43,566 nucleotides of DNA from a virus. The stretch covers positions 1 to 43,566 of IMG/VR virus record IMGVR_UViG_3300050821_003198. One strand, written 5' to 3'. Below, piece after piece: positions 1 to 43,566 of this stretch; within the stretch, counting starts at the first letter, position 1; each line of letters starts with the position of its first letter. A program made the position numbers and the translations under genes. Under the pieces are notes generated by a model. It was given only the letters and a program-made list of their open reading frames with translations. It searched no databases and was not told where the DNA came from.

Positions 1-29
1 GAATAGTTGAGGTCAACCCATCTGTTAGC
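1..29. repeat. Terminal direct repeat, left copy
   Basis: These 29 bases are identical to 43538-43566. The portal reading frame continues exactly across the join, so the repeat marks a circular assembly (unit length 43537 bases). It is more likely an assembler overlap than a true packaged end. Confidence 0.95.
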
Positions 30-1073
30 CACGTCACGTTGAAAAGCCGACTCCCATTGTTTAGCCACGGCGTCGAGCGCTTTAACGAACAGTCGGCTAT
101 GATCTTGGCTAACCGCCCGGCTGCCGGCAGCGTCATTAGCGCCAAGTAACAAGAACTGAGCTAATACGGATAGTAATATTTGGCGGTCTTGGTATTCAAT
201 CGTTGGCATAACATCTTTGGTCGTGTGCCCTTTCATGTCCATCCAACCGACTTCAACTGACGCTGGGAACTCTAAAAACGCCTCTTCGTTGACTCGCTGC
301 TGGCGTAAGCGGGTACGCAGTTTTTCTAGTTCAGGTTCGTCAATCGTCTCGCCATTCATGCCCTTCTTGATGTAGGGGATACCTAGCGCCATATTCTCTA
401 GCGCTACGGCGTTCATAATCTCCAAAGCGTCTTTGATCTTCCAGGGTTTGTAGGCATAACGCAGCAAGCTAATACCGAAGTAGTTATCGCCCTCTTGGTC
501 GTTAACCACATACAGCAGCTTAGAGCGGGGAATATTAGCGGTAGTTCCGCCACCGCCCATTGCCGTACGGCCACTTGGCAGGATTTGAGTAATGCCTGGC
601 GTATCGTCGTCTTGCATGAACTTGAGGATTGAGCGTTGTTTACGGCTAGCGATCTTGTCTATGCCAATATAGCTTTGCCCTTCCCATTTAGCCTCGGTGT
701 CGTAAACCAGCTCGGCGATGAAGAAACCCATCTCCAAAAAGCCTAGCCCCTCGCGCAGCACGTTCCAGTAATCCAGCTTGCGCTCAAAGAATTCAAAGTT
801 AGCATGGTCGCAGATTTTCTGATCTTGCTCGTCATTGCTAGCCGGTTCAAAAAACCACTCGCAGCCAAGTATCGGGTTTTTACATACTTGCAACGCGGCG
901 TGAACCGTAGCGTCGCTTTTGCGCATAACGTCAAAGACTTGCAGGCCGTACTTACCTTGCAGATCAATGCTATATTCCTCGGCGGTAATGTAGCCTTTGA
1001 AGAAGTAAGTACCGCTGGCACCGATTTGGCTAGTGGCATTGGGTGGTAGTAGGGCTTGATTAGTTGTAGCCAT
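1..1073 (-). CDS. Portal protein, Mu gp29-like (DUF935), N-terminal 357 residues
   Basis: The dodecameric portal sits at one capsid vertex, is the channel for DNA entry and exit, and docks the terminase. The gene starts at ATG 1073, 11 bases after the terminase stop, and runs off the window at base 1. It continues in frame at 43537 down to 43132, for 492 residues in all. Visible features are an N-terminal segment reading YFFKGYITAEEY, the patch GFLEMGFFIAELVYD, and FGISLLRYAYKPWKIKD (about residues 195-210), a signature of the DUF935/Mu gp29 family. No strong ribosome binding site precedes the start, so coupling to the terminase gene is likely. The family call rests on these motifs and on the flanking terminase and gpF-like genes. 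Confidence 0.88.
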   Translation of the reverse strand, partial: MATTNQALLPPNATSQIGASGTYFFKGYITAEEYSIDLQGKYGLQVFDVMRKSDATVHAALQVCKNPILGCEWFFEPASNDEQDQKICDHANFEFFERKLDYWNVLREGLGFLEMGFFIAELVYDTEAKWEGQSYIGIDKIASRKQRSILKFMQDDDTPGITQILPSGRTAMGGGGTTANIPRSKLLYVVNDQEGDNYFGISLLRYAYKPWKIKDALEIMNAVALENMALGIPYIKKGMNGETIDEPELEKLRTRLRQQRVNEEAFLEFPASVEVGWMDMKGHTTKDVMPTIEYQDRQILLSVLAQFLLLGANDAAGSRAVSQDHSRLFVKALDAVAKQWESAFQRDVANRWVDLNY

Positions 1074-1084
1074 TTGAGTTTAGT

Positions 1085-2716
1085 TTACCAGCTTCCCCGC
1101 TTTAAGCCACTCGTGTAGGGCTGACGGATTGGTTCGCTACTGTCGGTAGCTTGGTATTCTGCCGCTTGACGTATTGGCCTTAAACCTCCGGCAAAGGCTA
1201 AAACTAAACTATCGCTGCGGTCAGGCGATCGGCCCCCAGTGCGTTTTTTGTATTCATCCTTGGACTCGACTTTAATTTTGCCGTTAGGCATAACGCCCCA
1301 GCGCCGGGCAATTAACTCGTCACGCAGTTGCATGTCTTTGGGGATAGCGATTTGCTTACGCCTAAACCAGCCGGCTAAGTTCCAGTAAAGCTCACTGGTA
1401 ATGTCGTGATATTTTTCAGGTTGCTTCATCATCTCCTTGCTAGAAAAGTTATAAGCTGCCAGTTGGTATTGATGCACAGGTTTACCCAAACCAATTTGCT
1501 CTTTGCTGATCTGCCTCAGCCGGTCAGTCGTGCCACCACCATTGCCAGTATCGTCAATGTTAAGCCGTAGGTTAGGATTCAGTATGTCGATGATGTTTAT
1601 AACTTTATCCGCCGATGTCATCAAATCGGTTTTATTCCAAGCGATTTGGTCTTCAACCCAGCCACCGTGGCGAGGAGTTAACACGGTGCTGTCACTGCCG
1701 TAACGTGCCATATCCAGGCCATACTCCGGTGCTCCGTCGCTAATGTCCCAGCCAGACAGCTCGGCGTAGGTTTTACCGCTATCCTCGTCGATGCCGCTCA
1801 TGTTCATAGCCATCAATACCAAGTCCGTAGAGATAAGTTGTTGATCGCCTTCGGTTGGAAATTCACCCATTACCAGTGCTTGCCAAGCCGGACTATCGGC
1901 ACCCCATTCGTGATAGCGGCCATAAACCGTTGCTGGATCGATTAGAGCCGCGAAGGTCGGGTCAAGCCTGTTTTGGATTTCCTGGTTAACCGCTGCGATC
2001 CAATCTACCTGGTCGATGTCTTCCGGCGGCGTAAACATAGCTACCAGATCGTCGACCGTTTTAATTTCAAGCGCTGTAAAGTTCGGGCTGTCAAAAGCGC
2101 TAATCGTGTAGCGTTTGGCTCCCAGTTCCGGCTTATCGAAGTAATTAAAAAACGTGCCGCTTGGTTTAGTTGGGTTGCCAATCAGCAAAATGTGAGCATT
2201 GATGTTTGGTGTAATAGCGGCCACACCCTTGAAGATCGGCTCATCAACCCCTCCAGCTTCATCAACCACCACCAGCAAGTGATCGGCGTGATAACCAAAA
2301 AAGTTTTCAGGTTTAGCGGTTGACCTACCGACGGCATACCACTTTTCGCCAAGCGTTAAGCCAGCTTGCAGCACTTCATTGTCAGTTAGTTTGTAGCGAG
2401 ACAACTTAACCGTGCTAGCTATCTCACGCCATAGTACGTCCGTTACCTGCGCCCATGTCGGCGCGGTCGTAACGACTACGGAGTCCTCGTAAAGCATTAG
2501 CCAGGTAACTACGATCCTAGCGGCTATAAAGCTTTTGCCAACCGAGTTGCAGGTCTTAACGGACGTGATTTTGTTTTTGAAGACACTACGGACAATATCG
2601 GTTTGCATTTGCCAGCACTTAGCGCCTAGCACTTCGGTTACAAAGTCCTCTGGTTTTTTGAGGTAGAGGTCGTGAAGAAAATCAAAGTCTTCAGGCGCTA
2701 TGGTTTGCGTCGGCAT
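1085..2716 (-). CDS. terL: Terminase large subunit (ATPase and nuclease)
   Basis: This is the DNA-packaging motor: the N-terminal ATPase drives translocation and the C-terminal RNase H-like nuclease cuts concatemers. Counting from ATG 2716 (543 residues), the Walker A loop TCNSVGKS lies at about residues 55-62 and Walker B LLVVVDEA at about 147-154. Nuclease acidic residues appear in GLDMARYGSD (D about 335), NIDDTGNGGG (about 388) and SPDRSDS (about 499-502). A GTG at 2728 would add four residues, but the sequence GTGAGG seven bases before ATG 2716 suits that start better. It overlaps the small-subunit gene by 26 bases, typical of translationally coupled terminase pairs. Order and motifs make this one of the firmest calls. 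Confidence 0.96.
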   Translation of the reverse strand: MPTQTIAPEDFDFLHDLYLKKPEDFVTEVLGAKCWQMQTDIVRSVFKNKITSVKTCNSVGKSFIAARIVVTWLMLYEDSVVVTTAPTWAQVTDVLWREIASTVKLSRYKLTDNEVLQAGLTLGEKWYAVGRSTAKPENFFGYHADHLLVVVDEAGGVDEPIFKGVAAITPNINAHILLIGNPTKPSGTFFNYFDKPELGAKRYTISAFDSPNFTALEIKTVDDLVAMFTPPEDIDQVDWIAAVNQEIQNRLDPTFAALIDPATVYGRYHEWGADSPAWQALVMGEFPTEGDQQLISTDLVLMAMNMSGIDEDSGKTYAELSGWDISDGAPEYGLDMARYGSDSTVLTPRHGGWVEDQIAWNKTDLMTSADKVINIIDILNPNLRLNIDDTGNGGGTTDRLRQISKEQIGLGKPVHQYQLAAYNFSSKEMMKQPEKYHDITSELYWNLAGWFRRKQIAIPKDMQLRDELIARRWGVMPNGKIKVESKDEYKKRTGGRSPDRSDSLVLAFAGGLRPIRQAAEYQATDSSEPIRQPYTSGLKRGSW

Positions 2717-3200
2717 CAACAACCTCACCCTCGATTACTTTGTTTTCGTTTCGTTTTTTCTGAGCCAGATCGGCCCAGCTTAAACCTTCGACCTTAACGT
2801 CCTGGCGCTGTACCGGCGTTCTCAGGTTACCAAAATGACCTAGGTAAGCCTTTTGGGCGTCAACCGCGGCACGCTTATCCTGGCTCTGCATAGCGGTTAA
2901 AAACATTTGATTAAACACCATGCCGACCTTAGCTTGTGGCGCTATTTCGTCCCGGCGCTGCTCGATAAGCTTACCCAGGTTTGCAGTCTTGTTGCGCCAT
3001 TTTCTAGCCGTATCACGGTTGATACCAAAGTGTTGACAAAAATCAGTTAATGTCATCTTGTAGATATGGTTATTCTCCTCGTCAACGATCAGCCCGGCGC
3101 AAGCTTTCCAGGTTAACCACTGATCAAAAACGGCTTGCTTGTAGGGCTGTATTCCTGTTTGGGTTTTTTCGTCAGACGACTTTTGCCGAGTTTCCATCAT
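2691..3200 (-). CDS. terS: Terminase small subunit (helix-turn-helix)
   Basis: The small subunit recognises viral DNA and regulates the large subunit. The 169-residue product has a helix-turn-helix LTDFCQHFGINRDTARKW at about residues 52-69, then a long helical middle and a charged C-terminus, as in phBC6A51-type small terminases. It is immediately upstream of and overlapping the large subunit. Two ATG codons lie in tandem (3200 and 3197). A TATAAT box at 3206-3211 ends five bases before the first and eight before the second, so the mRNA may have almost no leader. The exact start is therefore uncertain by one residue. Confidence 0.85.
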   Translation of the reverse strand: MMETRQKSSDEKTQTGIQPYKQAVFDQWLTWKACAGLIVDEENNHIYKMTLTDFCQHFGINRDTARKWRNKTANLGKLIEQRRDEIAPQAKVGMVFNQMFLTAMQSQDKRAAVDAQKAYLGHFGNLRTPVQRQDVKVEGLSWADLAQKKRNENKVIEGEVVDADANHSA

Positions 3201-3205
3201 CCAAG

Positions 3206-3223
3206 ATTATACACGACCATGTA
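3206..3223 (-). promoter_or_regulatory. Promoter-like element before terS
   Basis: On the minus strand this reads TACATGGTCGTGTATAAT, ending in a perfect -10 box. Its first 16 bases recur at 13669-13684, again intergenic and again ending in a -10-like hexamer. It overlaps the stop codon of the upstream gene. I see no clear -35, so it may need a phage-encoded or upstream-binding activator. Confidence 0.5.
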
Positions 3224-3485
3224 CCGGACAATCTTTGCGTGGTGGCATATCTGGTTGGCAAATACACCCAAGTGGTTGAGGTGTCGGAAACTTAGGCCCA
3301 GCAGAGGGTAGACCTTCCGGCGGTTTAGCCAAACTAATTTTTTTACCATGATCAACAAACACAGCAGCCTCTTGAATCCTGGCCATAGCTTTATTTTTCC
3401 AAGGCTGCATAATCGACTTGTCGGCCCTAATGTCGTTAACCACGTCAGCCAAAACCTTTTCGTAGTCGTAGTTCATGCTACCCAT
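3207..3485 (-). CDS. Small protein with C-terminal zinc-binding-like motif
   Basis: This is a 92-residue protein of unknown function. The N-terminal half is helical and charged. A Pro-rich stretch follows, then CICQPDMPPRKDCPVHG at the C-terminus, where three Cys and one His could bind one metal ion. An alternative start three codons in (ATG 3476) is possible. It overlaps the preceding micropeptide by eight bases and ends at the terS promoter, which places it in the late leftward unit. Position next to terS might suggest a packaging accessory role, but nothing in the sequence shows this. Confidence 0.65.
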   Translation of the reverse strand: MGSMNYDYEKVLADVVNDIRADKSIMQPWKNKAMARIQEAAVFVDHGKKISLAKPPEGLPSAGPKFPTPQPLGCICQPDMPPRKDCPVHGRV

Positions 3486-3573
3486 CCAATAGCTTTTTGT
3501 GTCCGCCGCTTATGTACCAAACATCCGCCACAAACGCCAATATTACCAAAATGATAATGCCTGCTGCGATCAT
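3478..3573 (-). CDS. 31-residue single-span membrane micropeptide
   Basis: The reading frame from ATG 3573 encodes MIAAGIIILVILAFVADVWY followed by a short basic tail (ISGGHKKLLDG). That is one hydrophobic span of about 17 residues with no signal cleavage site. The stop codon overlaps the region of the next gene's start, suggesting coupling. A weak GTGAG precedes the start by a few bases, and an extended -10 promoter lies 35 bases upstream. Such peptides can act in lysis or in modulating the host membrane; no specific role can be assigned. Confidence 0.5.
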   Translation of the reverse strand: MIAAGIIILVILAFVADVWYISGGHKKLLDG

Positions 3574-3607
3574 ATCTCACACTTTCTTTTTTTGCTTTAA
3601 CAAGGTA

Positions 3608-3616
3608 ATTATACCA
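3608..3616 (-). promoter_or_regulatory. Extended -10 promoter
   Basis: The minus strand reads TGGTATAAT, a TGn-extended -10, in the short gap after the 92-residue gene at 3619-3897. There is no good -35, as is usual for extended -10 promoters. It could start transcription of the micropeptide, the 92-residue gene and the packaging genes separately from the replication gene upstream. Confidence 0.45.
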
Positions 3617-3618
3617 CA

Positions 3619-3897
3619 TTAGTTAATAACACCTCTCCGTTTAAGTTGTTCCCTTATTTTAGCAACCGTACTTCGTTTAGCTCGTTGCTTCTCGCCTGGA
3701 CTAAGTAGTTGGCCGATTGATTCTACTGGTTTACCGACTTCGCTACTGTCGTCGAAAATGCCACTAATTGAACGCCGGTTGATTATGTCCACGCCAATAG
3801 TTATAAATTCGCTACCTCCATCTATAGCTTTCGATATTAATCTGGCTTCTTCTCTGGTTACATAAAACTCGCGGCCTTCAAATGTTTTTACCGTCAT
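3619..3897 (-). CDS. Hypothetical protein, 92 residues
   Basis: I do not recognise this protein. The N-terminal half (KTFEGREFYVTREEARLI) looks like a small alpha/beta fold. The C-terminal third is basic (GEKQRAKRSTVAKIREQLKR) and could bind nucleic acid. Its ATG overlaps the stop of the replisome organizer gene by four bases (ATGA-type), so the two are co-translated and may act together in replication. Confidence 0.65.
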   Translation of the reverse strand: MTVKTFEGREFYVTREEARLISKAIDGGSEFITIGVDIINRRSISGIFDDSSEVGKPVESIGQLLSPGEKQRAKRSTVAKIREQLKRRGVIN

Positions 3898-4676
3898 CGT
3901 ATCTTAGCAACCTTTCCAGCTGTATTTTTCCGAGAGTTACCCCAAGCGATTAACTGGTTTTGCTTAGACTGTAGATCACAAAAATCGGATATGCGCGGTG
4001 CATATTGATCACTATGCGCTAAAGCAACTCCGTTAATTAATTGGGTAAGTTTTGTCTCTCCATGTTTTTTAAGTAAATTACTACACGCTCTGCGATTCGC
4101 TTGTACCTTTGCTTCAATATCGTAGCCAACGTTCAGTCGCCAGCATTCAAACATTGAATTAATTTCCGGTTTTCGTTTGTCTGGCGGTCTGTCCGCCAAT
4201 AATACGTTAGTATTATTAGTTTTATCTAATCTAATCTTATCTAATCTAATCTCGGGTGACATTTGGTTGTCATTTTTAACTTTTTGGTTAATTAACTTCT
4301 TATGTTGTTGTTTTTTTATTAACGGCATTTTTATTTTGCGACGTTCTGTGTACGCTCCAAACTCATTAGAGGTAAGGCTATTAAATTCGAGCGTGTAAGT
4401 CGTCATTTGCGCACGATCTTTACGCACCGTATTGTTGTTATGCCAGTGTTTTATAACAACAACTCCTGACTCAAATGTCAATATATATCGTTTGGCTATT
4501 AGGATTTGCAAATCGTCAGTTGTGGCACCCAGCATTCGCATAATACGTTTCGGACTCACAAAACCGTAATCATCAGCGTTCATACATAAATGAAAGTAAA
4601 GCGACTGTGACGACAGGGGCATATCCAAAAAGATGTCGCTTTCAACAATGGACTGATCAAACATTCTACGCTTCAC
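3894..4676 (-). CDS. Phage replisome organizer / replication initiation protein (DnaD-like)
   Basis: Proteins of this type bind the phage origin and recruit host helicase loader or helicase. The first 100 residues carry the typical winged-helix signature: FLDMPLSSQSLYFHLCMNADDYGFV, then RIMRMLGATTDDLQILIAKRYI, then VVIKHWHNNNTVRKDR. The middle is a charged linker containing IRLDKIRLDK, encoded by tandem repeats. The C-terminal part (about 170-245) is a helical domain consistent with DnaD-like proteins. The start is taken as GTG 4676, eight bases after AGGAG and overlapping the previous stop (GTGA); ATG 4664 is the alternative. No polymerase, primase or helicase gene is visible, so host enzymes are presumably recruited. 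Confidence 0.82.
   Translation of the reverse strand: MKRRMFDQSIVESDIFLDMPLSSQSLYFHLCMNADDYGFVSPKRIMRMLGATTDDLQILIAKRYILTFESGVVVIKHWHNNNTVRKDRAQMTTYTLEFNSLTSNEFGAYTERRKIKMPLIKKQQHKKLINQKVKNDNQMSPEIRLDKIRLDKTNNTNVLLADRPPDKRKPEINSMFECWRLNVGYDIEAKVQANRRACSNLLKKHGETKLTQLINGVALAHSDQYAPRISDFCDLQSKQNQLIAWGNSRKNTAGKVAKIR
4225..4253. repeat. Tandem TCTAATC-type repeats inside the replication gene
   Basis: Five imperfect copies of a TCTAATC/CTTATC unit run head to tail and encode the IRLDKIRLDK linker. Similar repeats in the equivalent genes of Gram-positive phages have been found at replication origins, so this is a candidate origin iteron array. That function is inferred only. Confidence 0.45.
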
Positions 4677-4780
4677 TCAACTTGCTCCTGCTGATAGTCA
4701 TCGACTTCCCGGCATTCTTGAGCGTCAGCCATAGCTTCTAGTTCTTCGGGCGACAAATCTTCCACTTCGTCTTGAGTCAT
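4673..4780 (-). CDS. 35-residue acidic leader-type protein
   Basis: The frame from ATG 4780 encodes MTQDEVEDLSPEELEAMADA and then ECREVDDYQQEQVE, a strongly acidic peptide. Its TGA overlaps the GTG of the replisome organizer gene, so translation of the two is coupled. Its own ribosome binding site (GAGGGG, eight bases upstream) lies in the arm of a hairpin, suggesting controlled translation. No family recognised. Confidence 0.55.
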   Translation of the reverse strand: MTQDEVEDLSPEELEAMADAQECREVDDYQQEQVE

Positions 4781-4785
4781 AGAAA

Positions 4786-4809
4786 AACCCCTCGTATGCT
4801 TAAGGGGTT
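4786..4809 (-). terminator. Leader hairpin: attenuator or ribosome-binding-site hairpin
   Basis: AACCCCT (4786-4792) pairs with AGGGGTT (4803-4809) around a 10-base loop. On the minus strand the stem is followed by TTTTTC, the form of a weak intrinsic terminator. The same arm contains the ribosome binding site of the 35-residue ORF. It lies between the promoter at 4840-4868 and the first gene of the replication operon. Confidence 0.55.
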
Positions 4810-4839
4810 CTTCAAGAGAATGTGTAACTAATCTTTAAT

Positions 4840-4868
4840 AGCATACCAACACAAGCCTCGGAGTGCAA
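4840..4868 (-). promoter_or_regulatory. Promoter of the replication/late leftward unit
   Basis: The minus strand reads TTGCAC, 17 bases, then TATGCT, with TGG directly before the -10 (extended -10). It points at the hairpin leader and the replisome organizer operon. The match is moderate. Confidence 0.45.
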
Positions 4869-4957
4869 CCCCTGAGTTAATTTATTAAACACGGCGCATG
4901 ATTAGTCACACCGTAGGACTTATATAATACTCTCGCCAGCCATGCTTGGCAAACCAA

Positions 4958-4991
4958 ACTTATCCACCAAAGAGACGACTTATCCCCAAAA
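4958..4991 (+). repeat. Direct repeat resembling DnaA boxes
   Basis: ACTTATCCACCAAA (4958) and ACTTATCCCCAAAA (4978) are near-identical copies 20 bases apart, each one mismatch from the DnaA box TTATCCACA. They sit in the divergent intergenic region just upstream of the -10 box at 4996. They could be origin boxes or operator sites for the rightward promoter. Confidence 0.5.
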
Positions 4992-4995
4992 TGTG

Positions 4996-5010
4996 TATAA
5001 TTATTTAGCC
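4996..5010 (+). promoter_or_regulatory. -10 box placed nine bases before an ATG
   Basis: TATAAT at 4996-5001 is followed by nine bases and then the ATG of the 27-residue gene. With a start site about seven bases after the box, the transcript would have a leader of zero to three bases. A second TATAAT at 4923-4928 lies upstream, 13 bases before an in-frame ATG at 4942. No convincing -35 is seen for either. Confidence 0.45.
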
Positions 5011-5094
5011 ATGAAAATAATAAAAATCATCTTAATTTTAACTGGCCTAATAGTCTATCTTTACATCTTCGGGCACTGGTTTGGAGCTTACTAA
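5011..5094 (+). CDS. 27-residue membrane micropeptide
   Basis: The product begins MKIIKIILILTGLIVYLYIF and ends GHWFGAY, a single hydrophobic span with a positively charged N-terminus. Its TAA abuts the ATG of the next gene, arguing that it is translated. There is no ribosome binding site, but a -10 box ends nine bases upstream, so leaderless translation is likely. An in-frame ATG at 4942 would give a 50-residue form with a polar N-terminal extension read through the DnaA-box-like repeats. Confidence 0.5.
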   Translation: MKIIKIILILTGLIVYLYIFGHWFGAY

Positions 5095-5391
5095 ATGTCC
5101 AACCTGCGCACCTGCCAGAACAACCACCGCAAAATTATTTACGCGGCCAAATGGAACGAGGAATGCCCGCTGTGTATAGCCATCGCCGAAAACGACAATC
5201 TTATCGATGCTCGCACCGACATAGACGAAGCCGATATTTTTGATTTATACGGCATAACAAAACACCATCATAAACGTATTAGACGTATTGAGAAGTTATT
5301 AGGTATTAGTCCTAGCAAAGCGCACTGGTGGTCAAGTAAAAAGGTTACTCCAACGTCAGCAGAGCCGACGCTACCTGAAGCTACATTTTAG
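5095..5391 (+). CDS. Small zinc-ribbon-like protein, 98 residues
   Basis: The N-terminus carries TCQNNHRKIIYAAKW and then CPLC: one Cys, one His and a CPLC pair at about residues 6-29, a likely metal-binding knuckle. A helical, charged middle (TKHHHKRIRRIEKLLGISPSKA) could contact nucleic acid, and the C-terminus is Pro/Thr-rich. It follows the micropeptide with no gap. Function unknown; a DNA- or RNA-binding regulator is a guess. Confidence 0.65.
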   Translation: MSNLRTCQNNHRKIIYAAKWNEECPLCIAIAENDNLIDARTDIDEADIFDLYGITKHHHKRIRRIEKLLGISPSKAHWWSSKKVTPTSAEPTLPEATF

Positions 5392-5393
5392 AC

Positions 5394-5429
5394 AAAAAAC
5401 CGGCGCAGTGGTTATGACAGCCACGCCGG
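5394..5429 (-). terminator. Intrinsic terminator, leftward
   Basis: CCGGCG-CA-GTGG pairs with CCAC-GCCGG around a short loop (5400-5429). On the minus strand the stem is followed by TTTTTTG. It would stop leftward transcription from the accessory operon before the divergent promoter region. Rightward, the stem has no immediate T-run and would be weak. Confidence 0.7.
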
Positions 5430-5526
5430 AGAGCACCTATTATTTTATGTCGCCTTGTTGCTTGCAGTGATGTTAATATTACTTGGGCAATCGGTCTAGG
5501 TTCCGCGACTTCGCTTTAGCTCTATT

Positions 5527-5535
5527 TGCTATAAT
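5527..5535 (+). promoter_or_regulatory. Extended -10 promoter
   Basis: TGCTATAAT is a perfect extended -10. It lies 29 bases before the ATG of the XhlA-like gene and has no evident -35. The leader downstream has no ribosome binding site, only an A-rich stretch. Confidence 0.5.
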
Positions 5536-5564
5536 ATCAGCCATTAAACAAAATAAACACAGCC

Positions 5565-5846
5565 ATGAGCGAATACCAAACCGAACCAATCCCCAAAACT
5601 GAACAGGAGTTTATTAACTACCGCCTGGATCAGGACGACCGCCAAATCAACAATGTCTCCGATGACGTCCATAGCCTAGCTAAAACTATGGATAACGAGT
5701 TCGCCACCAAGCAGCAAATCAACGACGGTTTCGCTTTAGTCAATACGAAACTTAACTTTCAAAACAAACTGATTTATGGAATAATCAGTTTAATCGGCAT
5801 GATCATGACGGGCATACTGGTTGGTAGATTAATCAATAAACTATGA
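5565..5846 (+). CDS. XhlA-like coiled-coil protein with C-terminal membrane span
   Basis: The 93-residue product has a polar helical region rich in Gln/Asn/Asp (about residues 10-68, heptad-like) and ends in one membrane span, LIYGIISLIGMIMTGILVG (about 69-87). This layout resembles XhlA-type haemolysin/lysis accessory proteins, which associate with holins at the membrane. The neighbouring gene is another membrane peptide whose ATG overlaps this stop, consistent with a small membrane-active pair. The family call is by architecture only. No lysin lies next to it; the lysin is at 19911-21395. Confidence 0.55.
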   Translation: MSEYQTEPIPKTEQEFINYRLDQDDRQINNVSDDVHSLAKTMDNEFATKQQINDGFALVNTKLNFQNKLIYGIISLIGMIMTGILVGRLINKL

Positions 5847-5947
5847 GACAAAAAATAGGCAACACTCCTAAAATCTTTTTATTTATTTTAGTGCTTTGCT
5901 TTTTGCTCGCCATCAGCATAAGTGTTGATATATATTTTTTTAAGTAA
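5843..5947 (+). CDS. 34-residue membrane micropeptide
   Basis: It encodes MRQKIGNTPKIFLFILVLCF followed by more hydrophobic residues and the tail YFFK: a basic N-terminus and one span of about 20 residues. The ATGA overlap with the XhlA-like gene indicates coupled translation. A holin-like or antiholin-like role is possible but not shown. Confidence 0.55.
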   Translation: MRQKIGNTPKIFLFILVLCFLLAISISVDIYFFK

Positions 5948-5971
5948 TATTTTCGTAACATTCCTCCGGAC

Positions 5972-6394
5972 TTATGGATGGGGCCTTAAAGCTATATAAA
6001 TACTGACTACCGCGGCGATGGCGCTAATAAGCGTTAGTCCGGCTAGGCCTACCGCCAGCAAAATAGAGAAAGTTTTGCTTATACCGGTATCGCGCCCCGT
6101 ATCGGTATCACTAGTAGTTCGTAATTCACTGATCTGTTTTGACAAATCCTTAAAAGCTGCCTCAGCTTCTGGCCGTGGCATAAAGTTGCGCTCTCGATCG
6201 TTCATAGCGCCGCGCCATTCATTACTGGCCTTACGCCAACTTTCAATTTCTACGGCAGACTTATTAACTGCCTTTTCCGCTGAGGCCAGAGCAGCGGCGA
6301 CGGCCGCTTGCTGATCAGCGAACCGACGATCAACGTAATCCTTAAACCAGCGAAAACATTTATCTATGTATTGTTTTAGTGTTATCTCACCCAT
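5972..6394 (-). CDS. Coiled-coil membrane protein of a common phage family
   Basis: The 140-residue protein begins with LKQYIDKCFRWFKDYVDRRF. A long Ala/Glu/Lys coiled coil follows (AAVAAALASAEKAVNKSAVE), then NEWRGAMNDRERNFMPRPEAEA and a C-terminal membrane span (FSILLAVGLAGLTLISAIAA, about residues 108-133). Proteins with this exact layout recur widely in siphoviruses, often near lysis or tail genes; their role is not firmly known. It shares an operon with the 53-residue gene upstream and converges on the 34-residue membrane gene with a 24-base gap. Confidence 0.7.
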   Translation of the reverse strand: MGEITLKQYIDKCFRWFKDYVDRRFADQQAAVAAALASAEKAVNKSAVEIESWRKASNEWRGAMNDRERNFMPRPEAEAAFKDLSKQISELRTTSDTDTGRDTGISKTFSILLAVGLAGLTLISAIAAVVSIYIALRPHP

Positions 6395-6440
6395 AAACGC
6401 ATTATAGCATCGAGGACGTCCGCTCTACCGCCAAACCTGA

Positions 6441-6602
6441 CTAACGTTCGGTTTCACTCGGCCACTGCCCGCTCGTAGCTATCCAGTAATCGACTTTGTT
6501 TAGGTAGTTAACTATAGCCCGTTTTATAACTGGGGCGTAAGTTTCGTAGCGACTGAGTTGGCCGTCACGGTAGATTTTTAGTGGTTGTGTGTTATCTTTC
6601 AT
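6441..6602 (-). CDS. Hypothetical protein, 53 residues, probably leaderless
   Basis: The frame from ATG 6602 begins MKDNTQPLKIYRDGQLSRYE and continues with TYAPVIKRAIVNYLNKVDYW. I do not recognise it; it looks like a small alpha/beta protein with a C-terminal helix. It lies nine bases after the -10 of an excellent promoter and has no ribosome binding site, which both supports this start and suggests leaderless translation. Confidence 0.6.
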   Translation of the reverse strand: MKDNTQPLKIYRDGQLSRYETYAPVIKRAIVNYLNKVDYWIATSGQWPSETER

Positions 6603-6611
6603 AACACTACC

Positions 6612-6640
6612 ATTGTACTACAGTATTGCCAGATTGTCAA
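6612..6640 (-). promoter_or_regulatory. Strong sigma-70-type promoter
   Basis: The minus strand reads TTGACA (6635-6640), 17 bases, TACAAT (6612-6617), preceded by an A/T-rich stretch. The first ATG is nine bases beyond the -10. It is one of the best promoter matches in the window and drives the 53- and 140-residue genes. Confidence 0.75.
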
Positions 6641-6676
6641 GTATAATCTATTTATTGGTTAGGGTTTCTTGATCAC

Positions 6677-6937
6677 TCATACATACCCCCGCTCCTCCAT
6701 ATCAGCTTGGTCGATCTCTGACTCTATTACTCGCACTAACTTTTCAACCGGCCATTCCAGCGCGTTAGTCTCGATCGGCACGTTGATATGCCGCTGGTTT
6801 TTATGGTCGCAGACAATAATTACCTGGTTGCCCTCGTCCAGCACGATCAGATCGACATGTACCTCCTTCGGTAAATAGCCGCGAGCGCTAAAGACATCTG
6901 ATATAGCCTGCTGCAACTGCTCGTGATCTAGCTTCAT
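6677..6937 (-). CDS. Hypothetical protein, 86 residues
   Basis: The start is ATG 6937, overlapping the upstream stop (TGATG) and placed six bases after GGAGG; a GTG one codon earlier is too close to that site. The product has an alternating beta/alpha look (EVHVDLIVLDEGNQVIIVCD, then VEKLVRVIESEIDQADMEER), suggesting a small compact alpha/beta fold. It is the last gene of the large accessory operon. Function unknown. Confidence 0.65.
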   Translation of the reverse strand: MKLDHEQLQQAISDVFSARGYLPKEVHVDLIVLDEGNQVIIVCDHKNQRHINVPIETNALEWPVEKLVRVIESEIDQADMEERGYV

Positions 6938-7320
6938 CACTTACCTCCAAAGCCCGGCACGGTGGCTGGTACATTAGACTGTGGCAAAGTCGGTAGAGTT
7001 TGAGGCATTGGAGTGCTCTGAGGCTGACAAATCGCTACACCAGTTGTGGGATCAAAGCCCAATAAGGTGTCAGTCTGGTTCGGGCATTTATCGGCGCAGC
7101 GACCGGTCGTATCAAATGGCGGCGCGGTCGGGCAGTCACCTTGACCTTTACCATTGCACTGGCCTATCGTACAGCTCTCACAGCTACCACCGGGATAGCC
7201 TTGGCAGCCCGGCACGACTATAGTGTCGGCGTGTACCGGCGCGGTGGCATAGCTAACAAAGCCGTACAAGCCAGCGCCAATAAGTACCACCATCGCCCAA
7301 ATTATAATTAATGTTTTCAT
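6937..7320 (-). CDS. Secreted or membrane-anchored 8-cysteine protein
   Basis: The 127-residue product has an N-terminal signal/anchor (MKTLIIIWAMVVLIGAGLYG) with a possible signal peptidase site at VHA-DT (about residue 31). The exported part has eight cysteines in about 65 residues (PGCQGYPGGSCESCTIGQC, then DC, RCADKC and IC), enough for four disulfides, followed by a Pro/Gln-rich tail. Exported Cys-rich proteins are unusual in phages; possible roles are superinfection exclusion, a cell-surface inhibitor or a host-modifying protein. None is demonstrated. It overlaps both neighbours by one to four bases within the accessory operon. Confidence 0.7.
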   Translation of the reverse strand: MKTLIIIWAMVVLIGAGLYGFVSYATAPVHADTIVVPGCQGYPGGSCESCTIGQCNGKGQGDCPTAPPFDTTGRCADKCPNQTDTLLGFDPTTGVAICQPQSTPMPQTLPTLPQSNVPATVPGFGGK

Positions 7321-7463
7321 TCGTTACCTCCTTGTTTAACCTTCCCACACCGCTTACATATTTTTTTACGGGGATAGGCTCGCCGTTTCCAACCTTTCAG
7401 TTCTTTAATTAGTAAGTCAATCAAAAGCTGATTAGCTTCACGGTAAGTTAGTTTTTTACCCAT
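7317..7463 (-). CDS. 48-residue basic peptide with CxxC
   Basis: It encodes MGKKLTYREANQLLIDLLIK followed by a basic stretch and CKRCGKVKQGGNE. The CxxC is half of a zinc ribbon and may dimerise or bind metal with a partner. ATGA-type overlap with the next gene and overlap with the previous stop mark it as translated within the operon. Function unknown. Confidence 0.6.
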   Translation of the reverse strand: MGKKLTYREANQLLIDLLIKELKGWKRRAYPRKKICKRCGKVKQGGNE

Positions 7464-7651
7464 TATTTTTTAACCTTCTTCTCTGGTTTATTTGCCCACG
7501 AACGCAAGGCTACTAATCCATATAGAGAGCATTTTTTATTAAGACAACTAGCAAACTCCGAAGAGTCATAGCTTCTATCTGTTCGAAGTGTCATCACGTA
7601 AGGCACTAACTGTACCGCCTCGCCACATTTTATACAATATCTAGGTTTCAT
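7463..7651 (-). CDS. Zinc-ribbon protein, 62 residues
   Basis: CIKCG near the N-terminus (residues 6-10) and C-x4-C (CLNKKC) about 30 residues later form a complete four-Cys zinc knuckle, followed by a Lys-rich tail. Such small zinc ribbons often bind nucleic acids or inhibit host enzymes. Its start overlaps the previous stop (TAATG), and its own stop overlaps the 48-residue peptide gene. Confidence 0.65.
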   Translation of the reverse strand: MKPRYCIKCGEAVQLVPYVMTLRTDRSYDSSEFASCLNKKCSLYGLVALRSWANKPEKKVKK

Positions 7652-8034
7652 TATTTCCCACCTTTAGCTTTAAGGTCATGCCTGCGGGCCTTCTCGCAGG
7701 TCTTAGCCTCGTCTATACGGCCCTGTAAGTACGCCTCATCACAGCTTTGCTGGAGGAGGGTTAGGAGTTGGTCTGCTAAAGTATTAAAACCGTCCTTAGT
7801 AAGCTTAATTTCGTAGTCTACAATACCACCCTGAAGCCTGGTCTCGGTAGTTTCATGAGGCTTAAATTGGTCTAGTATCTGCTCTACAGCCTCTCGTTGT
7901 ATACTATCTTTATGAGCAACGGAACTATGACTGGAGTCTGACTTATGGACACTGAGATTATCCAGTGATGTTATACTATTACTAGTTTCCGGTGCAGCGT
8001 GTTTATCCCTAAGCTCTACAGTCTTGTGTTTCAT
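7651..8034 (-). CDS. Hypothetical protein, 127 residues
   Basis: The N-terminal 45 residues are polar and Ser-rich and probably disordered. The C-terminal half is helical (IQREAVEQILDQFKPHETTE, then GFNTLADQLLTLLQQSCDEA) and charged. I do not recognise a family. It overlaps the zinc-ribbon gene by one base and the upstream gene by four bases. Confidence 0.6.
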   Translation of the reverse strand: MKHKTVELRDKHAAPETSNSITSLDNLSVHKSDSSHSSVAHKDSIQREAVEQILDQFKPHETTETRLQGGIVDYEIKLTKDGFNTLADQLLTLLQQSCDEAYLQGRIDEAKTCEKARRHDLKAKGGK

Positions 8035-8270
8035 GGTTTAATTTTCCAACTATCAACTTCAGCTTTTGATTGAGGTAAGCCAACATATCCAAAATGCCTA
8101 CCAGTTAAGTGCCAAAGCTCATAATCAATAGCATTTCGGTCTACTACAATAGCTCCCTCGTAAAAACCTTGGGCGTTTCGGTATCGTTCAACAGGGGTAG
8201 CTTGATAGTAAAGTCTTGCAAGTATTTTTATGGCAAGCTCTAATTCGTCATCAGTGTTTTTTAAGCTCAT
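8031..8270 (-). CDS. Hypothetical protein, 79 residues
   Basis: The product has a helical N-terminus (DELELAIKILARLYYQATPV) and an aromatic-rich C-terminal half (FYEGAIVVDRNAIDYELWHL). No family recognised. Its stop overlaps the next ATG by four bases, placing it firmly within the accessory operon. Confidence 0.6.
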   Translation of the reverse strand: MSLKNTDDELELAIKILARLYYQATPVERYRNAQGFYEGAIVVDRNAIDYELWHLTGRHFGYVGLPQSKAEVDSWKIKP

Positions 8271-8273
8271 ACT

Positions 8274-8492
8274 TTACTGTTCCTTTCTTTGGGGGTTAGG
8301 TTGAGCTGTTGCCAAGTCGTTTACTATCTCACAGAGCAACACTAATACATCAGTCACACCGGCTGGCTGGCCATTCAGATATAATTCGGGGAGGAGCTTA
8401 GTAGGGTCGGAGGTTCGCTTAACTACAAAATCAATTATCTTCCCCTCAGTATTGTGGTGGTCAATCATGGATAGTGTACTCATAGTTATCAT
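8274..8492 (-). CDS. Hypothetical protein, 72 residues
   Basis: The start at ATG 8492 is supported by GGGAG four bases upstream; internal ATGs at 8483 and 8468 are alternatives. The protein ends in a helical stretch (VTDVLVLLCEIVNDLATAQ) and a polar tail. It overlaps the upstream gene by 32 bases in another frame. Function unknown. Confidence 0.55.
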   Translation of the reverse strand: MITMSTLSMIDHHNTEGKIIDFVVKRTSDPTKLLPELYLNGQPAGVTDVLVLLCEIVNDLATAQPNPQRKEQ

Positions 8493-8676
8493 TTAGCTCC
8501 CATTCGCCAATCTGTATATATAGAGGTGTATAGCTTCCCGGTTCTTGCTCTGCTGTTGGCAAAGGCTTCAGCGGATATACTTCCCCAGTCTGCCCAAGCC
8601 AGCCTACCTGAGCCATTACAGCCTTACTTTCGGGTCGCATAGGTTCTCCCTGAATTGACATGCTTAATTTACTCAT
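8461..8676 (-). CDS. Hypothetical protein, 71 residues
   Basis: The start has a good ribosome binding site (GGGAG, six bases upstream) that is part of a repeated intergenic sequence shared with 9295-9311. The protein is Pro- and aromatic-rich (VGWLGQTGEVYPLKPLP, then YTPLYIQIGEWELNDNYEYT), suggesting a small beta-rich domain. No family recognised. Confidence 0.6.
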   Translation of the reverse strand: MSKLSMSIQGEPMRPESKAVMAQVGWLGQTGEVYPLKPLPTAEQEPGSYTPLYIQIGEWELNDNYEYTIHD

Positions 8677-8682
8677 CTATCT

Positions 8683-8699
8683 CTCCCTTCTGGCTTATT
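8683..8699 (-). repeat. Cassette-boundary repeat A, copy 1
   Basis: This 17-base sequence recurs exactly at 9295-9311. Here it supplies the stop region of one gene and the ribosome binding site of the next; in the other copy it is partly coding. It marks the 3' boundary of two gene cassettes that share ends but not cores. Confidence 0.8.
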
Positions 8700-8955
8700 T
8701 GTCATAAATCCCCCTTATAACTAACCATTCACCATCTTGTTTAACCTGTAAATCTTTACCTTCTCGCTTAAAAAAATCAACACCACCCCATAACATACCT
8801 TCACTTATAGTTTGTCCCGGCCATAACGGAACGCCATTACAGCGTGTAGCTTTAAGAACTTCATAGGTAACGGGCGTTATTGAACCTACCTTTTTGAATA
8901 TATCCCAAAAACTAACCCTAATCTTTCTTGGCTTACTATAAGTAGAGGGGTTCAT
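8695..8955 (-). CDS. Hypothetical protein, 86 residues, STYSKPRK N-terminus
   Basis: The N-terminus MNPSTYSKPRKIRVSFWDIF shares the octapeptide STYSKPRK with the 103-residue protein at 9279-9590, through a 25-base DNA repeat. The rest is unrelated: GSITPVTYEVLKATRCNGVP, then a short beta-rich tail. The common basic N-terminus may be a shared targeting or binding tag, or simply a recombination seam. Its ATG overlaps the stop of the 45-residue gene upstream. Confidence 0.6.
   Translation of the reverse strand: MNPSTYSKPRKIRVSFWDIFKKVGSITPVTYEVLKATRCNGVPLWPGQTISEGMLWGGVDFFKREGKDLQVKQDGEWLVIRGIYDK
8924..8948 (-). repeat. Cassette-boundary repeat B, copy 1
   Basis: This exact 25-base sequence recurs at 9562-9586. 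It encodes STYSKPRK just after the start codon of each cassette gene and marks the 5' boundary of the exchanged unit. Confidence 0.85.
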
Positions 8956-9089
8956 GCTTCGCCTAACTTTTTTAGGATTGATAGAACTCTCTGCTTGCTA
9001 GCTACAAACTTAAATCCATTACCACAATCGGCATCATTTAATAATTTGACTAGTAGCTCTATATCTTCTTTTGTTAGCGCAACTCTCAT
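8952..9089 (-). CDS. 45-residue helical peptide
   Basis: The frame from ATG 9089 begins MRVALTKEDIELLVKLLNDA and ends SILKKLGEA, essentially two amphipathic helices. Its stop overlaps the next ATG (ATGA), the usual pattern in this operon. Function unknown; a small protein-protein interaction module is likely. Confidence 0.5.
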   Translation of the reverse strand: MRVALTKEDIELLVKLLNDADCGNGFKFVASKQRVLSILKKLGEA

Positions 9090-9124
9090 CGCTTATTCTC
9101 CCCTTCTCGGATTGTGTTGGGTGG

Positions 9125-9286
9125 TCATGGCCTCGTCCAAGTTTTTATTATCTTAATCGTCCAACTAGCTTTTGAAAGTCTAAGCTTACGCAGAAGCTTG
9201 TCATACCATCGTAATCCACGAGCCAAAGTATATGCAGAATAGTCTTCTCCTCTAGCCATATCAACGCCCATAAAGTATTTACTCAT
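9125..9286 (-). CDS. 53-residue protein, RNase H-like strand motif
   Basis: It begins MSKYFMGVDMARGEDYSAYT. The GVDxxxGxDxxA pattern is the first strand of RNase H-fold enzymes (terminase nuclease, Holliday-junction resolvase, actin-like ATPases), but the protein ends far too soon to be a full enzyme. The rest is a basic helix and strand. It could be a decoy, a broken remnant or a short conserved phage family. It overlaps the upstream gene by eight bases. Confidence 0.5.
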   Translation of the reverse strand: MSKYFMGVDMARGEDYSAYTLARGLRWYDKLLRKLRLSKASWTIKIIKTWTRP

Positions 9287-9590
9287 TTGTCAATCTCCCT
9301 TCTGGCTTATTAGTGGTGTTCTCGGTAATTGCAATGATAGCTTCTGCAAGATGATTATTTACAACAGATTGGTAGCTTGAACGCCAATCATTAGCGTGAC
9401 CATCTTCAATAAGTTTAGCTCCACAAATACACTGTAACTCAGATTTATATTGGCCGAGGTTAAGGTTAGCTTTAATCCAGTGTCTTCCCAATTCCCCACG
9501 CAGCTTATCGACTTGGTTGCCACCTACTGAGGCAGTATCACTTTGCTTGTCTAATCCGCCCTTTCTTGGCTTACTATAAGTAGAGGTCAT
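9279..9590 (-). CDS. Hypothetical protein, 103 residues, STYSKPRK N-terminus
   Basis: It shares STYSKPRK with the 86-residue protein at 8695-8955 and is otherwise different. The middle has CICGAKL, a possible metal-binding pair (about residues 54-60), followed by HANDWRSSYQSVVNNHLAEA and a helical end. The final residues are read through repeat A, which is non-coding in the other cassette. Its ATG overlaps the upstream stop. Confidence 0.6.
   Translation of the reverse strand: MTSTYSKPRKGGLDKQSDTASVGGNQVDKLRGELGRHWIKANLNLGQYKSELQCICGAKLIEDGHANDWRSSYQSVVNNHLAEAIIAITENTTNKPEGRLTNE
9295..9311 (-). repeat. Cassette-boundary repeat A, copy 2
   Basis: Exact copy of 8683-8699. Here it encodes the last residues (NKPEGR) of the 103-residue protein and also carries the ribosome binding site of the 53-residue gene. 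Confidence 0.8.
9562..9586 (-). repeat. Cassette-boundary repeat B, copy 2
   Basis: Exact copy of 8924-8948, encoding STYSKPRK at the start of the 103-residue protein. Confidence 0.85.
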
Positions 9591-10210
9591 AGCTTAAACA
9601 CCTTCACCATTAAATCAGATAGGCGGTCTAGGGCTTCCGTATTCATGGCTAGAGCCTCGGTATTAGCCTGGATTGACGCCACTTCAGAGGTAATGCTTGC
9701 ATGATTATCCGTGTCAGAAGATAAAGAAGAAACATCAGAAGAAGTGGAAAACTCAGAAGGTAAAGCGTCAACCACCACTGCGGGGCAGACACGGAGACCC
9801 CGGCCGCCGCCGTCAGGGTAGTCGATGTCCCGGTTCACCTGGCCCCCGCGGATGAAACGGATCTGCACGTGGCCGCCTGCCGTTAATGGTTCACCTGTTA
9901 GCATGGCCCATAGCCAATAACCATCCTCTTTGGGGTCAGGGCTGTAGGGTAGAGGGTCTATCTTCTCTTGCTGGCAATAGTCTATAAAAGCGTCGAATAA
10001 ATCGCTGGTCATGGCCTTACGGGTGTCTATACGCTTATTACCTACCCTAATTTCGTAGTCTTTCCTAGGGGCATTCATCACGTCGTTATACGAACCCTTG
10101 TATAGGCCTCGGTGCATGATAGCCGTCTTATCTTTATATGGAAAAACGAATATCTCGCCGGGGAACTTCTTTTGTAGGGCTGCCTTGTAAGCCTTAATTG
10201 ATGGGTTCAT
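9587..10210 (-). CDS. 207-residue protein with GC-rich C-type-lectin-like patch
   Basis: The N-terminal 95 residues are an unrecognised alpha/beta domain (FPGEIFVFPYKDKTAIMHRG). Residues about 98-147 (YWLWAMLTGEPLTAGGHVQI, then RGGQVNRDIDYPDGGGRGLR and VCPAVVV) recall the end of C-type-lectin/FGE-sulfatase folds, where RGG...GLRV closes the domain. This part alone is about 72 percent GC (9781-9880), far above its neighbours, suggesting separate origin. A Ser-rich linker and a short coiled coil (NTEALAMNTEALDRLSDL) follow. A displayed or ligand-binding role is possible; no signal peptide is present. The fold assignment is tentative. Confidence 0.6.
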   Translation of the reverse strand: MNPSIKAYKAALQKKFPGEIFVFPYKDKTAIMHRGLYKGSYNDVMNAPRKDYEIRVGNKRIDTRKAMTSDLFDAFIDYCQQEKIDPLPYSPDPKEDGYWLWAMLTGEPLTAGGHVQIRFIRGGQVNRDIDYPDGGGRGLRVCPAVVVDALPSEFSTSSDVSSLSSDTDNHASITSEVASIQANTEALAMNTEALDRLSDLMVKVFKL

Positions 10211-10332
10211 TCTTTACTCCCTATGTTTAAGTAGATATAGCTAACTTCCGGCTCGTTAAAAGTATCCTGGTAAGCTGGTATACCCTGGTCTAGGGTCTTA
10301 GCTAGGTTCATTAGATTACAAAAATCACACAT
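10207..10332 (-). CDS. 41-residue peptide with N-terminal CxxC
   Basis: It begins MCDFCNLMNLAKTLDQGIPA and ends IYLNIGSKE. The CxxC at residues 2-5 could bind metal or be redox-active. The ATG overlaps the preceding stop and its own stop overlaps the next ATG (ATGA). Function unknown. Confidence 0.5.
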   Translation of the reverse strand: MCDFCNLMNLAKTLDQGIPAYQDTFNEPEVSYIYLNIGSKE

Positions 10333-10445
10333 TATTTACTTACCTCCGTTATTATTATCATGACTGTTATAGCTAACAGCACACTACACAAAGTCGCTAC
10401 GAACATTATGTTTAGTATATCTTCAGTAGAGCGGTTAAGTTTCAT
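10332..10445 (-). CDS. 37-residue membrane micropeptide
   Basis: It begins MKLNRSTEDILNIMFVATLC and continues SVLLAITVMIIITEVSK: a charged N-terminus and one membrane span of about 21 residues. GGTGAG lies a few bases upstream, inside the 22-codon ORF. Function unknown. Confidence 0.5.
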   Translation of the reverse strand: MKLNRSTEDILNIMFVATLCSVLLAITVMIIITEVSK

Positions 10446-10503
10446 ACTCACCTCGTAAAGTTAAAGCTGCTGCCCATTGTTGAGCTATTGTTACATTACC
10501 CAT
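10435..10503 (-). CDS. Possible 22-residue ORF
   Basis: MGNVTIAQQWAAALTLRGEY plus ET. It bridges the 105-residue gene and the 37-residue membrane gene, overlapping both by a few bases, so it may mainly couple their translation. Too short to judge on its own. Confidence 0.3.
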   Translation of the reverse strand: MGNVTIAQQWAAALTLRGEYET

Positions 10504-10813
10504 TACGCCACCTTTCTAGTTGTTGTTTAATTCTTAATGCGGTACTAGGTTGATGTAAACAAATGTCGTCTACTATCTCCTCAAACCTATCGGCGTAGAG
10601 TTGGTTTAGGGCTTCCTGAGCAGCTTTAAGCTCTCGCACAAGACGCATAGTAAGGCCTTCCTCGGATAGTGCGTCTATCCTAGCTGTGTGGCTTCGTTGT
10701 TCAAATCTATACAATATCTCCCTCACTTTGTCTACATCCTGTAAGTTATCCTTACACATGGCTTCTTGTTTAGAGTCTTTGGTTAGTTTGGTGGTGGTTA
10801 GGATTTTAGGCAT
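10496..10813 (-). CDS. Hypothetical helical protein, 105 residues
   Basis: The product is almost entirely helical and charged (LQDVDKVREILYRFEQRS, then RLVRELKAAQEALNQLYADR), consistent with a coiled-coil dimer. No catalytic motif is visible. It overlaps the upstream gene by eight bases. Confidence 0.6.
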   Translation of the reverse strand: MPKILTTTKLTKDSKQEAMCKDNLQDVDKVREILYRFEQRSHTARIDALSEEGLTMRLVRELKAAQEALNQLYADRFEEIVDDICLHQPSTALRIKQQLERWRNG

Positions 10814-11150
10814 TGGTGGCCTTACCTAACTCAACACCATGTTGCAAGATTTTATGATCGCGAGCGACTAAGTAAATCAGCAAGTCTTCTAGTTGCTTGT
10901 CGCTGTTCATGCAGCCAGCATCTAAGGCATCATCACTAAGATTAGCGGGGTCTTCTAGTATTTCTCGTAGGTCTTTTGCTAACTCGTCTCTTGGGTGGCT
11001 TGTACCCGCTGAGTCGGAAGAAGAAGCCACGAATACGGTATGCCCACCAAAGTAATGGGTGCCTGATGGGATAATCCACGAGTCGTCGACTTTTAGATAT
11101 TGTATGTGCTGGCAGTTGCCGCTGTCCCAATCTTTTTTGCAATCGATCAT
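10806..11150 (-). CDS. Hypothetical protein, 114 residues
   Basis: The N-terminal half is beta-rich (HIQYLKVDDSWIIPSGTHYF, then GGHTVFVASS). The C-terminal half is acidic and helical (DELAKDLREILEDPANLSDD). No family recognised. It overlaps the zinc-ribbon gene upstream by four bases and is preferred over a basic ORF running through the same bases in another frame. Confidence 0.6.
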   Translation of the reverse strand: MIDCKKDWDSGNCQHIQYLKVDDSWIIPSGTHYFGGHTVFVASSSDSAGTSHPRDELAKDLREILEDPANLSDDALDAGCMNSDKQLEDLLIYLVARDHKILQHGVELGKATNA

Positions 11151-11464
11151 GCTGTCTCCTCGGCCATAGATCGTCGGCCAATATCACCACTATTAAAACC
11201 ACGATTAGTATAACGAAAATCTGATCGGTTCTCATAGTAAGTTAGTATACCGCTGTAGCCACAGCGCAGCTTTAGGATAGTGGCGTAAGATTCTTTGGCT
11301 GCTCGCTCCCAGTCATCGCTCCAAGCCCTAAACGGCTCTAACGTTTTATTTAGATATGATCTTTGATCCTGGCGTCGGCAAGGTCGGCAGATGTATGTAA
11401 TAATGCCACGCTGGCGCTTTTTGATAGACAGGTCTTGGTCGGTGCCACATTTGTAACAGGTCAT
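11147..11464 (-). CDS. Zinc-ribbon protein, 105 residues
   Basis: MTCYKCGTDQDLSIKKRQRG followed by YICRPC gives two CxxC pairs about 20 residues apart (residues 3-29), a treble-clef or zinc-ribbon start like those of small phage HNH-related or DNA-binding proteins. The rest is helical and basic, with no HNH triad visible. Its ATG overlaps the stop of the 25-residue Cys peptide. Confidence 0.65.
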   Translation of the reverse strand: MTCYKCGTDQDLSIKKRQRGIITYICRPCRRQDQRSYLNKTLEPFRAWSDDWERAAKESYATILKLRCGYSGILTYYENRSDFRYTNRGFNSGDIGRRSMAEETA

Positions 11465-11538
11465 TTATGATTCCTCCAACAACTATTACAGCTTTTACTT
11501 AGCGGGCCGTCCTTATGGCAAACGCAACTGCAGCTCAT
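11461..11538 (-). CDS. 25-residue five-cysteine peptide
   Basis: MSCSCVCHKDGPLSKSCNSC plus WRNHK: five Cys and two His in 25 residues, a candidate metal-binding miniprotein. It has one of the strongest ribosome binding sites in the region (AGGAGG, eight bases before the ATG) and an ATGA overlap with the next gene, so it is probably translated despite its size. Confidence 0.55.
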   Translation of the reverse strand: MSCSCVCHKDGPLSKSCNSCWRNHK

Positions 11539-11590
11539 TGTTCTTGCCTCCTTTAGGCTAGGCAGTTTTACGGCTTGCCCAGGCCGATGG

Positions 11591-11782
11591 TTAACAAGCT
11601 ACCAGTTCTCGGATGCCCGATATTTCACTTATTAAGTAAGTTACCAGACTTTCCCAATCACTGTAGTGTTTGTTGTCGACTAAGTCGCTGCCCCAATTGC
11701 AGATTACTTCTACGCTTTCACCCTTTACAAGCTTTCCGTAGCAGTCCACTCCCTTAAATGTTACTTTAGTTTGATTGCTCAT
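11591..11782 (-). CDS. Hypothetical protein, 63 residues, first gene of accessory operon
   Basis: The product (TKVTFKGVDCYGKLVKGESV, then ISEISGIRELVAC) looks beta-rich with a helical end. It is the promoter-proximal gene of the leftward accessory operon, 37 bases from the -10 and with a weak AAAGG site. It lies opposite the ribbon-helix-helix gene, so its expression is likely set by that protein. Function unknown. Confidence 0.6.
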   Translation of the reverse strand: MSNQTKVTFKGVDCYGKLVKGESVEVICNWGSDLVDNKHYSDWESLVTYLISEISGIRELVAC

Positions 11783-11819
11783 AGCTTTATAGCCTTTCTA
11801 TGAATTAGTTAGTACCCCT

Positions 11820-11849
11820 AATATAAGCTAGGTGGTACTACCATGTCAA
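11820..11849 (-). promoter_or_regulatory. Leftward promoter of the accessory operon
   Basis: The minus strand reads TTGACA (11844-11849), 18 bases, TATATT (11820-11825). One operator-like heptamer falls in the spacer and another just downstream, so a bound repressor would block RNA polymerase. Confidence 0.6.
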
Positions 11850-11854
11850 GCTAT

Positions 11855-11863
11855 TTATCCACA
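11855..11863 (+). promoter_or_regulatory. DnaA-box consensus
   Basis: TTATCCACA is a perfect DnaA-box sequence in the divergent intergenic region. It might tie the switch to host DnaA or be a chance match. Confidence 0.35.
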
Positions 11864-11904
11864 GCTATTTACAAAAGTAGTACCTATGCGGTACTATATA
11901 ATAC

Positions 11905-12048
11905 ATGCCGAGTCAGAATTATACCAAGGTGAATATTAAGAAGACTACCTACGAATTATTAAAAGTTGTGGCGAAACAACGCGAGGAAAGTGCCACACAA
12001 CTACTTGATTATCTTATTAAGACTGGGCTAGCTATCTTAGGGAAATGA
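11905..12048 (+). CDS. Ribbon-helix-helix transcriptional regulator, 47 residues
   Basis: The product reads [20 protein letters not shown] followed by [20 protein letters not shown] and a short tail. A strand (YTKVNIKK) and two helices of Arc/CopG type are clear; such dimers insert the strand pair into the DNA major groove. It sits beside the repeated heptamers at 11810-11896 and probably represses its own gene and the accessory operon. A TATAAT at 11897-11902 ends two bases before the ATG, so the true start site must lie upstream or the box is not used. The stop overlaps the next start (ATGA). Confidence 0.7.
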
Positions 12049-12458
12049 CGCGACCCAAAGACCCTGAATTAGCTGGAAAACAAGCGGCATATTATACGTG
12101 GAAAGGCGTCAAAGTAAGGTGTATTAATCCGGACCCAAAACACGTAAATTATAAATATTACGGTGCCAGAGGTATAAAGATTTGTGAACGCTGGCGTACA
12201 TCGTTCGAGGCGTTCTTTGAAGATATGGGGCCGAGGCCCGCGAATACAATTTTGGCTGCATATTCCCTCGACCGCATAGACAATGATGGTAACTATAGCT
12301 GTGGCAAGTGCGAGGAGTGTATAGCTAATGGATGGCCAGCTAATTGTAGATGGGCTACGGGGTCAGAACAAAGTCTTAATAAGCGTGATAGCAAAAAATA
12401 TCGTAAACCTTTTGAATGGCACGTTTATGTTGACAAGGAGGGCTTGGTGTATTTTTAG
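12045..12458 (+). CDS. HNH-type endonuclease-like protein
   Basis: The 137-residue product has [36 protein letters not shown], then [13 protein letters not shown] and [15 protein letters not shown]. This is the typical order of the small phage HNH/homing-type family, in which the LDRIDNDG segment supplies metal-binding residues and the CRWAT end is conserved. It also has CGKCEEC, an inserted zinc-binding-like segment. It is translationally coupled to the ribbon-helix-helix gene. It could be a homing nuclease or a packaging/defence nuclease. Confidence 0.7.
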
Positions 12459-12466
12459 GTCTTGTC

Positions 12467-12475
12467 TTATCCACA
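12467..12475 (+). promoter_or_regulatory. DnaA-box consensus
   Basis: A second perfect TTATCCACA, in the convergent gap between the HNH and ParB-like genes. Role unknown. Confidence 0.3.
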
Positions 12476-12534
12476 TGTCTACTTGCTAGCATATCTCAGT
12501 AGGTTAAAATGGTAAGTTGAGAGGTTTCGTGATT

Positions 12535-12578
12535 CTATTAGATGGAAGTATTAACTTACTTGCGAGAACATCTAATAG
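12535..12578. repeat. 10-base inverted repeat in a convergent gap
   Basis: CTATTAGATG (12535-12544) and CATCTAATAG (12569-12578) are perfect inverted copies around a 24-base spacer. There is no T-run, so a simple terminator is doubtful. It may be a processing hairpin or a protein-binding site between converging genes. Confidence 0.5.
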
Positions 12579-12591
12579 GACTACCAAAGCT

Positions 12592-13215
12592 CTACACGAC
12601 TTTAACTTTAAGCCCGCGCTGCTTAAGTTCTTCAAACAGTTCGCTCATTTGCTGGTCGTTGTCACACTGGACTCTTATAACCATAGGCGGCTCTTTGGGT
12701 GCCTCTTCCGGCTTTTGATCGACTACGCCGGACATTTTTAGCAGATCGTTTATTTCGTCTGGGGTCTGGCCAGTAGCAGCCAGCAGATCAGTTTCACCTT
12801 GCTCTATTAGGTATTGGTTAGCTTCAGCCAGGAGGTCTAAATCATCCTGGCCTTGGATGCGGTTAGCAGCCCGGCTAGCGGCGATCTCGGTTGCCTTATC
12901 CCAGCGAACCAGTCTATAGCCAAACAGCTCGCCTTCATGCTCAAAACGGCCGATAGCTATAGTGCCGTGCTTATTAGGAGCATCAAAGCGGGTGTCAAAA
13001 ATTATCTTATGTTCACCGCCAAGCTTTTCAAAAGCTTTAAGTCGCTGGTGCGCACCAACCAAGTGCCCGGTCGTTTCGTTTTCAATGACGCCACTAAGAT
13101 CACCAAAGCGTCTAATACTTTCGACTAAATTATTAAAGTCAAAGTCACTAATTTTACGTGGGTTGGATGGGTTAGGTTTTATGTCTCTAAGGTTTTTAGT
13201 TTCTAATTCTGACAT
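12592..13215 (-). CDS. ParB-like nuclease-domain protein
   Basis: The N-terminal 110 residues match the ParB/Srx fold: KNLRDIKPNPSNPRKISDFD, NLVESIRRFGDLSGVIENET and GHLVGAHQRLKAFEKLGG, where GxHR replaces the usual GxRR. The middle is helical and the acidic/Pro-rich C-terminus ends in a small alpha/beta segment. Phage proteins of this class are linked to DNA modification or nuclease activity rather than partition, and no ParA is present. A TATACT box lies seven bases before the ATG, again implying a near-leaderless mRNA; an upstream promoter at 13667 with a terminator in between may also feed it. Confidence 0.75.
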   Translation of the reverse strand: MSELETKNLRDIKPNPSNPRKISDFDFNNLVESIRRFGDLSGVIENETTGHLVGAHQRLKAFEKLGGEHKIIFDTRFDAPNKHGTIAIGRFEHEGELFGYRLVRWDKATEIAASRAANRIQGQDDLDLLAEANQYLIEQGETDLLAATGQTPDEINDLLKMSGVVDQKPEEAPKEPPMVIRVQCDNDQQMSELFEELKQRGLKVKVV

Positions 13216-13343
13216 GTATATAAGTATAGCAACCTTATATTATTTGTATACCAACAATACTATATGTTTGACTACCCTGCTCTACTATGATGTCACTATC
13301 AAAACTCCCTAACACCTACGGCAACACATATTTGACAGCAGGG

Positions 13344-13399
13344 CAGGGGAGTGATTTATTATAGTTAACAGGGGTGGTAATAATTAATCTAACAGGGGT
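13344..13399 (+). repeat. Three phased CAGGGG direct repeats
   Basis: CAGGGG occurs at 13344, 13369 and 13393. The last two lie within identical TAACAGGGGT decamers; spacing is 25 and 24 bases. TTGACA at 13332-13337 precedes the array. The regular phasing suggests a protein-binding array upstream of the ParB-like gene or an origin-type iteron set. Apart from this array, the features at 13409-13684 and the TATACT box at 13223-13228, I see nothing definite in 13216-13697. Confidence 0.45.
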
Positions 13400-13408
13400 C
13401 TACCTCAA

Positions 13409-13455
13409 TAAAAAAAGACGGCTCAGAGGCTTGCGAGAGTTCATCCGAACCGTCT
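13409..13455 (-). terminator. Intrinsic terminator or attenuator, leftward
   Basis: On the minus strand AGACGG (13450-13455) pairs with CCGTCT (13416-13421), followed by seven T. The loop is long (28 bases) and may hold further pairing. It lies between a candidate promoter at 13667 and the ParB-like gene, so it either ends a small RNA or attenuates the ParB-like gene. Confidence 0.6.
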
Positions 13456-13539
13456 GTAGGTATAGTTTTGGTGTTTGTGTTGTTTAGGTGTTTTTGTCTC
13501 TGCGACCCGTATGTGACTCCAGGTCGTTATCAGAAGCAT
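13441..13539 (-). other. Possible 32-codon leader ORF before the terminator
   Basis: MLLITTWSHIRVAETKTPKQ continues for 12 residues and stops inside the terminator hairpin, just past its 5' arm. A ribosome finishing here would cover that arm, the geometry of translational attenuation. The ribosome binding site is poor, so this may be a chance frame within a non-coding RNA. Confidence 0.3.
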
Positions 13540-13666
13540 ATACCTAGCCAAATCCCAATGCAACAGTTATTTTACAGGAGTATGTGCATAACGTTTGCAT
13601 ACATTTTTATGACACTAAATTAGTTCATTGGGTACAAAATATCGCATAAGTTTTTAGTGCTTGGCT

Positions 13667-13684
13667 AATATACACGACCATGTA
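13667..13684 (-). promoter_or_regulatory. Promoter-like element shared with terS
   Basis: The minus strand reads TACATGGTCGTGTATATT. The first 16 bases are identical to the element before terS and end in a -10-like hexamer (TATATT for TATAAT). It begins a 250-base stretch without a convincing gene that ends at the terminator at 13409-13455. Confidence 0.5.
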
Positions 13685-13697
13685 AATATATGTAAAT

Positions 13698-14147
13698 TTA
13701 GCTGTATAAAAATCGTAACGTTTCGCGCTGCACCCGGCTTGGATCACGCCACAAACGAGTAGCATCTATGTGCATAATGCGCCAGCCTCGTTGGTACAAG
13801 TAGCTGTCACGATCAAACTCGGCTACTATATCCCGATGCCAATGCGCTCCGTCTATTTCAAAGCCCCAATGAATATCGTTGCCTAGGTCGATCCAGTAAC
13901 GGCCAGCCCTGACCTCCCTACGGAACTTTTCCGAACGTAAGATTTTGCCATACCGCCAATAAATAGTTAGGGGGAAGCCAGTGCGCCAATGCTTGATCTT
14001 TTTAACGCCGTAAACTTTGCCGCCCATCAATTCAATAAATCTAACCTCTGCGGGCGAAGAAAATATTAGGCGTATATGTCTGCGCCATAATGCTCGCAAG
14101 TTATAGAACTTAAACCGCAGCAGCTTGTGCCTGTTTATTCCGAGCAT
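13698..14147 (-). CDS. DUF559/Vsr-like restriction-fold endonuclease
   Basis: The 149-residue product has the PD-(D/E)XK-type core of small DUF559/Vsr-like nucleases. After a basic N-terminus come RYWIDLGNDIHWGFEIDGAH, where the Asp and Glu/Asp are candidate catalytic residues, then WHRDIVAEFDRDSYLYQRGW and RIMHIDATRLWRDP. Such enzymes nick or cut DNA and occur in phages as accessory or homing nucleases. Its start overlaps the HNH gene by 38 bases in another frame, an unusually deep overlap between two nuclease genes. A better start may lie a little inside. Confidence 0.72.
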   Translation of the reverse strand: MLGINRHKLLRFKFYNLRALWRRHIRLIFSSPAEVRFIELMGGKVYGVKKIKHWRTGFPLTIYWRYGKILRSEKFRREVRAGRYWIDLGNDIHWGFEIDGAHWHRDIVAEFDRDSYLYQRGWRIMHIDATRLWRDPSRVQRETLRFLYS

Positions 14148-14637
14148 ATTTACCTACATCCCTTAAATGTTGACACATCAGACATCGCCTACTATATCCA
14201 GGCTTATTAGAATTTACCCTCATGCGCGTATTCTCAGGAGTAAACTCATGTCCATATTTGCAGTGAGTCTTATTGCGATTCATAAGTATCGCTCCTGTAA
14301 TGCCACCCGTAACCTCAATTCCTCGCCTAATATTTTCTAATCTTGTGGTAGGCTCTAAATGGTTTGGATTTACACAGGCACGATTGCGACATAGGTGATC
14401 AATATCAAGTTCTGGGGGTACTTTTTCTATAAGCACTTCATATAGAACTCTGTGAGCATACAAATTATTAACTTGTCCATTTAGCTTACCTACAAAAAAT
14501 ATGCCATATCCACCTTGAGTTTTTGCTGCCACCCAAACTAAACACTCGTCACTAATTTCAATCTTGTCCCAAAACCGCTGCGGAAGTTCAGTGAGCGGAC
14601 AAGGTTTACGGATGTCTTTAATGGTACGTTTGCCCAT
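14110..14637 (-). CDS. HNH endonuclease
   Basis: From ATG 14637 the protein has 175 residues; a TTG at 14655 would add six. LYAHRVLYEVLIEKVPPELD, then IDHLCRNRACVNPNHLEPTT, is a classical phage HNH motif (H...DHLC...N..H), and a C-terminal CKYGHEFTP and CLMCQ add a zinc-binding tail. This class is common among free-standing homing nucleases. It is preceded by an A/T-rich box (TACTATATAT) very close to the ATG. It is followed by the overlapping DUF559-like nuclease. Confidence 0.82.
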   Translation of the reverse strand: MGKRTIKDIRKPCPLTELPQRFWDKIEISDECLVWVAAKTQGGYGIFFVGKLNGQVNNLYAHRVLYEVLIEKVPPELDIDHLCRNRACVNPNHLEPTTRLENIRRGIEVTGGITGAILMNRNKTHCKYGHEFTPENTRMRVNSNKPGYSRRCLMCQHLRDVGKYARNKQAQAAAV

Positions 14638-14679
14638 ATATATATAGTATCCCAAAAAACCTGTTGATAACTTGCTAAT

Positions 14680-14740
14680 TTGACACTTGACATAAAGACA
14701 GGCATGCCTGTAATATCAGGCTATACCTAGTGTGTAGGTA
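14680..14740 (+). promoter_or_regulatory. Early rightward promoter with two operators
   Basis: TTGACA occurs at 14680-14685 and 14687-14692. The second is 18 bases from TAATAT (14711-14716). The perfect 14-base palindrome ACAGGCATGCCTGT (14698-14711) fills the spacer, and a second inverted repeat, TACCTA-5-TAGGTA (14724-14740), lies just past the start site. Repression by one or two dimeric regulators is expected. It controls the recombination module. Confidence 0.7.
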
Positions 14741-14759
14741 GCAAACAAAAAGGCTAGTT

Positions 14760-14852
14760 ATGACAATCAAAATAAAACAAACCATCCAGAAGCCGTTTAC
14801 TATTACGGTTGAAAGCCGTAAGGCGTGGTGGCAAAGTTACATAGATTATTAA
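14760..14852 (+). CDS. 30-residue leading peptide of the recombination operon
   Basis: MTIKIKQTIQKPFTITVESR followed by KAWWQSYIDY. AAGG lies eight bases before the ATG. It is the first ORF after the early promoter and ends 11 bases before the next gene's ATG. It looks like a beta hairpin plus an aromatic tail; function unknown. Confidence 0.5.
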   Translation: MTIKIKQTIQKPFTITVESRKAWWQSYIDY

Positions 14853-14863
14853 GCGAGGTATTT

Positions 14864-15235
14864 ATGGCGGACGTAGAGGAAGTAATTAAAAGAGATGCCG
14901 AGAAGGCTGTCATACTACAGAACAATCTTGTTGAAGCAACGCAGGAAATTAAGGCACTACAAGATAAAGTTGACTCAGCCTGGCGACAAGTCGAAGCGCT
15001 TATGATCGAGAAAGACATCAAGAGCATTAAGAGCGACAAATGGGGTAGCGTAACTATTGCTGAAAAGTTAGGTTGGACTACCACTGACGAGCTGCCCAGC
15101 AAGTTTTATAAGAAGGTCGTTGATCTTAAAAGATTATCTGACACGTTTAGGCTGGAGGGCAAAGCTCCCAAAGGCGCAGAACCGAAGTATACTAAATATC
15201 TAACTAAGAGGTTGAAACAATGGCCGACGCAGTAG
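14864..15235 (+). CDS. Gp157-like coiled-coil protein
   Basis: The start is ATG 14864, preceded by GAGG; the frame is open back to 14825. The 123-residue product has a long N-terminal coiled coil (about residues 1-50) and a C-terminal domain beginning IKSIKSDKWGSVTIAEKLGW, then LPSKFYKKVVDLKRL. That layout recalls the siphovirus Gp157 family, which commonly precedes recT and exonuclease genes as here. The similarity is by pattern only. Overlap with recT is 16 bases. Confidence 0.6.
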   Translation: MADVEEVIKRDAEKAVILQNNLVEATQEIKALQDKVDSAWRQVEALMIEKDIKSIKSDKWGSVTIAEKLGWTTTDELPSKFYKKVVDLKRLSDTFRLEGKAPKGAEPKYTKYLTKRLKQWPTQ

Positions 15236-16188
15236 CAACTACCAACACCCAAGCTAACCCAGTAGTTCAGTTTATCCGGGCTGACAAAATGCAAAAGATG
15301 GTACAGGAGCGCCTAGGTAAGCGGGCAGGGCAGTTCACCACCAGCTTAATTAGCCTGGTCAACACCAATGCCAATATCGCAGCCTGTACGCCTATGACGG
15401 TTATCCAGGCCGCTCTAACGGCTGCCAGCATGGACTTACCGATCAATCAGAACCTAGGCTTTGCCTACATCGTGCCTTATAAAAATCATGGTCGCATGGA
15501 GGCACAGTTCCAAATGGGCTGGCGCGGATTTGTGCAATTGGCTCAACGCTCTGGAAAGTTTAAGACCATTAACACTACTGACGTACGAGAGGGCGAGGTT
15601 AAGACCCGAGATCGTATGACTGGCGAGCTAGAGTTTGCTTGGCTGCCGGATGATAAGCGTGAAGCGGCACCTGTCGTTGGCTACCTGGCCTACTTCGAGC
15701 TGCTTAACGGATTTAAGAAGTCTCTGTATATGACCAAGGTTGAGATCGAGGCGCACGCTGGCCGCTACTCTCAAGCTTATAAAGCTCGTGGTAAGGGTGG
15801 CTTTAAGTCACCTTGGGAAACCGACTTTGGTTTAATGGCCCAGAAAACATCTCTTAAATTGTTGCTGTCAAAATTCGCACCACTTAGCACCGAAATGCAG
15901 GAAGCTATCCAAGCTGAACAGTCCGTTGATGATGGCACTGGTCGTAACTACATAGATAACGACGACCTGTCCGATGTCCACGCTGATGAGGATAAGAAAA
16001 AAGCTATTGTGGCTGCTAACAAGCCAGCTGCTCCGGAAGCTGAAACTGCCATTGAGTCCGGTAGTGATGAGGCTTCTGAACCACCGGCAGCACCAAAGCC
16101 TAAAAAGTCCGTCAAGGATATGGTAGCCGAGCGTGGGTGGGATGGTAAAGGGAAGCAAGCGAGTTTGGTAGATGATAAAGATTCATGA
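15220..16188 (+). CDS. recT: RecT-family single-strand annealing protein
   Basis: RecT anneals complementary single strands made by the partner exonuclease, for phage recombination and concatemer formation. The 322-residue product carries MTVIQAALTAASMDLPINQN, then FAYIVPYKNHGRMEAQFQMG, WRGFVQLAQRSGKFKTI and later MAQKTSLKLLLSKFAPLS, the order and motifs of RecT. The last 80 residues are an acidic and Pro-rich tail, usual for variable C-termini that contact partners. The start has GAGG seven bases upstream. It overlaps the exonuclease gene by 17 bases. Confidence 0.93.
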   Translation: MADAVATTNTQANPVVQFIRADKMQKMVQERLGKRAGQFTTSLISLVNTNANIAACTPMTVIQAALTAASMDLPINQNLGFAYIVPYKNHGRMEAQFQMGWRGFVQLAQRSGKFKTINTTDVREGEVKTRDRMTGELEFAWLPDDKREAAPVVGYLAYFELLNGFKKSLYMTKVEIEAHAGRYSQAYKARGKGGFKSPWETDFGLMAQKTSLKLLLSKFAPLSTEMQEAIQAEQSVDDGTGRNYIDNDDLSDVHADEDKKKAIVAANKPAAPEAETAIESGSDEASEPPAAPKPKKSVKDMVAERGWDGKGKQASLVDDKDS

Positions 16189-16714
16189 ATGCGAGCAGGG
16201 TTCGGAGCAGTGGCATGAACTACGAACCGGCAAGTTTACTGGTACAGCCGCAGCCAAATTACTTAAACATGGAGCTATCGATTACAGCCTTACCGAGCGT
16301 AGTAACTTCAGAGGTAATTGGTACACTAAACGCGGGCATGAGCTTGAGCCGGAGGCTTTAGAGCTGTATGAGCTTATTACAAAGACTATGGTGGGTCGTC
16401 CTGGTTTCGTTACTAATAATCTATACCCTGATTGCGGTTATAGTCCTGATGGCTTGGTTGAGGGAAAAGTTATCGAGGTAAAATGTTTTATGGAAGATAA
16501 GCACAAGCAGCTTTATAATGGCGATATACCGTTCGAGGTGCTAGCCCAAATACACTTTGGCATGATGATCTGTGAGCGTAAAGCTGCCGATCTGATTATC
16601 TATAACCCCGAACTGGAGCCTAAGCTAGCCTTTAAGATCATACCCATCAAAGCTAGTCGAGGCATAGTTAGTAACTTTAAGAGGATATTAAAGCCGCAGG
16701 GAGTAGCAGCATGA
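16172..16714 (+). CDS. YqaJ-type (lambda-exonuclease-like) recombination nuclease
   Basis: This 5'-3' double-strand exonuclease would supply single strands to RecT. The 180-residue product has SEQWHELRTGKFTGTAAAKL at the N-terminus, RGHELEPEALELYE (about 54-67) and the catalytic GYSPDGLVEGKVIEVKC (D about 93, E about 102, K about 104), followed by a helix with Q (VLAQIHFGMMIC). All key motifs of the family are present. Overlap with recT indicates co-translation of the annealing/exonuclease pair. Confidence 0.92.
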   Translation: MIKIHECEQGSEQWHELRTGKFTGTAAAKLLKHGAIDYSLTERSNFRGNWYTKRGHELEPEALELYELITKTMVGRPGFVTNNLYPDCGYSPDGLVEGKVIEVKCFMEDKHKQLYNGDIPFEVLAQIHFGMMICERKAADLIIYNPELEPKLAFKIIPIKASRGIVSNFKRILKPQGVAA

Positions 16715-16989
16715 TTAAAAGTTTAAGGTGGGCTTATAACAGAGGCGTAAAGCAAGAGCGCTTACGCATTAAACGATTGGTTGCAGAGTTCGAGCGTGAA
16801 GCTAGCCAACGATTTAGAGAATATCAAATACCTAATGCTTCTGGCCAAAAGTCATCACCTAATAAGTTTGAAATGGAGGTCGATAAACAGGTACATAATA
16901 TTCTCCAAAATTTAGTCAGTCCACCAGAGTATGGACGAGTAATTGAAAAGTTAGAGCCTGCGCCGATTGATGAGGAACCCATAGAATGA
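16711..16989 (+). CDS. Hypothetical helical protein, 92 residues
   Basis: The N-terminal half is a basic helix (RWAYNRGVKQERLRIKRLVA) and the C-terminus is acidic. It overlaps its neighbours by four bases on both sides (ATGA), directly after the exonuclease. A nucleic-acid-binding or recombination accessory role is possible but unsupported. Confidence 0.65.
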   Translation: MIKSLRWAYNRGVKQERLRIKRLVAEFEREASQRFREYQIPNASGQKSSPNKFEMEVDKQVHNILQNLVSPPEYGRVIEKLEPAPIDEEPIE

Positions 16990-17231
16990 AAAGCGAACTT
17001 ATACTACGCAAATACAAAATGAATACCAACACCAATGTGATTATTAAATCCAAGAAAATGAAGGACGCTAATGTGTACATTAACACCTTGACGCTCGAGT
17101 TTACTACCAGTGATATTAACCCATTAAAACTAGATACTCGGTCAGCCATTCAAAACTACATTGATAATATTGAAATGGAAGACGAGCAGCAAGACTTATT
17201 TGAAGGTGCAGAGGAGGCACAAGTAGTATGA
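16986..17231 (+). CDS. Hypothetical protein, 81 residues
   Basis: The product has a beta-rich core (NTNVIIKSKKMKDANVYINT, then LTLEFTTSD) and ends in a strongly acidic tail (NIEMEDEQQDLFEGAEEAQV) that could mimic DNA or bind a partner such as a clamp; QQDLFE resembles a beta-clamp-binding peptide (QxxLF). That motif is worth noting but short. The start ATG 16986 overlaps the preceding stop. Confidence 0.6.
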   Translation: MKSELILRKYKMNTNTNVIIKSKKMKDANVYINTLTLEFTTSDINPLKLDTRSAIQNYIDNIEMEDEQQDLFEGAEEAQVV

Positions 17232-17452
17232 CCCCTCGAGTATTACCCCGGCAAATGACGATCGCTCAAGAAGGTTTACGTCATTACCTTGATCGAACTA
17301 AGGACAAGCATAACGGGTTAGGTTATAGTAACTTTATAGGGCTGCTGCAAAGCGGCGTTAACAAAGCCAATCTGGCTAGAGCTTTTACTGTTAACCCTAG
17401 AACGTTGCAAAAATGGTTAGAGATTTATAGTCAGGAGGACGGTAAAGTATGA
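17228..17452 (+). CDS. Small helix-turn-helix DNA-binding protein
   Basis: The 74-residue product contains YSNFIGLLQSGVNKANLARA, then FTVNPRTLQKWLEIY: a clear helix-turn-helix in which NPRTLQKW is the recognition helix. It could control the early promoter at 14680-14740, which has two palindromic sites and no other obvious regulator nearby. That link is inference. It overlaps both neighbours by four bases. Confidence 0.65.
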   Translation: MTPRVLPRQMTIAQEGLRHYLDRTKDKHNGLGYSNFIGLLQSGVNKANLARAFTVNPRTLQKWLEIYSQEDGKV

Positions 17453-17667
17453 GTGACAAACTAATAATAGGCAAGGACAAGCCAGGCCCTCAAATATCTA
17501 AAGGCAACCCTAAACCCAAGGACGTAAAAATACTGCCACCGGTTAATGTTATCCCTGGCGGTGGAACAATGGGCCAAGGCATACAGCTAATGATTTTTGG
17601 CCTTGGCGATGACAATATAATCTATACCTATCACATGCGGGAAAAGGTTTGGTACGACAAACTATGA
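17449..17667 (+). CDS. Hypothetical protein, 72 residues
   Basis: The N-terminal 40 residues are Lys/Pro/Gly-rich and likely disordered; the rest is a short beta meander (IQLMIFGLGDDNIIYTYHMR, then EKVWYD). No family recognised. It overlaps the zinc-ribbon gene by four bases. Confidence 0.6.
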   Translation: MSDKLIIGKDKPGPQISKGNPKPKDVKILPPVNVIPGGGTMGQGIQLMIFGLGDDNIIYTYHMREKVWYDKL

Positions 17668-17813
17668 TCTCGCTTAAAAGAATCGTTTGCTGGTTTAACG
17701 ATCACGACTGGCGAAACGATAACAGCTACCCGGTACATGGTTATAAGGATTTGCCCTATGAGGATAGCTACTGTGACAGGTGCGGTATTACAGGTAAAGA
17801 ATATCTGAAATGA
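17664..17813 (+). CDS. 49-residue zinc-knuckle protein (DUF1660-like)
   Basis: MISLKRIVCWFNDHDWRNDN, then YEDSYCDRCGITGKEYLK. One Cys and one His near the N-terminus plus YCxRCG form a likely zinc site, the pattern of the short phage DUF1660-type family. ATGA overlaps on both sides place it in the early operon. Function unknown. Confidence 0.65.
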   Translation: MISLKRIVCWFNDHDWRNDNSYPVHGYKDLPYEDSYCDRCGITGKEYLK

Positions 17814-18022
17814 TCAGCAAGGAGCAGGCACCACAGCTTAATCGTGCGGCTCGGCGACGCAAGAAGAAGAACCGGCAAGCTACCAAGAAGGGCTACACCA
17901 AAGTTATTTATATGGACGAAGACAAATTACCAAAAGCTAGTTACGTTCCGGCTGGTGGCAAGATACATCAGGAGGCTATGAAAAATAGTAAAGCTTTTAG
18001 AAAAGGAGCTAGGGGACAGTAA
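17810..18022 (+). CDS. Basic protein, 70 residues
   Basis: A run RAARRRKKKNRQATKKGYTK near the N-terminus suggests nucleic-acid binding; the rest (KVIYMDEDKLPKASYVPAGG) is unrecognised. Its stop shares a base with the next start. Confidence 0.6.
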   Translation: MISKEQAPQLNRAARRRKKKNRQATKKGYTKVIYMDEDKLPKASYVPAGGKIHQEAMKNSKAFRKGARGQ

Positions 18023-18228
18023 TGAGCGCGAACCGTCAAGGTGGCCTTAAGATCGCCAAGAAACTGAAAGCGCGAAACCCTGATCATTATAGAATTATTG
18101 GTGCTTTGGGTGGTAAGGCTAGCCGAAAATGCGGATTTTATGTTAACAGAGAACTCGCTAGCCGCATGGGTAGAATCGGTGGTCAGATAAGCCGAAGAGG
18201 CCCCGCTAAAAGCAGTGTGCTAAAATAA
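18022..18228 (+). CDS. KGG-like small basic protein
   Basis: The 68-residue product is made of glycine-pair motifs: NRQGGLKIAKKLKARNPDHY, then IGALGGKASRKCGFYVNREL and ASRMGRIGGQISRR. This is the layout of phage relatives of YciG-type KGG proteins. Their biochemical role is not settled; basic charge suggests nucleic-acid contact. Confidence 0.65.
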   Translation: MSANRQGGLKIAKKLKARNPDHYRIIGALGGKASRKCGFYVNRELASRMGRIGGQISRRGPAKSSVLK

Positions 18229-18240
18229 TTGTGTAAGCCT

Positions 18241-18534
18241 ATGAAACATAAAATAGCTCTAGTAATCTGCCTAGCCCTCATTGCCGGCACTGGCCTCTAT
18301 GCCAAACAAATACATGATCAGTATCAAGCTACACAAGCTCGCGCAGCAGCTATTGCTCAGTCTGTTAAGTTAAAAGCCGAGGCGGTCGCTAACCAGCGTG
18401 AGGCTCAGTTTTTGGCAAACGTGGCTCAGAACGAAACATGGTGCGCCCATGATAAGATTGGGTATAACGTTCTAACTCCGGCGCAGAAGCTGCACGCTAT
18501 AGAGCCGATCTGCTATACAAATCTGGTCAACTAG
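18241..18534 (+). CDS. Membrane-anchored protein with periplasm-like coiled coil, 97 residues
   Basis: ATG 18241 gives MKHKIALVICLALIAGTGLY as a signal/anchor, then an Ala/Gln-rich helix (TQARAAAIAQSVKLKAEAVA) and a C-terminal part with two Cys (WCAHDK, ICYTN). A TTG four codons upstream is less likely. The layout resembles spanin or lysis-regulator proteins but no lysis gene is adjacent. Function unknown. Confidence 0.6.
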   Translation: MKHKIALVICLALIAGTGLYAKQIHDQYQATQARAAAIAQSVKLKAEAVANQREAQFLANVAQNETWCAHDKIGYNVLTPAQKLHAIEPICYTNLVN

Positions 18535-18546
18535 GAGTTTGATATA

Positions 18547-18621
18547 ATGACTGAGTTATGCCAACACAAACAATCAAAAATAGTTTGTTTGATGAGTCTT
18601 TGGCAGATAAGCAGGTTATAA
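18547..18621 (+). CDS. Possible 24-residue ORF with good ribosome binding site
   Basis: MTELCQHKQSKIVCLMSLWQ plus ISRL. AGGAG lies seven bases before the ATG, right after the upstream stop. It overlaps in another frame the N-terminal extension of the next gene's reading frame. Real translation is uncertain. Confidence 0.35.
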   Translation: MTELCQHKQSKIVCLMSLWQISRL

Positions 18622-18656
18622 TAAACTTAACTAAGGAACTATATAGGAGAAAACTA

Positions 18657-19010
18657 ATGCCAATCGTAAAAACAGTAGACGGAAAATACTACAGAGTAGA
18701 AGAAGGCCAAGAGGTTACGGCCGAGGACGCGCAAGCGGAACTTACCTTGCTTCAGAGTAAGGTTAGCGAGCTAGAGGCAGTGCTAGCCCCAGCCGACCCA
18801 GCGGCCAGTCAGGATAATACAAATAATGGACAAGCTAATCCAACCGATACGCAGACTCCCCCCGAGGGGCAACCCGGCCAGCCGGCAGCGAATGCGGCCG
18901 CTGACCCGGGCGCAGTTGGAGGCTCAGATGCAGCGACACCGCCCGCACCAGACCCCAACAACCTGACACCTCCGGCCGATCCGAACGCTAGTGACATAAC
19001 TTTACAGTAG
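18657..19010 (+). CDS. Pro/Ala-rich protein with short N-terminal domain, 117 residues
   Basis: The start ATG 18657 has AGGAG seven bases upstream; the frame is open to an ATG at 18558 that itself lies nine bases after a TATAAT. The first 45 residues (MPIVKTVDGKYYRVEEGQEV, then LTLLQSKVSELEAVL) form a small domain with a coiled coil. The remaining 70 are a disordered Pro/Ala/Asn/Thr linker. Its stop abuts that of the converging nuclease gene. Function unknown. Confidence 0.6.
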   Translation: MPIVKTVDGKYYRVEEGQEVTAEDAQAELTLLQSKVSELEAVLAPADPAASQDNTNNGQANPTDTQTPPEGQPGQPAANAAADPGAVGGSDAATPPAPDPNNLTPPADPNASDITLQ

Positions 19011-19502
19011 TTAAAATAGAGAGGCGTTATCGGGCCGACCCATATACCAGTCAATAATTTTTTGTGCTTCGTCGAAACCGACGGCGAAGTTTGTATAATA
19101 GCCTTTCCCAGATAGAGCTTTAAGCATCATAAATTGTTCTTGGATATGCGGATCACTGGTAATACGACCCTTGCGTTCGCCTTGGGTAACTATAATGACC
19201 GTCCCCTCTTTTTTTATCTCTAGTGCCATTCCGCAATAAAAGCGCTCGCCGTCTTTTGTCTTTACGGTACGCGGCTCGTATATAAAGAGATCGGGCCACG
19301 CCCGTCCGCTCTGAAGAGCTTTATGAGTACGTGCTTGGTTAGGTGTCAGGTGTAAGCCACTGGCGTAGTCGCTGCGGAAGATAACTCGTGGGTACTGTAG
19401 ACGTAAATAACTGCACACCATACGCTGTAGCGTCTCTTCCGGTTTAGCGTGTTTTGGTATGTATCGTTGTTTGCGCTGTGGGTTTTGTAGCAATGTTTCC
19501 AC
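19011..19502 (-). CDS. VRR-NUC-type nuclease
   Basis: The 163-residue product shows the VRR-NUC order: TLQRMVCSYLRLQYPRVIFR, the metal-binding GRAWPDLFIYEP (Asp about residue 92) and MALEIKKEG (Glu and Lys about 114-117), then HIQEQFMMLKALSGKGYYTN. In phages such enzymes act as Holliday-junction resolvase-like or packaging/recombination nucleases. It starts at GTG 19502 without a strong ribosome binding site, 12 bases after the holin candidate, as the last gene of the late unit. Its stop abuts that of the rightward operon. Confidence 0.8.
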   Translation of the reverse strand: METLLQNPQRKQRYIPKHAKPEETLQRMVCSYLRLQYPRVIFRSDYASGLHLTPNQARTHKALQSGRAWPDLFIYEPRTVKTKDGERFYCGMALEIKKEGTVIIVTQGERKGRITSDPHIQEQFMMLKALSGKGYYTNFAVGFDEAQKIIDWYMGRPDNASLF

Positions 19503-19514
19503 AAAACCAGTTTA

Positions 19515-19907
19515 TCAGAACTGGGCTTGAGCCGGAGGTGTCGGGTCTGCCGCGCTTGTCGTAGACGTTGCCGTAGGCGCAGCAGGCGGATTGTTCAAAG
19601 CGGTCTTAACTTTGCCTACAAAGGCATCGGCGTCACTGACAATGAAAGTATGGGCAGCCGTGGCAATACCTAGTATCTCAGCCGTATGGCTAGCTAGGAT
19701 GGCTGGATTAGCGTGAGCGGCCGATATAACGTACTGGAGAGCGTTCGCAGCGAAAGCTAGAGCGATAACCACAAAATGAATTACCTTGCTGCTAGACAGG
19801 CCGAAAATACGTTTAACGACTTGAGCAATGATCGATACGCCGATCCCACCTCCCAGGAAGGCTAGCACCGTACCTATAGTTAGGGTGCCGAATATTACAG
19901 TGTGCAT
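19515..19907 (-). CDS. Holin candidate, multi-span membrane protein
   Basis: The 130-residue product has three hydrophobic segments: TVIFGTLTIGTVLAFLGGGI, VIHFVVIALAFAANALQYVI, and ILGIATAAHTFIVSDAD. A polar Pro/Thr/Ala tail of about 30 residues follows. Directly downstream of the lysin with a three-base gap, this is the expected place and layout for the membrane-permeabilising holin that releases or activates the lysin. No conserved holin motif is recognised, so the call depends on context. Confidence 0.7.
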   Translation of the reverse strand: MHTVIFGTLTIGTVLAFLGGGIGVSIIAQVVKRIFGLSSSKVIHFVVIALAFAANALQYVISAAHANPAILASHTAEILGIATAAHTFIVSDADAFVGKVKTALNNPPAAPTATSTTSAADPTPPAQAQF

Positions 19908-19910
19908 TTT

Positions 19911-21395
19911 TTATACTCCTTTATTTTTTAACAAGCGACTAATTAATCCACCCCTGGTGGCTTGTTTAACAATCTTTTTCTCTTCTTTAGCAGCATTGTC
20001 GCCTAGGCTGCGAATGTCATCTAACAGCTGTTTAAGCTCTTCGTCTGTACCAGCCTTAATAACGGCTGTGACAGGTACGCCGTACCAGCTATTGTTATTC
20101 ACGCCAGCGGCCGTACGGTAGTATGGTATGCCATCACGTATAAACTTACCGGCTAACATAATGGTTTGGCCCTTCAATAGGTCTTGGCTAGGCATGGGCT
20201 TTTCATCGTCATCAATATCTTGAACGGTAACTGTTTTGTTAGCGACATAACGCTGGGGTGCCATGAAGCCCTGGAAAGAAGCTTGCCAACTACCAACTTT
20301 AACGTCGACTTTTTCGGCTCCGTCTTCGCCAGTAGATGACGGATTAACGGTTTCCGTATTGGACTGGGTGTCGTGGGCTGGGCTTAGGTCAATTGTTTTA
20401 ATACCGAATGTGCCGCCAGCAATAGCCGAATCTATGAAGTATACATTGTCACCATTAACTGCTTTGTGATCGGCGTGGAATGGTCTGCCTGATAACAGCA
20501 TAGATGTCGTTTCGCCAGTCTCATAGTTATATATGGCAGCATCTTTATTGGTCACTAAGTCCATAGCTGGCTCAAGAGCAGTAACTACAGCCTGGCTCTC
20601 CCCTTCGCCATGACCGCCAGCTGGGAATTGAGCTATAGTATCTGGCCCAGCGTAGATAGCCACTTGGCCATAATCCGAGGTCTGAATTTTGAATACATGT
20701 GGCGCTAAGGTGTCTAACACCTGGTAAGTTAAGCCGGGAGGGAATGCTCCGGGTATAAGCTTATGAATTGAGTGGTCAACTGGTGCCGAGCTATAAGGGC
20801 CACCAATCTTATAAACACGCCAGGTACCAGCGGCGCTAGGTAAAAACAACTCTTTAGGGCCACCAGCAGGCGGAGTCGTCGGGTGTTGTGGCGCTGGAGC
20901 GACAGGCGGATTAGAAGCGGTAACAACTGGCTGCACACGAGCATTACCATAGCTAGCCCAACCAATAGGCGTGCCATACTCGCCAGGAGCCTTAACTTTG
21001 CCATCCCAGCTATCAAGGATGGTATGAGCGTTATGATCGGCGACTTTACAAAAGTGAGTTTCCCATACGCCCGTGCGAGCCGATTTGTAATAAAACTTAA
21101 CGATAGCGTTGTTGGTGTTTGGCCAGCCGGTGCCTTGACCATTGACGACGATGCCCGAATTATAAGCGGTGATACTATTCCAACTGAGATTATCCTTAAC
21201 GCCTGGGCCGTCGCCAGGGTCGCTAAGGTAGTCGCCGTGTGATTCAAAGAAGTTATTAAGGGTAGGTGGGTCAACATTAACACCAAAGTTTTCTAATAAG
21301 TTACAAAAAGCTGTTAAAAAACAGCCGATTGCTGAGATCGGATAAGGGCCGTTACCTACTTTTTCTTGATACGATGTTTGTGCGTAATTTGCCAT
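19911..21395 (-). CDS. Endolysin-like protein with C39-type peptidase domain
   Basis: Residues 1-150 look like a C39-like papain-fold peptidase: ISAIGCFLTAFCNLLENFG supplies the catalytic Cys (about 25), ETHFCKVADHN the His (about 114), and ILDSWDG the Asp (about 128). A Pro-rich linker leads to a beta-rich domain (LFLPSAAGTWRVYKIGGPYS to VAIYAGPDTIAQFP, about 182-275), probably wall-binding. A third beta-rich segment (about 330-440) and a helical basic end follow. At 494 residues it is long for a lysin and could also be a virion-borne tail lysin, but the adjacent holin candidate favours lysis. The substrate is presumably a peptide crosslink. Confidence 0.75.
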   Translation of the reverse strand: MANYAQTSYQEKVGNGPYPISAIGCFLTAFCNLLENFGVNVDPPTLNNFFESHGDYLSDPGDGPGVKDNLSWNSITAYNSGIVVNGQGTGWPNTNNAIVKFYYKSARTGVWETHFCKVADHNAHTILDSWDGKVKAPGEYGTPIGWASYGNARVQPVVTASNPPVAPAPQHPTTPPAGGPKELFLPSAAGTWRVYKIGGPYSSAPVDHSIHKLIPGAFPPGLTYQVLDTLAPHVFKIQTSDYGQVAIYAGPDTIAQFPAGGHGEGESQAVVTALEPAMDLVTNKDAAIYNYETGETTSMLLSGRPFHADHKAVNGDNVYFIDSAIAGGTFGIKTIDLSPAHDTQSNTETVNPSSTGEDGAEKVDVKVGSWQASFQGFMAPQRYVANKTVTVQDIDDDEKPMPSQDLLKGQTIMLAGKFIRDGIPYYRTAAGVNNNSWYGVPVTAVIKAGTDEELKQLLDDIRSLGDNAAKEEKKIVKQATRGGLISRLLKNKGV

Positions 21396-21428
21396 AAGAT
21401 TTATACCCTTTCAGTTTAGCATAGTTGT

Positions 21429-21998
21429 CTAGGCCGCTTCGTAAGTGCCGGTTATAGTTGTTACATTACCAGTTCTGACTGAATACACACCATCTGAGGC
21501 ACCCCCAATAGCTTGTAAAAGCAGCCCTGCGTTGTTATCAATCCACCACAACAACATAAGCGCCGTGGTAGAAGTAGTTAACTGAGCACTCCCGAGGTAA
21601 GTAACTCCACTTGATTGCTCGTAGGCTGCTATTTGGCCTATCAATTTCGCGGCATTACCAGTATCAAAAGTTGTGTTAGCAGCAACTGGCAACGACACAC
21701 TATACAAGCCACTACCAGTAGTAATACCAGTACCGCTAACGGTGATTTGACATTCGTAAAATACGGTCTTACCAATCTGAGTGTAACGACCAGTAATAGT
21801 ACCGGTAGAACCGATGTTAGGATTAGTAACAGCGCCAGTTAAAACAGGCGTATAGGCTTGCCAAGCACCGCCTCCTATAGCATTAAGAAAATCAGATTGT
21901 TTAACTAATACATCACCAGCACCGGCAGTCTTAACCTTAACCAGATAATCGTTTGCTCCAAAGGTTGTCTCTACTGGCAGGTTTGATAACTTTGTCAT
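21429..21998 (-). CDS. Tail fibre/receptor-binding-type protein
   Basis: The 189-residue product starts with a short adaptor (KLSNLPVETTFGANDYLVKV), then carries a beta-sandwich found at phage fibre tips: WQAYTPVLTGAVTNPNIGST, then GRYTQIGKTVFYECQITVSG and YSVSLPVAA. Such domains probably bind the host surface. It lies between the baseplate protein and the lysin. No chaperone or trimerisation domain was identified. Confidence 0.72.
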   Translation of the reverse strand: MTKLSNLPVETTFGANDYLVKVKTAGAGDVLVKQSDFLNAIGGGAWQAYTPVLTGAVTNPNIGSTGTITGRYTQIGKTVFYECQITVSGTGITTGSGLYSVSLPVAANTTFDTGNAAKLIGQIAAYEQSSGVTYLGSAQLTTSTTALMLLWWIDNNAGLLLQAIGGASDGVYSVRTGNVTTITGTYEAA

Positions 21999-22022
21999 AT
22001 TTGCTCTTTCCTACATTATACC

Positions 22023-24308
22023 TTAGCTAGGACTCGATGGATTACTTGTCGCTTGACTAACAGTATTAAGCGCCACCAAAGCCTTAACGTTTTGCTCTAC
22101 CGTCGTCGCTATACGTTTAGGTAATACGCCTAGTGTTAATGTCGCCTGTTCGGCCTGCCAGTCTATGCGTACGATTTGAGCTAGCAAACTATCGGCGAAG
22201 TTGCCAAAGCCATTAAAGCCAACTATCTGACCAACGTGCAGGCTGTAAATGTCAATCACCTTATCCAGCACCGTAACGACTGACTGATTAATTGGTTTTT
22301 TATGAGCGGCGATCTCCTCTTGGCTGATCGTATGAGCGGTGGCGTTATCAACGACGTTACTATTGGTTGGCCGGTCTAGGCGTGGTCGGTACTTGGCAAT
22401 GCTAGCTACATCACTATCGGTCGTGTAAACATTGTATGGCGTATTACCGGGGTTAGGGCCACCGGTGAAGTAGATCAGGTTGACCATATACTCGATAGAC
22501 TCGGCGATTTTTATGCTGTTGGTGCCTAGACCTTTAGTGATAGTTATATCGGCGGTCGTGCTAGCTTGTTTGAAATACAGTAAATCGGTGCCTTGATCGA
22601 TATACCAATAGAAGCCATTGGGTGACAATGTCAGCACTTCGGCTAGACCTTCGGCGATAGTGTTAGTCGTAAACTGAGCTGTTAAACTCAGGCCGGTAGC
22701 TTGCACGGTTGAGGAGTTATAGCTTATGACGCCGCCGCGGGCAATATAGTCGTTCATAAAATCTTCAAGCATAGTAGTTGGATCGGTATTAGATAACGTG
22801 GCAGTCGTGCTGCCGGTACCGCTAAAGGTTTCAAAATAGAGATCACCAGTAATGGCGGTAAAGGCACCTCCGCCAGAACCGCCGGTATAGCTCGCTTGAA
22901 AGGCCGTACCACTGGCATAACTACTAGTATTGTTATAGTAAAGCGTAACGCTTTGGCCGGAGCCGACACTTACACTAAAGAAATAAGTGCGTCCTGGGAC
23001 AGTCACTATTTCATTGCTAAAGCTAAACTGAACCGCTGCGGGCGCTCCAAGTGATACGTTTTGGGTGCTTGAGCCAAGCAGGGTTGACAGTGACGGGTCT
23101 GTATAGACGTTAACGGTTACATCCGCAAAGCCACTTAAATAAATATCTATCGCTCCAAGATTAGTAACGCCAGCGCCAACTATCCAGGTTTGACCGTACT
23201 CGTTATAACTGAAAGGATTGTTGGTTAATACATCTGCTGCATTCTGGCTGGTAACAACGACATCAGATGTATAAGTATAAGGACTGGCCCTCAGTATGTA
23301 ATTGTCTAAGTCCTGGCCATCGCCGTAAGCGACTATGGTAATAGACTCATCTTGAGCGTCACCACCAAACGTGGCCGCACAGTTTTCCATAATGCCTAAG
23401 AATATGCATTTGCCATTGGGGTGCCAATAATTAACTACCCATATCTGCAAGAGGTTACCATTTTTAATCAGGGCGTCTTCGGTAAAACTACTAGGTAGAT
23501 AGATCGGCAGCTGTCCCTCGTCGGTCAGTTGATTAGAGTTTTCGTCGGTCAATAGATTACCGGACTCGTCCGTCAAATTGTCTACGGCCTCCCAAGCGAC
23601 GTCGGCTGACTTAGGTACGGTAATAGTTGTTTGAGAACCAGCGTTGTTAATGTCTTGGCTGAAGGTCGGGTCGCTGCTGGGTATTGGTATATTGCCTAAG
23701 AACTGCCCGGCAGGATTAAACGACTTATAGTAATATTCTTTGAATACGGTAGTCGGCGCAGTGTGCCAATAGACGGCTATATGCACCTGATTAACATTGG
23801 CTTGCGACGTGGAGTGACTTGGTGCGGCCGCTAAGGATACGCCGAAATTAGAACTATTGATTAAGGCTGGCGTCCAACCGGAGTAACCCCAAAGAGATGT
23901 GCTTCTGCCATAAGTTAAGGTAGTTAACCCTGATGTTGGCCAGTTCTGTCCAGCGTTAGGCGTATTGCCAGCGCCTTGGGTGCTGCCACCGGTATAAAGT
24001 AAGAATACGCCACTGACTGTGCCACCACCATACGCATTAAGGTCATTGCAAACCGGGCTGCTACTAGATACTTTAGCCGTTACGACTATGCCATCAATGA
24101 TCGCGGTTGAGGGGATGTTAAAACCGAAGTTCGTGGCGTCTAGTTGATCAGGTTGACCGCCTCCCCCACCTGGGCCAATACCGCTGCAAGTCGTACTTAT
24201 GCCGGATACGCCAGTAATAAAACTTGGATTTACCCAAGCGACCGTACCGCCATAAGTGGCGTCGTTACCTGTCGCCGTACCTGGTTTGTATGGCCCTGAT
24301 GGTGACAT
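22023..24308 (-). CDS. Baseplate/tail-tip protein with N-terminal beta domain
   Basis: The 761-residue product follows Dit, the usual place for the tail-associated (Tal/Gp37-like) hub. Residues about 1-190 are a Gly/Ser-rich beta domain (PSFITGVSGISTTCSGIGPG). The middle contains the hub-like core with VWEAVDNLT..TDE repeats and LQIWVVNYWHPNGKCIFLGI, an inserted beta sandwich (about 360-500), then a C-terminal part (TLSPNGFYWYIDQGTDLLYF, HVGQIVGFNGFG) typical of siphovirus ReqiPepy6 Gp37-like proteins. Three short near-repeats, LTDESGNLLTDE and NSNQLTDE, sit at about 245-265. It should form the tail tip and carry the fibre. Confidence 0.68.
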   Translation of the reverse strand: MSPSGPYKPGTATGNDATYGGTVAWVNPSFITGVSGISTTCSGIGPGGGGGQPDQLDATNFGFNIPSTAIIDGIVVTAKVSSSSPVCNDLNAYGGGTVSGVFLLYTGGSTQGAGNTPNAGQNWPTSGLTTLTYGRSTSLWGYSGWTPALINSSNFGVSLAAAPSHSTSQANVNQVHIAVYWHTAPTTVFKEYYYKSFNPAGQFLGNIPIPSSDPTFSQDINNAGSQTTITVPKSADVAWEAVDNLTDESGNLLTDENSNQLTDEGQLPIYLPSSFTEDALIKNGNLLQIWVVNYWHPNGKCIFLGIMENCAATFGGDAQDESITIVAYGDGQDLDNYILRASPYTYTSDVVVTSQNAADVLTNNPFSYNEYGQTWIVGAGVTNLGAIDIYLSGFADVTVNVYTDPSLSTLLGSSTQNVSLGAPAAVQFSFSNEIVTVPGRTYFFSVSVGSGQSVTLYYNNTSSYASGTAFQASYTGGSGGGAFTAITGDLYFETFSGTGSTTATLSNTDPTTMLEDFMNDYIARGGVISYNSSTVQATGLSLTAQFTTNTIAEGLAEVLTLSPNGFYWYIDQGTDLLYFKQASTTADITITKGLGTNSIKIAESIEYMVNLIYFTGGPNPGNTPYNVYTTDSDVASIAKYRPRLDRPTNSNVVDNATAHTISQEEIAAHKKPINQSVVTVLDKVIDIYSLHVGQIVGFNGFGNFADSLLAQIVRIDWQAEQATLTLGVLPKRIATTVEQNVKALVALNTVSQATSNPSSPS

Positions 24309-24319
24309 CTATAACCTCC

Positions 24320-25111
24320 TTACAGATACGCTGCGGTATATGTAACCGTTATATTAAATGTTCTGGTGCTGAAATTGTCGGAATAGCCTATCGTCTGGCT
24401 GCCAGGCGGGAAGGTCGGAAATGCGCCACTAAAGGCCACTGGCAAACCATTAACCGTCACGGTCTTTTGAGTACAATCAATCACCAGCACGTCGCCGTTA
24501 GTCCAAGTTCTATTAACGTAAATCTGCTGGCCAGTCCCAGCGTTGCCCCAAAGTATATAGCTTCCTGTAACGCCCGCTAGGCCAGTTTGAGCCGTCACTG
24601 TAATGGTCGCTATCGGTAGCTGCCAAGGCGCAGTGCCATTAAACGTTACGCTGTCGCTATAGTTGGCGCTAGTGCGTCCGGTAGCCGTTAGCGCCGTGGT
24701 GCTGGTAGTATCTCTACCAAAGGCGCTCTGCGTGGTAAACGTTACCGTAAAGTTAGCCCAAGCTAAGTTACCTGGTCGATCTACTAGCATATTGGTAGCT
24801 GTCGCTATGTAGCGCCTAGTGCTGCCGTTCCAATCAATATCTAGGTTGGCGTCTTGGGCAATGAAGTAGCTATCGAAAGTATCTAGTAAAGCGTCCATGT
24901 CAGCAATCGTATCGCTAACTAACGTGCCAGTAATAGTTATAGGTTTTGTTGGATATTCGACGAATGGTAAGAAGCTGGCATTGGCGTGGGATAGGGCGTA
25001 GTATTGCGCTCGCTTGGTTGGCAGGCCGGCATGGGTTATGGTGTTGGTAATTATTGAGCTTGTTCCCGTAGTTTGAAGACTGTGACCGTCAAAGCTGATA
25101 TTTACACTCAT
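24320..25111 (-). CDS. Distal tail protein (Dit-like)
   Basis: Dit forms a hexameric ring joining the tail tube to the tip. The 263-residue product has the N-terminal belt domain (ALSHANASFLPFVEYPTKPI, then ITGTLVSDTIADMDALLDTF) and a C-terminal galectin-like domain (YILWGNAGTGQQIYVNRTW, VLVIDCTQKTVTVNG). These are the usual Dit features, and it lies between the tape measure and the hub. It overlaps the tape measure gene by four bases. Confidence 0.85.
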   Translation of the reverse strand: MSVNISFDGHSLQTTGTSSIITNTITHAGLPTKRAQYYALSHANASFLPFVEYPTKPITITGTLVSDTIADMDALLDTFDSYFIAQDANLDIDWNGSTRRYIATATNMLVDRPGNLAWANFTVTFTTQSAFGRDTTSTTALTATGRTSANYSDSVTFNGTAPWQLPIATITVTAQTGLAGVTGSYILWGNAGTGQQIYVNRTWTNGDVLVIDCTQKTVTVNGLPVAFSGAFPTFPPGSQTIGYSDNFSTRTFNITVTYTAAYL

Positions 25112-27699
25112 ATCGCTCCCCCGACCGGTGTTAGACCTTTAGAAACATTAAGGCTGTCCTGGTTAAGACTTTTCATAATGGACTGGAAAGTAGAGTTGTT
25201 TGGCGCTTGGATGGTTACGCCACCGTTAATAGTGATGGATTGAGAATTAGAAGATGTGCCTTGAGGAGTATTGCTAGCAGCGGTTGTGTTGTTTAGTATT
25301 TGCTGAGTGCGGCCATTAGGTATTACGTCGCTACCTGGAGGCAAGTTAACGAGTTCCGGGCCTTGCTCGCCAACTATAGCCAGGCCGCCGCCGAAGTTAG
25401 TAACGCCGCCGGCAAAGTGCGAGAATAGTTTGCTCCAAAATCCACCGCTTGAGGCTTTAGCGTTAGTATTGTTTAAGGAGTTATTAAGATCATCGATATA
25501 GCCCTTGGTTGTTTTAGAATCTAAGCCTAAAGCTTTAATTTTTTGGTCGTGTTGATCAGCCCAATATCTTGCCGTCTGCATTGCTTGCGCCTGATCTTGG
25601 TGGGCTTTACTAACATCCTTTGTCTTATTATTTAAGTCGATATTAGCACCACTAAGATTTTTTGCGGCTCCTTGTATTCTGTTGTGTGCATCGACTGCGC
25701 CAGGCCCGACGGTACCGTGGAATAAGATAAAGGACGTGCTTAAATCTTTTTGTTTATTGTTGACGTTGATGGTCGCGTCGGATTGAGCACCTTGAGCTTT
25801 CCCGACCGCCTTGTGAACAGCTGGTAATTGGTTAATCAGTTCCAGTAATCCACCCTGGGACTTAGAAAGGGAAGCGGTGTTGCTATCAAGCAATTTAGTT
25901 GTGGCGGCAACTTTACTCTGCGCGTCGTTAACTTTGTTCTGCGCGTCCGCTTGCTGACCGGATAATTTCGCCATTGCTGCTAGGTCGTTATTAACCTGCT
26001 TGCTGTTCGGCCCATACTTGGCATAATCGGCCATCTCTTTTTCGGCTGCCCTATTATAGGCGTCCGTGGAATTAGCTAGAGTTTGCTTGGCTTTGGCTAA
26101 TGCGTCTGTTTGAGTAGCTAGGGTTTTTAGTAGCCCAGTCTGATCTTTTTGTTCCGCTTTTACGCCAGGCGCGGCGGCACTAGCTTGTGCCTGAGACTGC
26201 TTTGGCGTAAGGTTGGTCGGGCCAGTTGGCCCACTGCTACCACCGAGTATATTGGTAATACTACCACCAATACCGTCAATTACGTTTTTAATACCTTGCC
26301 AGTGAGTAGCGGTGAACCAAGTTACGCCACCTAATGCCAGTCCGGCCGCAATACCGGCTGGCCCCAGCGCACCAAGAGCACCCACTAGGCCGGTAGCTCC
26401 TCCGCCTACTCCAACCTCCGTAGCAGCCGTGGCAGCTTCGGTACCGACACCTAATAAGCTTTTACCTACGCCAGCGATACTGCCGATCATTGAGGAAGTA
26501 AAGTATTTAACTAGGGCCAGTCCTATAAAGGTTATGGCAGTTCCTACGGCCACCAAGCCAAGCTTGTTACTCATAAGGGCCGTAAATATCTTAACCATAG
26601 TAGTTAGGGCCGGTATCAAAACCGCGCCGATACGTTCCGCGGCTACCTGCAATACTTCTTTGAACTGTGACAGTTGCTGGTTAAAATCTTTTTGTACGTT
26701 GTTCCAGCCTATAACTTTATTGCCAGCGCCTTGAGTGGTATCGCCAATGTTTTTCATATTACCCAAGAAGGTCTGCATGTTCGTACCGGTCGTGCCGAGT
26801 ATGCCGCCCAAACTCTTAGTACCGCCGCCGATCGTAGCTAAGGCTTGCATATACTGAGCGCTGCCTTGAGGGAACTTCTTGCCTATAGAGTCGGTTATAA
26901 GCTGCAAAGCCTGCTGTAAGCCTTGGTGGGTTAGCACGTCGCCAACCTGGGTGCTGGTCAGTCCAACCTCCTGCATAGCCGTTTGAGCGGCTTTACTGGG
27001 GTGTACTAGCTGTAGCATAGTCTGATTTAAGGCCGTGGTGGCTCTAGCGGCCGGCACGCCAGCTGAAGTTAAGGCTGCGACAGCCGCCCCTACTTGGTCT
27101 AGTGGTATATGTAGGTCTGCGGCTGTTGGCAATACCTTACCCATGGAACTAGCTAGGTCTTCCATGTGCATCTTACCGTTGGCCACCGTCGATACTAAGA
27201 AGTTCATGGCTTGACCGGCATTATTTGAGCTGATGCCATAATCGTGCATAACAGTAGTCAAGGCATCCGAAGTAGTACCTAAATCAGCATTACCGACTTT
27301 AGCCCCCTCGGCCGCTACCTTTAATACGTTAAGCCCATTAGCGCCGTGATACCCAGCCGACTCGATTAAGAACATACCGCTAGTTAATTGCTGGGTAGTC
27401 GTGCCTGTAGACACAGCGATACTCTGCATTCCACTGCCAACCATTTTAAGGTTCTTCTCAGACTCGCCAGCGCCAGTTACTAAAGTCGTTAGCCCAGCTT
27501 GAAAATTAGCAGCTTGTTTGACGGCTACAGCTAGACCAGTAGCCACTGCTACACCTGCGCCAGCTACAGCTAAACCGGCACCTTCGCTGAGGCCCATTGT
27601 TTTCCATAGACCGCCGAAGTCCTTTATAGCGCCTTGAACTACACTCTGATAGCCGGATGTCGCGCCTATGTGTACATTTACGTCGGTGTCATTAGCCAT
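25108..27699 (-). CDS. Tail tape measure protein (TP901 family)
   Basis: This protein sets tail length and helps DNA entry. Residues about 60-330 contain the TP901 core: QAANFQAGLTTLVTGAGESE, MFLIESAGYHGANGLNVLK, MHDYGISSNNAGQAMNFLVS and AALTSAGVPAARATTALNQT. Hydrophobic segments (about 375-475) may insert in the host membrane. A long coiled coil follows, and the end FAGGVTNFGGGLAIVGEQGP is the standard tape-measure tail motif. At about 1.5 angstrom per residue, 863 residues predict a tail near 130 nm. Its start overlaps the frameshifted chaperone ORF by eight bases. Confidence 0.94.
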   Translation of the reverse strand: MANDTDVNVHIGATSGYQSVVQGAIKDFGGLWKTMGLSEGAGLAVAGAGVAVATGLAVAVKQAANFQAGLTTLVTGAGESEKNLKMVGSGMQSIAVSTGTTTQQLTSGMFLIESAGYHGANGLNVLKVAAEGAKVGNADLGTTSDALTTVMHDYGISSNNAGQAMNFLVSTVANGKMHMEDLASSMGKVLPTAADLHIPLDQVGAAVAALTSAGVPAARATTALNQTMLQLVHPSKAAQTAMQEVGLTSTQVGDVLTHQGLQQALQLITDSIGKKFPQGSAQYMQALATIGGGTKSLGGILGTTGTNMQTFLGNMKNIGDTTQGAGNKVIGWNNVQKDFNQQLSQFKEVLQVAAERIGAVLIPALTTMVKIFTALMSNKLGLVAVGTAITFIGLALVKYFTSSMIGSIAGVGKSLLGVGTEAATAATEVGVGGGATGLVGALGALGPAGIAAGLALGGVTWFTATHWQGIKNVIDGIGGSITNILGGSSGPTGPTNLTPKQSQAQASAAAPGVKAEQKDQTGLLKTLATQTDALAKAKQTLANSTDAYNRAAEKEMADYAKYGPNSKQVNNDLAAMAKLSGQQADAQNKVNDAQSKVAATTKLLDSNTASLSKSQGGLLELINQLPAVHKAVGKAQGAQSDATINVNNKQKDLSTSFILFHGTVGPGAVDAHNRIQGAAKNLSGANIDLNNKTKDVSKAHQDQAQAMQTARYWADQHDQKIKALGLDSKTTKGYIDDLNNSLNNTNAKASSGGFWSKLFSHFAGGVTNFGGGLAIVGEQGPELVNLPPGSDVIPNGRTQQILNNTTAASNTPQGTSSNSQSITINGGVTIQAPNNSTFQSIMKSLNQDSLNVSKGLTPVGGAI

Positions 27700-28302
27700 C
27701 GTTTTTTGGTGCTTTCACTTCTTGGTATTTAGCTTCTGCTCTACATTTTATCTCATAGAGCACATCAAACCATAATGGACGGTTAAGATACTGCTCGAGC
27801 GTCCAATGGTATTTTTCCATAACCGTTAAAGCGACTAGTCGTGGATCAACCTTGCCGCCATGTTCAATCGATAAGAAGTAGTCTTTTTGGATTCTCTCTC
27901 TTAGTTGCTCGGTGGTGCTTTTGGGTCGCTGCTTACCACCTTGCTATCAGACTCAATACTATTAAGCTGTTCAAAGATAAAGGCAACGTCATCTTTAGGT
28001 AGAGCCATGACACGCTCGAGGATATTCGTAGCATCGCCAGCTAGAGAAATTACCATCAGCTCAATCATCTTGTCGTTAGCCTTAAATTGGGCTAGCGGAT
28101 CAGAGTCCATAACGACTTTAGTTTGGCCAGCTAGAGCCTCGGCTGTACCGATCTTGTCGCTATCAACCATGCTTTCATAATGGGTTTGTTGAGCGGCTGC
28201 GAAAATTGACTGGATTTCCCGATCAATCTGCGCCGTCATATATCCCTTAACTACAACCTGTTTTTTGCTTACTGGTAATGTAATAGTTTTAGTCTCTTGC
28301 AT
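27692..28302 (-). CDS. Tail assembly chaperone, frameshifted gpGT-type fusion
   Basis: Reading 28302 down to the slippery site, then shifting back one base at 27919, gives a fusion of 128 residues from the upstream frame and 75 residues starting STTEQLRERIQKDYFLSIEH and ending EVKAPKNDG. As in lambda gpG/gpGT, the minority fusion product chaperones the tape measure onto tail tube subunits. The second part is open over its full length, has no start of its own and ends inside the tape measure start, all as expected. Efficiency of the shift cannot be judged from sequence. Confidence 0.85.
27901..28302 (-). CDS. Tail assembly chaperone, unshifted gpG-type product
   Basis: The 133-residue product (KTITLPVSKKQVVVKGYMTA, then AQFKANDKMIELMVISLAGD) is the major, unshifted form of the chaperone gene. 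It lies between the tail tube and tape measure genes, the conserved siphovirus position. A slippery heptamer sits six codons before its stop. Confidence 0.85.
   Translation of the reverse strand: MQETKTITLPVSKKQVVVKGYMTAQIDREIQSIFAAAQQTHYESMVDSDKIGTAEALAGQTKVVMDSDPLAQFKANDKMIELMVISLAGDATNILERVMALPKDDVAFIFEQLNSIESDSKVVSSDPKAPPSN
27919..27925 (-). other. Programmed -1 frameshift site, C CCA AAA
   Basis: The minus strand reads C CCA AAA in the gpG frame, fitting the X XXY YYZ slippery rule. Slipping back one base joins the gpG frame to a 75-codon frame with no other start. Position and context match tail chaperone frameshifts in many siphoviruses. Confidence 0.85.
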
Positions 28303-28309
28303 ATTACTC

Positions 28310-29506
28310 CTATGTTAATGTCGCATTGCTATTTAAGATTGTAATACCGACTGCGGCCGCGTCGCTAGTATCATATTTAGCGATGTACTTGATCTCGGAA
28401 TAGTTAATCTCGCCAGCCTTCCATTTCGGTGTCGGGTCGTTAGTCGTTAGGTTGTTAAATGTTACGCGTACCTCGTAAGTCGTACCACCGCTATAGACAT
28501 AGTGTCTAATCACGCAGGCACTCTTGCTGAGGTTGTTGTAAGCCTGTAGGTCGGCTTGGGTGTCAAAATACTTCTTGATGGTTAACGTCGCAGTAGCGGG
28601 CTTCCTGAGCAGCGTAGCTGGGTCTTGGCCACCCGATCGGTGCTCGCCCTTATTGTCTTTGAATGGATAGTTAATTTCCCAAGTAGAACCTTGATCAACC
28701 CTTGTCTGCGCAGCGGATAGAGCAGCGCTAGCAGTAGCGCCAAAGCAGACCTGCATATTTGACCACAGTACAGGTGGCAACATAGTAAAGCTTGGCGTTA
28801 AGGCTTTAAGTCTAATAAAGTCGCCAGCCGCAGCACCAGTGATAGTAGTCGTGTTAGGTGTACATGAAACGGTAGTACCGGTTAAGACGCTAACCACTAA
28901 GTTAGTAATAGTGCCGTTAGCTTGGACGTACTGTATATTGTCGCCCACTACTAAACCGGTAGTAGGAGCAGGATCGTAATCAGTTTTTAGGGTAATTACG
29001 TTTGGCGTGCCAGAGGCATAGCTGGCTACTTCCCGACCATTGAATGTGCCGAGAGCGCTAATAGTCGGTTTGATTTGAACTTCGTTATTAGAGAATGCCG
29101 GGGCTAGTTTCTCTACCTGGCAACCGTAGTAGCGAATAGCTTGGTTGCCATCGGATACTTCCAGAGTATAAGTTTTGCCGACAGGGTTATTAGAGGTTAA
29201 GGCGTAAACGCCGGTGTATGGGCCACCACCTGATCGACTGGACTGAGTTAGCATCATAGCAGCTAATTTTTCAAAAGTATTCGGCTCAAAGATAGCTGTC
29301 ATTTCGCCCATATGGTCACGCAGTCCCGCTACTACGTTTTGGGTGCTAAAGACATTCCCGGCAGCCGGGGCTAGTTGTTCTAGGTTACGGTTAGTCGTTA
29401 CGCCGAAGTCATAGACTTGAAAAAAGTCGGTAGGTGTTAGAGGTGTACCAGGGGTAACTTCTTGAACCGCACCAACGTAACCAACGTTAAATAATTTCTC
29501 AGCCAT
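28310..29506 (-). CDS. Major tail tube protein
   Basis: This 398-residue protein should polymerise into the tail tube. It begins MAEKLFNVGYVGAVQEVTPG and contains NLEQLAPAAGNVFSTQNVVA, then YYGCQVEKLAPAFSNNEVQI, with alternating beta strands throughout, typical of tail tube proteins. An inserted beta domain (about 175-235) could project from the tube. It immediately precedes the chaperone genes, which is the standard order. Confidence 0.82.
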   Translation of the reverse strand: MAEKLFNVGYVGAVQEVTPGTPLTPTDFFQVYDFGVTTNRNLEQLAPAAGNVFSTQNVVAGLRDHMGEMTAIFEPNTFEKLAAMMLTQSSRSGGGPYTGVYALTSNNPVGKTYTLEVSDGNQAIRYYGCQVEKLAPAFSNNEVQIKPTISALGTFNGREVASYASGTPNVITLKTDYDPAPTTGLVVGDNIQYVQANGTITNLVVSVLTGTTVSCTPNTTTITGAAAGDFIRLKALTPSFTMLPPVLWSNMQVCFGATASAALSAAQTRVDQGSTWEINYPFKDNKGEHRSGGQDPATLLRKPATATLTIKKYFDTQADLQAYNNLSKSACVIRHYVYSGGTTYEVRVTFNNLTTNDPTPKWKAGEINYSEIKYIAKYDTSDAAAVGITILNSNATLT

Positions 29507-29508
29507 AG

Positions 29509-29763
29509 CTATTTAGCCTCCTCTTTCAGGGGTGGGGTTATATTTTGCGACACAGGGTTTTGAGGTGCGGGAGGTGTATTTACAGGCATACCTGTCTTTG
29601 GTACAGTATCAGGGGCATTATCAGCTGGCGCTTTTTCTTCAACAGGGGTCAGATAAATACTGTTCAAGGGTTGATCACTCTCGACTAAGCCATTACCAAG
29701 GTTACGAGCGTTAGCGAATATCCGGCCTTCCTCACCTTTTTTTATTTGGTATTTGTATGGCAT
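29509..29763 (-). CDS. Small protein with disordered Pro-rich tail, 84 residues
   Basis: The first 40 residues (MPYKYQIKKGEEGRIFANAR) form a short beta-rich unit; the rest is a Pro/Asn/Thr/Lys disordered tail. It sits between the tail terminator and tube genes. The N-terminus MPYKxxxxxxxGxIF resembles that of the 131-residue protein at 38040-38435 (MPYKVVSQLNRNGQLYKPGE). Both could be small tail or capsid accessory proteins; function unknown. Confidence 0.6.
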   Translation of the reverse strand: MPYKYQIKKGEEGRIFANARNLGNGLVESDQPLNSIYLTPVEEKAPADNAPDTVPKTGMPVNTPPAPQNPVSQNITPPLKEEAK

Positions 29764-29797
29764 GTTGTTCTCATATTAAACGGCTTGGTCAGCGGTG

Positions 29798-30322
29798 TCA
29801 ATTCCTGTTAGGTACCATCTGACGCTCGCTGATGGTTATATCGATAACAGCCTCGCGGGTTTCTGGCAGGTTTGGACGTTCGATAGCGTCGTAACTTATG
29901 TTGATCTCGTTGTTTATAGTGACAAGCCCGGGTACGCTAGCGCTAGACAGAGTCAGGTGGGTTCTAAGAGCGTACATTAGGCTGTTCGGCAGCAGATAAC
30001 CTGTCACCGGATCACGGCCCTCAACCAGAGTTTGCAGCTGCCTCTTAACCACGTTATCGGTATCCGGCGCACCAAAGCCGGTTTTAACGTCAACCATGAT
30101 GTGAACGTAGACGTGCTCCGTAATATCGTCGGCTGTGGTTGGGCCAACTTTGTAAGTGCCGGCAGCCTTGTCTACGATGATCAGAGGAAAGGCATCATTG
30201 GGCGGTGCGAAGTTATCGGGCAAGCCTAAGAAGTAAGTAAACAAATCGCCAAAGGTATTTTTTACCAGCATCATTATGCGCTGGGCCGCATCGGGATAAA
30301 GGTTTTGATCGTTAGGGTTCAC
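29798..30322 (-). CDS. Tail terminator/completion protein
   Basis: The 174-residue product (DAAQRIMMLVKNTFGDLFTY, then EHVYVHIMVDVKTGF, and a C-terminal strand EAVIDITISERQMVPN) has the order and position (after the gpG/HK97 gp10-like gene and before the tail tube) of tail terminator proteins, which cap the tail tube. It overlaps its upstream neighbour by four bases. The assignment relies mostly on position. Confidence 0.6.
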   Translation of the reverse strand: MNPNDQNLYPDAAQRIMMLVKNTFGDLFTYFLGLPDNFAPPNDAFPLIIVDKAAGTYKVGPTTADDITEHVYVHIMVDVKTGFGAPDTDNVVKRQLQTLVEGRDPVTGYLLPNSLMYALRTHLTLSSASVPGLVTINNEINISYDAIERPNLPETREAVIDITISERQMVPNRN

Positions 30323-30786
30323 ATTGATCCAATCTTAGCTTCCAGGTCAGCTAGAATTACGGTTTTAATTATAGTCTTAATCGGCGTATTAATTCCGAGC
30401 ATCTGACGACGTGGTAGTTTACTGCGCGGAGCCGAGCTTTGATGGTAGACGAAATAAGGGGCGCTGTTGCTAATAACTAATTGTCGTGGGCCGGCTTTAG
30501 AGGTAAAGCTATCTTTCATTGCCCCGGTCGCCATTAGGGGAACGGCCGCGTATTGAGTATAGTGCAGGATTTTATAAGCTTGGGTGCTGTCCGCTAAATG
30601 CTCCCACGGCGTACCAAGCACCCCACCTTGGCTAGCAAAGACTTCATTACTGTAATAGCTGGTCATGCCTTTACCGACCTTTTCTAAAGCTTGGTGAAAA
30701 TCAAGCCTATCTAAATTACCAAGCCCTTTCAACTTGCTCATAAACTTAGCGTCACCACTAAGTTTAGCCTCGATGGATAAACTCAT
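30319..30786 (-). CDS. Virion morphogenesis protein (Mu gpG / HK97 gp10-like)
   Basis: The 155-residue product contains FASQGGVLGTPWEHLADSTQ, then LMATGAMKDSFTSKAGPRQL and YFVYHQSSAPRSKLPRRQML, ending with helical IKTIIKTVILADLEAKIG. The order of a GTPW-type loop, a TGxMxxS segment and YxxYHQ...PRRxxLG is typical of the phage virion morphogenesis family that acts at the head-tail joint or tail completion. Confidence 0.78.
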   Translation of the reverse strand: MSLSIEAKLSGDAKFMSKLKGLGNLDRLDFHQALEKVGKGMTSYYSNEVFASQGGVLGTPWEHLADSTQAYKILHYTQYAAVPLMATGAMKDSFTSKAGPRQLVISNSAPYFVYHQSSAPRSKLPRRQMLGINTPIKTIIKTVILADLEAKIGSM

Positions 30787-31064
30787 TTTCGGTGTCCTGG
30801 GTCTAGCGTTCTATAAGCGTGAGCTAATGTTCGCTGTTTCTTCTTCTCCGCCATGACTGTCTTGTGGCTCTGCTTCTTGGCGGCGCTAGTAGCTAATCTA
30901 GCTTGTCGCCTGGCTGCTCTCAGTTGCGCTCTAGCTATAGCCGCGGCGTGTCTGGCGGCCGTCCTAGCTGTCTTTTTCTTAGCGGCCGTGCCTTTCGCCG
31001 AGTGGCTAGCATGAGCGTGCCTAGACGCTCGAGCCTTAGCCCTAGCGGCTGCACTCCAAGCCAT
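30783..31064 (-). CDS. Highly basic Ala/Lys/Arg histone-like protein
   Basis: Almost all of the 93 residues are Ala, Arg, Lys, His or Ser (AARAKARASRHAHASHSAKG, then TAAKKKTARTAARHAAAIAR). The composition resembles the tail of histone H1 and bacterial H1-like proteins. Placed in the connector region, it could be packaged with DNA or could shield the connector; neither is shown. It overlaps the gpG-like gene by four bases. The N-terminus MAWSAAARAKA is conserved-looking. Confidence 0.6.
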   Translation of the reverse strand: MAWSAAARAKARASRHAHASHSAKGTAAKKKTARTAARHAAAIARAQLRAARRQARLATSAAKKQSHKTVMAEKKKQRTLAHAYRTLDPGHRK

Positions 31065-32096
31065 TTACCACTTCCTTCCGTAATATGGATTGCCAACGGG
31101 ATTACCCGACGAATCATAAGTTATTGGCTGTCCCTGAATATCGCTCATCCTGAAGTTGCGTGGTGCGCCGCCTTGGCTGGACGGAGCCGTATCGGTGGAT
31201 TCGTTAGGCCAACCGTCAACACCTCCGGTCGCGCCAGGTTCATCAAGTGCTTTACCGTCCTTAGTCATAATCTCGCGCTCTTTCAAGATCAGTTTTTCAA
31301 GCTGTTCCTGGGCCTCGTCAACCATGTCCTGACCATTTATAGCCGGATTGCTGACTTGGGAGTATTGATCGAGTCGTAAGTAGCCAGCGGCCAAGCGGGT
31401 AGTCATTCGCCTTATGTAGTCGCTGATCGGTGGCTGCAGCGGTATTTCGTAAAAGGCATTTAGAGCGCCGTTAATCTCGTCCTGCGCAGCTTGCCGGGCA
31501 TCTTCGATTTTACTGTCATCAATGTAGGTAGCGTGCTTAAAGCCGGCTGCGCCTCGAATGTCGTCCAAGCTAGCGTAATTAACCGTGAAGTTGCCACGTA
31601 CTGCCGTACTGCTACCGATGTCAGTTTCGTTCGTCGAGGTCGAATTGTAGTAAGTGAACTTGTACCAGTAGCCGCCACCGCCAGTGGCGTCAGTATAGGT
31701 AGTTTGTGGCTCGCTGTAGTCGATAGCGACCGTCGCATAGGGTGTACCATAATTAAAGGCGCTGTCGGCCGGTTGCGTACCATCTACGTTAGCTGCTCGG
31801 TATATGCGTATTTGATTGCCAAACAACGGATAAACAGGATCGTATTGATTATGACCTTGGGCAGTGTTAGTCGTTAGCGGTATGGCTGTAGCCGTGGTAA
31901 TACTGCCTATCTGTAGCAGTTCGCTTGTATCACCACCTTTTTGACCGATTAGGACGTAACCGCTATTACTAAAATCGTCTACGTCTTGAACCGGCAAGCT
32001 GTTAACGCCAGCGTTTATGGTGCTAGTTAGCTGCGTATTGCTGTCGTTGATGATGTTATTGGAATTGTAGTTGGGGATCGCGATCGTCTGCGGCAT
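31065..32096 (-). CDS. Head-tail connector with C-terminal gp36/DUF1320-like domain
   Basis: Residues 1-180 are a beta-rich extension (LTSTINAGVNSLPVQDVDDF and a fibronectin-like segment ending YWYKFTYYNSTS). Residues about 185-285 form the helical connector: YASLDDIRGAAGFKHATYID, then IEDARQAAQDEINGALNAFY and RRMTTRLAAGYLRLDQYSQ. This matches the Mu gp36/DUF1320 or HK97 gp6-like head completion fold. The long N-terminal beta part is unusual and may decorate the neck. It abuts the basic protein gene. Confidence 0.7.
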   Translation of the reverse strand: MPQTIAIPNYNSNNIINDSNTQLTSTINAGVNSLPVQDVDDFSNSGYVLIGQKGGDTSELLQIGSITTATAIPLTTNTAQGHNQYDPVYPLFGNQIRIYRAANVDGTQPADSAFNYGTPYATVAIDYSEPQTTYTDATGGGGYWYKFTYYNSTSTNETDIGSSTAVRGNFTVNYASLDDIRGAAGFKHATYIDDSKIEDARQAAQDEINGALNAFYEIPLQPPISDYIRRMTTRLAAGYLRLDQYSQVSNPAINGQDMVDEAQEQLEKLILKEREIMTKDGKALDEPGATGGVDGWPNESTDTAPSSQGGAPRNFRMSDIQGQPITYDSSGNPVGNPYYGRKW

Positions 32097-32129
32097 TATT
32101 TTTGTATCCTTATCATTGGTTTTATTCTA

Positions 32130-34703
32130 TCACTTTAGGTGAATCTCATTGTCGTCTTGATCAAGGCTAACCTTGTCGGGATTTTGTTTAAGATTAATGT
32201 TATCGGGATTTTGGCGAAGAAATAGCGGGTTGGTGATTATTTTCTTAGCGACTGTATGGATTGTGCTCAGTAATCCGCTTAAGCCTAGCTGGCCGGTAAA
32301 CGTTCTAGCTATCTGTTTGCTTAAGTTACCTGTTAAGTTAAGGCTGGCGGTTACAGTTCTATAGATTGCACGGCTGATGGAGCCAGTCAGGTTAATAGAG
32401 CCGCCGAACACCTTACTCACCTGCTTAGTTAAGTTACCCGACAAATTGAGCGTGCCACCGGCTAACGTTCGTATCGTGGTTTTAATTAGACTGCCAGCTA
32501 TATTTAGGCTACCCGCTAAACTTCTATTAATCTGCCTGCTGAGATTTCCCGCTAGGTTCAAATTACCAGATAAGGTGCGCTGCGATTGTTTAGCCAGATT
32601 ACCACTTAAGCTTAGACTAGCTGTAAATGACCTAACGTGTTGGCGTAGCGTGCTAAGAGCGCCCGATAAGTTAAAGGTGCCACTAAGTGACCTATTAACT
32701 TGCTTAACAAGTGACCCAGCAAGCATTAACGAACCGGTGATTTTTCGATATATAGTCTTACTGAGTGACCCAGTTAGATTTATAGTACCGCTCAGAGCTT
32801 TTTGTGGCTGCTTGGTTAGTGCGCCACTAAGGTTCAATGTACCGCCGAGCGACACTAAAAATATGACGGTCGAGCTAAGAGAGCCAGCAAGGTTTAATGT
32901 GCCTGACAACGTACGCTTTAATAGCTTGGTAAGGTTACCTGTTAGATTCAGGCTGCCACTCAGAGTGCGGTAAATTGTTTTAGATAGTGAGCCTGCTAGT
33001 TCTATGCTGCCAGATAGACTCCTCTGTATCTGTTTTACTAAACTCCCGGCTAAATTGATGGTTCCGTTTAAGTTACGCTGAGTGGTTTTTGTCAGGCTGC
33101 CCGCTAGGTTCAAAGAGGCTGCAGGTAATGTCCGTGTTATCAGCCTATTAAGATTGCCGGCTAGATTTAGCGAACCGGTCAAGGTTCTGGATATTAAGCG
33201 ACTAAGCGAGCCTGCTAAGTTCAATGTACCGGTTAAAATACGTTGTATTTGACGTGATAGAGAGCCAGCCAAATTAAGAGTGCCGGACAATGCCCTGCTA
33301 GTTACTTTACTAAGATTACCGCTTAGATTTATAGTGCCGGCGAAGTTGCTGTCTTTTAATAGAGAGGTTTTGTTAATCGAGCCAGCTAGCTCAAGCGAAC
33401 CCGCTAGGCTTTGAGTATAGACGGTTGGCGTATGGCCACCGCCAGTTGGCTGTAGTGGCTGCCTGAAATTATTGCGCAGCGCCATTGGGCCAACGAATTT
33501 GTTGGGGAGACGCAGTGGTGGTGGACTGCCAGCGCTTACCGGAGTTATAAAACTAACGATGCCCCATTCCGGTATAGAACCAGTTGGGGAGCTAGCTGGG
33601 GTAATTGACATACTAACCGTATCGCCAGCATTCGTATTGATTGTATTAACGGTATCGCTACCTGTCTGTCCAGAGGAAATAGTAACACTGGGGTTACCAG
33701 CCGTACCGTTAACGGCTAGCTGATACTGGTAACTACCAGCTGCGATAGAAGTTTGTTCATAGACATATAGCTTTTTCCAAGTAGCGGCCTGAGTAAGTAT
33801 GTTTTTATTAGCTTCGGTAGTGGAGTAGTTTAAGTTGGATTGACCTAATTGCTGGTATTCATGAGTGGTAGTGTTTTGAGTTAAGTTACCGCCCGACATA
33901 CGGACGCTTTCACCATTCACGGTGGGGTCAAACTCAAGACTTATAGCCGGAGTATGAGAACCAGGACTACCAGTAGCAGTAACCGCCCAATATAACCTGT
34001 CTCCAGCGGCCACAGTAACGCTGTGTGTCGTGTCGTTAGTTGTGCTGTTTCCTGCGGTAACAGTAGCCACTATAGAAGTGGGATTACCGTTTTGATAAAG
34101 AGTAAATATTAGAGTGGCTGAGGCTGCGACGTTAGCCGCTAGCTTAACATAGGCATTTTTAAGCGTACCGGCTGTAGGCATAACTGATTCGACAAAACCA
34201 GCCGAGGTGCCGGTATCCGCAGTTTGTGGCGATATATATCTAGGGAATACAGTACCAATAGCACCACCACCACTAAGTAGCATGGAGGTGTTAGCGGCGC
34301 AGTTAGCAGCTATAGTCCAGCGTGTTACACCAGTTCCGGTCGTAGTGCCCGAAGCTGAAGTGTGGATAGATAATAAGTCACCAGCCACAAAAGAGACATT
34401 GTGAGCTTGGTTAGTGTCGTTGCCAGAAGATATCCCTGCGCCTGTGCCAGAACCAGTTAAAGAGATTGTCAGGCCAGTATCGGAGCCATTTTTATAGATT
34501 GTAAAGGTTCTAGTTACTCCAGCTCCAGGCCCAGCATCACACTTAATATAAAAGTTCTTGAGTGTACCGGCGCAGGGCATGACACTGACGGAATAGCCGG
34601 TAGCGTTAGCTGTAAATTGGTTGCCTTCAAGGTCAAGAGCCGTATATAAACTGCTGGCTGAAGTTATGGTCGTCGGGTCTTGCCCGATTATATTGGTGTC
34701 CAT
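32130..34703 (-). CDS. 857-residue repeat protein, probable neck or capsid fibre
   Basis: Residues 1-400 contain three beta-sandwich modules with the recurrent phrase MP(C/T)AGTLKN(F/A)Y and SV(T)FVAGDLL/AAGDRLYW. A linker with LRLPNKFVGPMALRNNFRQP follows. Residues about 430-820 are about 21 repeats of 18 residues with consensus SGTLNLAGSLSKxIxRTL. The last 36 residues read PLFLRQNPDNINLKQNPDK and a second near copy. The repeats would form a regular beta solenoid or stacked coil, with the first part as a possible binding head. Position between connector and capsid decoration genes suggests a neck or capsid fibre; the role is inferred. Confidence 0.6.
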   Translation of the reverse strand: MDTNIIGQDPTTITSASSLYTALDLEGNQFTANATGYSVSVMPCAGTLKNFYIKCDAGPGAGVTRTFTIYKNGSDTGLTISLTGSGTGAGISSGNDTNQAHNVSFVAGDLLSIHTSASGTTTGTGVTRWTIAANCAANTSMLLSGGGAIGTVFPRYISPQTADTGTSAGFVESVMPTAGTLKNAYVKLAANVAASATLIFTLYQNGNPTSIVATVTAGNSTTNDTTHSVTVAAGDRLYWAVTATGSPGSHTPAISLEFDPTVNGESVRMSGGNLTQNTTTHEYQQLGQSNLNYSTTEANKNILTQAATWKKLYVYEQTSIAAGSYQYQLAVNGTAGNPSVTISSGQTGSDTVNTINTNAGDTVSMSITPASSPTGSIPEWGIVSFITPVSAGSPPPLRLPNKFVGPMALRNNFRQPLQPTGGGHTPTVYTQSLAGSLELAGSINKTSLLKDSNFAGTINLSGNLSKVTSRALSGTLNLAGSLSRQIQRILTGTLNLAGSLSRLISRTLTGSLNLAGNLNRLITRTLPAASLNLAGSLTKTTQRNLNGTINLAGSLVKQIQRSLSGSIELAGSLSKTIYRTLSGSLNLTGNLTKLLKRTLSGTLNLAGSLSSTVIFLVSLGGTLNLSGALTKQPQKALSGTINLTGSLSKTIYRKITGSLMLAGSLVKQVNRSLSGTFNLSGALSTLRQHVRSFTASLSLSGNLAKQSQRTLSGNLNLAGNLSRQINRSLAGSLNIAGSLIKTTIRTLAGGTLNLSGNLTKQVSKVFGGSINLTGSISRAIYRTVTASLNLTGNLSKQIARTFTGQLGLSGLLSTIHTVAKKIITNPLFLRQNPDNINLKQNPDKVSLDQDDNEIHLK
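32245..33410 (-). repeat. Array of about 21 degenerate 54-base coding repeats
   Basis: Each unit encodes 18 residues, consensus [ST]G[TS][LI]NL[AS]G[SN]L[ST][KR]xxxRxL. Four units are lengthened by one or two residues at the boundary. The DNA copies are divergent, so the array is old or is kept by selection on protein pattern rather than by recent duplication. Confidence 0.85.
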
Positions 34704-34721
34704 AGGGTCACTTCCCTATGG

Positions 34722-35315
34722 TTAGTTCAACCCAAATATTAACAGCTGTTGCAGCGTAATTGTATTACTAGAGCTGGAAGCGCTACATGCAACATTGAAA
34801 TTTATATAATTTGTAATCGAGGTATCGAGCGTAGTGGCTGTACCTGGCGAGGCCGCGCCGCCCCAAACAGGGTTAATGCCTGAGTTAGTGCCGGTTAAGC
34901 CTGGGCTGGTGATTAGACCTATGCCTTGGAATGAACTGTTAGCGCCAGCGGCACCCATAGCGGTAAGAGTAATATCTCCCTCAAGCTCGAATATCTGGTT
35001 CGAAGCGCCTGAAGCCGTTGTTAGCGCGGCACTGCCTAGCAAGATAGCCGCACTGGTATTACCTGCCGTACCACCACGAACAGTAAATGTATAAGTCGGC
35101 GTACCGGTCGAACTCAGGATACCTCTAGCGACAATCCTAATTGTTCGTCCATCGGAACCGTGGTTAGGGAGCCAAAAGTCAGGCGGTAAGTGATACTGTA
35201 CGCCCATACCGGCCGTATCGTTAATTTGAACTTCACTGGTAAAGCTAGCTTTGGCTGTGCCAGCGGCTATGCTCGAGTAAACTAGTTCGGTGTTAGTGCC
35301 TGTTAAAAAGCTCAT
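34722..35315 (-). CDS. Beta-sandwich virion protein, 197 residues
   Basis: The product (SSIAAGTAKASFTSEVQIND, FWLPNHGSDGRTIRIVARGI, then YTFTVRGGTAGNTSAAILLG and FELEGDITLTAMGA) has the repeated strand pattern of a jelly-roll widely found near capsid genes of siphoviruses. It is likely a head decoration or fibre protein. It overlaps the upstream 81-residue gene by four bases. Confidence 0.6.
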   Translation of the reverse strand: MSFLTGTNTELVYSSIAAGTAKASFTSEVQINDTAGMGVQYHLPPDFWLPNHGSDGRTIRIVARGILSSTGTPTYTFTVRGGTAGNTSAAILLGSAALTTASGASNQIFELEGDITLTAMGAAGANSSFQGIGLITSPGLTGTNSGINPVWGGAASPGTATTLDTSITNYINFNVACSASSSSNTITLQQLLIFGLN

Positions 35316-35557
35316 ACTTGTGCCTCCTCTGCTGGAACTACGATTTGTTGAGCAGAATCGGGTGCGGTAGTCGTGCCACCACCTATAGCCGTTATACGAG
35401 CCGTTATAGCTGCATCAAGGTCAGCTTCAGTCGTAGCGCTTTGAGGCACGCTAATAGTCTCGTCATAAACTTCACTGCCAACAAGCATACGAGCGCGAGC
35501 TTGCATATTACCTTGTTCGTCAGGTAGTTGCCAGAGAGTAGTGTAGGTGTTCTGCAT
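35312..35557 (-). CDS. Hypothetical protein, 81 residues
   Basis: The short product (TTLWQLPDEQGNMQARARML, then SATTEADLDAAITARITAIG) has a beta hairpin and one helix. It starts one base after the upstream stop and overlaps the next gene, so it belongs to the structural operon. Function unknown. Confidence 0.6.
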   Translation of the reverse strand: MQNTYTTLWQLPDEQGNMQARARMLVGSEVYDETISVPQSATTEADLDAAITARITAIGGGTTTAPDSAQQIVVPAEEAQV

Positions 35558-36586
35558 CTAGCCTCCAGTTGCGCAGGTGCCTAAGTAGGTATATTGGATA
35601 CTATCGCCATTTACAACATTAATAGCTGAAAAGACTTTGTGGTCAAGTATGATTGGCAATAAGTTGAATGCATCAGTGCTACCTGGCGTAGAGCCAGCTG
35701 TACCATCAGTAGACTTATACCAAGCTGGTACGTTTAATACCGATGTAGTGTTAGAGGTTATTAGACCCCAAACTTTAGGTGAAGCGGTAGTGTCTTGGAC
35801 GATGTGTTGCTGTTGGCCTTGGACGGTTGAACTTGATGCGGTATAGGGCGTACCAGTAGCGGTTAGTGATGTCGAGCTTGATGCGGTGGCTGGTGTGCCG
35901 GTAGTGGCCGACAATGAGTTTTGAGTGATCAAGCCCCATTCCGTTACGGCTTCTGTACCAGTGTAGGCAATCGTGGCAACTGTTTGGAACTTCTGTAAGT
36001 TAGCGGCACTGACAAGCGACTGCGTACCAGCAACAGGGTTTTGGCCACCATTGGTTGAAGCAGTTTGGAGCGCAATGTCAGTAGCAGCTGCGGCGGTGAC
36101 ACCTGTACCGGAACAGTGATAGTTAGCCAGCTTTAGCAGGTTGATAGCTGCGCCCGATGGTGCGGCTAAGTTCCAGTCATTGGCTAAAGCTAGTTGCGAG
36201 ACGTTGGTGATCAGACCAGAGCCTAGGTCAAGCTGGGTCTTGTTACGGTATAGGACGCTGTAAAAAGCTCGCTTGATTCGATTCTCTTTGTTGCCAAAAT
36301 ACTCGGTAACATTGAGCTTACGGCCAGTTCCCTCTATGATTTGTTTGCCTTCAAGTTCCTCAGCCGAGTAATTACGGAGATCTCTAGCATTTACAATTCG
36401 GCCATCAGCTAATTTATAATCAGCATCACGAATTACGTCTATAAGTAATTGGCTCTCCATAGCTTGCTTACCATTTACGACAACTGATCGCGTAGCTGAA
36501 CCATGCCTGTCTTGTGTAACTTTAGGTACAAGACCATTGTGGCTAATTGCCGTGCCTAGTACCGGTATTCTGTGAATCTTGCTCAT
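35558..36586 (-). CDS. Structural protein with N-terminal conserved domain, 342 residues
   Basis: The N-terminal half (VVVNGKQAMESQLLIDVIRD, then RAFYSVLYRNKTQLDLGSGL) is alpha/beta; it is followed by a Ser/Thr linker containing two WGLIT(Q/S)N copies around a low-complexity segment. The end LLPIILDHKVFSAINVVNGD, then SIQYTYLG, is a motif seen at the C-termini of various siphovirus virion proteins. Probably a capsid-associated or minor structural protein. It overlaps the upstream gene by four bases. Confidence 0.58.
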   Translation of the reverse strand: MSKIHRIPVLGTAISHNGLVPKVTQDRHGSATRSVVVNGKQAMESQLLIDVIRDADYKLADGRIVNARDLRNYSAEELEGKQIIEGTGRKLNVTEYFGNKENRIKRAFYSVLYRNKTQLDLGSGLITNVSQLALANDWNLAAPSGAAINLLKLANYHCSGTGVTAAAATDIALQTASTNGGQNPVAGTQSLVSAANLQKFQTVATIAYTGTEAVTEWGLITQNSLSATTGTPATASSSTSLTATGTPYTASSSTVQGQQQHIVQDTTASPKVWGLITSNTTSVLNVPAWYKSTDGTAGSTPGSTDAFNLLPIILDHKVFSAINVVNGDSIQYTYLGTCATGG

Positions 36587-36891
36587 GCTGTGGCCTCCGT
36601 GTTTGTGTTAGCTGGTGGATTTAGCTCGGTTTTAAGTTCGCCGGATTGTCCAGCGGGCTTGTCGGTTGGTTTAGCGGATGATTGGTCAAACTCTTTATCT
36701 TCAAAGGCCCGAAGTTCGGCGTCGTCCATAGCGGTTAGGTCAACCAAGCCGGGGTAATTTTCCAGCACGACAGGCGGTTGGTATTGGGCGTGGATGCTTA
36801 CCCGGTCATGGGGCGGGATTTCGCCAACACCGATAACATTAATAACTTTGTCCGTCGTGTTGAAGTATTGTTTTGTTGTTATATCGCTCAT
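36583..36891 (-). CDS. Hypothetical protein, 102 residues
   Basis: The product has a short beta-rich N-terminus (KQYFNTTDKVINVIGVGEIP) and an acidic, Pro/Thr-rich C-terminal tail. The segment GVGEIPPHDRV recalls small N-terminal domains of capsid-proximal accessory proteins, like that of the 131-residue protein at 38040-38435. Function unknown. Confidence 0.58.
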   Translation of the reverse strand: MSDITTKQYFNTTDKVINVIGVGEIPPHDRVSIHAQYQPPVVLENYPGLVDLTAMDDAELRAFEDKEFDQSSAKPTDKPAGQSGELKTELNPPANTNTEATA

Positions 36892-36894
36892 TGG

Positions 36895-37995
36895 TTAGTT
36901 CCTTTCTATGTAAGCTTCAATACTGAATGTCCGGGCCGCGGCTTCGCCACTACCAGTTAGTGTAGCATGCGCCCAGCTTAATGTAACAGCGCTCTTTGTA
37001 GTAGTAATGCTGTCACCGCCAAGGTTTTCAACGTTGGCCGTTATGGTCAAGGCATGACTGGCTACGGCACTTGAAGTTACATCAGGGTGTGCAACCGTAG
37101 CAGTGCTATAAGTCGTGCCAGCGCCGGCTGTGCCATTGATAGCGGCTGCCAGAGCAGTTAGGCTGCCATCGGCATTAACACCACTAATCTTAACTTCGTT
37201 GGCAATTGAGTTTACACCGCCAGTCAAAGTGCCACCAGCACTGAGCGTTAAGTGTGCGGAAGTAGTAGTTAAGACAATTGCATTGCCGCCAGTTCCAAGT
37301 GCCAAAGCTGTGAGTGTGAAAGCGTGGCTGGCTAATGTTCCGGCACTGACCGAGGTATTGGCGACTGTACCTGTAAAGTAGTCCGTGCCAGGTGTACCGG
37401 CACCGTTAATTGCGTAAATAAGACTTTGGGCCGTAGCATCGGCGCTGGCACCGATCTGCACGTCGTTAATGGCCAGCATAACTGTTTTAAAGCGATAAAC
37501 CGTGCTGCCAATCGTCAGGGTATCGCCATCGCTAACATTGGTGGCATTGCCATCTGTTACAGTGCCAGTTGCATAAGCTTCGGTTAAGGCGGTTTTGAAA
37601 GTATAAACTTTAGTGCCACCCGCTAATAAGCCAATGGTAACGGTGTCGGCATTGCTAACATTGGTGTTGTTGCTGGTCAGTACGCCAGTTGCGCCTGTGT
37701 CGCCAGCTACAGCGATGGTCAGCCAAGGATTATTGGCTTGGCAGGCTACCGGTATTGCTAGTGGGTAGTTATTGGCGTCAGCCAGTTTTGTAGCCGTTGA
37801 GCCGGCGCTAAGAGTTGAAAACGTATTAAGATCGCCGACCTGAGCCGAATAAGAGCTGCCAGTTAGGCTAGCTGGTGGTGTGATAACTAAAGCCCTAAGT
37901 AGGCCATTAATGTCTCTGGTGGGTATATCTTGAATGCTGCCAGAGCCTAGCGGGATGGTGACGGACGATGTGTATTTTTGGATTTTGTATCTCAA
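36895..37995 (-). CDS. Structural protein with repeated beta modules, 366 residues
   Basis: After an N-terminal domain of about 110 residues come two or three copies of a module containing SDGDTLTIGSTVYRFKTV or a variant, AINGAGTPGTDYFTGTVAN, then ASHAFTLTALALGTGGNAI. These repeats (GTxYxxxTVAxxxVxxxxxASHALTxTA) are known from phage virion proteins and likely form stacked beta domains on the capsid or tail. It lies in the decoration region downstream of the capsid gene. Confidence 0.65.
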   Translation of the reverse strand: MRYKIQKYTSSVTIPLGSGSIQDIPTRDINGLLRALVITPPASLTGSSYSAQVGDLNTFSTLSAGSTATKLADANNYPLAIPVACQANNPWLTIAVAGDTGATGVLTSNNTNVSNADTVTIGLLAGGTKVYTFKTALTEAYATGTVTDGNATNVSDGDTLTIGSTVYRFKTVMLAINDVQIGASADATAQSLIYAINGAGTPGTDYFTGTVANTSVSAGTLASHAFTLTALALGTGGNAIVLTTTSAHLTLSAGGTLTGGVNSIANEVKISGVNADGSLTALAAAINGTAGAGTTYSTATVAHPDVTSSAVASHALTITANVENLGGDSITTTKSAVTLSWAHATLTGSGEAAARTFSIEAYIERN

Positions 37996-38039
37996 GGTTT
38001 TGTCCTTTCAGGATCACGCCCTTACCATTAGCGCTTTAT

Positions 38040-38435
38040 TTACTGCTGCAGCTGCGGATCTTTGGCGATTTCCTCTGCGCTAGGTGCTTTATCGCCACTG
38101 AGAGCCGCTTTAGCTTTAGCCACGATACCACTTGGCTTGTTGTTGACTATGACTTCGCCGGGTGTCTGGGCTAGTCGTTCGTTGTCGGCTAGGTCTTTTT
38201 TAACTGCTTCGTTAACCTGAGAGTCAACGGTGCCACGCTCAAGCTGTTGTTCTTCCTCTGCGCTAGGTGCTGGCGGGGTCTCGGTGTTGGTTTCTGACGC
38301 TGCGGCCTCGGTATCTTCAATCACGCCATAGCTCAGTAATTCCTTAGCCGCTTCGGCATCGAGGTCGCTAATGATCTCCCCGGGTTTGTAAAGTTGTCCG
38401 TTGCGATTAAGTTGAGATACTACTTTGTATGGCAT
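38040..38435 (-). CDS. Hypothetical protein, 131 residues
   Basis: It begins MPYKVVSQLNRNGQLYKPGE, a small beta unit that could dock to the capsid or tail, then becomes acidic and Glu/Ala/Pro-rich (TEAAASETNTETPPAPSAEE), ending in a helical Lys/Ala segment. Unlike its neighbours it is strongly charged and probably mostly disordered. Function unknown. Confidence 0.6.
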   Translation of the reverse strand: MPYKVVSQLNRNGQLYKPGEIISDLDAEAAKELLSYGVIEDTEAAASETNTETPPAPSAEEEQQLERGTVDSQVNEAVKKDLADNERLAQTPGEVIVNNKPSGIVAKAKAALSGDKAPSAEEIAKDPQLQQ

Positions 38436-38447
38436 CGTTTATTTCTC

Positions 38448-39275
38448 CTAGCTAGTGGTGGCGTTAGAGTTTGTTAATTCTTTGGTGACATAGACGGCTC
38501 GGAAAGTATGTGTATTACCTAAAGTGGTGTTAAAGATAACGGTATTCTGGCTAATAACAGTCGCGCTATAGGCAATAGTAGCTCTTGTGGCTTCAAAGGT
38601 GCCGTCATACGAGCCTTGCAGGTATTCGTCAGCATCCATTAGCCGATCAAGTCCTAAAGCCGCCCCAGTACCAACCTCAACGCCGGCATTAGCGTCTATA
38701 GCCGTACAGGCTGAAGTATCGATATTGGTAATGGTCTTAAAGGCTTTTACACCATTAACGCTGGTATTGCCATTTAAGGTTATTGCATCACTAATAGCAG
38801 CGCCTCTAATGTCTGTACCGCTAACAGTAACTACACCTGCGGCGTCATGGTCGCTGCCCGTGCTAACAATCGTGACTATGCGTGGAAAGTCCGGTTGGCC
38901 AAAACCAGCCGTGGCAGCCGAGAAGGTAATAGTCGCGTCACCAGTGCCGGAAGCCTTAGTTAAGGTCGTGCCGCTTGGCGCACCACTACCGCTTAAGTAG
39001 AGGGTTGTGCCGCTGGAAATAGTAGCTAGAACAGTATATGTAACGCCGTTATTGGTGTAGGTAGCCGCAGCCGTAGCGTTAGCGCTAGTTACGGTAAAGG
39101 TATAGAAGTTAGCCGAGGGAATACTAGCAGCCGTAATGATGGCTGGCATGATAGCCGTAGCCGAACTGACGGCCGGGTGAGTCCACTTCTGGCGACGGAT
39201 GTAGCCAGAGTTAGTCATTACCAGATTGCGTACTTCGTTCTTTTGAGGTTGTAGGTCAATGTCGATTGTGTTCAT
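38448..39275 (-). CDS. Capsid-proximal beta-rich protein, 275 residues
   Basis: It begins with a conserved-looking VRNLVMTNSGYIRRQKWTHP and contains an inserted beta module (SANATAAATYTNNGVTYTVL) and then FPRIVTIVSTGSDHDAAGVV, TVSGTDIRGAAISDAITLNG. Similar proteins lie right after the capsid gene in related phages and are annotated as structural or head-tail adaptor proteins. The inserted module is a generic decoration domain. Confidence 0.6.
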   Translation of the reverse strand: MNTIDIDLQPQKNEVRNLVMTNSGYIRRQKWTHPAVSSATAIMPAIITAASIPSANFYTFTVTSANATAAATYTNNGVTYTVLATISSGTTLYLSGSGAPSGTTLTKASGTGDATITFSAATAGFGQPDFPRIVTIVSTGSDHDAAGVVTVSGTDIRGAAISDAITLNGNTSVNGVKAFKTITNIDTSACTAIDANAGVEVGTGAALGLDRLMDADEYLQGSYDGTFEATRATIAYSATVISQNTVIFNTTLGNTHTFRAVYVTKELTNSNATTS

Positions 39276-39286
39276 ATTGGCCTACC

Positions 39287-40234
39287 TTATAGTCCTGATG
39301 CGATCGCACTCTTTATGAGATAAAATGCCTCCGCGCCAACTACTTGAGGAACGTAGTAGTCGTTATTTCTGATCCACTTAGTTTTCTTGCCTTGCTCGAA
39401 CCAACTGTCAACGTAACGGCCATTTTCCAGAGTGAAGGTGTAAGCACCGTTAACTGTTCGCAGACCTGGTGTTTTTGTAACATAGCCTAGAATTACGTCT
39501 TGGCCCCAGATGTAAGCGTTAGACGCAGCCAAACCTTCAGCGGCAGAGTCGTAAACAGCGCTCGATACTATCAAGTTCTGTACACCCCACTGCGCTAGCA
39601 GCTTAAGCATCATTTCCTGAGTTAGAGATACGACACCGGCATACTTAACGGATTCGATCAACTGTGGGTGCCTAGACAGCCAGCTATATGTCTCGTAGCT
39701 CATAGCTATCGTGTTGGCAGGCTTTAGGCCGTACAAACGCTGGGTATCAAGACCCAAGCGAATGTCGTCAAGCGGAGCCGAGCTAGCGTAGTTATTCCAT
39801 TGGTTAGTACCGGAAAGAGTTACGTTGTTGGTAATTGTGGAAGTGCTAGAAAGTAGCGAGTGGACAGCCAACTCTTTAGTGATAGCTAGCTTTTCGCTTA
39901 ACAAGTTAGTAATGTCGATCTCGAAGTCTAGTGGCGCTTCAGCCATTTCGTCTTGGTCGAAGTCGATACCATCCTTAAGTTCGTGTCCACGCAGCGGGCC
40001 AAAGGCTTTACTTTGGATGTTGCCCTGAACTTGATTGGTTTCACCAAAACGAGTTCTAGTGTCATCAAGCGCTTGCTTCAGGGTGTCTTTACCGTAGAAC
40101 CAGATGTTGAAGGTCTTTTTAGGGACACTTACCATAGGCGCTAGTTGTTCGGCAATAAACTGGGTCGGGTCGTTGAAGAACGCTTGTGAAACGTTGGTTA
40201 GTGGGATATCCGGGGTAAAATATTGGCCTTGCAT
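39287..40234 (-). CDS. Major capsid protein
   Basis: The 315-residue product follows the protease/scaffold and decoration genes. It has the HK97-fold signature seen in Mu-type capsids: an N-terminal YFTPDIPLTNVSQAFFNDPT, IAEQLAPMVSVPKKTFNIWF, the spine-helix region EAPLDFEIDITNLLSEKLAI, and NTIAMSYETYSWLSRHPQLI. The C-terminus ENGRYVDSWFEQGKKTKWIR closes the A domain. No separate delta-domain is seen; scaffolding is supplied by the upstream gene. Confidence 0.88.
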   Translation of the reverse strand: MQGQYFTPDIPLTNVSQAFFNDPTQFIAEQLAPMVSVPKKTFNIWFYGKDTLKQALDDTRTRFGETNQVQGNIQSKAFGPLRGHELKDGIDFDQDEMAEAPLDFEIDITNLLSEKLAITKELAVHSLLSSTSTITNNVTLSGTNQWNNYASSAPLDDIRLGLDTQRLYGLKPANTIAMSYETYSWLSRHPQLIESVKYAGVVSLTQEMMLKLLAQWGVQNLIVSSAVYDSAAEGLAASNAYIWGQDVILGYVTKTPGLRTVNGAYTFTLENGRYVDSWFEQGKKTKWIRNNDYYVPQVVGAEAFYLIKSAIASGL

Positions 40235-40254
40235 GTTTGTTTTCCTTCTCTAGT

Positions 40255-40689
40255 TTATGATTGCTCTAAGTGATTGATTGGCAGATACTCGATTACCTGA
40301 CCGGCAACGCCAGCTTCCATAGCCTTACCGATAACAATGTTACCTGATGTGGTAGTCGTGATCGCGCCGCTATCAGTATCACAAGTCAAAAGATCGTTAA
40401 TCGATACGCCAGCACTGTTAACGCCAACCTTGACCTTAAAGGTACCTTCAGCGTTACGGGCAATAACCGAGGCTACCTCGCCGGCAGCCGGGCTGTTGTT
40501 AAGCACGCCAATGATATTAGCGTCAGTAGCGGAAGTAGCTAAAACGACTTTGCGAAGCGTAGTGTTGGCAGTCGAAGCGGCCAAAGACACGATACGGAAC
40601 AAGTTAACTGGTACGCCGCCTGAATCAACCGCGCTTAAGTCAGCGTCAGTGATGATTGATAATGCGCGGCCTGTTGAATATTGCGACAT
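40255..40689 (-). CDS. Head decoration/cement protein (DUF2190-like)
   Basis: The 144-residue product (NLFRIVSLAASTANTTLRKV, then VLATSATDANIIGVLNNSPA, VIARNAEGTFKVKVG and DLLTCDTDSGAITTTTSGNI) follows the pattern of DUF2190 cement proteins, which trimerise on the outside of the capsid. It lies directly upstream of the capsid gene in transcription order. Confidence 0.75.
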   Translation of the reverse strand: MSQYSTGRALSIITDADLSAVDSGGVPVNLFRIVSLAASTANTTLRKVVLATSATDANIIGVLNNSPAAGEVASVIARNAEGTFKVKVGVNSAGVSINDLLTCDTDSGAITTTTSGNIVIGKAMEAGVAGQVIEYLPINHLEQS

Positions 40690-40691
40690 GG

Positions 40692-42206
40692 TTATGCTCC
40701 TGCCTTAGTTAGCTGTTCTTGGCGGTCTTGATTGCGTAGGTCTTCTTTTTCTCGGTAAAGCTGTTTCAGAGCGTCAGAGTAAAGCAGCTCTTTGCCTTCT
40801 TTGGCAGCCTTGTCGACTCTTTCTCTAGCCAATACGTCAAGTTGCTCACGAGCGGTAGAACCGGCATTAACATCCTCGCCAGTACCAATCTCGTTAGCCA
40901 GCTGCTCATTAGCGGGCAATGCGTCAAGAGCGTCTTTGACGGTTTTTTCTTCGTCCTCATTAGCGGCTTCCAGTAATTGCTTGCCCCAGAAACCATCGAG
41001 TTTAGCCTGATCTTGCTTAATAGCGCCACGCTTAACGTGTTTGTCCAAGGTGCGCTGTACATCCTCGTTGCGGTATTTATCGATTGTGCTTTCCATGCGA
41101 TTAAGTCGGTCTTTTTCCACAGTATCGGTTGTAGCGTCGACAACCTTTTTGCTGCCGTCTTTGATGGCGGCTAGTGTCTGCTTTTCTTCGTCGGATAATT
41201 TGTCGGCGTCGTTGCCTTCTTCTTCTTCTTCCTCTTCGTCTTCAGCGTCGAGTTTGAACTTGGTAAGCTCCTCTTTGGTTAGCTCGGTTTTCTTTTCGGT
41301 AATAAAATCTAGTTCAGGGACGGTTAGTGCGTCTCGTTCCTTTACGCGTAGCTCATCCAAATTCATGCTTGGCTCCTTTGGTTTTTGTTCGAGGTCATAG
41401 ACGTATATTACATTATCAAAATCCTGTGTCAAATGTCCAGTGCGATCAGCACGTATTGGCGGCATGCCTCTCAGGAAAGGTATATTGGTTAGCCCGGCAC
41501 CCTCGATAACATTGGCAATTTTCTCTTTGAGATTAGTTGGATTCGCCCACATTGACAGCTTGCCGTTCTTCTCGCCAAAGCTGCCCATAGGAGATACACA
41601 TTTGAATTTGCCGGACTGAATAGCTTGCGAGCCGGTTTCTGTCCACTCGACCGGATTAGCGTAAAGCGTGGCTTTGGTGTCGTCGCTTGGGTCAATTTGC
41701 AGCTCAAGGCCTTTTATCCAGCCGGCGGCTTCATCAGCGTAGTTGTGAGCAAAATCGATAGCTAAACCAGTGCTGGCATCTTCTGTTGGAAAGCCGACGC
41801 CATTATCAAAGTTTTCTTTCATCTGTTTCAAGTGATCGAGGTTTACTTTGAAGTTGCCTTTGACGCTATTCTTCCAGTCGCCAGTTACGAACAATGGAAA
41901 CTTAGTCGGTACGTGGCCTTCGCTGTCAAGCGTAATCGCGGTGGCGCTAAAGGTCAGTTTTTCTTCGTCGTCAAGTGAAGCTTGCGTTTGAGCTAAGGCT
42001 TTTTGGAGTTTGGCTTTGACGCTGGCTCGCTCGGTATCGCTCATGCCCTGAACCTGGTTAAGCCGAGCTAGAGCGTTTGCGGTGTGGTTATGATCAACTT
42101 TGCCGTTTGCGTCTTTGTACGGTAAATGACGACCGCCTTTGCTGTCTATCCAAGCAAAGCTACTGTTTGGTAAGGAGTTTATGTATTTTGATGTCCATGT
42201 AGCCAT
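40692..42206 (-). CDS. Mu gpI-like capsid protease with scaffold domain
   Basis: Residues about 8-75 form a DUF6582-like domain: SLPNSSFAWIDSKGGRHLPY, then ALARLNQVQGMSDTERASVK. Residues about 85-265 match the Mu gpI protease: FPLFVTGDWKNSVKGNFKVN, AIDFAHNYADEAAGWIKGLE and FKCVSPMGSF, whose H, D and S are candidate active-site residues. The remainder is an acidic coiled-coil scaffold with a run of Glu (DAEDEEEEEEEGNDADK), consumed in capsid maturation. An internal start for a separate scaffold, as in Mu and lambda, is plausible at ATG 41365 (MNLDELRVKERD). Confidence 0.85.
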   Translation of the reverse strand: MATWTSKYINSLPNSSFAWIDSKGGRHLPYKDANGKVDHNHTANALARLNQVQGMSDTERASVKAKLQKALAQTQASLDDEEKLTFSATAITLDSEGHVPTKFPLFVTGDWKNSVKGNFKVNLDHLKQMKENFDNGVGFPTEDASTGLAIDFAHNYADEAAGWIKGLELQIDPSDDTKATLYANPVEWTETGSQAIQSGKFKCVSPMGSFGEKNGKLSMWANPTNLKEKIANVIEGAGLTNIPFLRGMPPIRADRTGHLTQDFDNVIYVYDLEQKPKEPSMNLDELRVKERDALTVPELDFITEKKTELTKEELTKFKLDAEDEEEEEEEGNDADKLSDEEKQTLAAIKDGSKKVVDATTDTVEKDRLNRMESTIDKYRNEDVQRTLDKHVKRGAIKQDQAKLDGFWGKQLLEAANEDEEKTVKDALDALPANEQLANEIGTGEDVNAGSTAREQLDVLARERVDKAAKEGKELLYSDALKQLYREKEDLRNQDRQEQLTKAGA

Positions 42207-42240
42207 GTTGTTTTAATAATCCTAGCTGACTCAGTTTTTG

Positions 42241-43131
42241 TCAACCGTATCCGCCGGCATCCCACTCTTCCTGGTAGATCAGTCTAAGGGCGCACCTACA
42301 CCTAGGATGGGCGGTAGGTTCGCTATCGCCGCTAACAAAATCATCATCAAACGGTATTGGGCCTTCAGCTTCATTATCGGCGCATTCGTCCTCGGCACCA
42401 GCCGTTTCCCATTCCTTGCCAACTGCATCAGATTGATTACCAAACTCCATAAGCCCAGCATTGTAGGCATTAACGCTTTCGGTTTGAGCGATTAATTCGG
42501 CTCGATCAACCGGGTCAATGATGTCCGACATACGCTGTACAGCTTCGTCGGTTGTTTCGCCAAGGCCAAGACTGGTTTTTATGCTCGTGGCAATATCGTT
42601 TCTAACCGTATCCATGATGTTGTAGGCGGTATTCGGGTTATCGACAATGCTACCGTCTTTCAGGACTTTTTTACCTACCAGACTAGCGACATGTTTAGTC
42701 GACAGGTTTTGAATGATAGCGTTGACGCCAGGCAAACCAAGCGTCGGCGCTTTAGGCGCTAGCTCGGCAGCAATAAAACCAGCTTTAGTAGCTTTTTCAA
42801 TGGTCTTGAGCGTAAGTTTTATAAACGGCGTATCGTTGTTATCAATCTGCTCGTCGTTAACGATGACGTCAATGTTGTAGTCCAGCTTTTGCCTGTCGAG
42901 CGTGTTATGTCTGTTTTGGCCGACTTGGTATTCGTAGTGCTGCCAGTTAACGAAATCATGGACTTTAGACTGCATGTTCTTGAAAAACTTGGTTAACACT
43001 AGCTGTAATTCGGCTTCGGCTTTAATCAGCTGGGCGTGCTGTTCGGGAGTATTACTGTAGCTTGGGGCAAAGTTTTCGGTAGCAGCTAACATAGCCGTTA
43101 AACGTACAGCCTCACGTTCTAGCGTGTTCAT
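42241..43131 (-). CDS. Minor head protein (Mu gpF / SPP1 gp7-like)
   Basis: The 296-residue product carries the head morphogenesis domain: a helical N-terminus, then KTSLGLGETTDEAVQRMSDI, RAELIAQTESVNAYNAG, and the C-terminal PTAHPRCRCALRLIYQEEW, where HPxCRC is the family hallmark. It lies between portal and protease genes, as in Mu and SPP1, and is likely carried within the head near the portal. Its stop is 34 bases from the protease gene start. Confidence 0.88.
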   Translation of the reverse strand: MNTLEREAVRLTAMLAATENFAPSYSNTPEQHAQLIKAEAELQLVLTKFFKNMQSKVHDFVNWQHYEYQVGQNRHNTLDRQKLDYNIDVIVNDEQIDNNDTPFIKLTLKTIEKATKAGFIAAELAPKAPTLGLPGVNAIIQNLSTKHVASLVGKKVLKDGSIVDNPNTAYNIMDTVRNDIATSIKTSLGLGETTDEAVQRMSDIIDPVDRAELIAQTESVNAYNAGLMEFGNQSDAVGKEWETAGAEDECADNEAEGPIPFDDDFVSGDSEPTAHPRCRCALRLIYQEEWDAGGYG

Positions 43132-43566
43132 TTACGCCCCTACTAGTCGCATCAGTTTTTGCTGGGCTTGTTTGGCTTGGGCGATAGCTTCCGTAGCATT
43201 AGCGGGTGGTTTGGGTGCTGGTTGCGGCGGTTGAGGTTGACCTAGTGGCACCGGAGCGTTTGGGTCTGGCGCTGGTAATGTGCCACCAATCGGAGGAACA
43301 CCCGCCACAGTAATCTTTTCAGCTTCAGCCTTAGCGGCAATGTTTTTATCGTAAGCTTCGTAATCTTCTTCGGTTAACTCAGGCATATTGAGCATTCGTC
43401 TAAAGCGGTTTTCACTATCACGATCAGGGTGAACAGCACCGGCGCTCATCAACATTTGCACGGCCTTAGAAACTTCGGTTACATCCTCGTCGCTAATAGT
43501 GCTGTGCTTAAGCTTAGGGTAGCCATTTGGCAGATTAGAATAGTTGAGGTCAACCCATCTGTTAGC
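43132..43566 (-). CDS. Portal protein, C-terminal part (continues from base 1)
   Basis: This is the C-terminal end of the portal gene that starts at 1073. It reads in frame from base 1 to 43537 (the last 29 bases of the window repeat bases 1-29). The segment contains the helix KAVQMLMSAGAVHPDRDSEN, RFRRMLNMPELTEEDYEA, and a Pro/Ala-rich end. It stops one base before the minor head gene start. The Pro-rich tail (PVPLGQPQPPQPAPKPPANA) is probably disordered. Confidence 0.88.
   Translation of the reverse strand, partial: ANRWVDLNYSNLPNGYPKLKHSTISDEDVTEVSKAVQMLMSAGAVHPDRDSENRFRRMLNMPELTEEDYEAYDKNIAAKAEAEKITVAGVPPIGGTLPAPDPNAPVPLGQPQPPQPAPKPPANATEAIAQAKQAQQKLMRLVGA
43538..43566. repeat. Terminal direct repeat, right copy
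   Basis: Identical to bases 1-29, inside the portal gene; see the left copy. Confidence 0.95.

Follow-up and report, generated by a model that had tools for sequence, protein, structure and literature searches.

Genes 67 and 68 of the mycobacteriophages Island3 and Brujita end in a common 3′ stretch of approximately 50–60 bp, and in LRRHood and Cali 29-bp direct repeats lie around four extra genes (PMC3029335). Conserved boundary sequences were proposed to mediate the mosaicism of lambdoid phages and are cited as such in the same paper (PMC3029335). The SAS/ESAS sequences of Cluster K mycobacteriophages follow one 13-bp consensus present in many copies, with 93 sites listed across the cluster (PMC3203893). 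Regarding length, the minimal efficient pairing segment is 23–27 bp for Red-beta versus 31–34 bp for RecA (PMC3945230), and T4 recombination occurs at microhomology of 6–10 bp (PMC9391042). Here we describe a phage accessory operon in which two small genes, designated X1 and X2, are probably recombinants (we give this a probability of about 0.6), in which case the operon would have been assembled from unrelated cores joined at short shared gene-boundary DNA (approximately 18–61 bp).

The window, meaning the whole stretch of DNA analysed, is a viral contig of 43,566 bp from an unclassified phage whose source is environmental DNA only. An identical 29-nt terminal repeat was found at positions 1–29 and 43538–43566; the contig therefore probably represents an entire tailed-phage genome, either circular or terminally redundant. 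The structural genes included terminase, Mu-like head genes, tape measure, and major head protein, and other genes encoded a DnaD-like helicase loader, a ParB-like protein, and an HNH protein. On the plus strand, positions 15220–16188 encode a RecT single-strand annealing protein (Pfam PF03837, E = 1.9e-42; phrog_148, E = 5.6e-71) and positions 16172–16714 its partner, a YqaJ/RecE-like exonuclease (Pfam PF09588, E = 6.9e-11; phrog_149/434). Pfam and PHROGs thus agree on an annealing protein and exonuclease pair. Among the ORFs scanned, which were part of all ORFs in the window, there was no integrase, transposase, or reverse transcriptase, and no recombinase besides RecT/YqaJ. At 13698–14655, an overlapping pair of genes encodes a DUF559/MTES_1575-like nuclease and an HNH endonuclease; their relatives in another phage, G008, are widely separated.

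The repeats, termed seams below, sit in a minus-strand operon of small genes with unassigned function. In the direction of transcription, the order was X2 (9279–9590, 103 aa), Y2 (9125–9286, 53 aa, MSKYFMGVDM...), a 45-aa ORF (8953–9090, start at 9089, MRVALTKEDIELL...), X1 (8695–8955, 86 aa), and Y1 (8461–8676, 71 aa, MSKLSM...). By direct reading, the 45-aa ORF lies between both X-Y units and has its own ribosome-binding site. X2 consists of seam A, seam C, and its own core, and ends in seam B; X1 consists of seam A and an unrelated core, with its stop in seam B. Y2 begins MGVDMARGEDYSAY and what follows looks different from that start; it may be the truncated remainder of a larger protein.

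Seam A is an exact direct repeat at the starts of X1 (copy 1, 8923–8948) and X2 (copy 2, 9561–9586; CCTCTACTTATAGTAAGCCAAGAAAG, encoding the (P/T)STYSKPRK region), both copies on the minus strand. The first-pass annotation had given its length as 25 bases, correct to within one base, the repeat being 26 nt long. The common N-terminal STYSKPRK that it had reported was also confirmed: the two proteins begin MNPSTYSKPRK... and MTSTYSKPRK..., in the same frame, and the codons for these eight residues are identical in X1 and X2, synonymous positions included. Seam A begins just past the start codon; a ribosome-binding site for X1 or X2 is absent from it, and the sequences upstream of the X1 and X2 starts differ (p = 0.62). 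The genome has two exact copies. As a control for chance, dinucleotide shuffles were made of the genome (30) and of positions 7601–10300 (200). The longest exact repeat in the shuffles was 17 nt genome-wide, with the 29-nt terminal repeat set aside, and 15 nt at 7601–10300, against the 26 nt observed. The repeats are real and far above chance. A false joint made at the 26-bp repeat during assembly was considered and judged unlikely, because the repeat is shorter than the k-mers usually employed by metagenome assemblers.

Seam B joins the end of each X gene to the beginning of the Y gene that follows. Copy 1 (8667–8702, minus strand) contains the stop of X1 and the ribosome-binding site and first codons of Y1; copy 2 (9277–9314, minus strand) contains the end of X2 and the ribosome-binding site and first codons of Y2. 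The exact part, previously taken as 17 bases, is 18 nt (8682–8699 and 9294–9311), and with one 2-nt gap the self-match extends to 38 columns at 86.8% identity (9314–9277 and 8702–8667), spanning the Shine-Dalgarno sequence (AGAAGGGAG) and continuing into ATG-AGT-AAA (MSK) of the downstream gene. This repeat had been described as coding in one unit and as following the stop in the other. It is indeed coding in X2 (NKPEGR, in another frame); in X1 it overlaps the stop, the TAA at 8695–8697 falling inside the seam. The idea that the ribosome-binding site stays in the seam also needs correction: seam B has one, serving the next gene (8461–8676 or 9125–9286), and seam A has none. Because the copies are read in different frames, seam B is repeated DNA and not a protein motif. 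Only two exact copies were present, and a search for the seam B core with up to 3 mismatches gave 5 near matches, both seam copies counted among them, versus 1.2 expected. Treatment of seams A and B as one repeated element was dropped, with p = 0.02 in two of three comparisons and 0.40 in the third, uncorrected. The seams showed no unusual RNA folding (z from -0.2 to +1.5) and no Rfam match.

A third seam, absent from the first-pass annotation, adjoins copy 2 of seam A. Seam C (61 bp, 9504–9564, minus strand) matched the phage contig IMGVR_UViG_3300037200_000043 (hereafter G001) by blastn (E = 2e-23), with 58 of 61 positions identical (95%) at 1454–1514 of the latter. The counterpart in G001 sits inside a 271-aa gene that is unlike X2 outside that stretch. 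G001 is a distant phage, its RecT being 29% identical, and there was no terminase match between the two; the flanks of seam C in the two phages had no sequence in common. All three differences are nonsynonymous, with no synonymous difference in approximately 20 codons, which argues for recent sharing or transfer of DNA and not for peptide selection or protein conservation. G001 has a second, diverged copy at 2036–2096, 580 bp downstream of the first, identical to the window at 41 of 61 positions and to the first G001 copy at 39 of 61; the best control values were 30 elsewhere in the G001 locus and 33 in shuffled sequence. This second copy straddles the junction between the 271-aa gene and the gene after it, and its 3′ half is in another frame. 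The 271-aa gene had no relatives but itself.

We also compared 119 related sequences all against all, looking for short patches (35–150 bp, at least 90% identical) that stand alone between pairs with no other alignment. Three were found, seam C being the strongest and the only one without a family explanation. For another, situated within a YopX-like gene of G001, we take conserved protein sequence to be the likely reason. At 5700–6150 of G001 there is also a protein with tandem five-residue repeats (A[ND]L[GR][SY]), pentapeptide-repeat-like.

Searches for relatives of the locus itself gave little beyond seam C. Cassette DNA had no relatives in phage and plasmid records, nor did cassette proteins in phage records, where a single match at E = 0.8 was taken as chance. 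X2 had no Pfam, PHROG, or phage relatives, and X1 none in Pfam, PHROG, phage records, or IMG/VR protein searches. An exact 24-nt stretch of seam A was present in no other IMG/VR viral contig, and in the IMG/VR searches (protein and exact seam A) only seam C recurred elsewhere. No matching seam pair was found in 1.5 Mb of related sequences. Terminase relatives came from phages at 55–79% identity, and their accessory regions had none of these operon genes. Among these relatives, none of which has the locus, there was no empty site, single unit, one-cassette deletion, or different core between the seams. One contig, IMGVR_UViG_3300021170_000103, is 99.95% identical over 4342 nt and stops before reaching the locus, at window position 7041. 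The 79% relative lacks window positions 5.3–15.5 kb, and both ends of its contig fall there.

Between the seams, the cores were not detectably related, in line with the first-pass annotation. Local alignment of the X1 core with the X2 core gave p = 0.38 for DNA and p = 0.91 for protein against shuffles, and that of Y1 with Y2 past the first codons gave p = 0.998 and p = 0.94, respectively. There is accordingly a sharp step, at or near gene boundaries, from 26/26 nt identity to cores without detectable similarity. Single-sequence structure models of the cores, both of low confidence, were mostly strands for one (mean pLDDT 68) and mostly helices for the other (pLDDT 51); the better model (pLDDT 68) had no confident match in PDB.

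We infer exchange solely from the anatomy of the locus, as follows. Unrelated coding cores would have been joined at short DNA stretches shared at gene boundaries, with ends annealing or switching template at the repeats during phage replication. RecT is a candidate agent of such recombination, and the phage's own RecT with the YqaJ-like exonuclease would be the most likely one. Seam A, at 26 bp, lies within the range given above for Red-beta (23–27 bp), and the 18-bp exact part of seam B lies below it. Read directly, a crossover that recombined the two copies of seam A would preserve the frame, and one at seam B would bring the upstream gene to a stop after no more than a few codons, with the ribosome-binding site of the next gene retained. 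With the frame maintained by seam A and that ribosome-binding site supplied by seam B, a crossover at either seam should be tolerated; it would leave a translatable operon, its products would survive selection, and the joints would for this reason be located where they are found. Dedicated cassette machinery would be unnecessary. The original proposal is partly supported: DNA repeats at gene junctions, unrelated cores, seam C in G001, and the RecT/YqaJ pair favor recombination at the seams, and a dedicated system is not supported.

The alternative that survives best, although unlikely, is an old tandem duplication of the X-Y unit, in which one core was replaced or both became too divergent to recognize while the gene starts remained under selection. 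The X-Y order is the same in both units and the spacing is similar (638 and 612 nt), as a duplication would give. However, the identity of seam A is 26/26, third codon positions included, beside cores without detectable similarity; the seam B copies are in different frames; the 45-aa ORF and seam C occur in one unit only; and the core models, low in confidence as they are, differ. Because the cores lack detectable similarity in DNA or protein, a simple tandem duplication of entire genes that then diverged uniformly, which the first-pass annotation had set against its own proposal, is a poor fit and is disfavored. Duplication followed by core replacement may have occurred and merges with the explanation by recombination.

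The repeats might otherwise be functional start-associated sequences that bind a translational regulator or are required for initiation, as has been proposed for the SAS of Cluster K mycobacteriophages, and are kept similar by that function. We regard this as decidedly unlikely. Every repeated stretch is at a gene start, and when the gene-start contexts of the window were compared in 2016 pairs, the top three by similarity all fell within the operon. The third of these, a weaker pair on the minus strand, joins the starts of genes 9587–10210 (10195–10230) and 6937–7320 (7305–7339), with 80.6% identity over 36 columns. It was tried as a mark of the operon's uniqueness and dropped, since scores of at least 20 occurred in 15 of 56 sequences; in the same control set, the top score was at least 24 in five, the window being counted in both figures. 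Some of the high-scoring controls were unrelated genes with a common start region (in the sequences L111 and L011), and others were protein repeats or host DNA. Since control sequences score high too, shared start regions are not rare in phages, and the combination of the long exact seam A with seam B is among the stronger cases. In L111, four small genes with minus-strand starts at 278, 1393, 1643, and 1872 have a start context around TATGTAAAGGGAAA before the ATG; their proteins look unrelated, and the arrangement resembles start-associated sequences. The fourth-best start-context pair in the window was an 18-nt perfect inverted pair (17208–17225 and 35315–35332, GCAGAGGAGGCACAAGTA) in the ribosome-binding region at gene starts on opposite strands. 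The unrelated genes with similar starts elsewhere, such as those in L111, would suit a start-associated function. Against it, seams A and B have only two copies each and differ in sequence (A versus B, p = 0.02, uncorrected for several comparisons), seam A lies after the start codon without a ribosome-binding site, and the folding and Rfam results given above were unremarkable.

That STYSKPRK is a short functional peptide, such as a targeting or binding tag under protein-level selection, is highly improbable: the same eight residues do occur in the same frame in both genes, but their codons are identical at synonymous positions too, and seam B is shared as DNA in different frames. Least probable of all is a dedicated system, with reserved seams, for cassette exchange or diversification, as the two seams, the third one common to another phage, and the frame-preserving crossovers read directly at seams A and B might suggest, for RecT/YqaJ was the only recombinase among the ORFs scanned, no other contig had exact seam A, seam C peptide patterns occurred in one IMG/VR contig and in none of 84,980 genomes, and seams A and B have two copies each and form no array.

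If X1 and X2 are recombinants, the operon offers a sequence-level snapshot of small-gene gain, in which the start region and the ribosome-binding site of the next gene were kept and the core is new. A broader idea, which we consider very unlikely, is that the seams circulate as exchangeable linkers between the phages of a single host group and serve as standing recombination sites for orphan accessory genes. Just as doubtful is its corollary that pieces like seam C recur across phages, genes, and frames, with translation signals kept during swaps. Were such pieces to recur widely, isolated near-identical patches of 25–70 bp between unrelated genomes would map recent exchanges of orphan genes. 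As it stands, the locus is one further example of an accepted process.

Compared with known systems, the locus differs from integrons, which have an integrase and inverted-repeat cassette sites; here the ORFs scanned contained no integrase, and the seams fold ordinarily. It also differs from a diversity-generating retroelement: the ORFs scanned included no reverse transcriptase, the repeat copies match exactly, and the cores are unrelated rather than adenine-substituted. Seam B is like SAS in being a repeat with a ribosome-binding site just upstream of unrelated non-structural gene starts; in contrast to one consensus in many copies, this operon has two different sequences, each present twice, and one of these follows the start codon. 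The boundary sequences proposed for lambdoid phages are similar short conserved gene-boundary stretches serving as sites of module exchange, although they are shared between genomes, whereas seams A and B are so far found only within one genome. Relaxed recombination of the RecT/Rad52-like type has been described in temperate phages (PMC3945230), and the RecT and YqaJ/RecE-type exonuclease predicted here would be of the same kind. Closest are Island3/Brujita and LRRHood/Cali, which likewise have short direct repeats at gene ends beside unrelated accessory genes and for which general recombination, and no dedicated system, was proposed. A single-copy relative is known there, whereas none was found here; the present locus has two paired seams per unit and a third shared with another phage. 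The structure looks like a mosaic scar, a further case of known phage mosaicism at short boundary repeats.
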